Assembly (NCBI GenBank): GCA_024228555.1
Contig: JAAETI010000277.1
Span: 1 to 64,000, forward strand
Reading direction: 5' to 3'
Source: a bacterium
Lineage (GTDB): Bacteria; Actinomycetota; Acidimicrobiia; Spongiisociales; UBA5794
DNA: 64,000 nucleotides
Shown: positions 1-64,000 of the stretch, one piece after another
Layout of the letters: each line of letters opens with the position of its first letter
How positions within the stretch are numbered: position 1 is the first letter of the stretch
Position numbers and translations under genes: made by a program
The notes under the pieces: model-generated
The model's input: the letters and a program-made list of their open reading frames with translations, nothing else
Database searches by the model: none
Told to the model about the DNA's origin: nothing

Positions 1-93
1 CTCGAGATAGTCATCCACCAGCTCATGGCCCAGCCGAACCTGCACCCTGCCACCAGGCGAAACCGACCGAGAAAAGCACGGAGACCAAGACAT
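1..93 (-). CDS. Possible site-specific recombinase (integrase) N-terminus, cut by left edge
   Basis: Reading leftwards, the frame from an ATG at 93, or from an internal GTG at 45, gives a product containing VQVRLGHELVDDYLE and runs open to the window edge. This resembles, from memory, the first residues of actinobacterial tyrosine recombinases, which begin with a short helix before the SAM-like DNA-binding domain. Only about 15 to 31 residues are visible, no catalytic residue is in view, and neither start has a strong Shine-Dalgarno sequence. Placement beside two toxin-antitoxin modules would suit a mobile element boundary. The call is tentative. Confidence 0.35.
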   Translation of the reverse strand, partial: MSWSPCFSRSVSPGGRVQVRLGHELVDDYLE

Positions 94-300
94 GAGAACA
101 TCCATTTCCGGCCCCGACGGGACCACCACCCACCGTCCCACGGCGACCACCCACCGTCCACCAAACGAGGGACGGATTACCCACATATCCTCACATCGAA
201 GTGCGGGGTCGAACACCGAGGGTGGCAGTCCCGGTGTAGAAGCGAGCAGTTGACGTGCGGGATGGGTATCCACGACTGCGCCTGCGAAGCTACCTGACGG
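94..300. other. Intergenic region, no gene recognised
   Basis: About 200 bases between the possible integrase start and the end of the minus-strand toxin gene. Short open frames here have no recognisable protein features and I do not call them. The only structure seen is a 14-base direct repeat, listed separately. Confidence 0.5.
125..159. repeat. 14-base direct repeat, 21-base period
   Basis: ACCACCCACCGTCC occurs at 125-138 and again at 146-159. It lies upstream of the possible leftward integrase gene and could be a binding site or simple sequence drift. No function can be assigned. Confidence 0.6.
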
Positions 301-639
301 TCAGTGGTTGAGGAGAGTCTTGGTGACGGTGGCGACTTGGTTGCTGATATCGGGGCTGACGGCACCGAGACGATGGACAAGTCTGTCGCGGTTGATCGAC
401 CGGATCAGTTCGCACTGGACGTAGCTGGCGGTGTCGAGACCGGTGTCATTTGTTGCCTCGACTTCAACATGGAGCGACAGGCCCCGCCGAGAGCTGGTCA
501 AAGGGGCGACAATCACGAAGGGGAACCCGGGGCCGAATGTGTCGGGCGGACCGAGAATCATCGCGGGGCGATGCGCAGCCGGCTCACCGGGATAAGGCTC
601 ACCGAAGTCGACGAGCCAGAGATCATCAACCGACGCCAT
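301..639 (-). CDS. MazF/PemK-family toxin
   Basis: The 112-residue product has the MazF/PemK shape: an N-terminal segment DLWLVDFGEPYPGEP followed by HRPAMILGP, a central VAPLTSSRRG, and a C-terminal helix ending near VTKTLLNH. MazF toxins are sequence-specific endoribonucleases held inactive by a partner antitoxin. The start at 639 lies 14 bases inside the upstream gene (626-862), the usual antitoxin-then-toxin order with translational coupling. The protein differs clearly from the second MazF at 1258-1587, so the two modules are not a recent duplication. Family call is good; the RNA target cannot be read from sequence. Confidence 0.8.
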   Translation of the reverse strand: MASVDDLWLVDFGEPYPGEPAAHRPAMILGPPDTFGPGFPFVIVAPLTSSRRGLSLHVEVEATNDTGLDTASYVQCELIRSINRDRLVHRLGAVSPDISNQVATVTKTLLNH

Positions 640-862
640 CGCTCACCGATGTGTCGTCCGCCTCGGCAAGGTATGCCTCCCATGCTCGGGGGTTCTGACG
701 CAGCTCGTCGAGTTCCGCGGCTACTTGGTGAGCAAAGCGTTGTCGGCTGAGGGCCTCAGTGGCATCGCGTACCGTCTCGATGAGCGATGCTCCGGTCGCT
801 CTGCTCAGGTCGAGTAGGCGAGAGTGTGTGTCGGTATCGACTCGAATGGTTGTAGTACCCAT
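626..862 (-). CDS. Ribbon-helix-helix type antitoxin
   Basis: A 78-residue protein starting MGTTTIRVDTDTHSRLLDL, where the short N-terminal strand TTIRVD followed by two helices (SRLLDLSRATGASLIETV) fits a ribbon-helix-helix DNA-binding domain. The acidic C-terminus (YLAEADDTSVSDG) is typical of the part of an antitoxin that wraps its toxin. It sits directly upstream of and overlaps the toxin gene. Such antitoxins usually repress their own promoter, which here would lie in the 863-1024 region shared with the divergent module. Confidence 0.72.
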   Translation of the reverse strand: MGTTTIRVDTDTHSRLLDLSRATGASLIETVRDATEALSRQRFAHQVAAELDELRQNPRAWEAYLAEADDTSVSDGVG

Positions 863-989
863 ACGACTAGTCTACATAATGTATGCGTCAAGGTCTACGC
901 CCACATCGATCGCCAGTTCTGCTGCCATATCACGCTGATCGCAGATCACCCTCGATCGGTACGTCTGTGAGTGGGGTGGCGGACACCCA

Positions 990-1028
990 TTGTCACCGGA
1001 GCATGACTGTGGCATGATTGTGGCATGC
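990..1028 (+). promoter_or_regulatory. Candidate promoter with GCATGAYTGTG repeats, second toxin-antitoxin module
   Basis: GCATGACTGTG at 1001-1011 and GCATGATTGTG at 1012-1022 are tandem, and GCATGC at 1023-1028 is a truncated third copy that contains the antitoxin ATG at 1025. A TTGTCA at 990-995 and CATGAT at 1013-1018 are 17 bases apart, which would place the transcript start at or beside the ATG. The repeats would then be an operator over the -10 region for antitoxin autoregulation. This is inferred from spacing only. Confidence 0.45.
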
Positions 1029-1261
1029 CAAGGGTTAGAGTGAGTACAACGGTGGACGAGGGACTCCTCGCCCAAGCGAGAGGCCTTAGATCTGACGCGA
1101 ACGACGCGACCCTGCTTGATGAAGCGCTTGCAGCGCTGCTGGCAAACCACAAGGCGGCGCAGATAGATGCGGCATACCAGGCCTACGACGACCAGCCCCT
1201 TGACCAACCGGACGAGTGGGGGGACCTGGCGTCCTTCCGTGAGGCAGCTGGTTCGTCGTGA
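1025..1261 (+). CDS. MazE-type antitoxin
   Basis: A 78-residue protein beginning [19 protein letters not shown], an N-terminal ribbon-helix-helix-like segment, with an acidic C-terminal tail ([20 protein letters not shown]) expected to mask a toxin. It overlaps the MazF gene by the GTGA tetranucleotide at 1258-1261, so the two are translationally coupled. No Shine-Dalgarno sequence precedes the ATG at 1025; repeats and a possible -10 element lie where one would be, so the message may be leaderless. Confidence 0.75.
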
Positions 1262-1587
1262 ACGGGCTGCCAGCTCGGGGAGAGATCTGGTGGTGTGAAC
1301 TGCCGAAGACTTCGCGGCGACCGGTTGTAGTGCTGTCGCGTGATGCCGCGATTCCGAGACTGCGCCGAGCCGTCATCGCTCCATGCACTACAAACGTTCG
1401 GGGTCTTCCTAGTGAGGTTGTTCTCGAACCGGTTGAAGACCCAATCCCCAAGAGATCTGCAGTGAACCTGGATTCTATGGAAAGCGTCTCGATCGCGACG
1501 CTGACCCAGCGATTGGGGAGGCTCAGCGATGAACGAATGCGACAGGTGTGCATCGCCCTGAATGTCGCTGTCAGCTGCGTCCCCTAG
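1258..1587 (+). CDS. MazF-family mRNA interferase toxin
   Basis: A 109-residue protein from a GTG start. [10 protein letters not shown] and [10 protein letters not shown] form the usual N-terminal strands, and the C-terminal block [19 protein letters not shown] followed by [14 protein letters not shown] is strongly typical of actinobacterial MazF. It would cleave single-stranded RNA at a short motif when its antitoxin is lost. The start is fixed by the GTGA overlap with the antitoxin gene. The module points away from the other MazEF pair, toward mraZ. Confidence 0.85.
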
Positions 1588-1665
1588 GACGCCATTCGAT
1601 CCCGCTGCGGTCCGGAACCGAGCCACAGGGCCAAGTCGATCGGGGGAGTGGCAACCCACCTTCTC

Positions 1666-1685
1666 CTTGGAGTTCACCCTCCAAG
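1666..1685. repeat. 7-bp inverted repeat downstream of mazF
   Basis: CTTGGAG at 1666-1672 and CTCCAAG at 1679-1685 flank a 6-base loop. No T-run follows, so it is at best a weak or Rho-assisted end for the mazF message. Confidence 0.45.
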
Positions 1686-1770
1686 TGGGGGCCCGGGGAT
1701 CAAACGCGGCCAAATGGGGCCGTGTGGTGGGTCGATCGGCCCATTTGTGTCATATGAGGGGGAAATGGGG
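1683..1770 (+). repeat. Three AA(A/G)TGGGG repeats and an inverted copy upstream of mraZ
   Basis: AAGTGGGG at 1683-1690, AAATGGGG at 1712-1719 and AAATGGGG at 1763-1770 recur in the mraZ upstream region. GGCCCATTTG at 1739-1748 is the inverted counterpart of the second copy and can form a stem with 1711-1721. Each contains TGGGG, close to the TGGGN half site known for MraZ, so they may be distal binding sites; the spacing is irregular, unlike the proximal array. Confidence 0.45.
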
Positions 1771-1780
1771 GCCAAGAGGG

Positions 1781-1809
1781 TTGAAAGGTGGCGCGAAGTG
1801 GTTTAGGGT
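1781..1809 (+). promoter_or_regulatory. Candidate mraZ/dcw promoter
   Basis: TTGAAA at 1781-1786 and TAGGGT at 1804-1809 are separated by 17 bases, giving a plausible actinobacterial housekeeping promoter with a transcript start near 1816 and a leader of about 37 bases to the mraZ ATG. The MraZ-like repeat array begins immediately after the -35 hexamer and covers the spacer, the -10 and the start site, which fits repression by promoter occlusion. Confidence 0.5.
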
Positions 1810-1821
1810 GGGGCGCAGTGG
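1787..1821 (+). promoter_or_regulatory. MraZ-type operator, four repeats at 10-base period
   Basis: (A/G)GTGG begins at 1787, 1797, 1807 and 1817, each followed by five less conserved bases, an exact 10-base period, with a further AGTGG out of phase at 1832. MraZ is known to bind tandem TGGG-type repeats separated by 5-base spacers upstream of its own gene. Position directly before mraZ and over the candidate promoter makes autoregulation of the dcw operon the natural reading. Confidence 0.72.
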
Positions 1822-1852
1822 TAGATGATGTAGTGGATGGAGACGGGTTTCC

Positions 1853-2290
1853 ATGTTTCTGGGGACATACGAGCACAGCCTGGACGCCAAAGGGCGCCTT
1901 GTCATGCCTCGCAAGTTCCGCGATCTACTCGAAGACGGATGTGTCATCACCAAGGGACAGGAACACTGTCTCTCCGTTTGGCCCCCCGACGCTTGGAAAC
2001 AGGAGTACGAGCGGGTCAACAATCTTCCTGCGACCAACCGCAAAGCCCGCATGTACCGCCGTGCGTTCTTTGCAGGTGCCGACAAGGTCTCGCTCGACAA
2101 ACAGGGCAGGGTCCCGGTACCGGAGAAACTGCGCCTGTGGGCCGAGATGGAAAAGGATGTCACCGTCGTCGGTTCCGGCGACGTCATCGAGGTCTGGTCA
2201 ACCGCCGTCTGGGACGCAGAAGAAGCCAAGGCCGACGATTTCTTCTCTGGAGTTGAAGAAGTCCTCGGGCTCGGTGGTGAAGAGATATGA
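1853..2290 (+). CDS. mraZ: Transcriptional regulator MraZ
   Basis: A 145-residue protein with the two tandem AbrB-like half domains of MraZ: DAKGRLVMPRKFR near residues 11-23 and DKQGRVPVPEKLR near residues 83-95, each with the DxxGRxxxP signature. MraZ forms ring oligomers and binds repeats upstream of its gene to control the dcw operon; such repeats lie at 1787-1821. The length matches the family. The start ATG at 1853 gives the conserved MFLGTYEHSLD beginning. It is the first gene of the cluster and is separated from rsmH by a 120-base structured spacer, the largest internal gap in the operon. Confidence 0.95.
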   Translation: MFLGTYEHSLDAKGRLVMPRKFRDLLEDGCVITKGQEHCLSVWPPDAWKQEYERVNNLPATNRKARMYRRAFFAGADKVSLDKQGRVPVPEKLRLWAEMEKDVTVVGSGDVIEVWSTAVWDAEEAKADDFFSGVEEVLGLGGEEI

Positions 2291-2316
2291 CAAGCGAAGC
2301 AAACGTACCGACAGAA

Positions 2317-2423
2317 GGTTCTGGCTCACGGTCAGTCCCTCGGATGCCAATCGGGAGGCCCCTTACTCCGCCCGCTTCCATTTTGGCGCCAGCGCTCCGA
2401 GGGACTGACCATGGTTCAGAACC
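2317..2423 (+). promoter_or_regulatory. Long hairpin enclosing the rsmH start codon (candidate cis-regulatory RNA)
   Basis: Positions 2330-2344 pair perfectly over 15 bp with 2396-2410, and 2317-2323 pair over 7 bp with 2417-2423. The six bases between the two helices on the 3' side (2411-2416) begin with the rsmH ATG and can still form A-U, C-G, U-G and G-U pairs with 2324-2329, leaving two mismatches in 28 positions. The enclosed 51 bases include a smaller GCCAA/TTGGC pairing (2346-2350 with 2384-2388). The stem would bury the start codon and the Shine-Dalgarno position. A motif named mraW RNA is known upstream of this gene in some Actinobacteria; I cannot test whether this is the same. Confidence 0.7.
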
Positions 2424-3355
2424 CGTATCACCAGCCGGTAATGGTGCAGGAAGTCGTAGAGCTCCTACGGCCGATCTCGCCGCGGCTGATCGTCGACGCA
2501 ACCTACGGAGGCGGGGGACACACCCGAGCGATGCTCGAAGCCTTCCCCGACCTGACTGTGGTAGCGATCGACCAGGATCCCGACGCGATAGCTCAGGGCC
2601 CGGCCGGCGACGCAGTGCGTCTCGTACAGGCCAACTTCGCTTCACTCGACCAGATCGCACAAGAGATATGCAGCGAGGAGATAAGTAATGGTGCTCCAAT
2701 ACCGTGCATCGACGGATTCGTCTTCGACATTGGTGTCTCTTCCCACCAAATCGATCAGCCCGAACGGGGCTTTTCCTATCGGCGTCGCGGACCCATCGAC
2801 ATGCGAATGGACCGCGACGCCGAACTCGGGGCCGATGCAATCGTCAATCACTGGCCAGTGGATGACATTGCTGACATTCTCTGGCGCTACGGAGAAGAAC
2901 GTATGGCTCGGCGAATCGCCAGAGCCATCGTCGCCGCACGACCGATCACAGACACGGAACACCTTGCCGTCGTGGTCGCAGAATCGGTCCCAGCCGCAGT
3001 CCGACGCCGCAAACACCCCGCACGCAAAGTTTTCCAAGCCATACGGATCGCGGTCAACGATGAACTGGGCTCGCTTGAGCTTGGTCTTGAAGCAGCGATC
3101 CATTGGGTGCGTCCCGGCGGGCGGGTGCTGGTGATTTCCTACCACTCGCTCGAGGACCGCATAGTCAAGAGACGCTTCGCAGCCGGCACGGCGGGTTGCG
3201 AATGCCCCCCTGACTTCCCCGTGTGCAACTGTGGACGGGTGGCCGAACTCCGGTCACCCGCCCGCAAGCCACTGCGCCCAACCGACACCGAGGTCGAAGC
3301 CAATCCGCGTTCGCGTTCGGCGATTCTGCGCGTTGCGGAGAAGGTCGTCGCATGA
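2411..3355 (+). CDS. rsmH: 16S rRNA (cytosine-1402-N4)-methyltransferase RsmH
   Basis: The 314-residue product methylates N4 of C1402 in the decoding centre of 16S rRNA using S-adenosylmethionine. Visible features are the SAM-binding VDATYGGGGHT (residues 28-38), the family motif DIGVSSHQIDQ with the following GPIDMRMD, and the C-terminal YHSLEDRIVKRRF. The N-terminal YHQPVMVQEVVELL agrees with the family start, supporting the ATG at 2411 although no Shine-Dalgarno sequence precedes it, only the 3' arm of a long hairpin. Its stop overlaps the ftsL start by ATGA. It is the usual second gene of dcw clusters. Confidence 0.95.
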   Translation: MVQNPYHQPVMVQEVVELLRPISPRLIVDATYGGGGHTRAMLEAFPDLTVVAIDQDPDAIAQGPAGDAVRLVQANFASLDQIAQEICSEEISNGAPIPCIDGFVFDIGVSSHQIDQPERGFSYRRRGPIDMRMDRDAELGADAIVNHWPVDDIADILWRYGEERMARRIARAIVAARPITDTEHLAVVVAESVPAAVRRRKHPARKVFQAIRIAVNDELGSLELGLEAAIHWVRPGGRVLVISYHSLEDRIVKRRFAAGTAGCECPPDFPVCNCGRVAELRSPARKPLRPTDTEVEANPRSRSAILRVAEKVVA

Positions 3356-3756
3356 CCACCGCACCGCAAGAGCGAGGCCTCAAACCAGCGCTAGAGGTTA
3401 TCCCCGGCGCCGACCGGCGGCCCCGCACCAAGATCAGCCATTGGGTGATGTTTGCGCTCGCTGTGGTTGTCGCATTTTTCGGTCTTATCTATTCACGCAT
3501 CTCGCTCGATCAATCGGCCTTTGAGATTCAGGCGCTAGAGCAGGAAATCGCTGTACAGGAAGACATGTACTGGCAGCTCCGCTACGAACTGGCGCAGATC
3601 CAGAACCCGGCGCTGCTCGAAGAACAGATCGCCAGCCTCGGTCTGGTATACCCCGACGAAAGACTTGCCCTATCGGTGCCGGTGGTTAGCGTTGACGAGC
3701 TAGACCCCGACTACCGATGGGCACAACTCAAAGCAATCCTGAGCGCCCAGCCATGA
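3352..3756 (+). CDS. ftsL: FtsL-like septum formation protein
   Basis: A 134-residue bitopic protein: a short basic cytoplasmic N-terminus, one membrane segment at about residues 31-48 (WVMFALAVVVAFFGLIYS), then a predicted extracytoplasmic coiled coil (QALEQEIAVQEDMYWQLRYELAQ). This layout and the position between rsmH and ftsI identify it as FtsL, which joins DivIB/FtsQ and FtsB-type proteins to recruit FtsW and FtsI. FtsL sequences are poorly conserved, so topology and synteny carry the call. The start at 3352 is chosen for the ATGA overlap with rsmH. Confidence 0.85.
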   Translation: MTTAPQERGLKPALEVIPGADRRPRTKISHWVMFALAVVVAFFGLIYSRISLDQSAFEIQALEQEIAVQEDMYWQLRYELAQIQNPALLEEQIASLGLVYPDERLALSVPVVSVDELDPDYRWAQLKAILSAQP

Positions 3757-3869
3757 AAGGGGACATCTGCGTGACCCCGGTGGTTGAGTGTCTCTTTGCA
3801 TTCGTTCCTATTCGGCCGATCGCTGGCGGCCTGGGATGCTTCGGGCTCCCAGATCCGCCCGGGCGCTGA
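3753..3869 (+). CDS. Possible 38-residue small protein between ftsL and ftsI
   Basis: An ATG at 3753 overlaps the ftsL stop by ATGA, as do most junctions in this operon, and opens a 38-codon frame (MKGDICVTPVVECLF and on) that closes with TGA at 3867-3869, one base before the ATG at 3871 that fits the start of ftsI. It could be a real small protein or a coupling frame carrying ribosomes from ftsL to ftsI. It has three cysteines and no recognisable domain. The alternative is that ftsI starts at TTG 3784 and this frame is meaningless. Confidence 0.3.
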   Translation: MKGDICVTPVVECLFAFVPIRPIAGGLGCFGLPDPPGR

Positions 3870-3870
3870 C

Positions 3871-5622
3871 ATGTTGCGCCCCACATGGCGCATCCGGGAC
3901 CTGCGGGTTGTCCTCGTAGGCATTGTCTTCATCGCGGCCTGGGTCGGGATCGGGTACCGCTTGTTCCAGGTGCAGGTGGTGGAAGCCGCCACTTTTGTTG
4001 CAGACGGTGAGGATCAGCGAATTCGCGTCGAGGACAAGGCAGCCAAACGCGGCACGATTTTCGACCGTGATGGCATCGAGCTAGCCGTTTCGGTGGATTT
4101 GCCAACCGTGTTCGCCGATCCGGCCTTGATCGACGACCCGGTCGGAACCGCACAGTTGCTGGCGCCGTTGTATCACGGGGATGTTGCTGAGCTGACTGAA
4201 CGACTCAGCCAGTCTGAATCGCGGTTCACATATGTGGTTCGGCACCTGGAAGTGGAAGTTGCCGACCGGATCAAGACTGCTGTGCTCGACAACAAGATCG
4301 AGGGTATCTACTTTCAGAATGAGCCGTACAGGGTGTATCCGGCAGGAGACCTCGCCGCCCAGGTTCTTGGATTCGTCCAGCAGGATGATCAGTCGGGGCT
4401 CGAAGGACTCGAAGCCCAGTTCGATCACCTACTGACGGGATTGCCGGGCAAGCAGGTACTCGAACGTGATCCGGAAGGCAGGCCGATTCCGCTTGGCGAA
4501 CTGCTCATCGAGCCGGCCATCCCTGGGTACGACCTGCGGACGACGATTGATAGGGAGATCCAATACGCCGCACAGCAAGCTGCCGCTGATGCCGTCGTGG
4601 ATACCAACGCCCTTGCCGCAACGATTGTGGTGATGGTTCCCGGCACCGGCGAAATTCTTGCCATGGCCACAGCTCCCACCTTCGATCCGAACGACCGCAG
4701 CACCATCGACATCGCAGCGGTTCGCAACCGCGCAGTCACCGACGTCTACGAGCCGGGGTCGACGCTGAAAGTGATCACGGTTGCTGCCGCACTCGATGCG
4801 GGGATTGTTGTGCCGAGCAACAGTTGGAACGTGCCCGCGGCGTACGAGGTGGAAGGCAAGGAAGATCCCTACACCGACGTCGGTCGAGAAGAAGATCGAA
4901 TGATGAGTGTCGCCGAAATCCTCATGTCATCATCGAACGTGGGCACTATTCAGATCCAAGAACGGCTTGGCAACGAGCTACACCATCAATACCTCGACGC
5001 TTTTGGGTTGGGGCAACTGACCACAGACTCTATTCCCGGTGAGGTCCCCGGTCTTCTTCACCCGCTCGAGGACTGGATCTCTGCAACTGCAGGCGCTTCG
5101 ACTGCGATCGGGTACCGCGTGGACGTAACAGCCCTCCAGATGGCGGCGGTCTTCGGCACCATTGCCAACGACGGGGTCTGGGTCGAGCCGCACGTAGTCA
5201 GCGAGCTGATCCATCCCGATGGATCCCGTGATGTCACCGTTCCCCGGCAGCGACCGGTGCTGTCGGAACGAACCGCCGAGCAGATGCAGGAGCTCCTCCA
5301 GGGAGTGGTTGAGCAGGGGACTGGTAGGCGTGCTTCGATCGAAGACTTCGCCGTTGGCGGCAAGACCGGAACGACAGAGAAGTTCCTGTATGAAGAGGGC
5401 TTCTACAGCGAAGACGATCGCATCGCCTCGTTCATTGGTATCGCACCAATCGACGGACCAGAGATCGTGGTCGCCGTTGTACTCGACTCGCCCCACGGCG
5501 AAATCGAAGAAGGCGAAGCAATGGTCGAACTTCAGTTTGGTGGCGTTTCGGCAGCGCCGGTGTTCGCTCGCGTTGCCGAGGCGGCGCTGCAGGCGCTAGG
5601 CGTGGCACCAGATGCCCCTTGA
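3871..5622 (+). CDS. ftsI: Penicillin-binding protein FtsI (septal transpeptidase)
   Basis: A class B PBP that cross-links septal peptidoglycan. From the ATG at 3871 the product has 583 residues: an N-terminal membrane anchor (about residues 11-28, VVLVGIVFIAAWVGIGYR), a dimerisation region with KRGTIFDRDG, then the transpeptidase domain with catalytic STLK (serine near residue 297), SSN and KTGT boxes. The open frame extends back to a TTG at 3784, adding 29 residues without family resemblance, so the ATG is preferred. The gap after ftsL is 114 bases, unusual here. The end overlaps murE by 11 bases. FtsI works with FtsW encoded downstream. Confidence 0.93.
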   Translation: MLRPTWRIRDLRVVLVGIVFIAAWVGIGYRLFQVQVVEAATFVADGEDQRIRVEDKAAKRGTIFDRDGIELAVSVDLPTVFADPALIDDPVGTAQLLAPLYHGDVAELTERLSQSESRFTYVVRHLEVEVADRIKTAVLDNKIEGIYFQNEPYRVYPAGDLAAQVLGFVQQDDQSGLEGLEAQFDHLLTGLPGKQVLERDPEGRPIPLGELLIEPAIPGYDLRTTIDREIQYAAQQAAADAVVDTNALAATIVVMVPGTGEILAMATAPTFDPNDRSTIDIAAVRNRAVTDVYEPGSTLKVITVAAALDAGIVVPSNSWNVPAAYEVEGKEDPYTDVGREEDRMMSVAEILMSSSNVGTIQIQERLGNELHHQYLDAFGLGQLTTDSIPGEVPGLLHPLEDWISATAGASTAIGYRVDVTALQMAAVFGTIANDGVWVEPHVVSELIHPDGSRDVTVPRQRPVLSERTAEQMQELLQGVVEQGTGRRASIEDFAVGGKTGTTEKFLYEEGFYSEDDRIASFIGIAPIDGPEIVVAVVLDSPHGEIEEGEAMVELQFGGVSAAPVFARVAEAALQALGVAPDAP

Positions 5623-7084
5623 TTCGGCGATGACGCTGTCCGCGGTGGCTGATGCAGTCCGCGTGCATCAGGAGGTGACTCGAGTCGGGGCCGACGTGGC
5701 TTTGTCCGATGCCTACATGGACAGCAGGGCAGTCACCCCAGGAAGCCTCTATGTCGCCATCCGCGGGTCACGTGTCGATGGACATGCATTCATCGAAGGT
5801 GCGATTGCCCGCGGCGCCGCAGCGGTTGTCGTCGAAGAGCCGCCGCCAGTCAGCATTCCGTATCTACTCGTCGAAGATACGAGGCAGGCGCTCGGCTGGA
5901 TAGCGGCCGCGGTGCACAACTATCCGAGCCGCAAGCTGTCCGTAGTTGGCATCACCGGGACGAACGGCAAGACCACGGTTGCGCACATGATGACGGCGAT
6001 GTCGGACGGATCGGCCCGCACCACCGCAGTTATCGGCACCGTGAGCGCAAACCTCGAAGGTGTCGTGGTGTCGCCACGGACGACCCCCGAAGCAAGCGAG
6101 TTGCAGCGGATCCTCCATCACCTGCTGGATAGCGGCCGGATCACAGACGTTGCCGTCGAGGTTTCGTCGCATGCCATGGTCATGGGAAGAGTCACCGGGA
6201 CTGAGTTCGACATTGTGGCGTTCACGAATCTGTCTCAGGACCACCTCGACTATCACCACACGATGGAGGACTACTTCCAGGCGAAGGCCGGCCTGTTCGA
6301 TGGCCGCTGGGCACCACAGGGTGTTATTTGGGTTGACGATGCGTGGGGACGGCGACTTGCTACCGAGTCCCTGATCCCTGTAGTCACCGTCGGCGCCGGA
6401 CCCGGCGCCGATGTCTCCGTTGGATATGTCGCTGATACACCAACCGGCAGTACCTTCGAGATTGTGATCGACGGTGCTGCTCGCTTGGTGACAACGTCGC
6501 TGGCGGGGCGCTTCAACGTCGCCAATGCGGCCATCGCCCTCACCTGCGCCCACCTTCAGGGTTGGGACATCGACCATGCGATCGCCCGGCTCGAATCCAT
6601 GGACCCAATCCCCGGGCGGTACAACACCATTGCCACCGACGACGACCTGTGGGTCGTCGTCGACTACGCACATACTCCCGACGCGATCTCGCAGGTCATC
6701 AGGGAAAGCCGTGTTCTGGCCGACGGCAAGATCGTCGCCATTGTCGGAGCCGGTGGAGACCGCGACCGCGAGAAAAGACCGCTGATGGGTCAGGCAATCA
6801 GCGAAGCTGACTTCGCCATCATCACTACCGACAATCCGCGGTCGGAGGACCCGACCGAGATAATCGACCAAATGCTGCGTGGCGTTCCTGAGCAGGCCGA
6901 TCTGACCATCGAACCCGACCGACGCCTGGCGATTCGTCGGGCGTTGGCTGCCGCGGACTCCGGTGATGTCGTCCTCATCCTCGGCAAAGGTCACGAAGCC
7001 GGCCAGGAGTTCGCCGACCACACGATCGAATTCAACGACAGCGTTGTAGCTGCCGAAGAACTCAGGCTGCGGGAGTCACGATGA
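5612..7084 (+). CDS. murE: UDP-MurNAc-L-Ala-D-Glu:diaminopimelate ligase MurE
   Basis: The 490-residue cytoplasmic Mur ligase adds the third amino acid to the stem peptide with ATP. The P-loop GITGTNGKTT begins near residue 113, and the DNPR motif (TTDNPRSEDP) is the signature associated with meso-diaminopimelate as substrate instead of lysine. Other ligase blocks seen are TPEASELQ, VEVSSHAM, FTNLSQDHLDYH and DYAHTPD. The ATG at 5612 overlaps ftsI; a second ATG at 5630 (MTLSAVADAV) is also possible. Its stop overlaps murF by ATGA. Confidence 0.96.
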   Translation: MPLDSAMTLSAVADAVRVHQEVTRVGADVALSDAYMDSRAVTPGSLYVAIRGSRVDGHAFIEGAIARGAAAVVVEEPPPVSIPYLLVEDTRQALGWIAAAVHNYPSRKLSVVGITGTNGKTTVAHMMTAMSDGSARTTAVIGTVSANLEGVVVSPRTTPEASELQRILHHLLDSGRITDVAVEVSSHAMVMGRVTGTEFDIVAFTNLSQDHLDYHHTMEDYFQAKAGLFDGRWAPQGVIWVDDAWGRRLATESLIPVVTVGAGPGADVSVGYVADTPTGSTFEIVIDGAARLVTTSLAGRFNVANAAIALTCAHLQGWDIDHAIARLESMDPIPGRYNTIATDDDLWVVVDYAHTPDAISQVIRESRVLADGKIVAIVGAGGDRDREKRPLMGQAISEADFAIITTDNPRSEDPTEIIDQMLRGVPEQADLTIEPDRRLAIRRALAAADSGDVVLILGKGHEAGQEFADHTIEFNDSVVAAEELRLRESR

Positions 7085-8409
7085 TTGCGGACACCCTCGC
7101 CAATCTCGCAGGCAAGCTGGGAACCGTCGCTCAGGATGACGCCTCTGTAGCTTTCGTCGGGATAACCACAGACTCTCGCACCGTTGTGCCCGGCAACCTC
7201 TTCGTCGCGGTGGTCGGCGAGACCTTTGACGGAAACCAGTTTCTCGGTGAGGCAATGTCCAAGGGTGCGGCGGCAGTAGTCACCTCAGATCCGCGCCCCT
7301 CGGGCTTTCCGCGGATCGTCGTCGATGACACGCTGACCGCATTACGCGACATCGCCGCCATTCACCGCGCTGAGATGTCGATTCCGGTTGTGGCAATCAC
7401 GGGGAGTTCCGGAAAGACCTCCACGAAGGATCTGTTGGCGGCTGCGCTTCCGGGTGCCTGGGCATCGCCCCGGTCCTTCAACAATGAGGTTGGGGTACCG
7501 ATCACGGTTCTCGGTACGCCCGACGATGCGAAGTATCTCGTTGCTGAAGTCGGCTCGCGGGGTAGAGGCCACATTTCCTTCCTGATGCCTGCGGTACGCC
7601 CAGACGTTGCAGTGATAACCAACCTCGGGGTGGTTCACCTCGAGACGTTCGGTACAACAGCCGACCTGGCCGACGCCAAGTTCGAACTCGTCGAGTCTCT
7701 CGAGGAGACCGGTGTTGCGGTTCTTCCTGCGGGTGAATCGCGGCTGCTGCGCCGCCACCGCGGAGCAACAATGACCTTTGGTCCCGAGCCTGAGGCCGAT
7801 GTTCGGATCAGCGACATCGCCATCGACGGCGGCGGGTATCCCGGTTTCCGCATCCAGTTCGGGCGTGAACATGCAGACATCCGTCTCCGGGTGGCGGGCA
7901 CCCATCAGGCATACAACGCGGCCGCCGCGATGGGCGCCGGACTCGCAGTTGGGTGCAGTTTTTCGAGTCTTGCGACCGGTCTGGAAACGGCAACAGGATC
8001 TCAATGGCGCATGGAAATCCACCGCGGACGATTCACTGTCGTCAATGATGCCTACAACGCAAACCCCGATTCGATGGAAGCAGCAATGAGAACAGTGGCC
8101 GCGATGCCTGGAAGGCACCTCGCCGTGCTCGGCACTATGGCTGAACTCGGGCAGCTCGAAGTGTCCGAGCATGAACGGATCGGGCGGCTCGCCGATAGCC
8201 TTGGTTTCGCCGCGGTGATCACCGTTGGTGAGGAACCGGGGATTGCCACAGCCGCTGGGCCCATAGCCAGAAATGTTCCAGATGCCGATGCGGCCTACAA
8301 ACTCGTTTCCCAGATCATTGACGATGAGGACATCGTTCTGGTGAAAGCTTCGCGTGCCATCGGGCTGGAGAAGCTGGCGCTCCGGCTCGCCGCTGAGGTG
8401 AAGTCATGA
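7081..8409 (+). CDS. murF: UDP-MurNAc-tripeptide:D-Ala-D-Ala ligase MurF
   Basis: The 442-residue product completes the UDP-MurNAc-pentapeptide by adding D-Ala-D-Ala. Features include an N-terminal substrate domain (FVGITTDSRTVVPGNLFVA), the ATP-binding ITGSSGKTSTKD, SFNNEVGVP, and VVNDAYNANPDSMEAA near the hinge to the third domain. Length fits the family. ATGA overlaps with murE before and mraY after show tight coupling in lipid II synthesis. Confidence 0.96.
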   Translation: MIADTLANLAGKLGTVAQDDASVAFVGITTDSRTVVPGNLFVAVVGETFDGNQFLGEAMSKGAAAVVTSDPRPSGFPRIVVDDTLTALRDIAAIHRAEMSIPVVAITGSSGKTSTKDLLAAALPGAWASPRSFNNEVGVPITVLGTPDDAKYLVAEVGSRGRGHISFLMPAVRPDVAVITNLGVVHLETFGTTADLADAKFELVESLEETGVAVLPAGESRLLRRHRGATMTFGPEPEADVRISDIAIDGGGYPGFRIQFGREHADIRLRVAGTHQAYNAAAAMGAGLAVGCSFSSLATGLETATGSQWRMEIHRGRFTVVNDAYNANPDSMEAAMRTVAAMPGRHLAVLGTMAELGQLEVSEHERIGRLADSLGFAAVITVGEEPGIATAAGPIARNVPDADAAYKLVSQIIDDEDIVLVKASRAIGLEKLALRLAAEVKS

Positions 8410-9467
8410 TTTCAATTCTGATCGCCACGGCGACCTCCTTCATCATCTCGTTGTTCGGAACGCCGGTCGCGATCCGGACTGCACGCAAGCACAACATTGG
8501 CCAGTTCATCCAGGAGGAAGTGGAAGGACACCACCACAAACGAGGCACACCAACGATGGGTGGGGTCGTGATCGTCATTGCGGTCGCTGTCGGCTACATC
8601 GTTTCCCATTTGCGCGTGTGGGAGTTCGGGACCGGTCTCGACTTCCGGATGCTTCGCTCTTCCGGGCAAGGCTGGCTCGCCCTTTTTGCCTTCGTGGGCA
8701 TGGGAGTGATCGGTTTCCTCGACGACTTCGTTAAGTACGCTCGCAAACAGAATATGGGCCTATCCAAGCGGTGGAAGTTCATCGGTCAGCTTGTTGTGGC
8801 GTTGCTCTTTGCGTGGGGTGCGGTCGAGCTGGGCACGAGCACCGAGCTGTCATTCACCCGTGGACTCGGGATCGATCTGGGACCATGGCTGTACAGTCTG
8901 CTCGTTCTGTTCCTGCTAACTGCGGCCGCAAACGCAGTCAACCTGACCGATGGTCTCGATGGCTTGGTGGCTGGAAGCGGCGGACTGGTCTTCGGCGCCT
9001 TTGTCTTGATTGCGTTCTGGCAATCAAGGAACCCAGCTTTCTACCAGGTCGACGGTGCCGCTGAGCTAGCGATCGTGTCCGCGTCGATCGTCGGTGCTGT
9101 TCTGGGCTTTCTGTGGTGGAATGCCGCTCCGGCAAAGATCTTCATGGGTGATGTCGGTTCCCAAGCGATCGGCGGCGCACTCGCCGCTATGGCTCTTCTG
9201 ACCAACACCCAACTCCTGCTGATAGTGCTCGGCGGTCTGTACGTCATGACCACGGTCTCGGTCATCCTCCAGGTCTTCACGTTCCGGGTTTGGGGCAAGC
9301 GGATCTTCTTGATTGCTCCGATCCATCATCATTTCGAGATGAAGGGGTGGCCGGAGACGACCATCATCGTAAGGTTCTGGATTCTTGCCGGACTTGGGGT
9401 CGCCGTTGGTATCGGTCTGTTCTACGGTGACTTCCTGCGCGCCACCAACGGTGGTGTCCTGCCGTGA
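8406..9467 (+). CDS. mraY: Phospho-MurNAc-pentapeptide translocase MraY
   Basis: A 353-residue polytopic membrane enzyme that transfers phospho-MurNAc-pentapeptide to undecaprenyl phosphate, making lipid I. About ten hydrophobic segments alternate with conserved cytoplasmic loops: HHHKRGTPTMGG, DDFVKYARKQNMGLS with the aspartate pair, NLTDGLDGLVAG, MGDVGSQAIGG and PIHHHFEMKGWPE with the triple histidine. All the canonical loops are intact. It overlaps murF (ATGA) and murD (GTGA). Confidence 0.97.
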   Translation: MISILIATATSFIISLFGTPVAIRTARKHNIGQFIQEEVEGHHHKRGTPTMGGVVIVIAVAVGYIVSHLRVWEFGTGLDFRMLRSSGQGWLALFAFVGMGVIGFLDDFVKYARKQNMGLSKRWKFIGQLVVALLFAWGAVELGTSTELSFTRGLGIDLGPWLYSLLVLFLLTAAANAVNLTDGLDGLVAGSGGLVFGAFVLIAFWQSRNPAFYQVDGAAELAIVSASIVGAVLGFLWWNAAPAKIFMGDVGSQAIGGALAAMALLTNTQLLLIVLGGLYVMTTVSVILQVFTFRVWGKRIFLIAPIHHHFEMKGWPETTIIVRFWILAGLGVAVGIGLFYGDFLRATNGGVLP

Positions 9468-10756
9468 GAGTGCTTGTGCTCGGAGCCGCGGTAAGCGGAA
9501 GAGCTGCAGCCGGTTTGGCGCGGCGTCTCGGTCACGATGTCGCTGTGTACGACCGTCGCGCCGACTTGCTTGTAGAGCTCGAGGCCGGATATGAAGCGCA
9601 CGTCGGTGAATGGCGAACAGACATGCTTGCAGGCGTCGACTATGTCGTGACCAGTCCGGGTTTCCCCGAGCACATCGGCCCCATCCCAGATGTCCTCGGG
9701 GCGGGTCTTCCTCTTGTCAGTGAAATGGAGTTTGCGGCGGCGCAACTAGCGGTTCCGTACGCAGCGGTCACCGGGACCAATGGCAAGACCACGGTGACAT
9801 CGGTTGCCGCAGAGATGCTCACCGCGTCTGGTGTGGACGCAGTTGCAGCGGGGAACATCGGAACCGCGCTCTCTGACATCGCTCTCGAGCCGCCCGACGT
9901 AGTAGTCATCGAGGCATCTAGTTTTCAGTTGCGCTTCATCGAGTCCTTCCATCCAAAAGCGGCCGTCATTCTCAATATCGCACCTGATCATCTTGATTGG
10001 CATCGTGACATTGACGAATACATCGCCGCCAAGCAGCGGGTGTTTGAGAATCAGAGCCCGTCGGACATTCTGGTCTACGACGCCGACGACGATGGGGCGA
10101 CGGCCGCGGTAGCCGCTGCAGATTCGCGCCAGGTACCGGTGAGTGGCAGTCGGCTCCCCAGGGACGGAAGCGGGGTCGACAATGGAGTTCTGATCATCGG
10201 TGGCGTGGAGTATCCGCGGCCTGACCTGGATCGTGCCTACACGATGGATTTGGTCGCCGCGGCCGAAGTCGCCTCTCACATGGGCGCAACAAAGGACGGG
10301 ATCGCGGCCACCATTGCCGCCTTTGTCCCGGGTGTCCATCGCCGGACGGTCGTCGGGGTGTGGAACGAAGTGACGTGGGTCAACGACTCGAAGGCCACCA
10401 ATCCCCACGCCGCGGTGGCGTCGGTGGAGGCATTCGATTCGGTGGTGCTGATCGCAGGAGGCCGCAACAAGGGTCTAGATCTGGCTCCCATCGTCGCAGC
10501 ACCAAGTGTTCGCAAGGTGATTGGCCTCGGGGAGGCAGCAACGGAGCTTGAGGCGGCGACGGATGCGGCCCGGTTTGTGGCGGCCGACGGTCTTGCCGAA
10601 GCGATAGCGCTCGCAGGTGAGCTTGCTCTACCCGGTGACACGGTGCTGTTGGCGCCCGGTTGTGCCAGCTTCGACATGTTCGAATCTTATGTAGTGCGCG
10701 GAGCTGAGTTCTCTCGTCTCGTGCTGGAAACTCAGGGGAAATCTGATGGCAACTAG
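9464..10756 (+). CDS. murD: UDP-MurNAc-L-alanine:D-glutamate ligase MurD
   Basis: The 430-residue Mur ligase adds D-glutamate to UDP-MurNAc-L-Ala. It starts at GTG 9464 inside the mraY stop (GTGA) with a nucleotide-fold segment VLVLGAAVSGRAAAGLAR, then ATP-binding AVTGTNGKTTVTSVAAE, ASSFQLRF, LNIAPDHLDWH and WVNDSKATNPHA, all expected in MurD. The 11-base overlap with ftsW continues the coupled operon. Confidence 0.95.
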   Translation: MRVLVLGAAVSGRAAAGLARRLGHDVAVYDRRADLLVELEAGYEAHVGEWRTDMLAGVDYVVTSPGFPEHIGPIPDVLGAGLPLVSEMEFAAAQLAVPYAAVTGTNGKTTVTSVAAEMLTASGVDAVAAGNIGTALSDIALEPPDVVVIEASSFQLRFIESFHPKAAVILNIAPDHLDWHRDIDEYIAAKQRVFENQSPSDILVYDADDDGATAAVAAADSRQVPVSGSRLPRDGSGVDNGVLIIGGVEYPRPDLDRAYTMDLVAAAEVASHMGATKDGIAATIAAFVPGVHRRTVVGVWNEVTWVNDSKATNPHAAVASVEAFDSVVLIAGGRNKGLDLAPIVAAPSVRKVIGLGEAATELEAATDAARFVAADGLAEAIALAGELALPGDTVLLAPGCASFDMFESYVVRGAEFSRLVLETQGKSDGN

Positions 10757-11924
10757 GGTCACGCCCATCACCAAGGCGAGGTCGTTTGCGACAACTCGGG
10801 AGCCGCGGTCAGGGCGAATCACCGTGTTGTTGCTGCTGCCTGTAGTTGTGCTCGTCATTATCGGGTTGGGTGCCTTGGCGTCGGCATCGTCGGTTCTTGC
10901 GATCCGAGAGGGCTACAGCGACAACCTGTTCTACTTCAAGAGACAGCTTCTCTTCGCCGGCCTGGGGCTCTTCTGCCTCATTCTTGGGGCTCGGATTCCG
11001 TACCGCTGGTACCAGCGAGCGGCACTGCCGATATTCGTTGTGGGTCTTATCGGGTTGGTGGCCACCCTGGTGGTCGGCGACGTACGCGGTGGCGCACAGC
11101 GTTGGATTGAGGTGGGACCGGTCACGATCCAAGCATCAGAATTCGCCAAATTCGGTGTGGTCTCCATGTTGGCGATGATCCTGACCCGGAAGGCGTCATA
11201 CCTCACAACCTTTGGGCATGTGTTCTGGCCGGTTGCGGCGACCCTCGGTTCGGTCGGTGGGTTGCTCATGCTGCAACCGGACTTCGGGACAACGGTGCTG
11301 ATTTCGGCGTCGGCGTTTGTCATCCTCGCTGCTTCCAGCGCCAAAGTCCGTCACGTGTTCGGCCTCGGTATTGCGGCGTTGGCCGCAGGCGGCATGTTGG
11401 CCGTCGCGGCACCGTACCGGTTGGAGCGAGTCACCAGTTTCCTTGATTCCAATCCAGATGTGCTCGGCGACGGTTATCACGTGCATCAGAGCCTCGTCGC
11501 TCTAGGTACGGGCGGCTGGTTTGGTGTAGGGCTAGGCGCAAGCCGAGCTCGCTGGTCATTCCTGCCGAACGCTCACAGTGACTTCATCTTCGCCATCATC
11601 GGGGAGGAGACTGGTCTCGCCGGATCGTTTGCGGTGATTTCGCTGTTCCTCGTGGTCGCCCTGGTCGGGGTTGCCATCGCCTTGCGGGCGCGGGATCAAT
11701 TCGGGCGGCTCATGGCCGTCGGGCTTGTGTCCTGGCTCACGTTCCAGGCTCTGGTCAATATCGGAGGAGTCGTCAAGGTCCTGCCGATCACCGGCGTACC
11801 TCTTCCCTTTGTGTCGGCGGGTGGTAGCGCCATGATGGCCAACCTCTTTGTCGTTGGCGTTCTGATCAATATCGCGCGACTTTCGTCGGTCGCCAGGAAA
11901 GAACAAGCAGGTAGAACCGCGTGA
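10746..11924 (+). CDS. ftsW: Septal peptidoglycan glycosyltransferase FtsW
   Basis: A 392-residue SEDS-family membrane protein with about ten transmembrane segments after a short basic N-terminus. SEDS proteins polymerise lipid II and pair with class B PBPs, here FtsI. Conserved blocks are RGGAQRWIEVGPVTIQASEF, LMLQPDFGTT, the loop HSDFIFAIIGEETG and LPFVSAGGSAM, which distinguish this family. It lies between murD and murG as in most dcw clusters; RodA is less likely given that context. Confidence 0.94.
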   Translation: MATRVTPITKARSFATTREPRSGRITVLLLLPVVVLVIIGLGALASASSVLAIREGYSDNLFYFKRQLLFAGLGLFCLILGARIPYRWYQRAALPIFVVGLIGLVATLVVGDVRGGAQRWIEVGPVTIQASEFAKFGVVSMLAMILTRKASYLTTFGHVFWPVAATLGSVGGLLMLQPDFGTTVLISASAFVILAASSAKVRHVFGLGIAALAAGGMLAVAAPYRLERVTSFLDSNPDVLGDGYHVHQSLVALGTGGWFGVGLGASRARWSFLPNAHSDFIFAIIGEETGLAGSFAVISLFLVVALVGVAIALRARDQFGRLMAVGLVSWLTFQALVNIGGVVKVLPITGVPLPFVSAGGSAMMANLFVVGVLINIARLSSVARKEQAGRTA

Positions 11925-13006
11925 CTTATGCGTTTGCGGCCGCCGGAACGGGTGGCCATGTGTTTCCGGCTCTTGCCGTCGCGGATGCGTTGGTAGCCGA
12001 TGGTGTACCCCGCGAGGAGATTGTGTTCTTCGGTGGTGACCGGATGGAAGCTAAGACCGTTCCCGCCGCTGGCTACGACTTCGTACCCGTCGAGCTACGG
12101 GGTCTGAAACGATCAATGACGCTGCAGAACTTTGGCATTCCCCGTGTCGTGCGGAAGGCCCGTAGCGACATGGCGGCCGAAATGAAACGTCGTAGGACCA
12201 AAGCCTGCATCGTATTCGGTGGGTACGTATCGGTTCCTGCCGCAATGGCGGCTCGCAAGGTCGGCGCCAGCGTCTTCGTTCAAGAGCAAAACGCAAAGGC
12301 TGGTCTGGCCAACCGATTCGTGGCGCGCCGCGCCGAACGGGTCTTCGTTGGTTTTGCGGCAGCGCGCAACCAGCTCAAACACGCTGAGTTCACCGGGAAT
12401 CCACTCCGTGCCGTCTTCTCGAGATTCGATAGGGAGGCCATGAGCGAAGAAGCTCGGGCCAGATACGGCATCGTGTCCGGGCTGCCCGTTCTCGGTGTGC
12501 TCGGGGGCAGCCTTGGGGCGAAGGTCCTGAACGACGTCACATCGGCCTTGGCAATGGCAATCGACCCCGGCCACCTGGCCATCGTTCACCTCACAGGGCG
12601 GCCCCACTTCGACGAGATCGACAAGCTGGCGAAGCAGTCGGCAATCGACTGGCAACCGATTGCCTTCGAGGATCGGATGGAGATGTTCTATGCCGCATCG
12701 GACCTAGTTCTGTCGCGGGCGGGAGCAATGACGATCAACGAACTTGCTGCCACCGGTACGCCCGCCGTTGTGGTTCCATTGGGCCTTGGCACAAACCAGG
12801 CGGCGAATGCGATGGAACTCGAGACCGCAGGGGGTCTCGTCCAGGTATCCCAAGCACAGATTGATCAGGTACCCATCGTCATCGATCAATTGATAGTGGA
12901 CCGAGCCCGTCGGGCTGCGATGTCGCAGGCGATGGCCAGCCACGGTCGTCCCGCGGCTGCTCGTGTCATTGCCGACGCTCTGAAGGAGGCTGCAGATGGT
13001 CGATAA
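11921..13006 (+). CDS. murG: UDP-GlcNAc:lipid I N-acetylglucosaminyltransferase MurG
   Basis: The 361-residue GT28 glycosyltransferase turns lipid I into lipid II at the inner face of the membrane. It starts at GTG 11921 within GTGA and has the glycine-rich N-terminal AAAGTGGHVFPALAVAD, the acceptor-side FGGYVSVPAAMAA, TGNPLR, and the donor-binding SLGAKVLND and SRAGAMTINELAATGTPAV. It overlaps murC by 11 bases. Confidence 0.95.
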   Translation: MTYAFAAAGTGGHVFPALAVADALVADGVPREEIVFFGGDRMEAKTVPAAGYDFVPVELRGLKRSMTLQNFGIPRVVRKARSDMAAEMKRRRTKACIVFGGYVSVPAAMAARKVGASVFVQEQNAKAGLANRFVARRAERVFVGFAAARNQLKHAEFTGNPLRAVFSRFDREAMSEEARARYGIVSGLPVLGVLGGSLGAKVLNDVTSALAMAIDPGHLAIVHLTGRPHFDEIDKLAKQSAIDWQPIAFEDRMEMFYAASDLVLSRAGAMTINELAATGTPAVVVPLGLGTNQAANAMELETAGGLVQVSQAQIDQVPIVIDQLIVDRARRAAMSQAMASHGRPAAARVIADALKEAADGR

Positions 13007-14366
13007 ATCACTGGACGATTTCAACAAGATCCACATGGTTGGCGCGGCCGGCGCCGGGATGAGCGGGTTGGCGAAGTTGCTTGCCGGTCTTGGCTACCAG
13101 GTGACTGGCTCGGATCTCAAGCCGGGCCGAGTCCTCGAAGCACTCCAAGACATCGGCATCGAAACGTGGATAGGACACCGCCCCGAAGCGATGTCTGAAC
13201 CCGATCTTGTGGTCGCGTCATCCGCAGTCCCACAACGTGATCCCGAGCTGCGCGCCGCCGTTGAGAATGGCGTTGTCGTCTGGGAGCGCCCAGCCCTGCT
13301 CGATGCATTTACCGCACAGATGCCAGGGATCGGGATTACCGGGACCCATGGCAAGACAACAACAACGGGCCTCGTGGTCGCAGCACTGCACGGATCGGGA
13401 CTCGACCCTTCCTTTTTGGTTGGCGGTGAGCTGGTTGCGCAGAATACGTTTGCTCACCTCGGCGACCGCGAGTTGTTCGTACTCGAAGCCGATGAGGCCT
13501 TCGGGACGTTCCGACATCTGCATCTAAACGGTTTGCTGGTGACCAACATCGAGGCGGATCATCTCGACTACTACAAGACGTTGGCCGCCCTCGAGGAGGC
13601 CTTCGCTCTCGTTGCCAACCGCACCAGCGGCCCAGTGGTCGGTTGTATCGATGATCCTGGCGTGCAGCGGCTTGCCCAACGCGCTGATGTGATCACCTAC
13701 GGCCAGGGTCCTGAAGCCATCTGGCGGCTGTACGACATCGTTCACGGAGTTGGCGAGATCAGCTTCCGTCTTGAAGGCCGAGGCTACGTTGTCGAAGTGA
13801 CCGTTCCCCGGCCTGGAGTACATATCGCCCTCGATGCCGCCGGAGCAATAGCGTTTCTGGCTGAGCTCGGGCACGATCCACACAAGTCGGCGGCGGGAAT
13901 TGCTGAGTTCGGCGGTGTGCGTCGCCGGTTCGAGACGCGTGTGCGAATCGGGGGAGTAACCGTTGTCGACGATTACGCCCACCACCCGACCGAGGTCGGC
14001 GCAACCATAAGCGCCGGGCGGCTCGGCGGATGGCGACGTGTTTGGGCTGTGTTTCAGCCGCATCGTTATACCCGCACCGCAGCACTCGGTCCGGCCTTCG
14101 GTGAGCCGTTGGCAACGGCTGACAAGGTGATCGTCACCGACGTCTACTCGGCGGGCGAAGCGCCTCAGCCGGGGGTCACCGGTCGATTGGTCGCCGAAGC
14201 GACGAGCGCTGCCGGCGGTGATGTCGAGTACATCCCCTCGATCCGTGCGGTGGCCGAAGCCATCGTCCCTGAGCTAGACGAGGGTGACGTTGTACTGCTG
14301 TTGGGTGCTGGGGACGTGAACAGTATTGCTGACGAGATCGCAGCAGGATTGGGCGGCACGCCGTGA
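12996..14366 (+). CDS. murC: UDP-N-acetylmuramate:L-alanine ligase MurC
   Basis: The 456-residue ligase adds the first stem-peptide residue to UDP-MurNAc. The N-terminal HMVGAAGAGMSGLAKLL is the MurC nucleotide fold, followed by ATP-binding GITGTHGKTTTTGLVVAA, the ligase EADEAFGTF, NIEADHLDYY and VVDDYAHHPTEV. A strong AAGGAGG lies just upstream of the ATG inside murG. Its end overlaps murB by GTGA. Presence of murC and murB here fits actinobacterial gene order. Confidence 0.96.
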   Translation: MVDKSLDDFNKIHMVGAAGAGMSGLAKLLAGLGYQVTGSDLKPGRVLEALQDIGIETWIGHRPEAMSEPDLVVASSAVPQRDPELRAAVENGVVVWERPALLDAFTAQMPGIGITGTHGKTTTTGLVVAALHGSGLDPSFLVGGELVAQNTFAHLGDRELFVLEADEAFGTFRHLHLNGLLVTNIEADHLDYYKTLAALEEAFALVANRTSGPVVGCIDDPGVQRLAQRADVITYGQGPEAIWRLYDIVHGVGEISFRLEGRGYVVEVTVPRPGVHIALDAAGAIAFLAELGHDPHKSAAGIAEFGGVRRRFETRVRIGGVTVVDDYAHHPTEVGATISAGRLGGWRRVWAVFQPHRYTRTAALGPAFGEPLATADKVIVTDVYSAGEAPQPGVTGRLVAEATSAAGGDVEYIPSIRAVAEAIVPELDEGDVVLLLGAGDVNSIADEIAAGLGGTP

Positions 14367-15274
14367 CCGTAGGTGCGTTGACTGCAGCAAAGGGCGTCCG
14401 GACCGATCACCCATTGTCTGGCATGACCACCTACAAGTTTGGTGGTGCAGCTGCCTGGTACGTCGAAGTCGAATCGATGGAACACCTCGATGCGGTATTG
14501 GTGGCCCGAAACGAACAGGGCGACGGGGTCCCTGTGTTCGTGCTCGGACGGGGTTCGAACGTCGTGGTGTCGGATGCGGGGTACCCGGGTCTGGTCATCA
14601 AACTGACTGGACGGTTCAACCAACTCGAGTTGAATGGTTCGATAGTCTCTGCAGGGGGTGGAGTCTCTTTGCCACGCTTGGCCAGGTTCTGTGCGAATCA
14701 CGGTCGTGGTGGGCTGGAGTTCTTCGTTGGCATTCCCGGTTCTGTAGGTGGTGCGGTGACGATGAACGCGGGTGGCCATGGCGCCGATACGGCCGCATGG
14801 CTGATCGATGCAACAGTGCTCGACACCGAATGCGGTGAAACTGTTGTAGATGATGCGGCAGCCCTGGACCTGTCGTACCGGCACAGCCGACTTGGGCCGA
14901 GTGAGATAGTGCTCGAAGCTCGCTTCCGGACGGTAGACCGGGATCCGGCTGAGGCCGAAGATTTGATGCGTGAGATCACGGCATGGCGTCGTCAACACCA
15001 ACCAGGGGGTACGTTCAATGCCGGCAGCGTGTTCAAGAATCCGCCTGGCGATGCCGCCGGCCGGATTATCGATGACGCCGGGCTCAAGGGACGCCGCTGC
15101 GGTGGTGTCTCGATCTCCGAGCATCACGCCAACTTCTTTGTGGCCGACAAATCTGCGACTGCCCAGGACGTTCACGACCTTGTTGCCGAGGTAAGGCGTA
15201 CGGTCCTTGACAAGAGCGGTGTCGACTTGCAGCCCGAGATTCGATTCATCGGGGACTTCGGCGGAGCGTCATGA
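14363..15274 (+). CDS. murB: UDP-N-acetylenolpyruvoylglucosamine reductase MurB
   Basis: The 303-residue FAD enzyme reduces UDP-GlcNAc-enolpyruvate to UDP-MurNAc with NADPH. FAD-binding elements are TTYKFGGAAAWYVE, LGRGSNVVVSDAGYPG and GIPGSVGGAVTMNAGGHG; SYRHSRL and GSVFKNPPGDAAGRIIDDAGLKG follow in the C-terminal domain. The compact C-terminal domain suggests a type IIb-like enzyme. Overlaps with murC and ftsQ are four bases each. Confidence 0.95.
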   Translation: MTVGALTAAKGVRTDHPLSGMTTYKFGGAAAWYVEVESMEHLDAVLVARNEQGDGVPVFVLGRGSNVVVSDAGYPGLVIKLTGRFNQLELNGSIVSAGGGVSLPRLARFCANHGRGGLEFFVGIPGSVGGAVTMNAGGHGADTAAWLIDATVLDTECGETVVDDAAALDLSYRHSRLGPSEIVLEARFRTVDRDPAEAEDLMREITAWRRQHQPGGTFNAGSVFKNPPGDAAGRIIDDAGLKGRRCGGVSISEHHANFFVADKSATAQDVHDLVAEVRRTVLDKSGVDLQPEIRFIGDFGGAS

Positions 15275-16068
15275 CCCAGGACGTGGATCCGCGGCTGGCG
15301 AGAAGGCGGCGCCAAGTGCAGGAAGCTTCGGCACGTCGCCGATTGCGTTGGACCATCGGACTACTTTCACTTGCAGTAATGGTGGGACTCGTGGTTGCAG
15401 TTTTTCAGTCGTCGTGGTTTGCGGTCAGCAATGTGACCATCGAAGGCGCAAGTCGGGCACCGGTTGCTGCGATCATCGAGGACAGCGGCGTCACCGATGG
15501 TGTCGCGATCGTTTCTGTGCGGGCCGGTGAGATAGAGGAGCGTCTGCGGCAGGACCCTTGGATCGCAGAGGCGCAGGTTCGGGTTGTTTGGCCGAGGTCG
15601 ATCGAGGTAACGGTGGTCGAGTACATCCCGATGGCCCGCGTCGAGATGGGTGCAACGTTCGTGGTCAGCTCTGGCCAGGGTGCGGTGCTCACGGTAGGGG
15701 AGAACCTGGTTGAGCCGTACGTTGAGATAGATGCCGGAGTATTGCAACCGGGCGCAACCATCGAGGATCCATTGGTGCTTGGTGCGCTGGAATTCGTTGC
15801 TGCGCTTCCGTTGGAACTGAAGAGCGGTCTTACAGTTGAAAGCAACGGAGGTGACCTTGTCAGCCTCGTGGCCGGGCATGAAGTCATCCTTGGTTCGGCG
15901 CGCGACATGGCGCAAAAAGCAGTCACTCTTGCCGTCCTGCTTGCTGAGGATATGGAGCCCGGGGCGTCGATAAACCTGGTGTCACCGCTCCGTCCCGCGG
16001 TAACCAACCCTCAACCATTGGTTGAGACTTCCGAGGAAGTTACTAGTGAAGCACCGGCATCGAGCTAA
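15271..16068 (+). CDS. ftsQ: Cell division protein FtsQ/DivIB
   Basis: A 265-residue bitopic protein with a basic cytoplasmic head, one membrane segment (about residues 30-48, [20 protein letters not shown]), and a POTRA domain beginning [17 protein letters not shown], where the VxxVxVxG pattern is typical. The beta domain follows ([20 protein letters not shown]). A low-complexity tail ends the protein. FtsQ scaffolds FtsL and recruits late divisome proteins. It overlaps murB by ATGA and is 26 bases from the ftsZ ATG, where coupling is relaxed. Confidence 0.9.
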
Positions 16069-16094
16069 GGTTTAGGTTGAGACAGGAGCTGGAG

Positions 16095-17159
16095 ATGGCG
16101 ACCAAAGAAATGAATCCACAGAATTACCTTGCAGTGATCAAGGTGGTCGGTGTCGGTGGGGGCGGCGTAAACGCGGTAAACCGGATGATTGATGCCGGCA
16201 TTCGCGGTGTCGAATTCATCGCGATCAACACCGATGCCCAGGCATTGCTGATGTCCGATGCGGACATGAAACTCGACATAGGCAGAGAGTCGACCCGCGG
16301 CCTTGGTGCCGGCGCCGATCCTGAGGTTGGGAGAGCCTCCGCTGAAGATCACCGCGACGAAATCGAGGATGCACTCGTCGGTGCGGACATGGTTTTCATC
16401 ACGGCAGGCGAGGGTGGTGGAACGGGTACCGGTGGCGCACCGATTGTTGCTGAAGTGGCCCGCTCGATAGGTGCGCTGACCGTTGGGGTCGTTACGCGTC
16501 CCTTTGGCTTTGAAGGACGACGTCGTTCCGTTCAAGCGGAGCAGGGCATCCAGGCCCTCAAAGAGGCCGTCGATACCCTCATCATCATTCCCAATGAACG
16601 GCTGCTCGAGATAGCCGATGAGCGGACCGGGGTGCTCGAGGCATTTGGAATGGCAGACCTCGTCCTGTCCAGTGGTGTTCGTGGCATCACCGACCTGATC
16701 ACGACTCCTGGTCTTATCAACGTTGACTTTGCCGACGTCAAGACCGTGATGACTGAGGCTGGCTCTGCGGTGATGGGTATTGGTTCTTCGACAGGCGAAA
16801 ACCGAGCTACACAGGCGGCCGATAAGGCCATCAGCTCGCCGCTGCTGGAGACATCGATGGAGGGTGCTCGCGGAGTGCTTCTGTCGATTTCCGGACCAGA
16901 AGACATGACCCTGCATGAGATTTCGACAGCCGCAACAATCATTTCGGATCACTGTGATTCGGATGCAAACATCATCTTTGGTGCGGTTGTCGACGAGGCG
17001 CTCGGCAGCGAGATGCGGGTGACTGTGATCGCCGCCGGCTTCGATCGTGACCGCAGATCGGCGACGCTTGGGTCGTCCTATCCCGAGTTCTCTGCACGGA
17101 GCCCACGCAAGGACCCGCCCGACGACGATCTGGACATCCCGGGCTTCGTCCACGGATGA
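16095..17159 (+). CDS. ftsZ: Cell division GTPase FtsZ
   Basis: The tubulin homologue that forms the Z ring. From ATG 16095, preceded by AGGAGCTGGAG, the product has 354 residues; an upstream TTG at 16077 would add six. GTP-binding motifs are [21 protein letters not shown], the tubulin signature [16 protein letters not shown] and [11 protein letters not shown]. The C-terminal linker is short and the end [10 protein letters not shown] matches the actinobacterial tail peptide that binds SepF. The stop overlaps pgeF by ATGA. Confidence 0.97.
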
Positions 17160-17785
17160 TTCGACCGCCGGGCTTCTCCGGTGCCGCGTTTGGCACCGCG
17201 GCGTCGGGGGACTTTCGCGTAGATCAGCAACGACGCAAAGATATCTCCAACGACCTTGCTATTCCTTCCGATTGGGCGTTCGTTCACCAGGTACATGGTG
17301 CGGCAGTCGTGCTTGCAACCCGATCAGGCAAACTCGGTGAAGCAGATGCGATCGTGACTTCTGATCCCGGCATCCCTGTTGCAATCGCAACTGCGGATTG
17401 CGTCCCGGTCATCGTCGAAGCCGACGGTGCCGTCGCGGTCGTGCACGCTGGCTGGCGCGGGGCCGCAGCCGGCATCGTTTCCGCGGCCATTGCGGCACTC
17501 GAGCAATCTGGGCACAGTCCCCGGCGCGCCGCGATCGGGCCATCGATCGGTCCATGCTGCTATGAGGTCGGGACAGAAGTCGCCGATCTGTTTCCCGGAT
17601 ATGTGGGAGCAACGACGTGGGGTTCGGTGAGCGTCGACATCGCTGGATACCTTCACGAACAACTCGGTGGGTTAGATGTGTGGCGATCAAGTGAGTGCAC
17701 TTACACGTCGGATGAGCTGCATTCGTGGCGTCGCGATCACACCAAGCAGAGACAGGTGACGGTGGCATGGTTGCCAAGAGACTGA
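17156..17785 (+). CDS. pgeF: Peptidoglycan editing factor PgeF (YfiH/YlmD laccase-domain family)
   Basis: A 209-residue protein with metal-site motifs of the PgeF family: [29 protein letters not shown] and [12 protein letters not shown]. PgeF is reported to remove misincorporated serine from UDP-MurNAc peptides; older annotation calls it polyphenol oxidase. Its position directly after ftsZ is usual in Actinobacteria and Firmicutes. It is somewhat shorter than many homologues (about 240 residues), with a compact N-terminus. The 3' end overlaps yggS by 19 bases. Confidence 0.9.
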
Positions 17786-18444
17786 GCGAGATCAGAGAGC
17801 GGGTCAGCGCCGCGGCGGGGCGAGTCGGTCGCAGGCCAAGCGAGGTCACGCTCGTCGCGGTTTCCAAGGGACACCCCGCTGATGCAATCCTTGAAGCGTA
17901 TGACGCAGGACAACGCGACTTCGGCGAGAACCGGGCTGCGGAACTTGCGGCCAAAGCCCCAGGACTACCACAAGACATCCGCTGGCACTTCATTGGATCG
18001 CTGCAAACAAGACAGGCAAAGATTGCCCGCCCTCATACCCACCTGCTGCACTCGCTTGATCGGGTCAGGCTGGCCAACTCGTGGGTGACAGAGGAAGGGG
18101 CACCGCCAGTGTTGCTCCAGGTGAACGTTGCCGGAGAGACCCAGAAACATGGGGCGGAGCCTGCACAGGTCGAAGAGCTCTTGGCCCACGCCGACGAGAT
18201 CGGCCTGGCCTGTCGGGGTCTGATGGTGATTCCTCCGTTTGCGGCCACGCCCGAGGACAGCAGGAAGTGGTTCGCAATTCTCTCCGAGATCCGTGACGGA
18301 TTGTTGGCCACCCATCCGCACCTGACCGACCTATCGATGGGCATGACCGATGACTTCGAAGTGGCGATCGAGGAAGGTGCAACCATCATACGCGTGGGAC
18401 GGGCTATCTTTGAGGCGTCGGGCGACCCGACAACGATTGATTGA
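17767..18444 (+). CDS. yggS: PLP homeostasis protein, YggS/PLPBP family
   Basis: A 225-residue alanine-racemase-fold protein that binds pyridoxal phosphate and helps keep vitamin B6 and amino-acid pools balanced. The lysine expected to hold PLP lies in LVAVSKGHPADAI; FGENRAAELAAKAP, WHFIGSLQTRQAK, GLMVIPPF and LSMGMTDDFEVAIEEGATIIRVGRAIF are classic family blocks. The open frame extends upstream to 17725, but the ATG at 17767 gives the conserved beginning [13 protein letters not shown]. It sits between pgeF and sepF as in many Gram-positives. Confidence 0.93.
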   Translation: MVAKRLSEIRERVSAAAGRVGRRPSEVTLVAVSKGHPADAILEAYDAGQRDFGENRAAELAAKAPGLPQDIRWHFIGSLQTRQAKIARPHTHLLHSLDRVRLANSWVTEEGAPPVLLQVNVAGETQKHGAEPAQVEELLAHADEIGLACRGLMVIPPFAATPEDSRKWFAILSEIRDGLLATHPHLTDLSMGMTDDFEVAIEEGATIIRVGRAIFEASGDPTTID

Positions 18445-18453
18445 GGACACACA

Positions 18454-19053
18454 ATGGCATCAATGTGGCAGAAGACGATGTTTTATCTCGGGCTCGTCGA
18501 CGACGAGGAGATCGAGGCTGCCGAGGCAGAGAAGAAGGATCCCCAGCAGCAGGTGAGGACCGTGGAAACACCGGCTCCCACGACGTCTGAACCTAAGACG
18601 ACGCGGACGTTCCGCGCTTCGAGTTCCGTAGCAGGCCGTCGCGTCGAGCCACCGGCTCCGGTGCGACGTCGCGTCTCCGAGAACGTAGAGCATGCTGAAG
18701 CCGGCGTGCTGGTCAGCAGTGGCGGTGGAGCGAGCTCCGGCCGGGAACGATCCCGCAGCAGCGAGGCCGAATCAATTGTCATCGAAGCGCGAACTCTCTC
18801 CGATGCGCAAACCCTTGCCGACCACATCCGAGAGGATCGTAGTGTCGTCTTGGATCTGCGCGATACAGAAACGGCCATGGTGCGGCGCCTTGTGGACTTC
18901 TCGAGCGGTCTCACGTATGCGCTCAATGGACGCATGATGAAGATCGCAACCGGAGTCATCCTGGTTGCACCAACGGGCACGTCGATTGGTGTAGAGGAAC
19001 GGCGACGGCTTGCCGCTCTGGGCCTGTATGACGCCTCCACGGCAAACGACTAA
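18454..19053 (+). CDS. sepF: Cell division protein SepF
   Basis: A 199-residue membrane-associated partner of FtsZ. The N-terminal MWQKTMFYLGLVDDEE is an amphipathic membrane-binding helix, followed by a charged linker of about 95 residues and the conserved core (VIEARTLSDAQTLADHI, DRSVVLDLRDTE, RRLVDFSSGLTYALNG, KIATGVILVAP). In Actinobacteria lacking FtsA, as here, SepF is the FtsZ membrane tether. The stop TAA shares its last A with the yggT ATG. Confidence 0.95.
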   Translation: MASMWQKTMFYLGLVDDEEIEAAEAEKKDPQQQVRTVETPAPTTSEPKTTRTFRASSSVAGRRVEPPAPVRRRVSENVEHAEAGVLVSSGGGASSGRERSRSSEAESIVIEARTLSDAQTLADHIREDRSVVLDLRDTETAMVRRLVDFSSGLTYALNGRMMKIATGVILVAPTGTSIGVEERRRLAALGLYDASTAND

Positions 19054-19319
19054 TGACAAGCGTCATCTGTGCGATTCTGAATCTGGCCTGGCTTGGACTG
19101 CTGGCATGGATCATCCTCAGTTATGTAGTCAATTTCGGGAAGCTCCCCTGGGGTCACCCAATTCGCAAGATCTACGATGCGATGTCGAACGTGATCAACC
19201 CGATCCTCATGCCCATTCGACGCATGCTCCCTCCAGTACGCGCCGGCTCCATGGGGCTCGATCTGTCGCCGATGGTCCTATTCCTCATCATCATTGTCCT
19301 GCAACGGATCGTTTGCTAG
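19053..19319 (+). CDS. YggT-family membrane protein
   Basis: An 88-residue protein with two hydrophobic segments, about residues 5-26 (AILNLAWLGLLAWIILSYVV) and 68-86 (LDLSPMVLFLIIIVLQRIV), separated by PWGHPIRKIYDAMSNVINPILMPIRRMLPP. The DPILxPIRR-like block and LDLSPMV are the YggT family signature. YggT proteins lie next to sepF and divIVA in Gram-positives and are thought to assist division or osmotic adaptation; the precise role is not established. Confidence 0.9.
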   Translation: MTSVICAILNLAWLGLLAWIILSYVVNFGKLPWGHPIRKIYDAMSNVINPILMPIRRMLPPVRAGSMGLDLSPMVLFLIIIVLQRIVC

Positions 19320-19386
19320 CGCCCTACGAGTCACTCCGCACCATGGCCTGGGTGCGTACGACGGTAAACGTGGGTACGATCTACCC

Positions 19387-20286
19387 ATGGGTATTACAAG
19401 CGAGGAAGCCAAGAGACTTCAGTTCTCCGGTAGCGAATACGCGTACGACGGCACCGAGGTCGAGGCATTTCGTCGTAGGGTCATTGCGGCACTCGAGACA
19501 TATGAGGCCTTGTCGGAGGGAGTCCACCATTCTCCCGACGAGTCTGACGAGGATCTGGCTTCCGCCCAGCGAGTCCGTCATCAGGCTGTTGAGCTTGCGG
19601 AACGCATGCTCCGTGACGTGATGGGATCCAGTGGTGATTCTGCCGGCGGTTTGGCCGCTTGGCAGGATGCCGCCATGTTGCGCGCTCTTGCCCAAGAGGA
19701 GATGGAGTTCGCGACCGAAGAGGCGAGGCGTCTCCCCGCCATCGCAGCTGCCGAGCGAGACGAGATCCGTGTCCAATACGCCGAAGAGCGCAAAGAGATG
19801 CGGAGCGAGCTACACAACGAACTACAAGCATCGCGCGATGCGGCGATGAGCGAGGCAGAAGAAATCCGCTCTCTTTCTCAGGACGAGGCAAACGAGATCG
19901 TGAAGAAGGCCGTGGAGCGAGCTGATCAATCGCAACGCAACGCTGCTGACGAAGTCAACCGGCTGCAAAGACGCATCGTGGTCCTTCATACAGCTCTGGC
20001 CGATGCCGAGTCCCGCTTCCGGAGACTCGCATCCACCGCCGCAAATGAGATCGGGACCCTGGCGGCCATTGCGGATCAGGATACGACAGACGATGCCGCG
20101 GAGTCAGCTCGCCCCGATCTGCACTTGGCCTCCGTCGATCTAACCGACGAGTCTCTCGGGACGCCGGCGGAGCCCGAGGACAGCGGCACGGAAGCTCCCG
20201 AGGTCGATCCTGAGGCCGGGTTCTATCAGAAGCGTCTTGCTGGACTCAGGGACCGTCTAGAGAAGAGCGGCCACCCTCCGTCGTAG
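19387..20286 (+). CDS. DivIVA-domain coiled-coil protein
   Basis: From the ATG at 19387 the product has 299 residues; the open frame reaches back to 19294 but the DivIVA-like beginning (ITSEEAKRLQFSGSEYAYDG with VEAFRRRVIAALE) starts at this ATG. A long coiled coil rich in charged residues follows (about residues 95-240), then an acidic tail. DivIVA/Wag31 proteins sense negative curvature at poles and septa and organise wall growth. The divergence from canonical DivIVA in the first 30 residues is notable. It converges on ileS with a 12-base gap. Confidence 0.78.
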   Translation: MGITSEEAKRLQFSGSEYAYDGTEVEAFRRRVIAALETYEALSEGVHHSPDESDEDLASAQRVRHQAVELAERMLRDVMGSSGDSAGGLAAWQDAAMLRALAQEEMEFATEEARRLPAIAAAERDEIRVQYAEERKEMRSELHNELQASRDAAMSEAEEIRSLSQDEANEIVKKAVERADQSQRNAADEVNRLQRRIVVLHTALADAESRFRRLASTAANEIGTLAAIADQDTTDDAAESARPDLHLASVDLTDESLGTPAEPEDSGTEAPEVDPEAGFYQKRLAGLRDRLEKSGHPPS

Positions 20287-20298
20287 CTTTGCGACCGG

Positions 20299-23200
20299 CT
20301 ACCCGATCTTCTGCAGAGACACCGTCAACTCGTGATCATTGATGGTCAGCTCAGCACGCTGCGCCTCATCGGCATGCTCTATTGAGGCCGCCAAGACCTC
20401 GCCTGCGATCAGGTCTGCATGTGCGGTGAACGCGGCGATTAGGTCGTCGGTCTCAGCGTGCCAGATCAAGGTGACTCGGTCGCTGACGTCCAGTCCGAGG
20501 CTGCGGCGCAGACCCTGGATCGAGCTGACCACCTCGCGGGCGACACCCTCGACCGCCAACTCCGGCGTGACGGAAACGTCCAGAGCGACAGACAGCGAGC
20601 CTTCAGCAGCGACTACCAAACCCTCCCGTGGTTTGCGACGGACGACGACGTCGGTTGCGGTGATCTTGGTGTCGGCAACTGTATGCGAGCCACCGTCCAG
20701 GAGACCCGACACAGCTTCATGAGGCAGCTGGGCAATCTCGGCCGCGACCGCTTTTGTCGCGGGACCCAAGCGGGGCCCGAGCGTCTTGAAGTTCGCCTGT
20801 GCCGTCAAATGGACCAGATGATCCTCAACCGAATCGATCCTCACTTCGGCAACGTTCATTTCCTCGGCGATTAGTGCTTCATGCGAAGAGATCGCCGCGG
20901 CGATCGTGGCATCGCGAGTAATGACGGTCAACGTAGAGAGGGGTTGGCGAACCTTCACCTCATTCCGCTTGCGCAGACCGTGACCCAAGGTCACGATGGT
21001 GCGTACCGTTTCCATGTCTCTCTCGAGATCCTTGTCGATGGTTGTTGCATCGGCCACCGGGTAGTCGGTGTGGTGGACGCTCTGCGGCGAAGCCTCATCC
21101 AGATTCCTGACAAGACGCTGGTAGAGCTCCTCCGCTATGAAAGGCAGGACGGGGGCCGCAACTTTGGCAAAGGTGACCAACACTTCATAGAGCGTCGCAA
21201 AAGCCGTGATCTTGTCGCTGTCGTCGCCGGTACCGCGCTGCGACCAGAAGCGGCGACGGGATCGACGGATGTACCAATTGGTGAGGTCGTCGATGAACCC
21301 GAGAATCGGTGGGATCACGTTGTAGAGCCTGTAGTCCTCCATTTCACTGTTGACACGGGAAATGAGGCTCTGCAGAACCGACAGGATCCATCGGTCGATC
21401 TCGGTGCGCTCCGCCGGCGGAGCGGCGTCTGTGATGTCTGCAAGCGTGATGCCGTCGGCTTCGGCGTAGGTCGTGAAGAACGAATATGCGTTCCAGAAAG
21501 GGAGGAGGACAGTCCGTACCACCTCACGCACGCCACTCTCGGAGAATCGCAGCGGGTCGGCCTTGACCACAGGGGAGTTGATCAGATAGGCACGCAGCGC
21601 ATCGGCCCCGAACTCGTCAAGCACATGGCTGGGATCGGGATAGTTCTTGAGGCTTTTGGACATCTTGCGGCCGTCTTCTGCCAGGATCATCCCGGTGACG
21701 ATGCAGTTCTGAAAAGGAGCTTCGTCGAACAACGCCGAACCGAGTACGACCAGCGTGTAGAACCAGCCACGGGTTTGATCGAGTCCCTCAGCAATGAAGT
21801 TGGCCGGGTAACGCCTCGAGAAGCGCTCCTCGTTTTCGAACGGGTAGTGGATCTGGGCGTACGGCATTGAGCCCGACTCGAACCAGCAGTCCAGAACCTC
21901 GGGCACCCTGACCATCAATCCATCGCAGCTGGCGCAAGGGAAAGTCACATCGTCGACGAAGTGCTTGTGGAGATCATCGACCCACTGTCCCGACAAGTCC
22001 TTGAGCTCCTCTCTCGAGCCGACACACTCCTGCTCATCGCACGAGTCGCACTCCCATACTGGGATACAGCTACCCCAGTAGCGGTTGCGGCTGATTGCCC
22101 AGTCCCTGGCACCTTCTAGCCAGTTGCCGAAGCGACGGTCACCAACGGCTTCGGGGACCCAATGGATGTCCTTGTTGATTTCAACCATGCGGTCGCGGAA
22201 CGACTCGACATTGACGAACCACGTTGGGATCGCTTTGTAGATGAGGGGTGTGCCCGTCCGCCAACAGAACGGATACGAGTGGCGGATTTGCTCGTGGCGG
22301 ACGATCGCCTGCCGGTCCTTGAGGATGCGGACCAGGGTTGCATCAGCATCCTTGACATTCTTGCCTGCAACGTCAGGAACCTGGTCGGTGAAGAGCGCCT
22401 CAGCATCGACCGGGTCAACCAGCACATCGAGACCTGCAGCATTGAGAGCGTAGAAATCGGCCTCGCCGTACGCAGGTGCCATATGCACCAACCCCGTGCC
22501 TTCCTCTGTGGTGACGTCATCGCTCTCCAGGACACGGAACGCTCCTCTGTCGCGCTCCTTGCCGAAGTAGTCGAATGGAGGGACGTATTCGAGGCCAACC
22601 AGCTCTAGGCCGGTGGCGCGTCCTACGACTTCGGCGCTTTCGTCGAAGTACTTGTCGAAGAGGCGCTCGGCGAGCCAGTAGGTGCCGTCGAGACCGCCGA
22701 TGCTTCCCGCAACCCGCAAATACTCAATGTCGGCGCCGGCGGCGACGGCCAGGTTTGCAGGCAGCGTCCACGGGGTGGTTGTCCAGATCAGGAGATAGTC
22801 ACCGGCAACCGCGGGCCCGTGATCGCTCGGAACCTCGAGTCGCACGGTGATGGCGGGGTCGTCCACGTCGCGATAGTCGAGATTCGCTTCGAAATTGGAA
22901 AGGGGAGTGGTCGCACCGTAGGAGTAGGGCAGTACCTTGAAGTCCTTGTAGATCAAACCCTTTTCCCATAGCGCCTTGAATACCCACCAGACACTCTCCA
23001 TGAATTCGACATCCATGGTCTTGTAGTCGTTTTCGAAATCGATCCAACGGCCGATCCGCTTTGTGATGATCTCCCAGTCGTCTGTTGTGGCCTGCACCAT
23101 GGTGCGACAGGCTTCATTGAAACTGCCGACGCCATACTCGAGGATCTGGCGCGGGCCGGAGACACCAAGTTGCTTCTCGACTTCCATCTCAACGGGGAGC

Positions 23201-23499
23201 CCGTGGACATCCCAACCGAACTGCCGCTCGACCCGATGGCCGCGCATGGTCCAGTAGCGGGGGACGATGTCCTTTACGACACCCTGCAAGATATGGCCGT
23301 AGTGGGGGCTTCCTGTGGCGAACGGTGGGCCGTCGTAGAACGTGTACTCGGCGTCGGCCGGGCGGAGATCGACGGACTGCTGGAAGGCATCGGTTGCTTC
23401 CCAGTACTCGAGGATCTTGGCATCAAGTCTCGGGAGGTCGAGATGAGATTCGGCGCGCGAGAAGTCGCCGCTCGGGTCGCTGTTGGGGGTTGTATCCAC
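20299..23499 (-). CDS. ileS: Isoleucyl-tRNA synthetase (long, eukaryote-like type)
   Basis: A 1066-residue class I synthetase charging tRNA-Ile. The HIGH box appears as GSPHYGHILQG, the second signature as KMSKSLKNYPDP. The segment GHRVERQFGWDVHGLPVEME and the length are characteristic of the clade shared with eukaryotes and Mycobacterium, which is often insensitive to mupirocin (inference). The CP1 editing domain is present between the signatures. The start is GTG at 23499 with AGGACC upstream. The gene is on the opposite strand to the dcw operon and has a T-box leader. Confidence 0.97.
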   Translation of the reverse strand: MDTTPNSDPSGDFSRAESHLDLPRLDAKILEYWEATDAFQQSVDLRPADAEYTFYDGPPFATGSPHYGHILQGVVKDIVPRYWTMRGHRVERQFGWDVHGLPVEMEVEKQLGVSGPRQILEYGVGSFNEACRTMVQATTDDWEIITKRIGRWIDFENDYKTMDVEFMESVWWVFKALWEKGLIYKDFKVLPYSYGATTPLSNFEANLDYRDVDDPAITVRLEVPSDHGPAVAGDYLLIWTTTPWTLPANLAVAAGADIEYLRVAGSIGGLDGTYWLAERLFDKYFDESAEVVGRATGLELVGLEYVPPFDYFGKERDRGAFRVLESDDVTTEEGTGLVHMAPAYGEADFYALNAAGLDVLVDPVDAEALFTDQVPDVAGKNVKDADATLVRILKDRQAIVRHEQIRHSYPFCWRTGTPLIYKAIPTWFVNVESFRDRMVEINKDIHWVPEAVGDRRFGNWLEGARDWAISRNRYWGSCIPVWECDSCDEQECVGSREELKDLSGQWVDDLHKHFVDDVTFPCASCDGLMVRVPEVLDCWFESGSMPYAQIHYPFENEERFSRRYPANFIAEGLDQTRGWFYTLVVLGSALFDEAPFQNCIVTGMILAEDGRKMSKSLKNYPDPSHVLDEFGADALRAYLINSPVVKADPLRFSESGVREVVRTVLLPFWNAYSFFTTYAEADGITLADITDAAPPAERTEIDRWILSVLQSLISRVNSEMEDYRLYNVIPPILGFIDDLTNWYIRRSRRRFWSQRGTGDDSDKITAFATLYEVLVTFAKVAAPVLPFIAEELYQRLVRNLDEASPQSVHHTDYPVADATTIDKDLERDMETVRTIVTLGHGLRKRNEVKVRQPLSTLTVITRDATIAAAISSHEALIAEEMNVAEVRIDSVEDHLVHLTAQANFKTLGPRLGPATKAVAAEIAQLPHEAVSGLLDGGSHTVADTKITATDVVVRRKPREGLVVAAEGSLSVALDVSVTPELAVEGVAREVVSSIQGLRRSLGLDVSDRVTLIWHAETDDLIAAFTAHADLIAGEVLAASIEHADEAQRAELTINDHELTVSLQKIG

Positions 23500-23504
23500 G
23501 TCTG

Positions 23505-23722
23505 GGTCCTTGATGAAGATCGTTCAGTTCTCCACCGGGACGGGGTTTCCCGCGGTACCACCCGGCTTGCCAGGATTCCTGGCCGCTCATTGAACCCATG
23601 TCGGAGGGGGTTACCGGCGAGTTCTACCTCCGGATTGCTCCGGTCTCTTCTCGCGGCTTGGAGGTGATATCGCCGCAAGCCGGCGGCCTCGTCGTAGCCG
23701 TGGGCGGAGATAGTACACCTTT
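23505..23722 (-). promoter_or_regulatory. T-box leader of ileS, isoleucine specifier
   Basis: On the minus strand GGGTGGTACCGCG (23563-23551) is the universally conserved T-box element that pairs with the tRNA 3' end. Upstream, AGGT (23720-23717) and ACCT (23665-23662) can close a very short stem I whose 3' side carries AUC at 23668-23666 followed by A, an isoleucine codon in specifier position. No run of T follows the T-box stem and the Shine-Dalgarno AGGACC lies just downstream, so control of translation initiation is more likely than termination, as described for actinobacterial ileS leaders with ultrashort stem I. Confidence 0.88.
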
Positions 23723-23725
23723 GCG

Positions 23726-23920
23726 GGCCGATTTGAAGCGACAATCGAGTCGGAAGCGGCTCCTCGTCGAAGGAGCCACATCTCCGGTCGATGTGTGCGG
23801 TTTGTGGACGGAGACGGCCGAATCAACCGTTTCTCGTGGCAACAGGGGACACTCTCTTAAGTGGGGTCGGGTGGAGCCGACAGGCTGCGGTGTAAGGACC
23901 CGACGGCGGACTGGTTTGCT
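23726..23920. other. Intergenic region between ileS leader and HDOD regulator gene
   Basis: About 195 bases that must hold the divergent promoters for the T-box transcript and the regulator gene. A short inverted repeat GTCGG/CCGAC lies at 23866-23881. I see no convincing -35/-10 pairs and no coding potential. Confidence 0.4.
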
Positions 23921-25117
23921 ATGACACACGTTCTTTTTGTTGACGATGACGAGCGGGTCCTGCGCGGAATCCGTCGCACCATGCGTACGACACACCCCGA
24001 CTGGGAGATGTCGTTTGCCGCAGACAGCGACGCTGCGCTTGACCACCTGGAGGAGACCGGTGCTGACGTAATTGTCAGCGACGCGCAGATGCCGGGCGTC
24101 GATGGCCTGGCCCTGCTGCAGCTGGTGCGAATGCGCCACCCCGAAACAGCACGAATCATGCTGACCGGCCAGGTGAAGAAGGACCAGACCTACGAGGCCG
24201 TCGGTTTGGTGCATCAATTCCTAGCAAAGCCATGCCCTCCCGAGGAGCTGCAGGCAGCAATCGACAGGGCTCTGCACCTCCGTGCGCTTCTTGACGATCC
24301 AACCTTGCGCAGCGTGGTATCTCGCATGCGGGCACTGCCCAGCCAGCCCGATGTGTACACGCGTCTGATGCGTGCGGTCCGTTCCGAAGAAGTCGGCATG
24401 GAAGATATCGCGGCCATCGTTGAAGAGAATCCGAGCGTTGCTGCTCGCGTGCTGCAGCTGGTCAATTCAGCGTTCTTCGGTCTGCCCCGCCCGACCGCCA
24501 GCATCAAAGAGGCCGTTGTCTTCATCGGCACCAAGACGCTGCGCACTCTCGTACTGAGTGTCGAATCCTTCCGCGATCTAGAGCTCGGAGCAAGTGAGCA
24601 TGGTCTCAACGCGACTGCCCTCCAAGAGCATGCGGTGATGACCGGTCGGCTTGCCGCCGAGATGGTCACTGTTACCGACCGCGAGGCCGCCTATTCAGCA
24701 GGCCTTCTCCACAGTATTGGAATTCTGGTTCTCGCCTCCCAGCTCCCGGACGAGTGGAGCAGAATTCTTGACGAAGCTCATTCCCAGCAGCGCAGCCTGC
24801 TCGATGTTGAACGCCTTGTCCTGGGTGTTGATCACGGTCAGGTGGCAGCAGCCTTGCTCAGCCTGTGGGGTCTCCCTCACGACGTTATTGAGGCGGTCGC
24901 CCAGCACCTGCACCCGGCACCCGTTGCCGGTTTTGGCGGCAAATTGGTCGGCGTTGCCCATGTAGCTTCCAGGCTATCCGACGAGATCAGTCACAAGTAC
25001 GTCGATGGAATCCCTGGTACTCCTCTGGATCTCGAGTACCTGAGGGCAGACGGTTCTGCTGAGTCCTTGGATGACTGGCGCTACCTCGCCGAGCAGATCG
25101 CGGACGGAGACGCCTGA
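23921..25117 (+). CDS. Response regulator with C-terminal HDOD domain
   Basis: From ATG 23921 the product has 398 residues; the frame extends back to 23861 without receiver homology. A receiver domain (about 1-120) shows HVLFVDDDERVLRGI, phosphoacceptor aspartate in VIVSDAQMPGVDG and the FLAKPCPPEEL end typical of receivers fused to HD-type output domains. An HDOD domain (about 140-350) follows with VLQLVNSAFFGLPRP and VFIGTKTLRTLVLS. HDOD domains resemble HD hydrolases but usually lack metal ligands and act in signalling by protein contacts. Two bases separate it from the next receiver gene, so the regulators form one operon. No kinase is adjacent. Confidence 0.88.
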   Translation: MTHVLFVDDDERVLRGIRRTMRTTHPDWEMSFAADSDAALDHLEETGADVIVSDAQMPGVDGLALLQLVRMRHPETARIMLTGQVKKDQTYEAVGLVHQFLAKPCPPEELQAAIDRALHLRALLDDPTLRSVVSRMRALPSQPDVYTRLMRAVRSEEVGMEDIAAIVEENPSVAARVLQLVNSAFFGLPRPTASIKEAVVFIGTKTLRTLVLSVESFRDLELGASEHGLNATALQEHAVMTGRLAAEMVTVTDREAAYSAGLLHSIGILVLASQLPDEWSRILDEAHSQQRSLLDVERLVLGVDHGQVAAALLSLWGLPHDVIEAVAQHLHPAPVAGFGGKLVGVAHVASRLSDEISHKYVDGIPGTPLDLEYLRADGSAESLDDWRYLAEQIADGDA

Positions 25118-25118
25118 C

Positions 25119-25541
25119 ATGCGACCCAGGGTCGTATGTGTCGACGATGAGCCTCGAGTCCTAAAAGGACTTCGGCGCAGAATCGGACGTGACTACGACG
25201 TGGCGACTGCCGAGAGCGGGCCTGAGGCGCTCACATTGATGCGTTCGGCCGAACCGTTCCAGGTCATCATTTCCGACATGCGAATGCCCGGAATGACCGG
25301 TGCCCAGTTTCTCGCTCAAGCCCGCACGGAGTTTCCGGACACTGTTCGCATCCTCTTGACAGGTCAGTCGGATCTTGACGACGCGATCCTTGCGATCAAC
25401 GACGGACACGTATTCCGGTTCCTGAGTAAACCATGCCCCCCTGAGGTCCTGATGCCGGCGCTCGAGGAGGGTGTTGAGCACTATCGGCTCATCCAGGCTG
25501 AAAGAGAGAACTGCTCGACGGCACGGTACGGGGTGCGGTGA
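25119..25541 (+). CDS. Receiver domain, N-terminal part of a split RR-HD regulator
   Basis: A 140-residue receiver starting RPRVVCVDDEPRVLKGLRRR, with phosphoacceptor aspartate in VIISDMRMPGMTG, RILLTGQSDLDDAI and FRFLSKPCPPEVL. It ends abnormally: after LIQAERE the frame reads NCSTARYGVR and stops. Removing one GA from the GAGAGA at 25504-25509 restores AERELLDGTVRGAVTLLTEIL, running straight into the next open frame. Full-length relatives of this layout carry the receiver and an HD-like domain in one chain. So this is either a broken gene, a sequencing error, or a frame switched by slippage; stand-alone function is also possible. Confidence 0.85.
   Translation: MRPRVVCVDDEPRVLKGLRRRIGRDYDVATAESGPEALTLMRSAEPFQVIISDMRMPGMTGAQFLAQARTEFPDTVRILLTGQSDLDDAILAINDGHVFRFLSKPCPPEVLMPALEEGVEHYRLIQAERENCSTARYGVR
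25504..25509 (+). repeat. GA repeat at the predicted frameshift
   Basis: GAGAGA here is one dinucleotide longer than the reading frame of the fused regulator would require. It is the likely site of the 2-base insertion, or of slippage, that separates the receiver from the HD-like domain. Confidence 0.6.
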
Positions 25542-26239
25542 CCCTGCTGACCGAAATCCTTGGGATCAAGGACCCGGAGGCAGCCAGTCGCGGCTCACGG
25601 CTAAAACGCCATGTGCGCCACCTTGCCAAGGAACTGGAGATCACCGGATCCTGGGACTTCGAGGTAGCAGCGATGCTGGCACAGATCGGCTACACCGTGA
25701 TGCCCGGTGACATCGTTGACAGATGGCGAGCCGGCGATAGCCTCACTGATGACGAGAAGAAGCTGCTGACATCGCATGCCCAGGTCGCTCAGGACCTGCT
25801 CAAGCACATCCCGCGCCTCGATTCTGTCGCTGCGATGATCGGAGCGCTTGGATCACCGAATCTCCCGGGCCGTGAGCCCAGAGTGGAGATGGGGGTCCGT
25901 CTCCTGGCCGCGGTCATGGAATACGATGCCCATCTCCAGAACGGACTTGCCGAGGGGGCTGCCGTTGCAGAGATGAGGTACGCCGACGCACCGCACACCG
26001 AAGACATCATGCGTGCGCTCGATCAAATGGCAGTGGCTGCCGGCGGCTATCTGCTCAAGTCCGTACCCGTCGAGGACCTGGTAACAGGTGTGATCCTGGC
26101 CGCCGACCTGTATGCGGCCGATGGGCGACTCCTTCTTACGGAAGGCACCGAGTTGAGCTTGGCTGCACGAACCCGCATCAATCAGTACGCCGATCACGTC
26201 GGGATCAAAGAACCAGTCGAGGTCAGGATTCCAATCTAG
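25538..26239 (+). CDS. Degenerate HD-domain protein, C-terminal part of a split RR-HD regulator
   Basis: A 233-residue frame beginning at GTG 25538, which overlaps the receiver stop by GTGA. It resembles HD-GYP output domains (HVRHLAKELE, WDFEVAAMLAQIGYTVMP, SHAQVAQDLLKHIPRLDSVAAMI), but the HD pair expected in LLHDIG is AQ and no GYP motif is present, so cyclic-di-GMP hydrolysis is unlikely. The frame is continuous with the receiver gene if two bases are removed upstream. The GTG start may be used or may be an accident of the frameshift. Confidence 0.75.
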   Translation: MTLLTEILGIKDPEAASRGSRLKRHVRHLAKELEITGSWDFEVAAMLAQIGYTVMPGDIVDRWRAGDSLTDDEKKLLTSHAQVAQDLLKHIPRLDSVAAMIGALGSPNLPGREPRVEMGVRLLAAVMEYDAHLQNGLAEGAAVAEMRYADAPHTEDIMRALDQMAVAAGGYLLKSVPVEDLVTGVILAADLYAADGRLLLTEGTELSLAARTRINQYADHVGIKEPVEVRIPI

Positions 26240-26284
26240 GAGCCACCTCACCGCGACGATGGTCCTTGTCCGTCTGCCTATCGT

Positions 26285-26587
26285 ATGTTGATGTCGGCAG
26301 CACAGGTAGTCAGAGACCACCCAGATGGCTCGGCCTTGACCGTATGGGTCGTACCGGGTGCCAGGCGTACCGAAGTTGTCGGCTACCACGGTGACGCCGT
26401 ACGGGTGCGGGTCGCGGCACCCCCCGAAAAGGGCCTCGCCAACAAGGCCGTAGCATCCCTACTTGGCGATGTACTCGGAGCCAAAGTCCGCCTCATCAGC
26501 GGCGCCACGTCTCGTCGAAAACGGTTTGTGGTGGTCGCAGTCGAACCGCCGATGTTGATCGCACAGCTGGAGAGCTTGCTCGATTGA
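26285..26587 (+). CDS. YggU/DUF167-family protein
   Basis: A 100-residue protein of the DUF167 fold: LTVWVVPGARRTEVVGYHGD, VRVRVAAPPEKGLANKAVASLL and LISGATSRRKRFVV are the family core. Its biochemical role is unknown. It commonly sits near yggT, sepF and divIVA in bacteria, so its place here, after an ileS and regulator insertion, is a displaced part of that neighbourhood. The second ATG at 26291 is an equally good start. Confidence 0.88.
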   Translation: MLMSAAQVVRDHPDGSALTVWVVPGARRTEVVGYHGDAVRVRVAAPPEKGLANKAVASLLGDVLGAKVRLISGATSRRKRFVVVAVEPPMLIAQLESLLD

Positions 26588-26637
26588 CCAAAACCCGCAG
26601 CATCCTGGTATTCTCCCGGGCTGCAAAGGAGGTCCGG

Positions 26638-27009
26638 GTGACGAGAGATCTGGCCAAATCCACCTTGGAGCGGCTTCGCCGCAAGCTCGATGCTGAGGAA
26701 GAACGTCTAGTCGACATCATCGAGGAGTACGACAAGGTGTTTGCGGAGATAAACATGGGTTCGACGAGCGCAGAGCACAGCGCCGACCCCAATAGCGCCG
26801 ACGGTGGTTCTCTAGCCCTCGAACTCGAAATGGACCTGTCTGTCCTCGAGAACGCACGTGAGCTCCTGGGGAAGGTTCAGGCTGCGCAGAAGCGCATGGA
26901 CAAGGGCAACTACGGCGTATGCACCGTGAGTGGGAAAGCGATCCCTATCGAGCGCCTTGATGCCCTGCCCTACGCCACAACGCTGGTCGAGTACGCTGGC
27001 CGGGCCTAG
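26638..27009 (+). CDS. TraR/DksA-family protein with degenerate zinc finger
   Basis: From GTG 26638, preceded at ideal spacing by AAAGGAGGT (26625-26633), the product has 123 residues; the frame also opens upstream at TTG 26584. An N-terminal coiled coil (residues 1-45) is followed by a DksA-like segment RMDKGNYGVCTVSGKAIPIERLDALPYATTLVEYA. Normal family members have C-x2-C and a second cysteine pair; here only the first cysteine remains, so zinc binding should be lost. The gene is typically found before lspA in Actinobacteria, as here, and may influence transcription. Confidence 0.82.
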   Translation: MTRDLAKSTLERLRRKLDAEEERLVDIIEEYDKVFAEINMGSTSAEHSADPNSADGGSLALELEMDLSVLENARELLGKVQAAQKRMDKGNYGVCTVSGKAIPIERLDALPYATTLVEYAGRA

Positions 27010-27039
27010 CCGGTTCCGCTATCGGCTCCGAACCGATTT

Positions 27040-27543
27040 GTGGGCCGGTGTGCCATCTTGAACGAGCAACTTGAACCCAGAGCCGCCTTTCGCCTGGCCG
27101 TGACCGTGACGACGGTGTTGCTGCTGGTCGATCAGTTGTCCAAGAACTGGGCTCGCGACACGCTGCAGGACGGTCCCGTATCGGTGATCGGCGACTGGTT
27201 GCAATTCACCTACGCCGAGAACCCCGGCGCCGCCTTCAGCAGCTTTGTCGGCTCGGGTCGTCTCATCGGGGTCATCGGTATTGGCATCACCGGCTTCTTG
27301 CTGTACCTGATTTCACGGACAACGCGCCGTGTCGAACTGGTGGCATTGGGGCTCATCTTGGGGGGAGCGCTGGGGAATCTCACCGATCGCGTATTCCGTG
27401 GTGAAGGGGTTCTCGACGGAGCTGTGGTGGACTGGATCGACTGGTGGTTCATTCCTACTTTCAACATCGCCGACGCTGCTCTGAACGTTGGAGTTGCGTT
27501 GTTGCTGCTGGTTACGCTGTTTGCGGGGTCTCGGGATGAGTGA
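27040..27543 (+). CDS. lspA: Lipoprotein signal peptidase LspA
   Basis: A 167-residue membrane protein with four hydrophobic segments that cleaves signal peptides of diacylglyceryl-modified prolipoproteins. Catalytic aspartates lie in GNLTDRVFRG and FNIADAALN; DQLSKNWA and FTYAENPGAAFS are further family motifs. The GTG at 27040 opens the frame, with a TTG at 27058 (MNEQLEPRAAFRL) as alternative. A substrate may be the small cytochrome lipoprotein at 51092. It overlaps rluD by eight bases. Confidence 0.93.
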   Translation: MGRCAILNEQLEPRAAFRLAVTVTTVLLLVDQLSKNWARDTLQDGPVSVIGDWLQFTYAENPGAAFSSFVGSGRLIGVIGIGITGFLLYLISRTTRRVELVALGLILGGALGNLTDRVFRGEGVLDGAVVDWIDWWFIPTFNIADAALNVGVALLLLVTLFAGSRDE

Positions 27544-28465
27544 GATCCGCTCGGTCGCGGTCCCTGAGGAGCTCGACCGCGTTCGCATCGACAGGGTGCT
27601 CGCGGTTCTAGCCGAGGTGAGTCGATCGGCATCGCGCCGAATGCTCGACGAGGGTGCAGTCACCGTGGCCGGTGAGCCGGCCACCATGGCGACGATGCCG
27701 CATACCGGCCAGGTGATCCAATATGTCGACGAGGTTGTCGAGTCTCGCTTGATCGCGGAGCCAGTCGAGTTCGATATCGCCTTCGACTCGCCCGACGTGT
27801 TCGTGGTGAACAAGCCTGCAGGGTTGGTTGTTCATCCCGGTGCCGGCAACGCCAGCGGGACCCTCGTGAATGGGCTCATCCATCGTTTCCCCGAACTGGA
27901 GGCATTGGGTGAAGAGCATCGCTGGGGTCTTGTCCATCGTCTCGATAGGGAGACCTCAGGGCTCCTTCTGGTGGCACGATCGGCAGAGATGCACGACCAC
28001 CTCCAGGCAGAACTCAAAGCTCGAACCATCGGTCGCACCTACTTGACACTTGTCAACGGCCATCTCCAGGCCGCAACCGGGACTATTGATGCACCGATAG
28101 CGCGGGATCCATTCCGGATGACCCGGATGGCTCTTGTGCAAGATGGCCGGTCGGCACGAACGCACTATCGACGTCTTGCGGAGTGGGATGACTGCTCCCT
28201 CGTCGAGGTGCATCTGGAGACAGGGAGAACTCATCAGATCCGGGTTCACTTCTCCTCAATTGGTCACGGGTTGGTCGGTGACTCGATGTACGGCCGGGGG
28301 AGTGTGGATGCCGGAGATCCGGGCCGAGTGTGGCTGCACGCCGCGGTATTGCGGTTCTCGCTGCCCGACGGTTCCGAGCAAGAGGTGTCAGCACCGTTAC
28401 CGGAGGACCTCGTTGCATCGTTGGACGACTTGGGTGATCCGGTTTCCGGAGAGATAGACCGATAG
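27536..28465 (+). CDS. rluD: RluA-family 23S rRNA pseudouridine synthase (RluD-like)
   Basis: A 309-residue enzyme with an N-terminal S4-like RNA-binding domain (RIDRVLAVLAEVSRSASRRMLDEGAVTV) and the RluA catalytic domain. The catalytic aspartate lies in HRLDRETSGLLLVA; VVNKPAGLVVHPGAG and GRTHQIRVHFSSIGHGLVGD complete the core. RluD isomerises uridines in helix 69 of 23S rRNA; specificity is inferred from domain layout. The ATG at 27536 overlaps the end of lspA, the usual partner upstream. Confidence 0.92.
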   Translation: MSEIRSVAVPEELDRVRIDRVLAVLAEVSRSASRRMLDEGAVTVAGEPATMATMPHTGQVIQYVDEVVESRLIAEPVEFDIAFDSPDVFVVNKPAGLVVHPGAGNASGTLVNGLIHRFPELEALGEEHRWGLVHRLDRETSGLLLVARSAEMHDHLQAELKARTIGRTYLTLVNGHLQAATGTIDAPIARDPFRMTRMALVQDGRSARTHYRRLAEWDDCSLVEVHLETGRTHQIRVHFSSIGHGLVGDSMYGRGSVDAGDPGRVWLHAAVLRFSLPDGSEQEVSAPLPEDLVASLDDLGDPVSGEIDR

Positions 28466-28529
28466 GGCAGCGCGGGTGGCAAACAGTCGCGATTAGGGTT
28501 GAGTAGCCTTCATCCGCAGGAGTCAGAAT

Positions 28530-30146
28530 ATGCCCGGCCACTACGAACGTCTCTCCTATCTAGACAATTCCTTTCTGGCGTTGGAATCGCGTTCGACACA
28601 CATGCACGTCGCTGGCATCGCGATCTTTGAGGCGGAGCCACTGCGCAATGAAACCGGTGGTATCGACACAGATCGCATCCGGCGTCTCGTCGAGTCGAAA
28701 CTGCACCTCATCCCGCGCTACAGACAGCGTCTCGCCTGGGTGCCAATCGAGAAACATCCAACCTGGGTCGACGACGAACACTTCAACATCGAGTATCACG
28801 TACGGCACTACAGCCTTCCCCGCCCCGGCACGTTTGACCAGTTGCGGGCCCTCATCGGGATCATCATGTCGCAGCAGCTCGACCGGTCGAAACCGCTTTG
28901 GGAGTTCAACGTTGTGGAAGGTTTGGAGGGGGACCGGTTTGCCCTGGTCTCCAAGATCCACCACTGCATGATTGACGGAGTCGCCGGGGTTGACCTGATG
29001 GCGGTTTTGCTCAACCTTGCCCCGACCGAGGAGCTCATAGAGCCTGAACCGTTTGTTCCCCGTCCCGTGCCCTCGGGCAGTGAGCTTCTAGTGCGGGAGA
29101 CGGCTCGTCGAACCGGGCGAGCGATGGGTGCCATGCGGTCGGTGCGACAACTCTCTGCCGATGCGAGCAGTCTGTTGGGCGAAGGCGTGCATAGGACAAA
29201 GGCTGCCGGGTACTCGCTGAGCTCCGGTTGGCTCACCAACACTTCCCGCAGCCCTGTCAACGGGAAGGTCGGTCCCAATCGCCTGTTTGGCACGCTTCAG
29301 ACCCCGCTGAGCAAGGTGAAGGACCTCAAGAACACCGTCGGCGGCAGCGTCAATGACGTTGTCCTGGCCACTGTGGCGGGTGGGGTGCGGCGATTCCTAA
29401 CGGAGGAACGGGACTTTGATGTGACCGGTCTCGATTTTCGCTCGATGGCTCCGGTCTCGGTGCGAAGCCACGACCAGCGGGGCACGATGGGCAATCAGGT
29501 AGCGATGTGGCTTGTGTCCTTGCCTGTTTCCGAACCTGACCCGCTGGCCCGCCTGCAATCAGTTCGGGAATCAACTGAGCATTTGAAGGTGACGGATCAG
29601 GCTCTAGGTGCGGCAACTCTCGTCAGGCTTTCGGCAGGGGCGCCGGCGACCCTTGTTTCAATGGCGAGTCGATTGGCTTCTGGGGTGCGTCCTTTCAATA
29701 TGACCGTCACCAACGTCCCCGGGCCACAGTTCCCACTCTTTCTGCTTGGCTCGCCAATGGTTGAGTCGTATCCGCTCGTTCCTCTCTGGCAGACCCATGG
29801 CATCGGTGTGGCCCTCTTCTCGTATGCGGGGACTGTCTACTGGGGTCTGAACGCCGACTACGACATTGTTCCCGACGTTGATGAATTCGCCGCGGCGCTC
29901 GAGTTTGCCTTCGATGAACTCCACGAGGCAGCAATGGCATCCGGTGTGGATACCTCCGTACCGAAGCAACCAAAGAAACGACCTCCCCTTGGCAAGACCC
30001 CGAGTGGCGACAAGAAGCCGTCGGCGACCAAGACCGCCAAGAAGAAACCGGCGACAAAGAAGACGGCCACAAAGAAGACGGCCACAAAGAAGACAGCCGC
30101 AGCGGGTGGAGATGCCAAGGCATCGGCGGCAGCCGAGGAGGGCTAG
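28530..30146 (+). CDS. Wax ester synthase/diacylglycerol acyltransferase (WS/DGAT)
   Basis: A 538-residue acyltransferase that uses acyl-CoA to make triacylglycerol or wax esters at the membrane. The catalytic HHxxxDG motif is HHCMIDG (residues 144-150); NVPGPQFPLFLLG and the PLWEFNVVEGL block before the active site are family hallmarks. Ribosome site AGGAG precedes the ATG. The last 60 residues are an unusual lysine-rich tail with KKTATKKTA repeats encoded by a 15-base tandem repeat, resembling histone-like tails and not part of the enzyme fold. The gene implies storage lipid synthesis. It converges on pfkA with a 3-base gap. Confidence 0.92.
   Translation: MPGHYERLSYLDNSFLALESRSTHMHVAGIAIFEAEPLRNETGGIDTDRIRRLVESKLHLIPRYRQRLAWVPIEKHPTWVDDEHFNIEYHVRHYSLPRPGTFDQLRALIGIIMSQQLDRSKPLWEFNVVEGLEGDRFALVSKIHHCMIDGVAGVDLMAVLLNLAPTEELIEPEPFVPRPVPSGSELLVRETARRTGRAMGAMRSVRQLSADASSLLGEGVHRTKAAGYSLSSGWLTNTSRSPVNGKVGPNRLFGTLQTPLSKVKDLKNTVGGSVNDVVLATVAGGVRRFLTEERDFDVTGLDFRSMAPVSVRSHDQRGTMGNQVAMWLVSLPVSEPDPLARLQSVRESTEHLKVTDQALGAATLVRLSAGAPATLVSMASRLASGVRPFNMTVTNVPGPQFPLFLLGSPMVESYPLVPLWQTHGIGVALFSYAGTVYWGLNADYDIVPDVDEFAAALEFAFDELHEAAMASGVDTSVPKQPKKRPPLGKTPSGDKKPSATKTAKKKPATKKTATKKTATKKTAAAGGDAKASAAAEEG
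30054..30098 (+). repeat. 15-base tandem repeat, three copies
   Basis: ACAAAGAAGACGGCC occupies 30054-30068 and 30069-30083, with a one-mismatch copy at 30084-30098, coding TKKTA units in the WS/DGAT tail. In-frame copy-number change would alter tail length without harming the enzyme. Confidence 0.9.
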
Positions 30147-30149
30147 CCG

Positions 30150-31178
30150 CTACCCGAAGAACGTCTTGGCGGTTTCATACAGATCTGCGGGCACCCCGCG
30201 GATCTCAGCGCAGGCTTCCTCGATCGACACCGGGACGATCTCAGTCCCGCGCACCGCGGCCATAACTCCGTTCTTGCCGGCGAGGGCATAATCGGCAGCG
30301 GCAACGCCAAGTCTGGTGGCCAGCACTCGGTCGAATGCAGATGGTGTGCCTCCACGCTGGATATGCCCGAGCACGGACACGCGGGTTTCGAACCCCGTCA
30401 TCTCCTCCAGTTGCTCGGCTATTCGGTAGCTGATACCGCCAAGACGGTCGAAGCCAAAAGCGTCTTTGCGAGCCCCCTTCTTTTTGGTGCCTGGGGGAGG
30501 TTGCACACCTTCGCCGACCACGACGATTGAGTAGCGTTGGCCACGACGATGGCGACTGCGAACGATGTCGGCAGTCTCCGCGAGGTCGTACGGCACCTCG
30601 GGGATAATGATTGCATCGGCACCGCCTGCGATGCCAGCATGGGTTGCGATCCATCCTTTGGTCCGCCCCATGACTTCAACCACAATCACCCGATTGTGTG
30701 ACTCGGCTGTGCTGGCCAAGCGGTCGATCGCATCTGTTGCGATCTGCACCGCGGTGCTAAAGCCAAACGTGGTATCGGTTCCTGCGATGTCGTTGTCGAT
30801 TGTCTTGGGGACCCCGACAACCGGCAGTCCTTCTTGGGAGAGCTTGAGTGCGCTGCGGAGGGTTCCATCCCCTCCGATGACAACGAGGCTGTCGATGCCG
30901 TTGCGTTTGATCGTTCTGCTGCAGCTCTGATAGCCGTCGCCGTGAACATACGGATCCATTCGTGACGTCCCGAGAATGGTGCCGCCACGGGTCAGGATGC
31001 CTCGCACCGAGTCCCGGTCAAGGGGGATGGTGTCACCCTCCATCAACCCTTCCCACCCGTTCCTGATGCCGACGACCTCTGAGTCGGGATGGTCGGCTAC
31101 ACGTGCGGTGACCGCACGGATGACGGCGTTGAGGCCGGGACAATCGCCCCCAGCGGTCAGGACTCCGACTACAGACAT
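30150..31178 (-). CDS. pfkA: 6-phosphofructokinase, ATP-type
   Basis: A 342-residue phosphofructokinase converting fructose 6-phosphate to the 1,6-bisphosphate. The phosphoryl-donor motif is GGDGT (residues 102-106), glycine at the discriminating position indicating ATP, while PKTIDND (124-130) has the lysine seen in the group III enzymes of Actinobacteria. Other active-site blocks: TAGGDCPGLNAVIR, VVEVMGRTKGWIA, LGHIQRGGTPSAFDR. It faces away from a universal stress gene. A second PFK lies 600 bases on with a PPi-type motif. Confidence 0.92.
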   Translation of the reverse strand: MSVVGVLTAGGDCPGLNAVIRAVTARVADHPDSEVVGIRNGWEGLMEGDTIPLDRDSVRGILTRGGTILGTSRMDPYVHGDGYQSCSRTIKRNGIDSLVVIGGDGTLRSALKLSQEGLPVVGVPKTIDNDIAGTDTTFGFSTAVQIATDAIDRLASTAESHNRVIVVEVMGRTKGWIATHAGIAGGADAIIIPEVPYDLAETADIVRSRHRRGQRYSIVVVGEGVQPPPGTKKKGARKDAFGFDRLGGISYRIAEQLEEMTGFETRVSVLGHIQRGGTPSAFDRVLATRLGVAAADYALAGKNGVMAAVRGTEIVPVSIEEACAEIRGVPADLYETAKTFFG

Positions 31179-31297
31179 ATCAGTTGCTCCTCATTGTCTT
31201 CGTAGACGCTAGCCGGTCCCCCTGTCGTCTAGCCCTCAAGCGGTACCAACCGGTCGATGTTGAGGTCTTTCGACCCTTCACCGAACACCAATAAGGC

Positions 31298-31314
31298 GGT
31301 ACCTTGGTGGTACC
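31298..31314. repeat. GGTACC inverted repeat upstream of the stress gene
   Basis: GGTACC at 31298-31303 and 31309-31314 flank TTGGT. It lies in the 152-base divergent region between pfkA and the stress protein gene and may be an operator; no promoter could be fixed around it. Confidence 0.35.
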
Positions 31315-31330
31315 CACACATGGAGGATTG

Positions 31331-31780
31331 ATGAGAGAGCCGGTTTGGGATCTACACAATGTGGTGGTTGGGGTGGACGGATCCGAGCAATCCTGTCGAG
31401 CGGCAACGGTGAGTGCCGATTTGGCGCGTCGTAATGGCGCAGTCTTACATCTGGTCACGATTGTCCGCCCTCCAGAAGGGTGGTGGGGAATCGTTGGGTC
31501 ACCTCCAACACCATCAGCGCTCAGCAAGTCGCTGACCGATGCTCAACGCGAGATACTCGACTCGGTGGTCGCCAGCATTGATTTGAGCGAGATTGAAGTC
31601 ATCCAGGTGGAAGACGTAGGCGATCCGGCGCGCATGCTCCTCGAATATGCGGAACGCGTCGAGGCCGAAGTCATGGTGATTGGGCGGCGCGGAGCCGGTC
31701 TGATCGAGCGCATCATGCTTGGCTCGGTCGCCAACCGAGTCGTGCACGATGCGGAATGTCCGGTCCTATTGGTTCCCTAG
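31331..31780 (+). CDS. Universal stress protein (UspA family)
   Basis: A 149-residue USP with the ATP-binding G-x2-G-x9-G-S pattern (GRRGAGLIERIMLGSVANRV) near the C-terminus and the N-terminal VVVGVDGSEQSCRA strand-loop. The ATG at 31331 follows GGAGG at good spacing; the open frame begins earlier at TTG 31304. USPs bind nucleotides and help survival in stress; here the gene lies between two phosphofructokinase genes. A GGTACC inverted repeat at 31298-31314 is just upstream. Confidence 0.9.
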   Translation: MREPVWDLHNVVVGVDGSEQSCRAATVSADLARRNGAVLHLVTIVRPPEGWWGIVGSPPTPSALSKSLTDAQREILDSVVASIDLSEIEVIQVEDVGDPARMLLEYAERVEAEVMVIGRRGAGLIERIMLGSVANRVVHDAECPVLLVP

Positions 31781-31802
31781 CTGCGGTGCGGGGCGTCCCG
31801 GT

Positions 31803-32951
31803 CTAATAGAGGAACATCGGCTTGCCGGTGACGTGCCGAACCTTGGCCCGATAGTTCTCAACGTCGTAAAGCTCGTCGACGTCGACACGCTTGACACCCT
31901 CGCCGGTGACGCTAATCGGAACACTGGAGTAGGTTCCGCCGCGTAGAGATACCATGCGGCCGCTGGCACCCTCCATGGCCAAGTCGGCGGCCATGACGGC
32001 GTAGTTGAGCGCAACCATCAGGTCAAGCGAGTCGGGGCTGCCCGACCGCATCAGATAGGCAACTTGTTGGAAGATGATGCCTTCGCCGGTGCGCTCCTTC
32101 AGGAGCTCCCCGGTCTGGGCGCCGATTCCACCAAGCTTGCGGTGACCGTATGCGTCTGCGCTGCCGGACAGGACCATGTCGCCACCGAGAAGACGGGCAC
32201 CCTCGGATATCGTCACCATTGCGTAGTTGGAGGGGTTGACTCGCTTGTCCTCTACCAATAGCTCGGCAAGTCGGTCGATATCAAACGGGACCTCTGAGAT
32301 GATGGTCCGCTTGACCCCGGCCAGGTACGCAGTAACCAGCGCAGTTTCTCCGCTGTACCTGCCAAACAACTCCACAACGGCAATCCGTTCGTGGGAGCCG
32401 GTTGCGGTGCGGAGGCTATGGATGAACTGGACCCCGCGGGTCACCGCAGTCGAGAACCCGATGCAGTAGTCGGTCCCGTGCACGTCGTTATCCATGGTCT
32501 TGGGGATACCGATGACGGGAACGCCTTCCTGATGGAGGCGGAGGCCGTACGAGAGTGTGTCGTCACCACCGATGGGGATCAGAACGTCGATTCCGAGCTT
32601 GTCGATAACCCGCAAGGCGTGATCAGTGAAGTCAAATGGCCCTTCGCCATCGATCCGATCGGCGAGGAAGTCTGGAACATCCTCGGGACTCACCTTCCCC
32701 GGGTGGGTGCGCGAGGTGTGCAAAAAAGTCCCACCGGTACGATCGACGGTGCGGACCTTCTCAGGGGTTAGGTCGATCATGTGGTCATCCCAGCTCCCCG
32801 GATCATCCGGATTGGCGTTGAGAAGTCCACCCCAGCCGCGACGGATGCCGACAACCGAATGGCCGGCTTCGCTCACACGATTGACTACCGCTTTGATACA
32901 AGGATTGAGACCCGGGACATCGCCGCCACCAGTCAGAATTCCAATTCGCAT
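31803..32951 (-). CDS. Phosphofructokinase, PPi-dependent type
   Basis: From ATG 32951, preceded by GGAGG, the product has 382 residues; the open frame extends to 33077 without homology. The donor motif GGDDT (residues 128-132) carries aspartate at the discriminating position and PKTMDND (150-156) carries lysine, the combination known for pyrophosphate-dependent enzymes, which work reversibly. Further blocks are [26 protein letters not shown] and [16 protein letters not shown]. Together with pfkA the cell would hold both ATP and PPi enzymes. Donor preference is inferred from motif only. Confidence 0.9.
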
Positions 32952-33098
32952 CTTGCCTCCGTTGCGTAGTACCGGACAATCGGTTTTTGGACGATGCGAT
33001 AGTAGCCAGGCCTGGTCAATGCGTCTGAATCCAATCCTTGTAGGAGCAGCTGAGGGAAGGTTTTCGCGCTGTCGCACCGTTGTGCAAGGCGTGCTTAC

Positions 33099-36000
33099 AT
33101 GGGTGTAGTTTCAATTGGAGAATCATTGGCCGCCGCTGAGTTTGCACATTTGCACGTCCACACCGAGTTCTCGATGCTTGATGGAGCGGCGCGCGTCAAA
33201 GATCTGGTCAAGGCCGTCAAAGCCGACAATCAGCCAGCGGTCGCAATCACAGACCACGGCGTCCTGTACGGCGTTGTCGACTTCACCAAGGCCGCTCTCG
33301 CCACTGGGGTCAAGCCCATTATCGGTATCGAAGCGTATGTGACCCCGGGCTCGCGTTTTGACCGACCGCCGCGTCGTGACGACATTCGCTACCACATGAC
33401 CTTGCTGGCGATGAACGAGACCGGTTATCGCAACCTCATGAGGCTCGCTTCGCGAGCCTATCTCGAAGGCTTCTACTACAAGCCCCGCATGGACGCGGAG
33501 CTATTGGCAGAGCATCACGAGGGGATCGTGGCTCTCTCAGGTTGCCTCGGCGGGCATGTTCCCCAGTTGCTCGCCCCCGATGCGTCGAACGAGGAGGGCA
33601 ATCAGGGTCAGGAGCGCGATTACAAAGGTGCAGTCGCCGCGGCCGCGATGTACCAGGACATCTTTGGGAAGGACAACTTCTTCATCGAGATCCAGGATCA
33701 CGGAATCCCCGCACAGCGGAAAGTGATGAGCGATCTGCTCCAGATATCGCACGATGTCAACGCACCATTAGTGGCCGCCAATGACAGCCACTACACCTAC
33801 GCACACGAGGCCGACGCTCACGATGTTCTGCTCTGCATCCAGACGGGATCAAACCGGTCGGATGAGGACCGTTTCAAGTTCCACGGCACAGAGTTCTATA
33901 TCAAGAGCGCCGCTGAGATGAACGCTCTCTTCCCCGCGGAGGATTACCCCGGCGCCTGCTCCAACACGCTGCTAATCGCAGAGCGCGTGGACCACGAGAT
34001 CGAATTCGGCCAGATCTTGCTGCCACAGTTTCCAGTACCAGACGGCCACACCGAGAAGAGCTATCTCGAGGAGCTTGTGATCTCGGGTGCCAAGGGGCGT
34101 TACGGCGATCCACTCCCAAGCGAAGCCAGCGAACGCATCGAATACGAGCTCAAAGTCATCGAGGACATGGGGTTCTCGGCGTACTTCCTGATCGTCTGGG
34201 ATCTCATCAGGTATGCCAATGATCACAAGATTCGCACTGGACCGGGCCGGGGTAGCGCCGCCGGTTCGATCGTCGCTTACTGTCTCGGCATCACCAAGTT
34301 GGATCCGCTCGGATACGGCCTCATCTTCGAACGATTCCTCAACCCGGGCCGACGGGAAATGCCGGATATCGATATGGACTTCGATGAGCGCTATCGCGGC
34401 GCCATGATCAAGTATTGCTCGGAGCGCTACGGATCTGATCACGTTGCGCAGATCATCACGTTCTCGACCATCAAAGGAAGACAGGCGATCCGCGACGCCT
34501 CCCGCGTATTGGGTTATCCCTATGGTCTCGGCGATCGTGTTTCCAAGATGATGCCGCCGCCAATACTTGGCAAGGAGGCAACGCTGGCACAGTGCCTCGA
34601 GGAGCCAACCGCAGAGACGCAGGGCACCGTCAAGGATTGGTACCAGGGTGCCCACGCCTTGCGTTCTGCCTACAACGAAGAAGCTGATGTCAAGCTTGTT
34701 GTCGACACCGCCCGTGGTCTCGAGGGGTTGCGGCGCCAGGACTCAATCCACGCGGCTGCCGTCGTCATATCGCCGACCACTCTGACTGAGATTGTGCCGC
34801 TCCAGCAGAAGGGGGAAGGCGCCGAGATCGTCACCCAATACGAGATGCACGGTGTCGAGGCTCTCGGTCTGCTGAAGATGGACTTCCTCGGGCTGCGCAA
34901 CTTGGCGACGATTGAGCGTGCGCTGGAACTCATCGAGGTCAACACGGGCACCTGGGTCGAGATCGACGACATCCCGCTCGATGACCCGCTCGTCTACAAG
35001 ATGCTGCAAGCCGGAGACTCGATGGGTGTCTTCCAGTTCGAAGGCGGCCCGATGCGGGCGTTGATGCGCAACCTCCAACCGGACAAATTCGAACACCTCA
35101 CTGCGCTCAACGCTCTCTACCGACCAGGGCCGCTTGGTGCCGGCATGCATACCGAGTACGCCGACCGGAAGAATGGGCGTTCCGAGGTCACGTATCCGCA
35201 TCCAGACCTCGAGGAGATCCTCGCCGATAGCTACGGGATCATGGTGTTCCAGGAACAGGTGATGCAGACCGCACAGAAGGTCGCCGGGTTCACAATGGCC
35301 GAAGCCGATCGTCTCCGAAAGGCTATGGGCAAGAAGATCGCATCGGTGATGGACGCCGAGGAACAGAAGTTCATCGAGGGCAGTGTTGCCAACGGGACCA
35401 CCGCAGACCATGCCAAAGAACTGTTCGGGTTTATCGCTCACTTCGCTGGGTACGGCTTCAACAAGTCCCACTCGGCAGCGTATGCCCTTGTTGCCTATCA
35501 GACGGCGTGGCTCAAAGCCCACTATCCGGCCGAGTATATGGCAGCGCTATTGACGGCGGTCAAGAAGGATAAAGACCGGACAGCTCTCTATCTGCACGAA
35601 TGCAGGCAAATGGGCCTGCGGGTTCTGGTGCCGTGTGTGAACCGCTCCGATGTTGACTTCTCGGCCGTGGGTGGCGACATCACATTCGGTTTGTCGGCTG
35701 TTCGCAACGTTGGGGAGGGCGTGGTCCATCCCATCATCGAGGAACGAGAACATGGCGGGGACTTCACCTCCTTCACCGACTTCATAAACCGTGTGGATCT
35801 TGCTGTGCTCAACAAGCGTACGATCGACTCGCTGATCAAGGCGGGTGGGTTCGACTCCGTTGGGCACAGCCGTCGGGGTCTCTACGAGACATACCTCGAC
35901 ATTCTCGAAACAACCATCTCGCGTCGCCGCGCCGAGGAGATGGGTCAGTACAGCCTCTTTGGAGGTAGCGATGACGAGATCGAGCAAGTCGAGATCGTCA

Positions 36001-36635
36001 TGCCCGATCACGTTTGGGAGAAGAAGGTTCAGCTCGCCTTTGAGAAGGAGATGCTCGGCCTCTATGTATCAGACCACCCATTGTTTGGCGTCGAGAAGAC
36101 GCTCAAGACCATGTGCACCTCGGACATACCAGGCCTGTGGGAACGGGCCGACAAGGAGAAGGCCACCATCGGGGGTGTGGTCGGGTCGATCACCCGCCGT
36201 TTCACCAAAGGTGGAGATCCCATTCTGTTCTTCGTTCTCGAAGACCTGCAGGGGAGTACCGAGGTTGTTGCCTTTCCCAAGGTTGTCGCTGAGTACGGGC
36301 CGCTGGTCAGAGAGGACGCCATCCTCGTTGTTTCCGGGCGGGTGGATCACCGTGGTGATGATGTGAAGTTCATCTCGCATTCGCTGCGAGAGCCGCAGCT
36401 GACCGCGGAGTCAATGGTGCGACTCAGGGTGCCCGCGGCCCGTCTTTCCCGCAACATGGTCGATCGGCTGCGCGGGGCGTTGCAAAACCATCCCGGCGGT
36501 GCCGAGGTCTATCTCCATATGACATCGGACAATGGCGAGAAGGTCATCCGTCTTGGAGAGGATCACCGGGTCGAACCGCGGTCGGCGTTGTTTGCAGAGC
36601 TGCGCGAATTGCTGGGGCCCTCGGCCGTTATGTAG
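33099..36635 (+). CDS. dnaE: DNA polymerase III alpha subunit DnaE
   Basis: The 1178-residue replicative polymerase. An N-terminal PHP domain ([34 protein letters not shown]) precedes the C-family polymerase core with [35 protein letters not shown] and the catalytic [13 protein letters not shown] helix-hairpin-helix and an OB domain ([20 protein letters not shown]) end the protein. The length and layout fit DnaE1, not the mutagenic DnaE2. The ATG at 33099 lies 147 bases from the divergent PPi-type phosphofructokinase gene. It overlaps the end of the convergent ATPase gene by eight bases. Confidence 0.96.
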
Positions 36636-37683
36636 CGGTTGGCAGATGGCGCAGCAGATCAACGGACCCCGCAACAAGATCGGCGAGAGCATCAACTGAG
36701 GTTGGGGCATCCTCTGCCCAGGGAACGTCCACGAGATTGAGCTTGTATCTGGCCGCAAATTCCTGCTTGACGTCGTGCTGGCGTCTGACCTCGCTTGCCC
36801 AGTTGCTGAGGTTCTCGCGTGCTGCCAACCGAACGTCCTGGGCGAGGTCTGGGCTGCGAAGGCTGGTGGTGTCGGTCCATCCAGCTGGTAACTGTTTGTT
36901 GAAGACGACCGTCTCGGGCCGACCGGCAGTCGCCTCGAGTTCCTCGAAGAACCGTCGGGCCTCACGCAGTGGCGTTGGTTCTGCGGTTGCTACGACGATC
37001 GACGTTGCTCGCTGCAAATGAAGCTCGATGGCGCTGGCGCGACGGGACAGGCCGTCGTACAGAGAACGAAGGTCCATGAGGAAGACTGCAATCTCCTCGA
37101 GAAGAGGACCACCCAGCACCGTGTCGGCGAGCTTGAGCGCGGGTCGTGCCGTCACCTTGTATAAGGCGCGCCTCCCCGGGATGCTGGCTCCGGTGAGCCA
37201 ACGGAGCAGGCGCCCGCCGATTACCTCTTTCATCCGACCCGGGGCCGTATAGAAATCAAGGCCACCACCTGCAGGAGGGGTGTCGACCACCAGCAAGTCC
37301 CAGCGATGCGACTCAATATGCTCGGCCATCTGCTCGCCAGCGGCGTAGGCCTGAGCAGCAGGGAAACGATCGGCAAGGGCGCGGAAGAACGGATCGGCGA
37401 GCAAGCGTTCCGCAGTTTCCGGATCAGCATGGCGATGCACCATTGCCTCCCACGAGGCGGTGACGTCAAGCATCGCTGCGGCTAAGCCCGGTTGCTCGCC
37501 TACCTCTGTCGGATGGTTGCCGAGACTATCGATCCCGAGAGCGTCGGCTAGTCGCCTAGCCGGATCGACGGTGATGACGCACGTGCGCAGCCCACGGCGG
37601 GCGGCGGTCACCGCAAGAGCTGCCGAGAGAGTGGTCTTGCCGACACCGCCGGCTCCAGTGATTACGAGGACGCCGGTGCTCAT
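36628..37683 (-). CDS. ArsA/Get3-like ATPase, second gene of pair
   Basis: A 351-residue P-loop ATPase of the ArsA/Get3 group: ITGAGGVGKTTLSAALAV holds the deviant Walker A, ITVDPARRLADALG the switch region and LLVVDTPPAGGGLDF the Walker B side. No arsenite-ligand cysteines are seen. Mycobacteria carry a similar adjacent pair, Rv3679 and Rv3680 (BagA/BagB), reported to affect cell-envelope lipids. Its start overlaps the stop of the upstream ATPase gene by ATGA, so the two are coupled and may form a heteromer. Confidence 0.85.
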   Translation of the reverse strand: MSTGVLVITGAGGVGKTTLSAALAVTAARRGLRTCVITVDPARRLADALGIDSLGNHPTEVGEQPGLAAAMLDVTASWEAMVHRHADPETAERLLADPFFRALADRFPAAQAYAAGEQMAEHIESHRWDLLVVDTPPAGGGLDFYTAPGRMKEVIGGRLLRWLTGASIPGRRALYKVTARPALKLADTVLGGPLLEEIAVFLMDLRSLYDGLSRRASAIELHLQRATSIVVATAEPTPLREARRFFEELEATAGRPETVVFNKQLPAGWTDTTSLRSPDLAQDVRLAARENLSNWASEVRRQHDVKQEFAARYKLNLVDVPWAEDAPTSVDALADLVAGSVDLLRHLPTAT

Positions 37684-38540
37684 ATCAACTCATCCCAGAT
37701 ATCGGCGAGCTGCTCTGCTACCTCACCTGCGGTGTGCAAGCCGAACAGGTAGGGCAAGCGTGGTCCCGCAGAGACCTGGGGGAGCCAGGTCTCTTGGTGA
37801 GCTTGGACTGCATGGTGGTGTTCGGCTGCATCCCGATGACTACCTTGCGGAAGCGTTGCGATGCCATCCTCGCTCAGCCCAAGCGGGGGAAGGACCCGAT
37901 TCGTCACGACTCCAGCGAGATCAATGACGGGCTCTGCAATCAACTCGTTGATTGCCTCCTTTGTTTCCAGCACCGGAAGCTCATCTGGCGTCGTGACCAA
38001 GATGAGTGACGTCGTTCCTAGGTCGAGCAACGCTTTGCGCATCCGCCCTGCCTGGTTCCGGATTGGTCCAGCCGGGACCAGCTCGGCGATCGTGTTGGGC
38101 GCTCGCAAATATGAAAAGAGCTGACCAAGAGGTGGCGCGTCGACGAGTACCAGGTCATAGTTGGCTTGCCACAGTTCGAACACCGGCTTGCCGATCGTGA
38201 CGATCTCCCGAACGCCCGGTGCGGTCTCAGCCAGGACGCTCAACGCCCGCGATAGCACCTTGGTCGGAGCCGCCCTCGGCACGTGGAGTTGCAGTCTGAA
38301 ATACTCATCGAGTGCGTCGGTTCTGTTCACCGCAAGCGCATCGATTCCTGATCGGATGCGCCTCGGAGCGTAGGCGAGTTCTCTGGTGCCGAGATGGGAG
38401 GCCGCTCCGATCCCTTCAACCATGCCAACGACCAGAACCTTGGAGCCACGTCGTGCGGCGAGCAGGGCCAGCGATGCGGTAACAGCTGACTTACCGACAC
38501 CGCCCTTACCGGAGATGAAGGTCAATTTGCGGTCGAGCAT
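37680..38540 (-). CDS. ArsA/Get3-like ATPase, first gene of pair
   Basis: From ATG 38540 the product has 286 residues: TFISGKGGVGKSAVTASLALL is the Walker A, VLVVGMVEGIGAASHLG takes the place of the usual switch I aspartate segment, and LVLVDAPPLGQLFSYL is the Walker B side. Divergence at the switch suggests weak or altered ATP hydrolysis compared with its partner. The upstream open frame to 38621 lacks homology. Coupled to the downstream ATPase by ATGA. A small plus-strand gene begins 112 bases away. Confidence 0.83.
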   Translation of the reverse strand: MLDRKLTFISGKGGVGKSAVTASLALLAARRGSKVLVVGMVEGIGAASHLGTRELAYAPRRIRSGIDALAVNRTDALDEYFRLQLHVPRAAPTKVLSRALSVLAETAPGVREIVTIGKPVFELWQANYDLVLVDAPPLGQLFSYLRAPNTIAELVPAGPIRNQAGRMRKALLDLGTTSLILVTTPDELPVLETKEAINELIAEPVIDLAGVVTNRVLPPLGLSEDGIATLPQGSHRDAAEHHHAVQAHQETWLPQVSAGPRLPYLFGLHTAGEVAEQLADIWDELI

Positions 38541-38652
38541 TACCGCGATCGTAGCGGTCTTGGCGGGAGGCGCAGCTTCGCCCCACAGTAGGCGAGGCAC
38601 GGCGCGAGACCGGCGGCGCACTAGCCTGGAGGTCTGAGATCAGGAGGATACA

Positions 38653-38862
38653 TTGGCCCAAATTGATGTAGAAGAATTGCTTGCCCGGTTCCGCTCCCGC
38701 GCCGACGCGGTCAAGGATCGTGGTATCCCGCCGCTAGAGGGTGAGGCCCGTCAGCTCTTCATCAAGCAAGCCGAAAAGGACTACCTCGACTACTCCTTGA
38801 TTGGCGGCTCCTCGTGGTCGATCGAAGATGGACATCTGGTTCTCAGGATCGCGCTTGCCTAG
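38653..38862 (+). CDS. Small protein of unknown function next to the ATPase pair
   Basis: A 69-residue soluble protein starting at TTG 38653, supported by AGGAGG nine bases upstream. It begins AQIDVEELLARFRSRADAVKDRGIPP and contains LFIKQAEKDYLDYSLIGGS. I recognise no domain. Mycobacteria also carry a very small gene (Rv3678A) beside their ATPase pair, so the adjacency may be conserved, but I cannot align them here. Confidence 0.65.
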   Translation: MAQIDVEELLARFRSRADAVKDRGIPPLEGEARQLFIKQAEKDYLDYSLIGGSSWSIEDGHLVLRIALA

Positions 38863-38889
38863 CCTCTGGTGCCGTGGCGGGCTGACGGT

Positions 38890-40521
38890 CTAGCTCGGAT
38901 CGTCAATGCCAAGAGCGGCGCGCTTAGCGGCAGCTCTTCTCTCCCCTTCCAGGCGAGCTAGGTCGTAGTTGTCGTGGTCTACATAGGTCATTGCATCGGC
39001 GATCAGATGGTGTCCGGCTTGGTCGGCAATCAGACGATGCATCTCCTGGCAGACCCGTCGATACCCGGGATGTCCGCCCGCACCGGTCCGGAGCTCGATC
39101 AGGTGGAAGGCTTCGCGTGCATTGAGCTGAAAGAAGAACCGAATCCGGTAGGCGAACGGGATCACGTACTGAGCGACATCGGCGCCTAGATCCGTGGCGA
39201 TATCGTTGTACAGATCAGCAGTACGCGCCATAGCGTTGTTCCAAACCTCCGTTGCGCCGACATCGGCGATGGAATCGGGGGTGACAAAACCGTGAGTGGG
39301 AGAGAGCCGCTGCCACTCGATCGTGAGAAGACGGTGGCGCTGCAGGTCGCGGAAGCTCCCGTAATCGCAGAGAATGTCGAATCGGTAGTCGGTCCGTTCC
39401 ATCGCCCGACCCGGCTTGTGCCGCCTGTTGCGACGGTCGCCGATATAGCTCCGAATGAGATCGGCCCGATCTTGCTCCGGCATCGTGGCAACCAAGTGCG
39501 ACAGCTGATCGTCCGGGAGATCTGTGTAGGCGTACAGAGCGGCGGCAGCCGTCTTCAGTTCGCCGTCAGGATCCCAGTCAACCAGAGTCACCTCAGGGCG
39601 AGGCTCAGGATCCGCGCCAACCGTGGTGGCATGTTCGTTCATGCGAGCGGAGATCGATACGAGGTACTCGCTCCAATCGATGCCGCGGCCTGGGACGTCA
39701 ACACGACGCATGAACGACGGAACAACCTTGCGCAACTCGGTCAGCATTAGGTCGGCGTATTCGCGGGCCTCCGCAAGTGGATGGGATCGCATTCTGATCA
39801 ACAGCATCTCGTAGGCTTGGCCGGATCCGAATATGCCGACGTTCGAGGTAGTCGCCGCCGGAAGTAGACCGCGAATGTCGTCGCAGGCTTTGGCTCGAAT
39901 CGTGGATCGCCATACGAAGTCCGAATCGCCCTCTTGCCTGGGAAACAGCGTTTCGTAGTAGGGAACGAGTTTGCCAACGAGGTCGGCATACGTATCGAAG
40001 AGCCAGTCCATCGTTTCGACATAACGATCGCGGTGAACGGACGCCTCGATTTCCGGCGGGGTCATGTAGCGATAGCCGTCGCCAAGCTTCTTGTCGTAGA
40101 AGATGTATCGAGTGCTCTGCTCGAGATAGGAAGCGAGCCGCCCCCATTCGAGTACCTTGGTGAGGATGTTCGAAGCTTGCTCACAGGCGAGGTGGGCGCC
40201 ACCCAGTTGCGCTACCGAGTCGTCGCCGTACTCGGAGAACACCCTGTCATAGAGGTCCTGTGCCTTTTGCAGTTTGACGACAGGGTCATCGCCATCGAGT
40301 TCGGCCGCAACGTGGGCGACTCCAACCCCGGGTTGGTTGTAGAACTCGTCGAGAAACAACCGACGAACCGACTTAGGTGATCGGCTGTAGCGTGCAAAAA
40401 GGGCACCCTTGACAACCTCGGGAAGGTTGACGATTGCGAACACCGGGCTGTCGAGATTGGTGAAGAACCGAGAGAGAACTTGTCGCTCTTCGTCGGTGAA
40501 TTGCTCGGTGAAATAGGTCAC
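38890..40521 (-). CDS. thyX: Large ThyX-family protein with two ThyX-like halves
   Basis: From GTG 40521 the product has 543 residues, about twice the usual flavin-dependent thymidylate synthase; the open frame extends to 40857 without homology. Both halves show ThyX-like blocks: an N-terminal one near residue 126 (EWGRLASYLEQSTRY) where the RHR is lost, and a C-terminal one near residue 395 (LQRHRLLTIEWQRLSP) keeping RHR, followed by LNAREAFHLIELRTGAGG like the dUMP-side helix. ThyX makes dTMP from dUMP with methylene-tetrahydrofolate, NADPH and FAD. A fused pseudodimer with one working motif is my reading; activity is unproven. Confidence 0.8.
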   Translation of the reverse strand: MTYFTEQFTDEERQVLSRFFTNLDSPVFAIVNLPEVVKGALFARYSRSPKSVRRLFLDEFYNQPGVGVAHVAAELDGDDPVVKLQKAQDLYDRVFSEYGDDSVAQLGGAHLACEQASNILTKVLEWGRLASYLEQSTRYIFYDKKLGDGYRYMTPPEIEASVHRDRYVETMDWLFDTYADLVGKLVPYYETLFPRQEGDSDFVWRSTIRAKACDDIRGLLPAATTSNVGIFGSGQAYEMLLIRMRSHPLAEAREYADLMLTELRKVVPSFMRRVDVPGRGIDWSEYLVSISARMNEHATTVGADPEPRPEVTLVDWDPDGELKTAAAALYAYTDLPDDQLSHLVATMPEQDRADLIRSYIGDRRNRRHKPGRAMERTDYRFDILCDYGSFRDLQRHRLLTIEWQRLSPTHGFVTPDSIADVGATEVWNNAMARTADLYNDIATDLGADVAQYVIPFAYRIRFFFQLNAREAFHLIELRTGAGGHPGYRRVCQEMHRLIADQAGHHLIADAMTYVDHDNYDLARLEGERRAAAKRAALGIDDPS

Positions 40522-40605
40522 GTCTTGCCGTTCTGTCGTCGCGCTGCACCCTACCCGGCAGCCAGAAGGCGGTGCAAGACTCCCGAGAAGGGGTATTCTC
40601 CGCGC

Positions 40606-40887
40606 ATGATTGTGTTGAGAGCCGTCATCGTTGGATTGATCGCCGCCGTCATTGGTGTCGCCCTGATACCGCTTATGGTGTTGCTCGACCTGCGCCGGGG
40701 CGGTTCCGGGTGGGGCTTGTGCTCCGGCGGCCTCGGTGAGTGCCGCAACAGCTATTTCGCTGGTTTTGAATTGGTCGGGTGGCTCTTCCTCGCCATGTTC
40801 ATTTTGCTGGGCATGATTGCGCTTTGCGTGCGGATCCTGCGTCATCTCGAATCCCAAGCAGGCCGCGACCCTTCGGTGATCGTCTAG
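40606..40887 (+). CDS. Small two-segment membrane protein
   Basis: A 93-residue protein from ATG 40606 with hydrophobic segments at about residues 1-24 (MIVLRAVIVGLIAAVIGVAL) and 48-72 (LVGWLFLAMFILLGMIALCV), and two cysteines in the loop between. I do not recognise the family. Its stop abuts the GTG of the next gene with no gap, so both are probably co-translated. Confidence 0.65.
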   Translation: MIVLRAVIVGLIAAVIGVALIPLMVLLDLRRGGSGWGLCSGGLGECRNSYFAGFELVGWLFLAMFILLGMIALCVRILRHLESQAGRDPSVIV

Positions 40888-41343
40888 GTGGCAGATTCAA
40901 CTGCCCCCGATCCAGAGGACGTGCTGCTGCCATTGCGCGATCGGCTTCCCGACTATCTCGCAATCTTTGGGATCGGCTGGGCGGCGATGGCGGTTGCCGG
41001 TGGCGCAATAGCGTTGTTGACTAGCGCGACGATGGTTGAAGGTGTTGCCTACGCCGCGGTGGCCGGCGGCGTGGTTCTGCTCCTTGGTGGCGGTGCCACC
41101 GGTGGGGGCTACACCAACCTGGGTCTCGGGGCTGCTGGATCCGTCCTTGGTTCCGGGCAGCGTCATGACGAGGACTATGAGGATGCCGAAGTGCGGCGGG
41201 GTCGGACCAAGAAGGTCAACCCACGTGACCGGTTGCGGAAGGGCCTCCGTCCGGAGAAGAACCCGCGGGCCTTCTGGCAAGTCATGGCCGGGTTCACCTA
41301 TCTGGCGATCGCCATCACCTTGCTTCGTTCATTCGGCAGTTAG
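40888..41343 (+). CDS. Membrane protein of unknown function
   Basis: A 151-residue protein starting at GTG 40888, immediately after the preceding stop. Two adjacent hydrophobic segments (about 24-45 and 49-69, the second glycine-rich: VAYAAVAGGVVLLLGGGATG), a charged central loop (RRGRTKKVNPRDRLRKGLRPEK) and a final hydrophobic segment (VMAGFTYLAIAITLL). No family recognised. It converges on the thioesterase gene with a 4-base overlap. Confidence 0.65.
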   Translation: MADSTAPDPEDVLLPLRDRLPDYLAIFGIGWAAMAVAGGAIALLTSATMVEGVAYAAVAGGVVLLLGGGATGGGYTNLGLGAAGSVLGSGQRHDEDYEDAEVRRGRTKKVNPRDRLRKGLRPEKNPRAFWQVMAGFTYLAIAITLLRSFGS

Positions 41344-41786
41344 GACTCGGGGGAGTCTTCGCTGAGATCCTTGACAGCAAGGAACAACCCTGATCCCTGG
41401 GCGATGATGACGTCACCGTCACGCATCTCCGACTCAATCGTCAGGCGCCGCCCGCTTCTCTCGACAATTACCCCTTTGACCATGAAGGAGCTGTCGACCT
41501 TGGCAGGCTTGCGGTAACGGAGGTCGAGTCTTCCTGTCATCACCATCACCTCCTCCACCAATATCGCAGTCCACGCCATTATCTCGTCGAGGGCCGCGGC
41601 AACAATGCCGCCATGCAACAGATCAGAGAATCCGTGGTGGTCGGTGCGTGGGGTGAACGAAGCTCGAACGGTGTCGTCAACCCGCTCAAAACCAGCGAGG
41701 TTCAGACCGATGGGATTTTCGGTTCCGCACCCGAAGCAATGGTCGTACTCCCCGCGGATCGTGGCAATACGGGCGGGCAGGCTCAA
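41340..41786 (-). CDS. Hotdog-fold thioesterase (PaaI-like)
   Basis: A 148-residue hotdog protein with HCFGCGTENPIGLNL at the N-terminus and the active-site helix HHGFSDLLHGGIVAAALDEIMAW. Such enzymes hydrolyse acyl-CoA thioesters; the substrate is unknown. The TTG start at 41786 overlaps the xpt stop by TTGA, so the two are coupled although functionally unrelated. Confidence 0.82.
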   Translation of the reverse strand: MSLPARIATIRGEYDHCFGCGTENPIGLNLAGFERVDDTVRASFTPRTDHHGFSDLLHGGIVAAALDEIMAWTAILVEEVMVMTGRLDLRYRKPAKVDSSFMVKGVIVERSGRRLTIESEMRDGDVIIAQGSGLFLAVKDLSEDSPES

Positions 41787-42352
41787 CCCTGATCCTTGAG
41801 GACGACTGTGGAACCTTCAATAGCAAGCAATTCAACAACCGAGTGCACCACCCACCCGTGACGCTCCAGACGCTCTCGTCCTCCCTGCCAGCCCTTCTCT
41901 AAGGCGAAGCCAAAGCCAAGGAGATCGCAGCCTGCCTCTGTTGCGATCTCCCCAAGTGCTTCAGCGGTTCTGCCGCGGGCGAGGAAGTCGTCGACGATGA
42001 TCAGCTTCAATCCGGCGGGGAGCACCCGTCGAGCTACCTCGACCCTGTACTCGACACCCTTGGTGGGAGAAGTCACTTCCCTGGCAAACGAATAGCGGTC
42101 GCCGGTGCCAAGGTACTTCTTGGCATAGACCATCGGAATGCCAAGCTCGCGGGAGCAGGCCAACGCGGGGGGAATCCCAGACGCCTCAGCCGTAAGGATC
42201 ATGTCGGGTTCCAGGTCGGCGAATGCCACAGCCAGCGACTTGCCGACGGAATCAATGACTCCCGGCTCCACCCGATGATTGAGAAACTCGTCAACGAGGA
42301 CGAGATTGCCTTCGACTCGAGCTCTTTCCGTTACCGCAGTGCGTAGATCCAC
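41783..42352 (-). CDS. xpt: Xanthine phosphoribosyltransferase
   Basis: From GTG 42352 the product has 189 residues, the length of Xpt. VDEFLNHRVEPGVIDSVG, EASGIPPALACSRELGIP, YAKKYLGTG and the PRPP loop LIIVDDFLARGRTAEAL match Xpt, which salvages xanthine to XMP. An alternative GTG at 42379 would add nine residues; the open frame runs to 42481 without homology. No purine riboswitch is visible in the 67-base spacer to the divergent nth gene. Confidence 0.88.
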   Translation of the reverse strand: MDLRTAVTERARVEGNLVLVDEFLNHRVEPGVIDSVGKSLAVAFADLEPDMILTAEASGIPPALACSRELGIPMVYAKKYLGTGDRYSFAREVTSPTKGVEYRVEVARRVLPAGLKLIIVDDFLARGRTAEALGEIATEAGCDLLGFGFALEKGWQGGRERLERHGWVVHSVVELLAIEGSTVVLKDQG

Positions 42353-42419
42353 GCACGCGATCGTAGTCGGAATGCTCACCGATCCAATCACCAGCTGTTG
42401 CGGCTTACACTCATCATAT

Positions 42420-43100
42420 ATGGCTCCAATAGGCGAACCGACCCTTGCCCAACAACGCCGCTCCGCCCGGATCGTGCTCAAACGTCTTACGACCCTCTAT
42501 CCGGAGATAGCGACCGCGCTTGACTATCGCGACCCGTGGCAGCTCATTGTGGCGACGGTCCTGTCGGCGCAAACTACCGATGAGAATGTCAACAAGGTCA
42601 CTCCGGTCTTGTTCGAGACGTGGCCGCACGCCGAGGATCTGGCTGCCGCCAATCCAGATGAGGTGGAGAAGGTTGTCTTCTCGACGGGGTTCTACAGGCA
42701 GAAGACGCGATCGATTCTGGCCTTGGCTGGCGACGTGGTGGAACGTTTCGGGGGAAAGGTGCCACACGACCTCGATGCGATGGTGACTCTCAAAGGTGTC
42801 GGCCGCAAGACCGCAAGTGTCGTTCTTGCCGAAGCGTGGGGAGACCCGGCCATCGCCGTCGATACTCACGTCAAGCGGGTATCCAATCGGCTGGGACTGA
42901 CCACAAATACCGATCCAACGAGGATTGAATCGGACCTGAAGAATCTCTACCTCAAGGACACTTGGGCTGGAGTCTCGATGCGGTTCATCCAGTTCGGCAG
43001 GGACTACTGCGATGCTCGCAAGCCGCGATGCTGGGTGTGCCCGCTGCGAGATAGATGTCCGTACAAGCCCAAGACACCCCGCCCGCAGGCTGATCGGTGA
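42420..43100 (+). CDS. nth: Endonuclease III
   Basis: From ATG 42420 the product has 226 residues, a bifunctional DNA glycosylase/AP lyase for oxidised pyrimidines. The helix-hairpin-helix LKGVGRKTASVVL holds catalytic lysine K130, and aspartate D148 lies in AIAVDTHVKRVSNRLG, 18 residues apart as in E. coli. Four cysteines C197, C204, C207 and C213 in C-x6-C-x2-C-x5-C spacing bind a 4Fe-4S cluster. The frame opens upstream at 42279 without homology. GTGA overlap with the MATE gene. Confidence 0.95.
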   Translation: MAPIGEPTLAQQRRSARIVLKRLTTLYPEIATALDYRDPWQLIVATVLSAQTTDENVNKVTPVLFETWPHAEDLAAANPDEVEKVVFSTGFYRQKTRSILALAGDVVERFGGKVPHDLDAMVTLKGVGRKTASVVLAEAWGDPAIAVDTHVKRVSNRLGLTTNTDPTRIESDLKNLYLKDTWAGVSMRFIQFGRDYCDARKPRCWVCPLRDRCPYKPKTPRPQADR

Positions 43101-44428
43101 CGAATCGCCAGCTAGATCGTGAGATCTTCCGACTTGCCGTTCCCGCCCTCGGCGCTCTCGCCGCCGATCCGCTTGTGTCTCTTGTCGACACCGCCTTCGT
43201 GGGTCGACTTGGCAAAGTTCCGCTTGGGGCGCTTGGTGTATCGGTAGCGGTCTTCTCCATTGCCTTCTTCATGTTCAACTTCCTCGCCTACGGGACCACT
43301 CCGCTGATTGCGGGGGCGGTGGCAGATGGGGAGCATGAGGTGGCGGGACGACTGACGGCGGGGGCACTGGCGCTCGGGCTGGCTATCGGGCTGGCTACTA
43401 CCGCGATCCTGCTGATCTTTGCCGATCCCGTCCTGCGAATCATGGGGGCAAAGTCCGATCTCCTTGCTGATGCAACGCTCTATCTCCGGATTCGAGTGCT
43501 TGGCATGCCGGCTGTATTGGTCGCCACCGTTGCTCACGGCGTGTTCCGCGGCTACCAGGACACGAAGACGCCGATGTGGGTAACCGGCTCGATTGCGATA
43601 TTCAACCTGATCCTCGACCCCGTCCTGATCTTCGGGCTTGGTTGGGGTCTCGCCGGTGCTGCGTGGGCGACCACGATTGCGCAATGGATTGGTGCGGGGA
43701 CCTTCATTGCTCTGTTCTACCTCCGCCGGAACCTCTTCCGGCTGACGAAGCAGTGGCCGGGTTTTGACTCGTTGCGACCGCTGGTCGGTGCCGGCCGGGC
43801 ACTGATCGTCCGCAGCGGATCGCTGCTGGCAGCCTTCACGCTGGCGACAGCGGTTGCGACGCGACAGGGTGATGAAGTCGTCGCTGCACACCAAGTTGCG
43901 GTTCAACTGTGGATCTTCCTGGCGCTGGTCGTGGACGCACTGGCGATCGCAGGCCAAGCCCTTGTCGGACTGCACTTGGCTAAGGACCATGTGCTGGCGC
44001 GTTCGTACGCCGACCGGCTGTTGCGCTGGGGGGTGGTCGGCGGATTGGTGCTTGCGGTCGTGATGGCCTTGGGCTGGAGTGTCTTGCCTGCTCTGTTCAC
44101 CAACGATGCCGACGTCCTCCAGCAGGTGAAAGATGTCTATATCTTCATCGTTGTGATGCAGCCGCTGAACGCGATTGTCTTTGTATGGGACGGATTGGCG
44201 ATCGGAGCATCGCAGTTCGTCTTCCTCGCCGCCTCAACGGTGGCGTCTGCGATCGCTACTGCGGTGGTTCTTGGGGCGGTACAGCTACAGGACTGGGGTC
44301 TGTCGGGGGTGTGGTGGGCTCTGGTGGCGATGATGCTGGTGCGGTTTGTGACGCTGGCGTGGTGGCACGTGAACGGCCCGCTCTCGCCCGGACGAGATCC
44401 ATCCCTCGAGTCTCCGGGAGTCGGCTGA
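43097..44428 (+). CDS. MATE-family efflux transporter (DinF-like)
   Basis: A 443-residue protein with about twelve membrane segments and MATE repeats: LAVPALGALAADPLVSLVDTAFVGRLG near the N-terminus, FRGYQDTKTPMW between halves, VAAHQVAVQLW in the second half. MATE proteins export drugs or metabolites using sodium or proton gradients; DinF-like members often lie near DNA repair genes, and here nth is coupled upstream. The last 173 bases overlap, in antisense, the 3' end of the MFS gene. Confidence 0.9.
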   Translation: MTNRQLDREIFRLAVPALGALAADPLVSLVDTAFVGRLGKVPLGALGVSVAVFSIAFFMFNFLAYGTTPLIAGAVADGEHEVAGRLTAGALALGLAIGLATTAILLIFADPVLRIMGAKSDLLADATLYLRIRVLGMPAVLVATVAHGVFRGYQDTKTPMWVTGSIAIFNLILDPVLIFGLGWGLAGAAWATTIAQWIGAGTFIALFYLRRNLFRLTKQWPGFDSLRPLVGAGRALIVRSGSLLAAFTLATAVATRQGDEVVAAHQVAVQLWIFLALVVDALAIAGQALVGLHLAKDHVLARSYADRLLRWGVVGGLVLAVVMALGWSVLPALFTNDADVLQQVKDVYIFIVVMQPLNAIVFVWDGLAIGASQFVFLAASTVASAIATAVVLGAVQLQDWGLSGVWWALVAMMLVRFVTLAWWHVNGPLSPGRDPSLESPGVG

Positions 44429-45578
44429 CCAGCAACATCGCGATCAGGAGACCACCAGCAAGCGCAGTGATGGTCTTGGAAAGGCCGAGATTGTCGACGA
44501 CCAGTGCACCAATCACAAAGCCGGTGATACTGCCCCCGATGGCGACGTTGGTTATCCAGCCTGCCGCCGTTGCGCGTACCCGAGTCGGGAATAGCTCGGA
44601 GCGATGGGCGGCGATTGCCGGGGTCAGCATGCCCAGACCCATCGTGGCGAGGAAGACCGCAGGAGCCAGAATCCACCCGCTGTCCTGGGTGTAGAAAGCG
44701 ACACCTCCAACTGCACCGGTGAGCATGGCCATCAGCGTCGTACGCTTTCTGCCGATGACGTCGGCCATGCGCCCCCCGATGACCACGCCTGCCGTTCCCA
44801 GGCCGCTAAACACCATCAGAAGGAAACGTGCGGTTCCCGTCTCCCACTCCAAATCATCTACAAGACGCTCCATCACAAACGCGGTCGCTGGGGACGAGAA
44901 GACGGCTACCAGGAATGCGATTGCGGCAAGCGGCCAGAAGTGTCGCCCCAGGCCGGCCTTGAGAGCGGCACGGAAGGTGACATTCCGTTGGTACTGACGG
45001 AATGCGCGGCTCTCGGTGAGAAAGCGCATCAGGATCGGGAGGGCAAGGAGGCCCAAACCGGTAAAAGCGAACAAGACTCGATAGGAGTATTCGGAGCGGT
45101 CTGCGATGGGAAGCAAGGCAAGACCGATGCCAGATCCGGCCGCACCTGCAAGAGCGTAGAGACCGATTCCGAGAGCCCGCACGCCAGGTGAGAGTTCTTC
45201 GGCGAGGATGACTATCGCCAGCCCGGCAACCGCGATTACGGCGATCCGGGTGATGCTTTGAGCGAGTGTGAAGGTGAATGGCTCAGGTGCGATTGCGGTG
45301 AGAAGGTTACCTATCGGCATCATCGCAAATGCCACTAGGAAGGGGAGGCGGCGTCCGCGGCGGTCGGCGAACAGCATGAACAAGAGGCCGAGTAGAGATG
45401 CCAGCCGCGTCGCAGCAAACACCCAATTCATTCCGCCTTCAGTTAGGCCCAGTGCCTTGCGAGCAAACGGAAGCGTGTGCGTGAGTTGGCTTGCCCCGTA
45501 CCCAACTACGAACGCGACGAACACCATCAGAGTGAGGATCCGGCGGTCCCGAATGGAGAATTCTGAGATCACCGGCAT
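44256..45578 (-). CDS. Major facilitator superfamily transporter
   Basis: A 440-residue MFS protein with twelve hydrophobic segments and cytoplasmic loop signatures FADRRGRRLPFLVAF and GGRMADVIGRKRTT, plus SELFPTRVRATAAGW in the second half, suggesting the sugar or metabolite transporter branch. Substrate unknown. The final 55 or so residues after LPETRGMDLV are proline- and threonine-rich and are encoded entirely opposite the MATE gene (44256-44428), so the tail may have arisen by loss of a stop codon. It faces away from ccdA. Confidence 0.88.
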   Translation of the reverse strand: MPVISEFSIRDRRILTLMVFVAFVVGYGASQLTHTLPFARKALGLTEGGMNWVFAATRLASLLGLLFMLFADRRGRRLPFLVAFAMMPIGNLLTAIAPEPFTFTLAQSITRIAVIAVAGLAIVILAEELSPGVRALGIGLYALAGAAGSGIGLALLPIADRSEYSYRVLFAFTGLGLLALPILMRFLTESRAFRQYQRNVTFRAALKAGLGRHFWPLAAIAFLVAVFSSPATAFVMERLVDDLEWETGTARFLLMVFSGLGTAGVVIGGRMADVIGRKRTTLMAMLTGAVGGVAFYTQDSGWILAPAVFLATMGLGMLTPAIAAHRSELFPTRVRATAAGWITNVAIGGSITGFVIGALVVDNLGLSKTITALAGGLLIAMLLVSRLPETRGMDLVRARAGRSRATTPASQTAPASSPPEPTTPPTDPSPVAVPPQEPPQ

Positions 45579-45718
45579 GTCTTTGGTCGGCCGTTGAGGT
45601 TTCGCATCAGCGGACCGAGGTTAACCTCCTGAACGGCTCCTGGTCGTCACCTGACGAATTGGGAACAAACTTCCGACAAGCCGTGTTGCGTCGAGCGAGT
45701 ACATCAACAGGAGCACAA

Positions 45719-46468
45719 TTGGCCGATACAACTCTGATCGCTGCTATTTTTGCGGGAGCCGCATCCTTCCTGTCGCCTTGTGTCCTGCCGCTGTTGCCTG
45801 GGTATCTGAGCCTCATGTCCGGGTACTCGACCCGTGAGTTTGCAGAGGGAAATGTCTCCATGTGGAAGGTGGCACGGGCCACACTCTTGTTTGTTCTCGG
45901 TTTCACGAGTGTGTTCGTCATCCTCTTCGGCGGTGCGGCATCGACCCTGGGCAAGCTACTCCAGGGCAATGTGTTCACCACGCTTGCCGGTTGGGTAATC
46001 ATTCTGATGGGGCTCTTCATCGCGGCCACCGCGGTTTGGACTCCCTCGTTTCTGCTGCCGGTCATGAAGGATCGCCGCAAGGATGTGCGACCGAGCAAGT
46101 TCGGTTCATTCGCTCCACCGGTGATGGGTATGGCGTTTGCCTTCGGATGGACCCCGTGCATCGGTCCGTTCCTCACCGCGGCAATCGCTCTGGGTGCAGA
46201 TACCGACACGACCGGACGCGGCATGCTTGTTCTTGGGTTCTACTCGCTTGGCCTTGGAATCCCGTTCCTCATTTCGGCTTTGCTCCTGGCCAAGACATAT
46301 TCGCTGGTGAATGGCATCAAGCGCTTCCTGACTCCCATAAGCGTTGTCTCTGGGTTGCTCCTGGCAGGGTTTGGTTTCCTAATGGTTACCGGTCAGATCA
46401 CCGATCTGAATCGGTGGTTCTCGGAAATACTGGTCGACCTCGGGTTGGACTTCCTCGCAGAGGTCTAA
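45719..46468 (+). CDS. ccdA: CcdA-type cytochrome c biogenesis membrane protein
   Basis: From TTG 45719, preceded by AGGAG, the product has 249 residues with six membrane segments. The redox cysteines lie in FLSPCVLPLLPGYLSL and FAFGWTPCIGPFLTAA, as in CcdA/DsbD, which carries reducing power across the membrane for apocytochrome c and other thiols. The open frame reaches back to 45659. A small c-type cytochrome is encoded at 51092. trpE begins 9 bases after its stop. Confidence 0.92.
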   Translation: MADTTLIAAIFAGAASFLSPCVLPLLPGYLSLMSGYSTREFAEGNVSMWKVARATLLFVLGFTSVFVILFGGAASTLGKLLQGNVFTTLAGWVIILMGLFIAATAVWTPSFLLPVMKDRRKDVRPSKFGSFAPPVMGMAFAFGWTPCIGPFLTAAIALGADTDTTGRGMLVLGFYSLGLGIPFLISALLLAKTYSLVNGIKRFLTPISVVSGLLLAGFGFLMVTGQITDLNRWFSEILVDLGLDFLAEV

Positions 46469-46477
46469 CCTCGCGAC

Positions 46478-47962
46478 ATGACTCCCGACCTGTCGCGAGA
46501 CAAATTCATCGAGCTAGCCCGCTCCTACGCCGTCGTCCCAATCTCGATGGAGGTGCTCGGCGACCGCGAGACTGCAGTATCTGTCTTCGAGAAACTGATC
46601 GGAGATGACACCGGCTTTCTCTTGGAGTCCGTCGAAGGTGGGGAGCGCTGGGCGCGATGGTCCTTTGTGGGGGGTCGTCCTGAATTCACCCTCGTTGCCA
46701 AAGACGGTGTTACCGAAGCAATCGGTGGCCATCGCAACATCCCAGACGGCAATCCCCTCGAGGTTCTCGAGCAGGTGGTCGGCGAAATCTCAGTCCCGTC
46801 CGCTGCGGAGCTCGGATACCCAGACGATCATCCACCGCTCCATTCCGGGGCGGTCGGATATCTGGCCTACGACGCCGTCCGTCATGTGGAACACCTCCCG
46901 AATCGCCCCGCAGATGATCGTGGCCTTCCCGAGATGGTCTGGCAGTTTTTCGGGTTGCTTGCTGCCGTCGATCGCTTCCGTGAGACCGTTCACCTCATCA
47001 AGAATGTATTCAGCGGAGGGGACCCCGGTGCGGCTTATGACCGAGCCGTCGCCGAGTTGGATGAGGCCGCAGCCCTGCTGACTTCCCCCTTGAGCTACGC
47101 CCCCCGTTCTCGACCCGATTTCGATTCGCAACCGGTGGCTCGGTCCAACATGAGCCAAGCCGACTTCGAGACGGCGGTCCTCAAGGCGAAGGAACACATC
47201 CGGATCGGCGACGCCTTCCAGATCGTGCCATCGATCCGGTTCGAGGTCGATCTCGACCACGACCCGTTCCTGGTCTACCGGTCCCTTCGGCTCGTCAACC
47301 CCTCGCCCTTCATGTTCTTTGTCCGCCACGATGAAGTCTCCATTGTTGGTTCTTCCCCCGAGCTGATGGCGCGGGCGCGCGATGGCATCGCCACCAGTCG
47401 TCCGATTGCCGGTACCAAGCCGCGCGGGGCGACGGTTGCAGAGGACGAGCAACTCGAGAAAGAGCTCCTCGGCGATCCCAAGGAACGCGCCGAGCACGTG
47501 ATGCTGATCGATCTCGCTCGCAATGATCTGGGCAGGGTGTGCGAGTTCGGATCGGTCAATGTCGACGATCTGATGGTGATCGAGCGCTACTCCCATGTGA
47601 TGCATATCGTGTCTGGGGTATCGGGAAGGCTTCGCAAGGATGTTGGACCCGTCGACGTGTTGCGGGCCACCTTTCCGCACGGGACCGTTTCGGGAGCACC
47701 AAAGGTGAGGGCGATGGAGATTATCGATGATCTCGAGCCAACGGCCCGTGGTCCATATGCGGGTGCGGTGGGATACGTAGACTTCTCGGGAAACCTCGAC
47801 ACCGCGATTGCCTTGCGAACACTGGTTGCAGCCAACGGAAAGGCGTGGGTTCAGGCAGGGGCCGGGATTGTCGCTGATAGCGATCCCGAAACTGAGTACC
47901 GCGAGTGTTTGAGCAAAGCTGCCGCGGTATTGGCAGCAGTGGAGGCTGCCAACCGTGTCTGA
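46478..47962 (+). CDS. trpE: Anthranilate synthase component I
   Basis: A 494-residue chorismate-utilising enzyme that forms anthranilate with glutamine-derived ammonia. The N-terminal FLLESVEGGERWARWSFVG contains the LLES motif for tryptophan feedback; RPIAGTKPRGAT, ERAEHVMLIDLARNDLGRV and HGTVSGAPKVRAMEIID form the catalytic domain. The glutaminase TrpG and TrpD are not in this window. It is separated from trpC-F-B-A by about 3.5 kb of other genes. The ygfZ start overlaps its stop by eight bases. Confidence 0.95.
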   Translation: MTPDLSRDKFIELARSYAVVPISMEVLGDRETAVSVFEKLIGDDTGFLLESVEGGERWARWSFVGGRPEFTLVAKDGVTEAIGGHRNIPDGNPLEVLEQVVGEISVPSAAELGYPDDHPPLHSGAVGYLAYDAVRHVEHLPNRPADDRGLPEMVWQFFGLLAAVDRFRETVHLIKNVFSGGDPGAAYDRAVAELDEAAALLTSPLSYAPRSRPDFDSQPVARSNMSQADFETAVLKAKEHIRIGDAFQIVPSIRFEVDLDHDPFLVYRSLRLVNPSPFMFFVRHDEVSIVGSSPELMARARDGIATSRPIAGTKPRGATVAEDEQLEKELLGDPKERAEHVMLIDLARNDLGRVCEFGSVNVDDLMVIERYSHVMHIVSGVSGRLRKDVGPVDVLRATFPHGTVSGAPKVRAMEIIDDLEPTARGPYAGAVGYVDFSGNLDTAIALRTLVAANGKAWVQAGAGIVADSDPETEYRECLSKAAAVLAAVEAANRV

Positions 47963-48845
47963 GTCGGTGTCGGACTACGAGTTGCTGCGGACCAAAGCTG
48001 CGGCCATTCTCGGTCGTTCCGGTCTTGTCTGGGTCGTCGGCCCCGACGCAGTCTCGTTCCTCGATGCGCTGCTGAGCCAGAACATCACCGCTATGGAGCC
48101 GGGCACGACCTCTCGATCGCTTCTCCTGGCCCCAAACGGGAAGCTGCGAGCAACGATGCTCGTGTTGCGCGGTGAGGACCGCGTCGGTTTGGTCTGCGAT
48201 GCCTCGGCAACTGCCGTGGTCGTCGCTGATCTCACACGGTTCAAGATTCGTGTCGATGTTGAGATTCGTGCGGAGGAGCGACCGGTGTGGGACGTATGGG
48301 GGCCGGACGCAACGGTGCTTCTCTCCGTGCCGGACGTTGGCAGCTGGGATGAGATGGTGCTCACCGTGCAGTACCCGTTCCGATTCTCGACGTTGCCCCG
48401 GATCGTGTTGGTGGGCGATGCGCCGCCGCTCCCCGTCGTCGATCCTGGAGCAGCCGAGGTGATTCGAATCGAGGTGGGCGAGCCGACGATGGGTGTTGAT
48501 CTCGACGAACGAACCATTCCTCAGGAGGGAGTCGACGTTGCTGCGACTGTCGATTTCGGGAAGGGCTGCTATCTCGGCCAGGAGCTCGTCGCCCGTATCG
48601 ACTCTCGGGGCCATGTCAACCGGCGTCTGTGCGGGATCCGTGTTGCTGGAGAACAAGCCATAGCTGCCGGGGCGGAGATCGCTCATGAGGGACGATCGGT
48701 TGGCACGTTGACATCGGTTGGGTATTCAGCTGCCATGGGCAGCGTGATCGGACTGGCTCTAGTCAGGGTGGAGGTTGTCGCCGAGGCTGAGGTTTCGGTC
48801 GGCGGTCTCGTTGGCTCGGTGGTTGGTCTGCCGCTCAAGGCGTAG
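47955..48845 (+). CDS. ygfZ: YgfZ/IbaG-like folate-binding Fe-S assembly protein
   Basis: A 296-residue GcvT-fold protein from GTG 47955. The hallmark KGCYLGQE begins near residue 203 (FGKGCYLGQELVARIDSRGH), where the cysteine is the conserved functional residue; FLDALLSQNI near the N-terminus also matches. YgfZ helps maintain certain Fe-S enzymes in a tetrahydrofolate-dependent manner. Coupled to trpE by overlap. Confidence 0.9.
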   Translation: MSESVSDYELLRTKAAAILGRSGLVWVVGPDAVSFLDALLSQNITAMEPGTTSRSLLLAPNGKLRATMLVLRGEDRVGLVCDASATAVVVADLTRFKIRVDVEIRAEERPVWDVWGPDATVLLSVPDVGSWDEMVLTVQYPFRFSTLPRIVLVGDAPPLPVVDPGAAEVIRIEVGEPTMGVDLDERTIPQEGVDVAATVDFGKGCYLGQELVARIDSRGHVNRRLCGIRVAGEQAIAAGAEIAHEGRSVGTLTSVGYSAAMGSVIGLALVRVEVVAEAEVSVGGLVGSVVGLPLKA

Positions 48846-48915
48846 CCGAGATTTCATCCGTTTTCTTACAGTCCTCAAACAACTTGTGCCGATAATGCCG
48901 ATCTGGAGGTAGTGC

Positions 48916-49593
48916 TTGGCAGCCAACGGAACTGTGCTCCTAATTGAAGATGAGCAGGAGATCGCAGATCTGCTTCGCCTGTACTTCGAACGAGACGGGT
49001 TTCGTCTTGTGCACTCCCCAACAGGTGAGGAGGGTCTGGATCGACTCGAACGCGGAGACATCAGGGCAGCGCTACTCGACATTGGTCTTCCTGGCATAGA
49101 CGGAATAGAGGTGTGCCGTCGGATCCGGGGAGATTCCGATATCCCGATCATCATGTTGACTGCACGGGATACCGAGATCGACAAGATCGTCGGACTCGAG
49201 ATCGGTGCGGACGACTACGTGACGAAACCCTTCTCTCCCCGGGAGTTGGTCGCCAGAGTGAAGGCCGTACTGAGACGGAGCGAGGAGAGACCGATCGCAG
49301 TCCAGACGGCGGAGATCGCCGGGTTCGTGATCGATAGCGGTCGGCGTCAGGTTGCCTGTCCTGGTGGAGAGACCATTCGGCCCACTGCCCGCGAGTTCGA
49401 CCTCCTGTGGTACCTCAGTCGTCATACTGGGCTTGCGCTGTCGCGAGGTCAGATCCTGGAGGCGGTTTGGGGATATGACTACTTCGGGGAGACACGCACA
49501 GTCGATGTTCACATTCGGCAGCTGCGCAAGAAGCTTCCTGATCTCCCGATCGAGACGGTCTGGGGCTTCGGCTACCGCCTGGGGGAGAACTAG
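48916..49593 (+). CDS. OmpR/PhoB-family response regulator
   Basis: A 225-residue two-domain regulator from TTG 48916, preceded by GGAGG. The receiver (1-120) has the acidic pair in LLIEDEQEI, phosphoacceptor in AALLDIGLPGIDG, and lysine in YVTKPFSP; the C-terminal winged helix has LSRHTGLALSRGQILEAVWG and TVDVHIRQLRKKL. The C-terminus FGYRLGEN is repeated in sequence beyond its stop by a tandem duplication. Its partner kinase follows at 49667. Target genes are not evident. Confidence 0.93.
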   Translation: MAANGTVLLIEDEQEIADLLRLYFERDGFRLVHSPTGEEGLDRLERGDIRAALLDIGLPGIDGIEVCRRIRGDSDIPIIMLTARDTEIDKIVGLEIGADDYVTKPFSPRELVARVKAVLRRSEERPIAVQTAEIAGFVIDSGRRQVACPGGETIRPTAREFDLLWYLSRHTGLALSRGQILEAVWGYDYFGETRTVDVHIRQLRKKLPDLPIETVWGFGYRLGEN

Positions 49594-49710
49594 AGATGCG
49601 GCGGCAGGTCCTGTGGAGCGTGCTGGCGTGTGGCGGTAGCTTCGGCTACCGCCTGGGGGAGAACTGATGAGGCGGCAGGTTCTGTGGAGCGTGCTGGCTG
49701 TGGCAGCGGT
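49565..49710 (+). repeat. Imperfect tandem duplication across the RR/HK junction
   Basis: A unit of about 74 bases starting GCTTCGGCTACCGCCTGGGG occurs at 49565 and again at 49639. Each copy spans the end of the response regulator (FGYRLGEN) and the start of the kinase (MRRQVLWSVLA). The copies differ by three inserted bases around the stop/start and a few substitutions. The second copy keeps the natural TGATG stop/start overlap, so it is probably the ancestral junction on its right side. Confidence 0.9.
49596..49667 (+). CDS. 23-codon chimeric frame in the duplicated junction
   Basis: ATG 49596 opens MRRQVLWSVLACGGSFGYRLGEN and stops at 49665-49667. The first half is the N-terminus of the downstream kinase, the second half the C-terminus of the response regulator. 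Its stop shares an A with the kinase ATG (TGATG), so if translated it could pass ribosomes to the kinase gene. It is most likely a by-product of the duplication and its product may have no function. Confidence 0.35.
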   Translation: MRRQVLWSVLACGGSFGYRLGEN

Positions 49711-51079
49711 GACATTGCTGGCTGCGCTCATCGCCGGAGCCGCCATCCGGCGCAACTTGATTGCCGAGAGCGAAGCTGAGCTGCTGCGCCAGGCCGAGGC
49801 AACGGCAACTCTGATTGGCTCATCCGTTCGTCAGAACTTGCCCTCGGCCGAAGGTGAGGATGTCGCTCCAGTGGCCCGAACCCTTGAGATTGCCAAGGCT
49901 ATCGGCGGGCACGACTTCGTCGAAGCTGGCTTTGTCAATGCTGCTGCAGGTCGAACACGGATCGATCTGCCGGCAACGCCGCTCCTCGACAGTCTTGGTT
50001 CTGATCCGCCTCTCGACCAGGTGACCGCAACGGAGATCGAAGGCGAGCCGGTGCTTGCGTACGTTCGGGCTCTCCCGCTGGGGACTCGAGCCAACGCCAA
50101 AGTGTTGGTAGCCATCGGTCGAACCGAGCCCATGCTGGCGACCAACCTGCTGATGCGTCCCATGCTGATCTCGCTGGGAGTTGGTGCGTTGCTGACGGTG
50201 CTTCTGGCGAGCTTGGTTGCCGGTCGGGTTGGGAAGCGACTCGATCGGCTTGCCGACGCTTCTGCGGCGATCGCAGCCGGCGACTTCTCGGTACGGGCTC
50301 CAGAAACGGGAAGCGATGACGTGACCCGCCTCGGTGCTGCTTTCAACGATATGGCAGAGCAACTCGAAGACGGGCGGCGGCGCGAAAGGGATTTTCTCAT
50401 GAGTGTTGGTCATGATTTGCGCACTCCGCTGACGACTATGCGCGGTTATGCCGAAGCGCTTGATGCCGGAGAGATCGAAGCCGATGATCTCGGGCGAGTC
50501 GGAGGAGTTCTCCGACGGCAAACTGATCGGCTGAGCCGATTGGTGGAGGACCTCACGCTGCTGTCGCGGCTCGAAGCGCGCGAGTTCACGATGCGGCCGG
50601 AGGAGGTTGACCTTTCGGCCCACGTCAGCGGTCTCATCGAGGGGCAGTCGGAGCGAGCCGACGATCTCCGGGTCAAGCTGGTGCCTGATCTCAAGGAAGT
50701 CGGCATGATTGTTGTGGACCCGGATCGAATCAGCCAGGTGGTTGGCAATCTCCTCGACAACGCGCTCCGGTACACGCCCGAGGGAGGAGCCGTCACCATG
50801 ACTCTGCGTCAAGACGCCGACGTGGTGGTCCTCGAAGTGGCCGACACCGGGCCCGGCATTGACCGCGAGGATCTCGCCCATGTCTTCGAACGGTTGTATG
50901 TGGCGCAGCGTTACCGACCGGTGCGGCCGGAGGGAAGCGGTCTCGGTCTCAGCATCGTGAACGAGCTGGTGCACGCACTCGGTGGCTCGATCGCCGTTGA
51001 CAGCGTGCTGGGATCTGGCACCACGGTGTCGGTCGCACTGCCGTGTCGGGGTGACAGTGGATCTTCCCAGCACAGCTAG
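49667..51079 (+). CDS. Sensor histidine kinase
   Basis: A 470-residue membrane kinase: segment one at about 7-27, an extracytoplasmic sensor of about 135 residues, segment two near 165-187, a HAMP domain (AIAAGDFSVRAPETGSDDV), the phosphoaccepting helix with histidine in SVGHDLRTPLTTMRGYAEAL, and the ATPase domain with QVVGNLLDNALRYTP, VADTGPGID and GSGLGLSIVNELV. It should phosphorylate the adjacent response regulator. The start at 49667 shares TGATG with a duplicated mini-frame. The signal is unknown; the neighbouring cytochrome suggests envelope or redox context only by proximity. Confidence 0.94.
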   Translation: MRRQVLWSVLAVAAVTLLAALIAGAAIRRNLIAESEAELLRQAEATATLIGSSVRQNLPSAEGEDVAPVARTLEIAKAIGGHDFVEAGFVNAAAGRTRIDLPATPLLDSLGSDPPLDQVTATEIEGEPVLAYVRALPLGTRANAKVLVAIGRTEPMLATNLLMRPMLISLGVGALLTVLLASLVAGRVGKRLDRLADASAAIAAGDFSVRAPETGSDDVTRLGAAFNDMAEQLEDGRRRERDFLMSVGHDLRTPLTTMRGYAEALDAGEIEADDLGRVGGVLRRQTDRLSRLVEDLTLLSRLEAREFTMRPEEVDLSAHVSGLIEGQSERADDLRVKLVPDLKEVGMIVVDPDRISQVVGNLLDNALRYTPEGGAVTMTLRQDADVVVLEVADTGPGIDREDLAHVFERLYVAQRYRPVRPEGSGLGLSIVNELVHALGGSIAVDSVLGSGTTVSVALPCRGDSGSSQHS

Positions 51080-51091
51080 ATTGTCCCGACT

Positions 51092-51391
51092 ATGCGAGTC
51101 TGGCTGGTTGGTCTGGCGCTTCTCCTCGTTCTCGGGAGCTGCAGCCTCAAAGAGGAATACGTCGTTGGCGGCGAGCTTTACGATCGGTCGTGTGCGGCCT
51201 GTCACGGTACCGACGGCGGTGGTGCAATTGCTGATGCGATCGGCGCCGGCTCGAATACCCATCTCAATCTCAGCGACGAACAGATCGCTGGTGTGATCGT
51301 GGTCGGCCCAGGGAACATGCCCGGCTTCAGCCGATTCACGACTGAGCAGGTCGACAGCCTCGTCGACTATGTCAGGGCTTTTGCGGAGTAG
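51092..51391 (+). CDS. Small c-type cytochrome lipoprotein
   Basis: A 99-residue secreted protein. The N-terminal signal ends in the lipobox LGSC with lipidated cysteine 17, so it should be anchored to the outer face of the membrane. Heme attachment is CAACH (34-38) and the likely axial methionine lies in GNMPGF. It resembles the single-heme electron carriers of class I. It follows the kinase gene by 12 bases and precedes trpC; CcdA at 45719 could serve its maturation. Confidence 0.9.
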   Translation: MRVWLVGLALLLVLGSCSLKEEYVVGGELYDRSCAACHGTDGGGAIADAIGAGSNTHLNLSDEQIAGVIVVGPGNMPGFSRFTTEQVDSLVDYVRAFAE

Positions 51392-51423
51392 GTTCATGCC
51401 AACAGCCGTACCATGCTCCAATC

Positions 51424-52173
51424 ATGCTTGACCGAATCCTCGAATCGACGGCCGCCCGGCTCCGCCGCAACGGAGTTGACCTGACTGGCGACAGCCCGGA
51501 GCGAAGGGCGTTCGCCGCGAGTCTTGCTCGACCCGGTTTGCAGGTCATCGCCGAAATCAAGCGACGTTCGCCGTCTGCCGGTGACCTCAATATGGGTATT
51601 GATCCCATTGCACAGGCCCTGTCGTACGAGCGAGGGGGTGCAGCGGCAATCTCCGTGCTGACCGAACCCGAGTACTTCGGCGGTTCATTGGACGATCTTC
51701 GCCGGGTCCGGGAAGCAGTTTCACTGCCGGTGCTCCGCAAGGACTTCATCATTGATCCGCAACAGGTTGCTGAATCGAGGGCCGCTGGGGCTGATGCGCT
51801 CTTGCTCATCGTTGCAGGGTTGGACCTCGGTTTACTGAAGGAACTCATGGAGGAGTGTCGGGCAGCGGGCATTGAAGCGCTTGTGGAAGCCCATGACGAG
51901 GAGGAGGCCGCAATTGCGGCTGCAGTGGGAGCCAAAGTCATCGGGGTGAACAACCGGGATCTCTCCACCTTCCACACCGATCTCGCGGTTGCGGAGCGCG
52001 TGGCGCCTCTGCTGCCACAAGATCGGACCTTGGTTGGTGAGAGCGGTGTGTCTACACCTGCGGGTGCGGCGCGGATGGCAACCGCCGGCTACGACGCGAT
52101 CCTGGTTGGCGAAGCGTTGGTCACCGCAGAGGACCCGGCAGCACTGATTGCCGCGCTACGGGCGTGCTCGTGA
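51424..52173 (+). CDS. trpC: Indole-3-glycerol phosphate synthase
   Basis: A 249-residue TIM barrel that closes the indole ring in tryptophan synthesis. VIAEIKRRSPSAGDL contains the catalytic lysine, ISVLTEPEYFGGSLDDL, VLRKDFIIDPQQV, EAHDEEE, GVNNRDLSTF and VGESGV complete the active site. It opens the trpC-trpF-trpB-trpA run; its stop overlaps the trpF GTG by GTGA. Confidence 0.96.
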   Translation: MLDRILESTAARLRRNGVDLTGDSPERRAFAASLARPGLQVIAEIKRRSPSAGDLNMGIDPIAQALSYERGGAAAISVLTEPEYFGGSLDDLRRVREAVSLPVLRKDFIIDPQQVAESRAAGADALLLIVAGLDLGLLKELMEECRAAGIEALVEAHDEEEAAIAAAVGAKVIGVNNRDLSTFHTDLAVAERVAPLLPQDRTLVGESGVSTPAGAARMATAGYDAILVGEALVTAEDPAALIAALRACS

Positions 52174-52766
52174 CGTGGGTCAAAGTCTGTGGGCTGACTG
52201 ATGAGAGCGACGTCACTGCAGCGGTGGCCGGGGGAGCGGACGCCGCTGGATTCGTGAATGTCACCGGCTCGCCGCGCTACGTGCCGCTGGATGTCGTTGC
52301 TGAGTTGGCAAAGGACTTGCCGATTCACTCGGTGCTGTTGACCCTCGACCTCCATCCAACCGAAGTGGTGGCGGTTCTCGAGGGGACCGGGTTATCTGGC
52401 ATCCAGCCTTACGGCGAGCAGGCGGCGGCCGCCGCCGTAGTTGCCTTTGACGCTGGCTACCTCGTTCTCTACCCGCAGAAGGCAGTGTCAGGACTCAGCC
52501 TGACCGACAGCCCCGGCATACCATTGTTGGATACCCCCGCACCGGGCCAACTCGGTGGCACTGGTCAAGTATTCGACTGGTCGTTGGTCGGGTCGCTATC
52601 GGAGCGGTTCATCCTTGCCGGAGGGCTCGGCCCGGACAACGTGGCAGCTGCAATAGAAACTGTGCGGCCGTGGGGAGTGGATGCGTCCAGTCGTCTCGAG
52701 GAGTCTCCCGGCCGCAAGCACCACGGTATGGTGGCGGACTTCATCAACAAAGCGAAGAGCACGTGA
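52170..52766 (+). CDS. trpF: Phosphoribosylanthranilate isomerase
   Basis: A 198-residue TIM barrel converting phosphoribosylanthranilate to CdRP. Catalytic cysteine lies in [11 protein letters not shown] and the aspartate in [15 protein letters not shown], with [12 protein letters not shown] before it. The GTG at 52170 forms the GTGA overlap with trpC; GTG 52164 is an alternative two codons earlier. Similarity is lower in the middle than for most TrpF, but both active-site blocks are intact. It overlaps trpB by GTGA. Confidence 0.92.
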
Positions 52767-53944
52767 GACTTGATAGACCAGACAGCAGGGGCCGATTCGG
52801 CGAATACGGTGGTCAGTTTGCGCCCGAGACGTTGATGCCGGCGTTGGAACAGTTGGAGGTCGAGTTCACCAAGGCCTGGGCCGATCCCGGCTTTCACCAG
52901 GAGCTCGATGATCTTCTGCGGGACTTTGTCGGGAGACCCACTCCTGTGTATCGCGCCGCCCGCCTCTCCGATCGCCTTGGGATCGACCTCTACCTGAAGC
53001 GAGAGGATCTCGCTCATACGGGCGCACACAAGATCAACAACACCATGGGTCAGGCGCTTCTCACCAAGAGAATGGGTAAGCGACGAGTCATCGCAGAGAC
53101 CGGAGCCGGCCAGCACGGGGTAGCCACCGCAACCGCTTGCGCCTTGCTCGGGCAAGAGTGCGTCGTCTACATGGGGGAGAAGGACATCGAGCGGCAGGCA
53201 CTGAACGTGCACCGCATGAGAATGCTGGGGACCGAGGTGCGGCCGGTGACGTCGGGGGCGGGCACGCTGAAGGATGCGGTGTCGGCTGCGATGCGAGATT
53301 GGGTTTCGAGTGTTGACGGCACGCACTACATCATCGGGTCTGTAGTGGGGCCGCACCCGTTTCCGTGGATGGTTCGCGAGCTGCAGAAGGTCATTGGTGA
53401 GGAACTGTTAGAGCAGATGGATGGTTCGTCGCCGCACCGGCCCGTTCCTGATGTGATCGTCGCCTGTGTGGGCGGTGGGTCCAACGCAATGGGCGTGTTC
53501 TATCCATACGCGGGATCCGGCGTCGACCTCGTTGGAGTGGAGGCAGCAGGGTTTGGTCTCGAGTCGGGGCATCACGGGGCATCGCTTGTGGCAGGGTCGC
53601 CCGGTGTCATTCACGGATCAATGACGTATCTACTGCAGGATGACCAGGGTCAGATTCTGGAGGCGCACTCGATATCCGCAGGGCTCGATTATCCAGGCGT
53701 TGGACCGGAGCACTCGTATTTCAAGGACCACGGCATGGTCCGCTACGTGTCGATCACCGACGAGGAAGCCGTCGAAGCGGTCCACCTTCTTGCGTCTATC
53801 GAGGGAATCATCCCTGCACTGGAGTCGGCCCATGCGCTCGCCTGGATCACCAAGGAAGCGAAGTCGCTCGAGGGTAAGACGGTCGTCCTCAACCTGTCAG
53901 GTCGCGGTGACAAGGATGTCCAACAGATCGTGGATGCAGAATGA
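52763..53944 (+). CDS. trpB: Tryptophan synthase beta subunit
   Basis: From GTG 52763 the product has 393 residues. [19 protein letters not shown] is the family start; the PLP lysine is in [25 protein letters not shown] follows and the phosphate loop is GGGSNAMG. It joins indole and serine to make tryptophan and forms a complex with TrpA. The earlier open frame belongs to the trpF coding region. ATGA overlap with trpA. Confidence 0.97.
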
Positions 53945-54750
53945 GTAGGGAACGCCTCACCGAACTTTTTGCAGAATGCCGTGCTGAGGGCCGAGCTGCT
54001 CTTATGCCATATATGACAGTTGGGCTTCCTTCACCGGAGGAGTCGGTTCAGCTCTTTGTTGCGATGGCGGAGGCGGGAGCGGATGGCTTCGAGGTGGGTA
54101 TCCCGTATGCCGACCCGCTGATGGACGGCCCGACCATCCAGGCAGCGGGGGAGCGAGCATTGGCCGCGGGTTCTGGTGTAGAGGTGGGGCTCGATCTCTT
54201 GGGCCAGATAGTCACCCAAACTGGCAAGCCGTGTGTCGTGATGACTTACGTAAATCCGATACTGCGGATGGGGATCGAGGTCTTTGCGGACCGGGTCGCC
54301 GGTGCCGGCGCATCCGGAGTGATCGTCGCCGATCTCCCAGTGGATGAGGCAGACGTTTTCATCGAAGCGTTTGAAGCTCGTGGGATCGGCCTTGTGCTGT
54401 TCGTGGCCCCGACCACAACTGAGCAGCGCCTGAGCCGTGTGTTGAAAGCCGATCCGCCGTTTGTATATGGCGTAGCAGAACTCGGTGTCACCGGCGTCCG
54501 CACGACAGCATCCAGCCATATCCCGTCTCTTGTGAGTCGGGTGCGCCGCCATAGCGAGGTCCCCGTGGTTGCTGGGGTCGGCATCTCGACGCCGGACCAA
54601 GCTCGTGCTGCCGCCAGCGATGCTGACGGCGTGATCGTTGGATCAGCGTTGGTCAGGGGCGTGCTGCTTGCCAACGATGTCGGAGAAGCAGAGGAGCTGC
54701 TGCGGATAGCGATTGGCGATCTGGCAAGGGCAGTGCGACCGCCGCGCTAG
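53941..54750 (+). CDS. trpA: Tryptophan synthase alpha subunit
   Basis: A 269-residue TIM barrel that releases indole from indole-3-glycerol phosphate and channels it to TrpB. The catalytic aspartate is in [12 protein letters not shown] and the glutamate in [30 protein letters not shown] and [10 protein letters not shown] complete the barrel. It is the last gene of the run. No hairpin terminator is evident in the 257 bases that follow. Confidence 0.96.
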
Positions 54751-55007
54751 CGGAAGCACTAGCCATCTCGGTCATTGTCTCAATGCGCCTAGGCGAAGCT
54801 GGCCGCAGGCCGCACAATTGTGAAAGGTCGAGTCCGCACCCTTCCAGCGCGGCACGGCTTGCATCGGCGGCAGGCCGTCGGGCACAATCGGTATACGCAC
54901 CACACACCGCTGTGTCGACGGCCCTCCGCCAACACTCCTTGCAGATTGGCGCTATGACCGTGATCCTTCTAGCGATACGCTGATCTCGAGTTGACCTCGG
55001 AGGAATG

Positions 55008-55502
55008 ATGCGAGTCCTTGTTGCGATTGCCTCAAAGCATGGAGCCACCGCCGAGATCGGCGAGCGTATCGGTCGGCGGCTCTCCGAGCACGGTATCGAG
55101 CCGCTTGTTGTCGACGTGGCCGATGCTCCATCGCCAGCCGGCTTTGCTGCTGCAGTCCTTGGTAGCGGTGTATATGCAGGTAGCTGGATCAAGGCTGCCA
55201 AGAACTACGTTGAGACCCATGATGAGGTCTTGGCCGAAATACCAGTTTGGTTCCTCTCCAGCGGCCCGATCGGCGATCCGCCAAAGCCGGAGGGAGAGAA
55301 GGCGGTAGACGTAACCGAGTTGACGGCGAAGGTGGATCCGCAGCGCCATGCGATCCTGAGCGGTGCTCTCGACAAGGGCAAACTCAATCTTGCTGAGCGT
55401 GCAATAGTGGCCGCGGTCCGCGCACCGGAGGGTGATTTCCGTGATTGGGATGCCATCGATGACTGGGCCGACGAAATCGCCACAGTCCTCCTCCAAAACT
55501 GA
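55008..55502 (+). CDS. Flavodoxin-domain protein (HemG-like)
   Basis: A 164-residue flavodoxin fold with the FMN phosphate loop IASKHGATAEIGERIG, a second loop GSGVYAGSWIKAAKNYV and WFLSSGPIGDPP. This resembles menaquinone-dependent protoporphyrinogen oxidase HemG and related flavodoxins. GGAGG lies 4 bases from the ATG at 55008 and too near the ATG at 55005, so the second is preferred. No heme genes are nearby. Confidence 0.82.
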   Translation: MRVLVAIASKHGATAEIGERIGRRLSEHGIEPLVVDVADAPSPAGFAAAVLGSGVYAGSWIKAAKNYVETHDEVLAEIPVWFLSSGPIGDPPKPEGEKAVDVTELTAKVDPQRHAILSGALDKGKLNLAERAIVAAVRAPEGDFRDWDAIDDWADEIATVLLQN

Positions 55503-55559
55503 GTCGGTGCGAGACGGCTCGGGAGCCGCGGCGTGGATGCGGCGGTGGTGCGCAGCCAT

Positions 55560-55671
55560 CGAGCTTCTGGTTTCAGAAGCTCGCAAACTACTCAGGAAGG
55601 AGCTAGAAGCTTCTTGGTAGTTGAGTCCCGACCTCGGCCTTGCCGAGGTCGCAAGCTCCCCGAAGGGGAGC
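55560..55671. terminator. Array of perfect hairpins between convergent gene and tRNA
   Basis: Three perfect stems follow each other: 10 bp at 55560-55583 (CGAGCTTCTG, loop GTTT), 9 bp at 55630-55650 (GACCTCGGC, loop CTT) and 7 bp at 55655-55671 (GCTCCCC, loop GAA). A palindrome AGAAGCTTCT lies at 55605-55614. The region separates the plus-strand flavodoxin gene from the minus-strand tRNA-Leu, so a bidirectional termination role fits, although no T-runs follow. Confidence 0.55.
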
Positions 55672-55676
55672 CAGCG

Positions 55677-55759
55677 TACCGGGAGGGGGACTCGAACCCC
55701 CACGAGCTCTCGCTCAACGGATTTTGAGTCCGTCGCGTCTACCATTTCGCCATCCCGGC
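55677..55759 (-). tRNA. tRNA-Leu(CAA)
   Basis: On the minus strand an 83-base class II tRNA folds cleanly: acceptor GCCGGGA paired with TCCCGGT (G-U at 1-72), anticodon stem ACGGA/TCCGT with loop CTCAAAA giving anticodon CAA (complement of 55724-55726), a long variable arm TGAGCGAGAGCTCG, and a T-arm GGGGG-TTCGAGT-CCCCC. The discriminator is A and no CCA is encoded. It reads UUG leucine codons. Confidence 0.96.
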
Positions 55760-55823
55760 CTGCGTCTTACTCTAGGTGCTTGCACCACCGGCAAGGCGGA
55801 GGGCATCGTAGACTCACCCTTCT

Positions 55824-56102
55824 ATGAAGCGAATCGAACGCAAGCTATTCAAACTCGGTGATGAGATCGAGTCCTTGGCGAAGGCGGAGCAACTCGCCGG
55901 CGAAGAACTCATCTATCACCTGCATCTCAATGATGACACGCAACGCGATGCCTCAGTATCGGGCAACCCTATTGATCGGGCGGACGCCCGCGAGACAGCT
56001 GGCGACGTTGCTCGGTTCGAGCGGCATATCGCCCAACTCCAGAAACGACGTGCCAAATTGATCGCCAAGAGAGAGAGACTTGTCGCCAAGCTTGCGGACT
56101 AG
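55824..56102 (+). CDS. Small coiled-coil protein of unknown function
   Basis: A 92-residue charged protein with two predicted helices (LFKLGDEIESLAKAEQLAGEEL and ARFERHIAQLQKRRAKLIAKR) and no membrane segment. No family recognised. A conserved-looking middle segment LNDDTQRDASVSGNP separates the helices. It lies between the tRNA and the pilus genes. Confidence 0.65.
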   Translation: MKRIERKLFKLGDEIESLAKAEQLAGEELIYHLHLNDDTQRDASVSGNPIDRADARETAGDVARFERHIAQLQKRRAKLIAKRERLVAKLAD

Positions 56103-56202
56103 TCACATCGCGAGCCAGGGAATTTCCGTACAGTTTGCGTGTTTACTGTCCGATAGCAACCTACAATTAGCACTAGCCAAGAGGATTTCGGCCAGGTATC
56201 AT

Positions 56203-56835
56203 ATGCCCACTATGCGTAGTCGTCTAAATACATTGCGTGACAATCGAGCGAGCGAGCGGGGCTCGTCGATGATCGAGTTCGCCATCGTTGCCACCCTCCT
56301 CTTGATGATTGTTTTTGGAATCGTTGAGTTCGGTCTTGCCTTCCGTGATCGTCTCACGGTTGGCAACGCCAGCCAGTCCGCAGCTCGAGTCGGCTCCGCA
56401 GTCGGCAACGGTGCCGAAGCCGACCTGCGGATGCTCCAGGCGCTCGAGCAGACTCTTGCCAACCTGCCGTCCAGCGGTATCGGTGTCGTCAAGTACGTCG
56501 AGTTCTACAGGGCAGACGCCAACGGCAACCCCGACGGTGGCTGTCCGGGACCAAACTGCGTGCGCTATGCGTACCACTACCAGGATGGGCCGGGACCGCT
56601 ATGTGACTGGAATCCGTGTCCCACCGCGACCGGGGGTCCGTACGGCGGACCTTGGATCCCCAACGTCCGCAACGTTGCCGTCGGCAACCTTGACGTCATC
56701 GGCGTCAACGTCGTCTTCGGCCACACGTGGATTACGTCGGGCTTGGTGCCATTGCCAGATGTGAGTTGTAACGCCCCTCCAGGTGACTGCTGGGTCGATA
56801 CAACGACCATGCGCATGGAACCACAACAGTTCTAG
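56203..56835 (+). CDS. TadE-like pilus assembly protein
   Basis: A 210-residue protein from ATG 56203 (alternatively 56212). The N-terminal ERGSSMIEFAIVATLLLMIV is the TadE-like signature: a glycine, then a glutamate five residues into a hydrophobic helix, as in pseudopilins. The rest is extracytoplasmic with cysteine pairs and glycine- and proline-rich loops (GGPYGGPW). TadE proteins support Flp/Tad pilus assembly. An AT-rich segment upstream contains TACAAT at 56162-56167, a possible -10. It is 10 bases from the TadG-like gene. Confidence 0.82.
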   Translation: MPTMRSRLNTLRDNRASERGSSMIEFAIVATLLLMIVFGIVEFGLAFRDRLTVGNASQSAARVGSAVGNGAEADLRMLQALEQTLANLPSSGIGVVKYVEFYRADANGNPDGGCPGPNCVRYAYHYQDGPGPLCDWNPCPTATGGPYGGPWIPNVRNVAVGNLDVIGVNVVFGHTWITSGLVPLPDVSCNAPPGDCWVDTTTMRMEPQQF

Positions 56836-56845
56836 GTAGGGAACT

Positions 56846-58384
56846 ATGAAGCTCATCAAGAGAATGCCGCTGATACGCCGGTTCTATCAAGACGACAACG
56901 AGAGCGGAATCGTCCTCGTCCTCACCGCGCTTGTCATGGTCATCCTTATGGGGATGGCTGCCTATGCGGTCGATCTCGGTTGGCTCTACTACAGCCAGCT
57001 GAACACTCGGAAAGCAGCTGAGGCCGCCGCCTTGGCCGGCGTTGTACATATGCCATTGCCCAGTTGTGCGGATCCGGTTTCCGGAACCGATCCATACGTT
57101 GCCGCTCTCGATCTAACGTCTCGCCATGGTTACAACCACGGCGCCAACGCCACCGTGACCCCCACCATGGGTGCAAACTGCAACCAGTTGACTGTCAACG
57201 TCACCTCATCGGTCGGCACGTTCTTCATGCGAGTGTTCGGGCGCAACAGTTTTGTGATCAGTGAGACGGCGACTGCGGAGCAATTGCCACCACTGAAGAT
57301 CGGTAGCGATGAGTCGTATCTGGGTGAGGATCCGGACGACCCGACGCGCGATCGTGATTTCTTCCTTGCTATTTCCGGTCGTGACCGTGGCAAGGGTCAG
57401 GGTGACGCTTACGCCTCGTTGTTCTACAACGGCGGAGGCGCAAACGCCGAGCATCGGCATCCGTCCTACTGGTACGCAGTCGAGATCGTTCCAGGGTCGG
57501 CCAGCGAAGGCGGCAACCTTCAGATCCAGGTATACGACGGTGTCACCCACGACGCGAATGGCAATGACGATTCGACTCCGCAAGGCGGTCCCACCAACGA
57601 CTGGCAGTCCGGTGCTGGCTCCGGTAGCCCGAGTGCCAGGGAGGACGGCTCAGAGACAGTGACGACCTTCCGGGTTTATGCCCCAGACACCACGCCCTCG
57701 AACTGGCTCGACAACTCAACGTTGTTGTGTACGAAGTCGTACCACGGTCTTGGGGATACGTTGTATGAGGTGGTCGCGGAGAACGCTTGGGACACGATTT
57801 GCGCACGACCCGGTGTCGGCGCCGGGATCTATGTGATCGAGATCTCGACCACGGGCAACACCAACGTCATCAACGGATTCTCGATGCGGAATGTCGTCGA
57901 CGGCAACTCACACAACGACAGCCAGATCTATGGGCTTGGAGCTATGTCGCTCTGGCAGTTCGATACTGGCTCGAACCCTGTATTCAAGATCGCTCGTCTC
58001 GACGAGGTCTATGCGGGATCAGAGTTGATCATCAGTCTCTGGGATATCTCTGACATTGGGTCGAACGCGTCGATTCAATTCAACAACCCGAACGGCGCCG
58101 CACCTATCAATAATCTCGACTGCACAGTCCAAACTCGCAACCAAAGCGGTGGCGGAGCAACGGGTTACGGATCAGATTCGGGTGGCTCTAACTGTCGGTT
58201 GAACTTCACCAGCAGCCAATACAACAACGAATGGTTGGACTTCAAGTTCGACGTGCCCGGCGACTACACCTGCTCAGGTGACGAATGCTGGATTCACGTC
58301 AGCTACGCCGTTGGCGGGAGCATCACCGACCGTACCGTATGGACGGCTCAGGTGAACGGACAGCCCATCCACTTGGTGCCTTAG
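56846..58384 (+). CDS. TadG-like protein with large extracytoplasmic region
   Basis: A 512-residue protein with an N-terminal membrane helix (GIVLVLTALVMVILMGMAAY) followed by AVDLGWLYYSQLNTRKAAEAAALAGV, the TadG/Flp pilus-assembly start. The remaining 430 residues are extracytoplasmic, rich in asparagine, serine and glycine, with no von Willebrand domain recognised. It likely belongs to the same operon as the TadE-like gene. polA starts 53 bases after its stop. Confidence 0.8.
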   Translation: MKLIKRMPLIRRFYQDDNESGIVLVLTALVMVILMGMAAYAVDLGWLYYSQLNTRKAAEAAALAGVVHMPLPSCADPVSGTDPYVAALDLTSRHGYNHGANATVTPTMGANCNQLTVNVTSSVGTFFMRVFGRNSFVISETATAEQLPPLKIGSDESYLGEDPDDPTRDRDFFLAISGRDRGKGQGDAYASLFYNGGGANAEHRHPSYWYAVEIVPGSASEGGNLQIQVYDGVTHDANGNDDSTPQGGPTNDWQSGAGSGSPSAREDGSETVTTFRVYAPDTTPSNWLDNSTLLCTKSYHGLGDTLYEVVAENAWDTICARPGVGAGIYVIEISTTGNTNVINGFSMRNVVDGNSHNDSQIYGLGAMSLWQFDTGSNPVFKIARLDEVYAGSELIISLWDISDIGSNASIQFNNPNGAAPINNLDCTVQTRNQSGGGATGYGSDSGGSNCRLNFTSSQYNNEWLDFKFDVPGDYTCSGDECWIHVSYAVGGSITDRTVWTAQVNGQPIHLVP

Positions 58385-58437
58385 CCCAAGAGCTGCGGAC
58401 GGAGCGGTCGTTGGTCGCGAGCTGATACGCTCGTCGC

Positions 58438-61080
58438 ATGCCAACTCTTGCTCTTCTCGACGGACACAGCCTCGCCTATCGCGCCTTCTATGCGCTCCCA
58501 TCTGATCTGGCCACCCCAGCCGGACAGGTAACGAACGCCGTACTTGGCTTCACCAACATGCTGGTCAGGCTGCTGCGTGAGGAAGAGCCAGATGCGATCG
58601 CCGTTGCTTGGGACGTTCGCGGCCCCAACCTCCGCAAGGAGAGGTACCCGGACTACAAGGCGCAGCGTGAGGCGCCGCCCGACATATTCGCCAGTCAGCT
58701 GCCGTTGATCCGGGAGGTGCTCGATGTTCTCAAGATCAAGCAGCTCACCTCGCCCGGCTACGAAGCAGACGATGTCATTGCCACCGTGACCGCCCAGGCC
58801 GTAACTGATGAATGGAAGGTTCTCGTAGTTACCGGCGACCGCGACAGCTTCCAGCTCGTTGCCGATGACGTCACTGTTCTGTACACCCGCCGTGGCATAT
58901 CCGATGTGGTCACGGCGTCTCCGGAATGGATCATCGGTAAGTACGGAGTGACGCCTGCTCAGTACCGCGACTATGCCGCTTTGCGCGGCGATTCCTCCGA
59001 CAACCTGCCGGGAGTGCCCGGCGTCGGAGAGAAGACGGCGTCGCGGTTGATCGCCGACTACGGGAGCTTGGACGGGATCTATCAGCACCTCGACGAGCAA
59101 ACTCCAAAGCTGCGCGAGAATCTCGACACTCATCGGGATCAGGTCTATCTGAACCAGGACTTGATGAGGATGCTCCCAGATGTGCCCATCGTCGAGACCC
59201 CCGACGGCATCGATACGGATTCGTTTCGCCTCCAGGAATGGGAAAGGGACGATGTCAGGGAGGTGTTTGAAGCCCTGGCGTTCCGCGACGTGTGGGAACG
59301 GCTCACCGAATTGGGTGGATATCACGAGGAAGAGGCCGTGGCAATAGATGTTTCGGTCTTGACTGCGACCTCCGCATCGCAAATCAGTGCAGCTGTGGGA
59401 GATGGAGTTGTCGCCGTTGAGCCAGTATGGGATGCGGACGGAATCCAGGGTCTGGTCGCCGCGACCGGATCTGATGAAGCCTTATTTGTCCCCGAAGCTC
59501 ACCTCGACAGCTTCATCAGTACGGTCGATCCTGCTGTCGGGATTGTTGGCCACGATGCCAAGGCCCTGTTTCGGGCGCTTCTCGATGCGGATCTTGAACC
59601 GCCGCACCTCGGGTTCGACACGGCTCTTGCCGGCTATGTCATCAACCCAGGGCAACGCGTTCCCGACCTGGAGGATCTGGCCTACCGTGAACTTGGCCTA
59701 ACGGTGGCGGCAGCTGAAGAGGGCGAGGCTGCCGAGACGCAGGGTGCCTTCGATTTTGATGGTGACTCGGGACCGGACCTCGAAGTAATCGGGCGCAGAG
59801 CGGTTGCCATCCAGGCACTGGTCACCCCGCTACGTGAGCAACTGGAGTCACGGGGCGAAGCCGAGCTGTTCACGACGATTGAGCTGCCGCTGGTGGCTAT
59901 CTTGGCCAGGATGGAGTCGACCGGGGTCGGTGTCGACAGGGCCTTCCTCGAGGAGTTTGGTGACAACCTGCGCTCCCGTCTCGCAAGGCTGGAGAGTTCT
60001 ATTCACGAGGCCGCTGGTGGCCCCTTCAACGTGAATTCCACGCTGCAACTGCGTGAGGTGCTCTACGAGCGTCTCCAGCTGCCAGTACTCAAGAAGACCC
60101 CGAAAGGGGTGCCCTCGACCGATGCCTCGGTTCTGGGGAAGCTCCGCGACGAACATCCAATGGTCGACGATCTGCTGACCTTCCGCGAGCTGGAGAAGCT
60201 GCGTTCGACCTATGTCGATGCGATGTTGCCGCTTATCGAAGCCGACAGCCGTGTCCGCGGACGATTCAATCAGATGGCAGCGGCCACCGGAAGGCTCTCG
60301 CAAGAGCAACCAAACCTGCAGAACATCCCCGTTCGCTCCGAGGAGGGTCGCGCCATCCGCCAAGCATTTATTGCCGACGAGGGGTGTCAGTTCCTCGTCG
60401 CCGACTACAGCCAGATCGAATTGCGAATCCTGGCGCACCTCTCGGGTGACGCCGGCTTGGTTAACGCGTTCCAAGAGGATCTCGATATCCATGCCGCGAC
60501 CGCGGCCAACGTCAACGGCATCGCCATCGAGGACGTCGATATATCGCAGCGTCGCTACGCAAAGATGATCAACTTCGGTCTCCTGTACGGGATGGAAGCG
60601 TACGGTCTTGCGCAACGTATGGAGATTTCCACAAAGGAAGCTCAGGGGCACATCGACGTCTATTTCGAGCGCTTCCCGGAAGTCCGTGATTTCATGCAGG
60701 GGATCGTGGCTGCGGCCCGTGACTCGGGCTACACGACAACTCTGTTGGGTCGACGCCGCTATCTGCCGGAACTGGCGAGTGGCAACTTCCGGACGCGGCA
60801 ATCCGGGGAGAGGATGGCGCTCAACGCTCCCATCCAGGGCTCAGCGGCCGACATCATCAAGAAGGCCATGGTTGTTCTCGAAGAGAAGCTTCGGTCCGGC
60901 GGATACAAGGCGGAGATGTTGCTGCAAATCCACGATGAGCTTGTCCTCGAGGTTCCGGAGGATGAAGTCGAAGCGGTTGACGAGCTAACCCGGTCTGTGA
61001 TGGAGGGAATCGTCGAGCTACGGGTCCCCCTCCGGGTCGAATCGGCAGTCGGCAAGACATTGGCGGACTGCGAGCACTAA
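58438..61080 (+). CDS. polA: DNA polymerase I
   Basis: An 880-residue repair polymerase. The 5' nuclease (1-290) has LLDGHSLAYRAFYALP, PGYEADDVIATV, GDRDSFQL and GDSSDNLPGVPGVGEKTA. The middle 3'-5' exonuclease-like domain lacks the usual acidic DxE start (VVAVEPVWDADG instead), so proofreading is probably lost. Polymerase motifs are intact: A (VADYSQIELRILAHLSG), B (RRYAKMINFGLLYGMEAYG) and C (QIHDELVLEVPEDE). It fills gaps and removes RNA primers. Confidence 0.96.
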   Translation: MPTLALLDGHSLAYRAFYALPSDLATPAGQVTNAVLGFTNMLVRLLREEEPDAIAVAWDVRGPNLRKERYPDYKAQREAPPDIFASQLPLIREVLDVLKIKQLTSPGYEADDVIATVTAQAVTDEWKVLVVTGDRDSFQLVADDVTVLYTRRGISDVVTASPEWIIGKYGVTPAQYRDYAALRGDSSDNLPGVPGVGEKTASRLIADYGSLDGIYQHLDEQTPKLRENLDTHRDQVYLNQDLMRMLPDVPIVETPDGIDTDSFRLQEWERDDVREVFEALAFRDVWERLTELGGYHEEEAVAIDVSVLTATSASQISAAVGDGVVAVEPVWDADGIQGLVAATGSDEALFVPEAHLDSFISTVDPAVGIVGHDAKALFRALLDADLEPPHLGFDTALAGYVINPGQRVPDLEDLAYRELGLTVAAAEEGEAAETQGAFDFDGDSGPDLEVIGRRAVAIQALVTPLREQLESRGEAELFTTIELPLVAILARMESTGVGVDRAFLEEFGDNLRSRLARLESSIHEAAGGPFNVNSTLQLREVLYERLQLPVLKKTPKGVPSTDASVLGKLRDEHPMVDDLLTFRELEKLRSTYVDAMLPLIEADSRVRGRFNQMAAATGRLSQEQPNLQNIPVRSEEGRAIRQAFIADEGCQFLVADYSQIELRILAHLSGDAGLVNAFQEDLDIHAATAANVNGIAIEDVDISQRRYAKMINFGLLYGMEAYGLAQRMEISTKEAQGHIDVYFERFPEVRDFMQGIVAAARDSGYTTTLLGRRRYLPELASGNFRTRQSGERMALNAPIQGSAADIIKKAMVVLEEKLRSGGYKAEMLLQIHDELVLEVPEDEVEAVDELTRSVMEGIVELRVPLRVESAVGKTLADCEH

Positions 61081-61119
61081 ATTGGCTGATGTCAGATACT
61101 GCCAGGCCGAAGAAAGACA

Positions 61120-61150
61120 TTGGTATCCCCGTGATTATGCGTGCTACCAT
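61120..61150 (+). promoter_or_regulatory. Weak candidate promoter of rpsA
   Basis: TTGGTA at 61120-61125 and TACCAT at 61145-61150 with a preceding TGC (extended -10) are 19 bases apart. This would give a leader of about 60 bases to the rpsA ATG. Spacing is long, so the assignment is uncertain. Confidence 0.3.
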
Positions 61151-61219
61151 CTCGTCCGTTCTCTACGCCCGCGCGCGCATGAGACACAACCATGTTTCCC
61201 AAGGAGTTGATGTACACGC

Positions 61220-62983
61220 ATGGCCGACGACACGGCAACCGAGCCAACACAGCCTGAGGCTGTTGACGGCGCGGAAACCCCTACTACCCCAATCGAGGAT
61301 GCCGCAACCGCCGCATCCGAATCCAATGTCCCTTCCGACGCGAACGTTGAAGAGGCAGCGACACCAGAGCCGACCGCTGCGGTCGAACCTGAGGTAACTC
61401 CTGTGGAAACCACCGAAGTCGATTCCGTGGAGACTGCTGCAACAGTCGAAGCGGAAGTATCCGAAGAACCCGCACCCGCCGAGCCTGTCACCGAGGAAGC
61501 CGTCGCGGCTGAGCCGGTCGAAGCAGCTGTGACCGAAGTCGCAACAGACGAGGCAACCGCGCCAACCGCACCGGCTGAGCCAGTCACCGAGGAAGCCGTC
61601 GCGGCTGAGGTGGCCGAAGAAACTGCAGCCGAGCCTGCAGCGGATGAACCAGCCGAGCCTGCAGCGGATGAAGCAGCCGAGCCTGCCGCACCACCTCGGC
61701 CGAGCGTCGGCGAGCGGCCGGCGATCACGGCACCCCGCGACATCGGTGATGTCGCCGATGACCTGAGCGCCGAAGACTTCGCCGCCGTCATCGAGCGGAC
61801 CGTGTTTGAGTTCAAGGAGGGTGACATCGTCGGCGGTACCGTCGTCCGGGTCGATCCCGACGAGGTTCTCGTCGACATCGGCTACAAGGCTGAAGGCGTC
61901 ATCCCCGCCCATGAGCTTTCGATCCGCAACCACATCAATCCCGACGATGTCGTGAAAGAGGGCGAGCCCATCGAGGCGCTGGTTCTTCAGATGGAGGATG
62001 ACCAGGGTCGCCTCGTTCTGTCTAAGAAGCGTGCTCAGTACGAGCGTGCCTGGGGTCGCATCGAGACGATCATGAATGAGGGCGGGACCGTAAAGGGCCC
62101 GGTCATCGAGGTTGTAAAGGGCGGTCTGATTGTCGATATCGGGCTCCGTGGCTTCCTTCCTGCATCGCTTGTCGATCTGCGCAGGGTCAGGGATCTGGCT
62201 CCGTTCATCGGCGAACCCATCGAGGCAAAGGTCATCGAGCTCGACAAGAACCGCAACAACGTGGTCTTGTCGCGGCGGGCCCATCTCGAAGAGGCACAGG
62301 CAGAGCAACGCCAAGCGTTCCTGTCTGACCTCGAACCGGGTGATGTCCGCGATGGCATGGTCTCTTCAGTAGTCAACTTTGGGGCATTCGTTGACCTTGG
62401 TGGCATGGACGGTCTTGTCCATGTTTCCGAATTGTCCTGGCAGCATGTCAGTCACCCGAGCGAGATCGTTTCGGTTGGCGACAAGGTCCAGGTGCGTGTC
62501 CTCGAGGTCGATCGCAACCGCGAACGGATCTCCCTTTCCATCCGTCAAACCCGTGAAGATCCTTGGGAAGAGTTCATTCGGGACACCGAATTGGGCTCGA
62601 TTCTCGACGGCGAAGTCACCAAGACTGTGCCGTTCGGAGCCTTCATCGCGGTGGGCGAAGGAGTCGAGGGACTAGTCCACGTTTCCGAGATTGCACTGCA
62701 TCATGTCGAAAGTCCTGAGCTAGAACTTTCGATCGGTCAGCAAGTACGGGTAAAGGTCACCGAGATCGATGCCGACAGACGTCGAGTAAGCCTGTCAATA
62801 AAGCAGGCTCTCCCAGAGTGGGAGGAACGCTCGACATTTAGTCAGCGACGTACACCTAGCCAGCCGAGACGCAGGGAGTTCCAGCGTGAAGACGAAGCCA
62901 CAGAGGTTCCGACCTTCGCTGCCGACGCGTCTCTGGAAGCCATCCTCGAAGAACTCAAAGAACGAGGAATTGGTCGCAAGTAG
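61220..62983 (+). CDS. rpsA: 30S ribosomal protein S1 with long acidic N-terminal extension
   Basis: A 587-residue protein with four S1 RNA-binding domains beginning near residues 198, 289, 374 and 460 (for example GAFVDLGGMDGLVHVSELSW). About 195 residues before the first domain are almost only alanine, glutamate, proline, threonine and valine with internal repeats, which is unusual for S1. S1 captures mRNA for the 30S subunit. The ATG at 61220 has AAGGAG 13 bases upstream; another ATG at 61210 in a different frame lies closer to it. Confidence 0.93.
   Translation: MADDTATEPTQPEAVDGAETPTTPIEDAATAASESNVPSDANVEEAATPEPTAAVEPEVTPVETTEVDSVETAATVEAEVSEEPAPAEPVTEEAVAAEPVEAAVTEVATDEATAPTAPAEPVTEEAVAAEVAEETAAEPAADEPAEPAADEAAEPAAPPRPSVGERPAITAPRDIGDVADDLSAEDFAAVIERTVFEFKEGDIVGGTVVRVDPDEVLVDIGYKAEGVIPAHELSIRNHINPDDVVKEGEPIEALVLQMEDDQGRLVLSKKRAQYERAWGRIETIMNEGGTVKGPVIEVVKGGLIVDIGLRGFLPASLVDLRRVRDLAPFIGEPIEAKVIELDKNRNNVVLSRRAHLEEAQAEQRQAFLSDLEPGDVRDGMVSSVVNFGAFVDLGGMDGLVHVSELSWQHVSHPSEIVSVGDKVQVRVLEVDRNRERISLSIRQTREDPWEEFIRDTELGSILDGEVTKTVPFGAFIAVGEGVEGLVHVSEIALHHVESPELELSIGQQVRVKVTEIDADRRRVSLSIKQALPEWEERSTFSQRRTPSQPRRREFQREDEATEVPTFAADASLEAILEELKERGIGRK
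61487..61609 (+). repeat. 27-base direct repeat in the rpsA extension
   Basis: An identical 27-base sequence starting GTCACCGAGGAAGCC lies at 61487-61513 and 61583-61609, coding VTEEAVAAE twice, 96 bases apart and in frame. Confidence 0.9.
61628..61692 (+). repeat. 24-base tandem repeats in the rpsA extension
   Basis: A 24-base unit starting GCCGAGCCTGCAGCGG occurs at 61628-61651 and 61652-61675 with a partial third copy from 61676, coding AEPAADEP-like octapeptides. In-frame length variation between strains would be expected. Confidence 0.85.
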
Positions 62984-63096
62984 CCAGAAGGTACTTGACA
63001 CCGAGCACCTCGGTGCTTGGCTTGCGGTGCGGCGTGTGGGGTCTCTTTCTCTCTGTCGTGTGATACTTTCAGAACAGACCGGAAGGGCCAACTGAA

Positions 63097-64000
63097 ATGG
63101 GCAAACGATCCCTCGTACTGATTATTGCGCTTGCGCTGGCAGCGGTGTCGGCGTTCTCTGTGTGGCAATACCTGACCACCGTTGAGGACGAGGCGCGCTC
63201 CGAGGTGCAGGAAGTCATCGTGTATCGAGCTACTGAGCTTATCGATACCGGCACCAGCGTCGCGGAAGCCGAAGCGCTGATAGTTGAATCGACGGCACTC
63301 GTCGAGGCTGTTGTGTTTGAAGGCTCGACGATCGCATGTGACGGTCCCGCTGCCAACTCAGACGCACCGCTTGATGTTTGCGGTCGCAACCCGCGGATTG
63401 AATCGGTGTTAGACCCGATCAACGTCGCCGCCGGACCGATTAGCGCCGGACAGCTGGTTACCGCAGACTTGTTCGTCCCACCGAACTTGCTTTCAGACAT
63501 CAAGCTCTCTGAGTCAATCCCCGAGGGCAAGGTTGCAATTTCCTTCCGCCCCACGGAAGAATCAACCGTCGGCGGCTTTGTTCGTCCGGGTGACAGGGTG
63601 AACCTGATCGCATCGGCTTCTGTCGATCTGACTCAGTCAACCGCTCTTCTCCAAGACCCCGAGCTGCGGACCATTCTCCTCGGCGAGGCAGCTGTTGGTG
63701 ATGAGAGCACCGGATCGGTAACCGATCCTGAGACCGGTGAGCCCGAGGACGATGCTGTTGCTCGTCTGGCCCAGTCGCTGCCTGGTGCGATTGATTTCAC
63801 CCAGACCGTCCTCCAGGACGTCGAAGTGCTTGCCGTTGGCCCCGACACCCGACCCAGCCCGATCGGCACAGGCCTTGAGCCTGCCGGGGCGCAGATCGTG
63901 GTTCTCGAGGTCACGCCCGAACAGGCAGAAAAGATCGAGTTCGCTCAGCAGTACACCTCGGTGTCTCTCGCCTTGATCCCGAGTGGTGAGAACGCCAGCG
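63097..64000 (+). CDS. cpaB: CpaB/RcpC-like Flp pilus assembly protein, cut by right edge
   Basis: An open frame from ATG 63097, preceded by GGAAGG, runs through the window end (301 codons visible). It has an N-terminal membrane segment (SLVLIIALALAAVSAFSVW), a SAF-like domain (INVAAGPISAGQLVTADLF), and VGGFVRPGDRVNLIAS, which is the CpaB signature. CpaB assists assembly of the Flp pilus in the cell envelope. It probably opens a tad operon to the right and is separated from TadE/TadG-like genes by polA and rpsA. A consensus TTGACA lies at 62995-63000, but no clear -10 follows. Confidence 0.85.
   Translation, partial: MGKRSLVLIIALALAAVSAFSVWQYLTTVEDEARSEVQEVIVYRATELIDTGTSVAEAEALIVESTALVEAVVFEGSTIACDGPAANSDAPLDVCGRNPRIESVLDPINVAAGPISAGQLVTADLFVPPNLLSDIKLSESIPEGKVAISFRPTEESTVGGFVRPGDRVNLIASASVDLTQSTALLQDPELRTILLGEAAVGDESTGSVTDPETGEPEDDAVARLAQSLPGAIDFTQTVLQDVEVLAVGPDTRPSPIGTGLEPAGAQIVVLEVTPEQAEKIEFAQQYTSVSLALIPSGENAS

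Follow-up and report, generated by a model that had tools for sequence, protein, structure and literature searches.

The window, which is the whole 64,000-nucleotide stretch of DNA analyzed here, carries near its start the genes mraZ and rsmH, and a large structured element occupies the region between them (Table 1). 3' of rsmH, a small ORF without a Pfam match stands at the position of ftsL and is followed by a gene encoding a penicillin-binding protein. Just upstream of mraZ, two genes for PemK/MazF-like toxins (Pfam PF02452) lie close together, at 301-639 on the reverse strand and 1258-1587 on the forward strand, and the small ORF region beside each may encode an antitoxin. Repeated TGGG-type motifs at about 1683-1815, before mraZ, resemble MraZ-binding boxes.

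Table 1. Features of the mraZ-rsmH region, in window coordinates.
Feature	Start	End	Strand	Basis and remarks
mraZ	1853	2290	+	ORF; Pfam MraZ PF02381, E = 1.8e-35; stop TGA 2288-2290, 26 nt before the hairpin
Upstream ORF (putative)	2287	2688	+	ORF list; start in the ATGA that overlaps the mraZ stop, frame open across the hairpin, out-of-frame end in rsmH
P1 main stem, 5' strand	2317	2350	+	Fold, sequence, covariation; outer 2317-2328, inner 2330-2344, continuing 2345-2350
P2 hairpin, 5' strand	2354	2359	+	Fold; conserved in own-order alignment A1
Apical loop	2360	2373	+	Alignments A1, A2, A3; near-invariant core ACUCCGCCCGC = 2365-2375, hexamer CCGCCC = 2368-2373
P2 hairpin, 3' strand	2374	2379	+	Fold
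Inner helix, 3' strand (partner 2345-2350)	2383	2388	+	Fold; G-C to A-U double changes
Asymmetric bulge, CAGCGC region	2389	2395	+	Fold; hairpin P3 stands here in other orders
Main stem, 3' strand, with Shine-Dalgarno-like sequence and start codon	2396	2423	+	Fold, sequence
Shine-Dalgarno-like GAGGG	2399	2403	+	7 nt before AUG, within the 3' strand of the stem; GGGGGG in most relatives
rsmH (16S rRNA m4C1402 methyltransferase)	2411	3355	+	Pfam Methyltransf_5 (MraW), E = 1.3e-98; start codon 2411-2413, position kept in relatives

The element extends from 2317 to 2423. The pairing claimed for it in an earlier sequence-only reading is borne out by the letters themselves: positions 2330-2344 (GGTCAGTCCCTCGGA) are the exact reverse complement of 2396-2410 (TCCGAGGGACTGACC), and GGTTCTG at 2317-2323 pairs perfectly with CAGAACC at 2417-2423. 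Four of the six intervening positions also pair as proposed (G2324-U2416, U2326-G2414, C2327-G2413 and A2328-U2412), leaving C2325/U2415 and C2329/A2411 unpaired. The predicted fold adds two helices absent from that reading, an inner continuation of the main stem (2345-2350 with 2383-2388) and a second hairpin (2354-2359 with 2374-2379) that encloses the loop at 2360-2373. The leader as a whole (2291-2430) has a minimum free energy of -62.7 kcal/mol compared with -42.7 +/- 4.0 kcal/mol for shuffled sequences (z = -5.03), and none of 200 shuffles reaches equal stability. No U-run follows position 2423, and a terminator scan finds no intrinsic terminator or attenuator at the hairpin. Nor does the element behave as a dispersed palindromic repeat of the REP or MITE type; there is a single full copy in the genome, and its location is fixed in relatives.

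The rsmH AUG (2411-2413) is hidden in the 3' strand of the hairpin, which both the sequence and the fold confirm. It had also been proposed that no accessible Shine-Dalgarno sequence is left. The inaccessibility stands, but the sequence is sequestered rather than missing, as a GAGGG within the stem (2399-2403). Both the start codon and the Shine-Dalgarno sequence lie within the stem throughout the window's own order and in most of the other orders read, and most lineages read place an AUG or GUG within the 3' strand, preceded by a Shine-Dalgarno-like G-run. An internal promoter that starts transcription within the hairpin would speak against regulation of this kind; no sigma-70-like promoter was found between 1600 and 2500, which is a weak test in this organism. 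On these structural grounds the element very likely regulates translation. The sequence-only reading extended this control to the whole downstream dcw operon, which is not supported here; the direct target would be the translation of rsmH, and ftsL and later genes could be affected only by way of coupling or mRNA decay.

We located rsmH in 60 related genomes. Throughout the window's own order the same hairpin lies immediately 5' of the gene, and the compensating base changes that the sequence-only reading had named as a check are abundant both there and in other orders. The RNAalifold structure for the own order contains 35 pairs, 16 of which show compensatory double changes. When cells are counted on the named structure, 96.9% are paired, with 57 double-change cells compared with 16 in shuffles. 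In the other orders 25 of 38 pairs show double changes and 91.7% of cells are paired. Covariation as high was reached by none of 500 shuffles for either set, and pairing falls to 30-52% in controls where the partner is slid by one to three columns. Most other orders have a three-way junction that includes an additional hairpin, P3, whose loop RGAGAMAW (GAGACAU type) is strongly conserved (e.g., L172:1501-1648 and L175:1501-1646). The P3 hairpin is lost in the window's own order.

The main stem offers about 25 bp of nearly perfect duplex, and it might serve mainly to set the stability of the rsmH mRNA, as a site of RNase III cleavage or decay. However, such a site requires neither a near-invariant loop nor an AUG within the stem, and we consider this explanation quite improbable.

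A covariance model built from own-order sequences (R1; threshold E <= 0.01) matches 166 of 295 genomes of the class, and several class genomes without an R1 match carry the element on inspection. A second model (R2), built from 13 sequences that all come from other orders, finds the element in the window with the exact bounds 2317-2423 (E = 2.8e-7) and matches 183 of the 246 Acidimicrobiia genomes searched. Of 296 Actinomycetota genomes sampled, it matches class members alone, and about 260 genomes from elsewhere in the phylum give no match. The divergent matches read in other orders all lie between mraZ and rsmH. A scan of public genomes with the loop sequence returned matches nearly all labelled Acidimicrobiia or unclassified Actinomycetota, and rsmH upstream regions of another Actinomycetota class (L254-L276) contain no such loop. 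An R1 match from elsewhere in the phylum (L177) was rejected, being a perfect palindrome with neither mraZ nor rsmH nearby. Some families within the class are without the element (L195-L197, L199, L203, L204, L211-L214), and in most of these genomes mraZ and rsmH overlap or almost abut. The element is a real, class-wide leader RNA family of Acidimicrobiia, usually present in one copy per genome and so far undescribed. It provides a new structured RNA family for a bacterial class whose regulation is little studied.

The stems vary freely while still pairing, and nearly every lineage has the loop ACUCCGCCCGC without change. The hexamer CCGCCC is present in 80 of 84 distinct loop cores, a proportion that overstates its constancy because some loci were fetched or picked by patterns containing the loop; two of the four misses are wrong-site picks by our script. 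Among loci fetched by the rsmH protein alone (L010-L039), 29 cover the site of the element; 28 of them have CUCCGCCCGC, and L030 does not. The hexamer is broken in two of the elements read (CCGCCU in L030 and CCACCC in L207), the leading A of the core is replaced by another base in L037, L168, L206, L208 and L209, and the joint is shortened in L157 and L161. The AT-rich 1-Mb genomes (L149, L150) have ACUCCGCCC followed by AA. A near-invariant loop carried on freely varying stems is the pattern expected of protein-binding leaders. A pseudoknot or kissing interaction of the loop (CUCC or CGCU) with the bulge or P3 was considered and rejected, as the partners, judged by eye, are inconsistently kept.

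As a candidate second copy or decoy elsewhere in the genome we rejected a 21-nt match on contig C55 of the window's genome (G000:C55), which is antisense to the start of an atpZ/I-like gene. This site (G000:C55:15481-15501; L009:982-1002) is perfectly complementary to the rsmH leader loop over its 21 nt and lies in the N-terminal coding region of the ATP-synthase gene, possibly by chance. One further species of the same genus has a 16-nt version of it.

The loop core resembles positions 1396-1406 of 16S rRNA, which we take to be universally ACACCGCCCGU (the site of the universal 1392R primer). Nine of the 11 positions are identical and two differ, with seven contiguous matches (CCGCCCG), and 3.9% of loop shuffles do as well against this segment (p about 0.04). 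Taken alone, this resemblance is suggestive only. C2371 of the loop would be the equivalent of C1402, the 16S residue that RsmH is established to methylate at N4 (PMC5053481).

We propose that 2317-2423 is a cis-regulatory rsmH leader whose loop is bound by RsmH, which holds its own translation closed, and we give this proposal about an even chance. The nascent mRNA would fold by default into the long stem, burying the rsmH Shine-Dalgarno sequence and start codon and leaving rsmH poorly translated. The conserved apical loop would act as a recognition site, most likely for RsmH, given the likeness between the loop and the enzyme's substrate, 16S 1396-1406. RsmH in excess of its 30S substrate would bind the loop and clamp the stem, which would shut down production of more enzyme. 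While newly made 30S subunits keep RsmH occupied, the stem could open, probably helped by a ribosome arriving from mraZ via the upstream ORF. We infer the translational repression, the identity of the binding factor and which way the feedback runs, and naming RsmH as the regulator is our best single guess, with chances that are even at most. The proposal offers a testable reason for the leading place of rsmH in the division and wall cluster, as the level of RsmH may follow the supply of immature 30S subunits.

Several points count against RsmH as the reader of the loop. The resemblance to 16S rRNA is weak by itself, the hexamer is broken in L030 and L207, and several families of the class are without the element. 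Substrate mimicry does not account for the second conserved loop, RGAGAMAW, found outside the own order. METTL15, the mitochondrial homologue of RsmH, showed no sequence specificity when it bound RNA in vitro (PMC10828496). In addition, the main stem is very stable, so its opening needs an active step.

The same translational lock could instead be read by a ribosomal protein or assembly factor of the 1400 region, by RsmI, or by a small ligand such as S-adenosylmethionine (SAM) or SAH. The presence of two separate conserved loops in most orders suggests a specific binder. However, the gene preceded is always rsmH, whose substrate the loop resembles, and the conserved bases lie in apical loops rather than a junction pocket, probably in contrast to most riboswitches. 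We regard these other readers as unlikely.

The upstream ORF bears directly on how the stem might be opened. In the window's own family, where membership is certain for G-numbered genomes and assigned from sequence for named records, all 31 loci in which a start codon and the mraZ stop overlap keep one frame through the hairpin that stays open past the rsmH AUG. The overlap is ATGA in 23 of these loci, TGATG in six and TAATG in two, and every spacing, between 114 and 318 nt, is divisible by 3. Such conservation of frame is the signature of a translated ORF, making this a good candidate for one. The ORF and its frame are not kept in other families. The ORF ends out of frame within rsmH, so a ribosome translating it would neither reinitiate at rsmH nor produce a fusion with RsmH. 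It could let ribosomes from mraZ work on the hairpin, and this could be the main opening mechanism. Readthrough of a whole frame, or a hop, from mraZ to rsmH was rejected, as the frame is closed in relatives L023, L029 and L034. A conserved leader peptide was likewise rejected, with loop indels shifting the frame between lineages. In the AT-rich 1-Mb relatives (L149:944-1063, L150:937-1056) mraZ ends within the hairpin, its stop codon being part of the 5' strand, and its translation alone should therefore disturb the stem.

A further reading is that an overlapping protein-coding ORF explains the conservation, with the RNA structure as a by-product. Frames through the hairpin are often open, and the own family shows a constraint on frame. 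However, one- and two-base indels occur in the loop between lineages, UGA is present in some loops (L034 type), and the stem carries compensatory double changes. The indels and the covariation already contradict a coding origin, which we hold to be extremely improbable.

More serious is a switch driven by the ribosome, in which a ribosome from mraZ restarts at the ATGA of the upstream ORF, meets the hairpin and, by occupying the 5' strand or stalling at the loop, frees the rsmH Shine-Dalgarno sequence and AUG; rsmH may then sense ribosome methylation too. The frame kept open past the AUG in 31 of 31 own-family loci despite many different spacings, and the mraZ stop inside the 5' strand in the 1-Mb relatives, both speak for it. 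In addition, m4C1402 is reported to aid start codons trapped in stems (B. subtilis cmpA; PMC13317604). However, the ORF and its frame are not kept outside the family whereas the loop is, and a switch alone does not explain a near-invariant loop. We judge it improbable as the explanation of the element, yet given the frame-kept ORF, ribosome-driven opening must be considered a serious part of, or rival to, feedback by RsmH.

The sequence-only reading had suggested that the element is either a form of the mraW RNA motif or something new. The mraW motif (RF01746) is described from Actinomycetales (Weinberg et al. 2010, PMC2864571). A covariance search with RF01746 at its gathering score of 50 bits, in which the positive control C. 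glutamicum was detected, matches neither the window nor the element in relatives. With E up to 10, a search of Rfam 15 returned nothing but chance miRNA matches on the opposite strand. At the level of the RNA family, the second suggestion was therefore right. RF01746 matches 69 of 148 genomes of another Actinomycetota class (E <= 1e-6), whereas the present element, sought with R2 in 296 Actinomycetota genomes, is confined to the window's class.

The two RNAs are alike in position, as both are structured RNAs between mraZ and mraW/rsmH, and both have a long stem with a conserved C-rich apical loop (CACUUCCCCGG in the mraW motif, ACUCCGCCCGC here). However, the CACUUCCCCGG loop is closed by CUGGCG/CGCCAG, a feature not seen here when about 30 RF01746 loci are compared with alignments A1 and A3. 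Additionally, the rsmH start lies about 6 to more than 200 nt downstream of the mraW motif, whereas here it is inside the stem. The element and the mraW motif are different RNAs in the same place. By eye, ACnYCSCC or something close to it is common to the mraW loop, the loop described here and the RsmH site of 16S rRNA. We found no ligand of the mraW motif in the literature searched, and the loop pattern shared with the RsmH site suggests a function for it. More tentatively, and with less than even confidence, we suggest that RsmH binds, and perhaps methylates, a decoy of its 16S target in its own mRNA, that small-subunit maturation is thereby coupled to gene expression at the start of the division cluster, and that the mraW motif of Actinomycetes is an independently shaped or distantly related solution.

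Start codons trapped in a stem-loop have a precedent in B. subtilis cmpA, whose efficient translation needs MraW-modified ribosomes according to a recent preprint (PMC13317604). The trapped start codon and the tie to C1402 methylation are shared with rsmH. However, cmpA is another gene from another phylum, and no conserved C-rich loop is reported in the passages of the preprint consulted. If C1402 methylation aids such starts, as stated there, it would tie the rsmH lock to RsmH activity in another way.

Ribosomal-protein leaders that mimic rRNA also have conserved recognition loops and hide the ribosome-binding site of a gene for an rRNA-binding protein. They differ in that the target gene here encodes a methyltransferase and the binder is putative. 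The site proposed for sgm is reportedly the hexamer CCGCCC, common to the sgm leader and the C1400 region of 16S rRNA, and the leader described here carries this hexamer, the sequence of 16S 1399-1404. Both sgm and kgmB are translationally autoregulated 16S rRNA methylases, as stated in PMC2791848. They are antibiotic-resistance genes, whereas rsmH encodes a housekeeping enzyme preceded by a large covarying RNA structure, with autoregulation suggested by analogy. A search of the literature turned up no account of RsmH regulating itself. Like them, rsmH encodes a methylase of the 16S 1400 region (Pfam Methyltransf_5, E = 1.3e-98).
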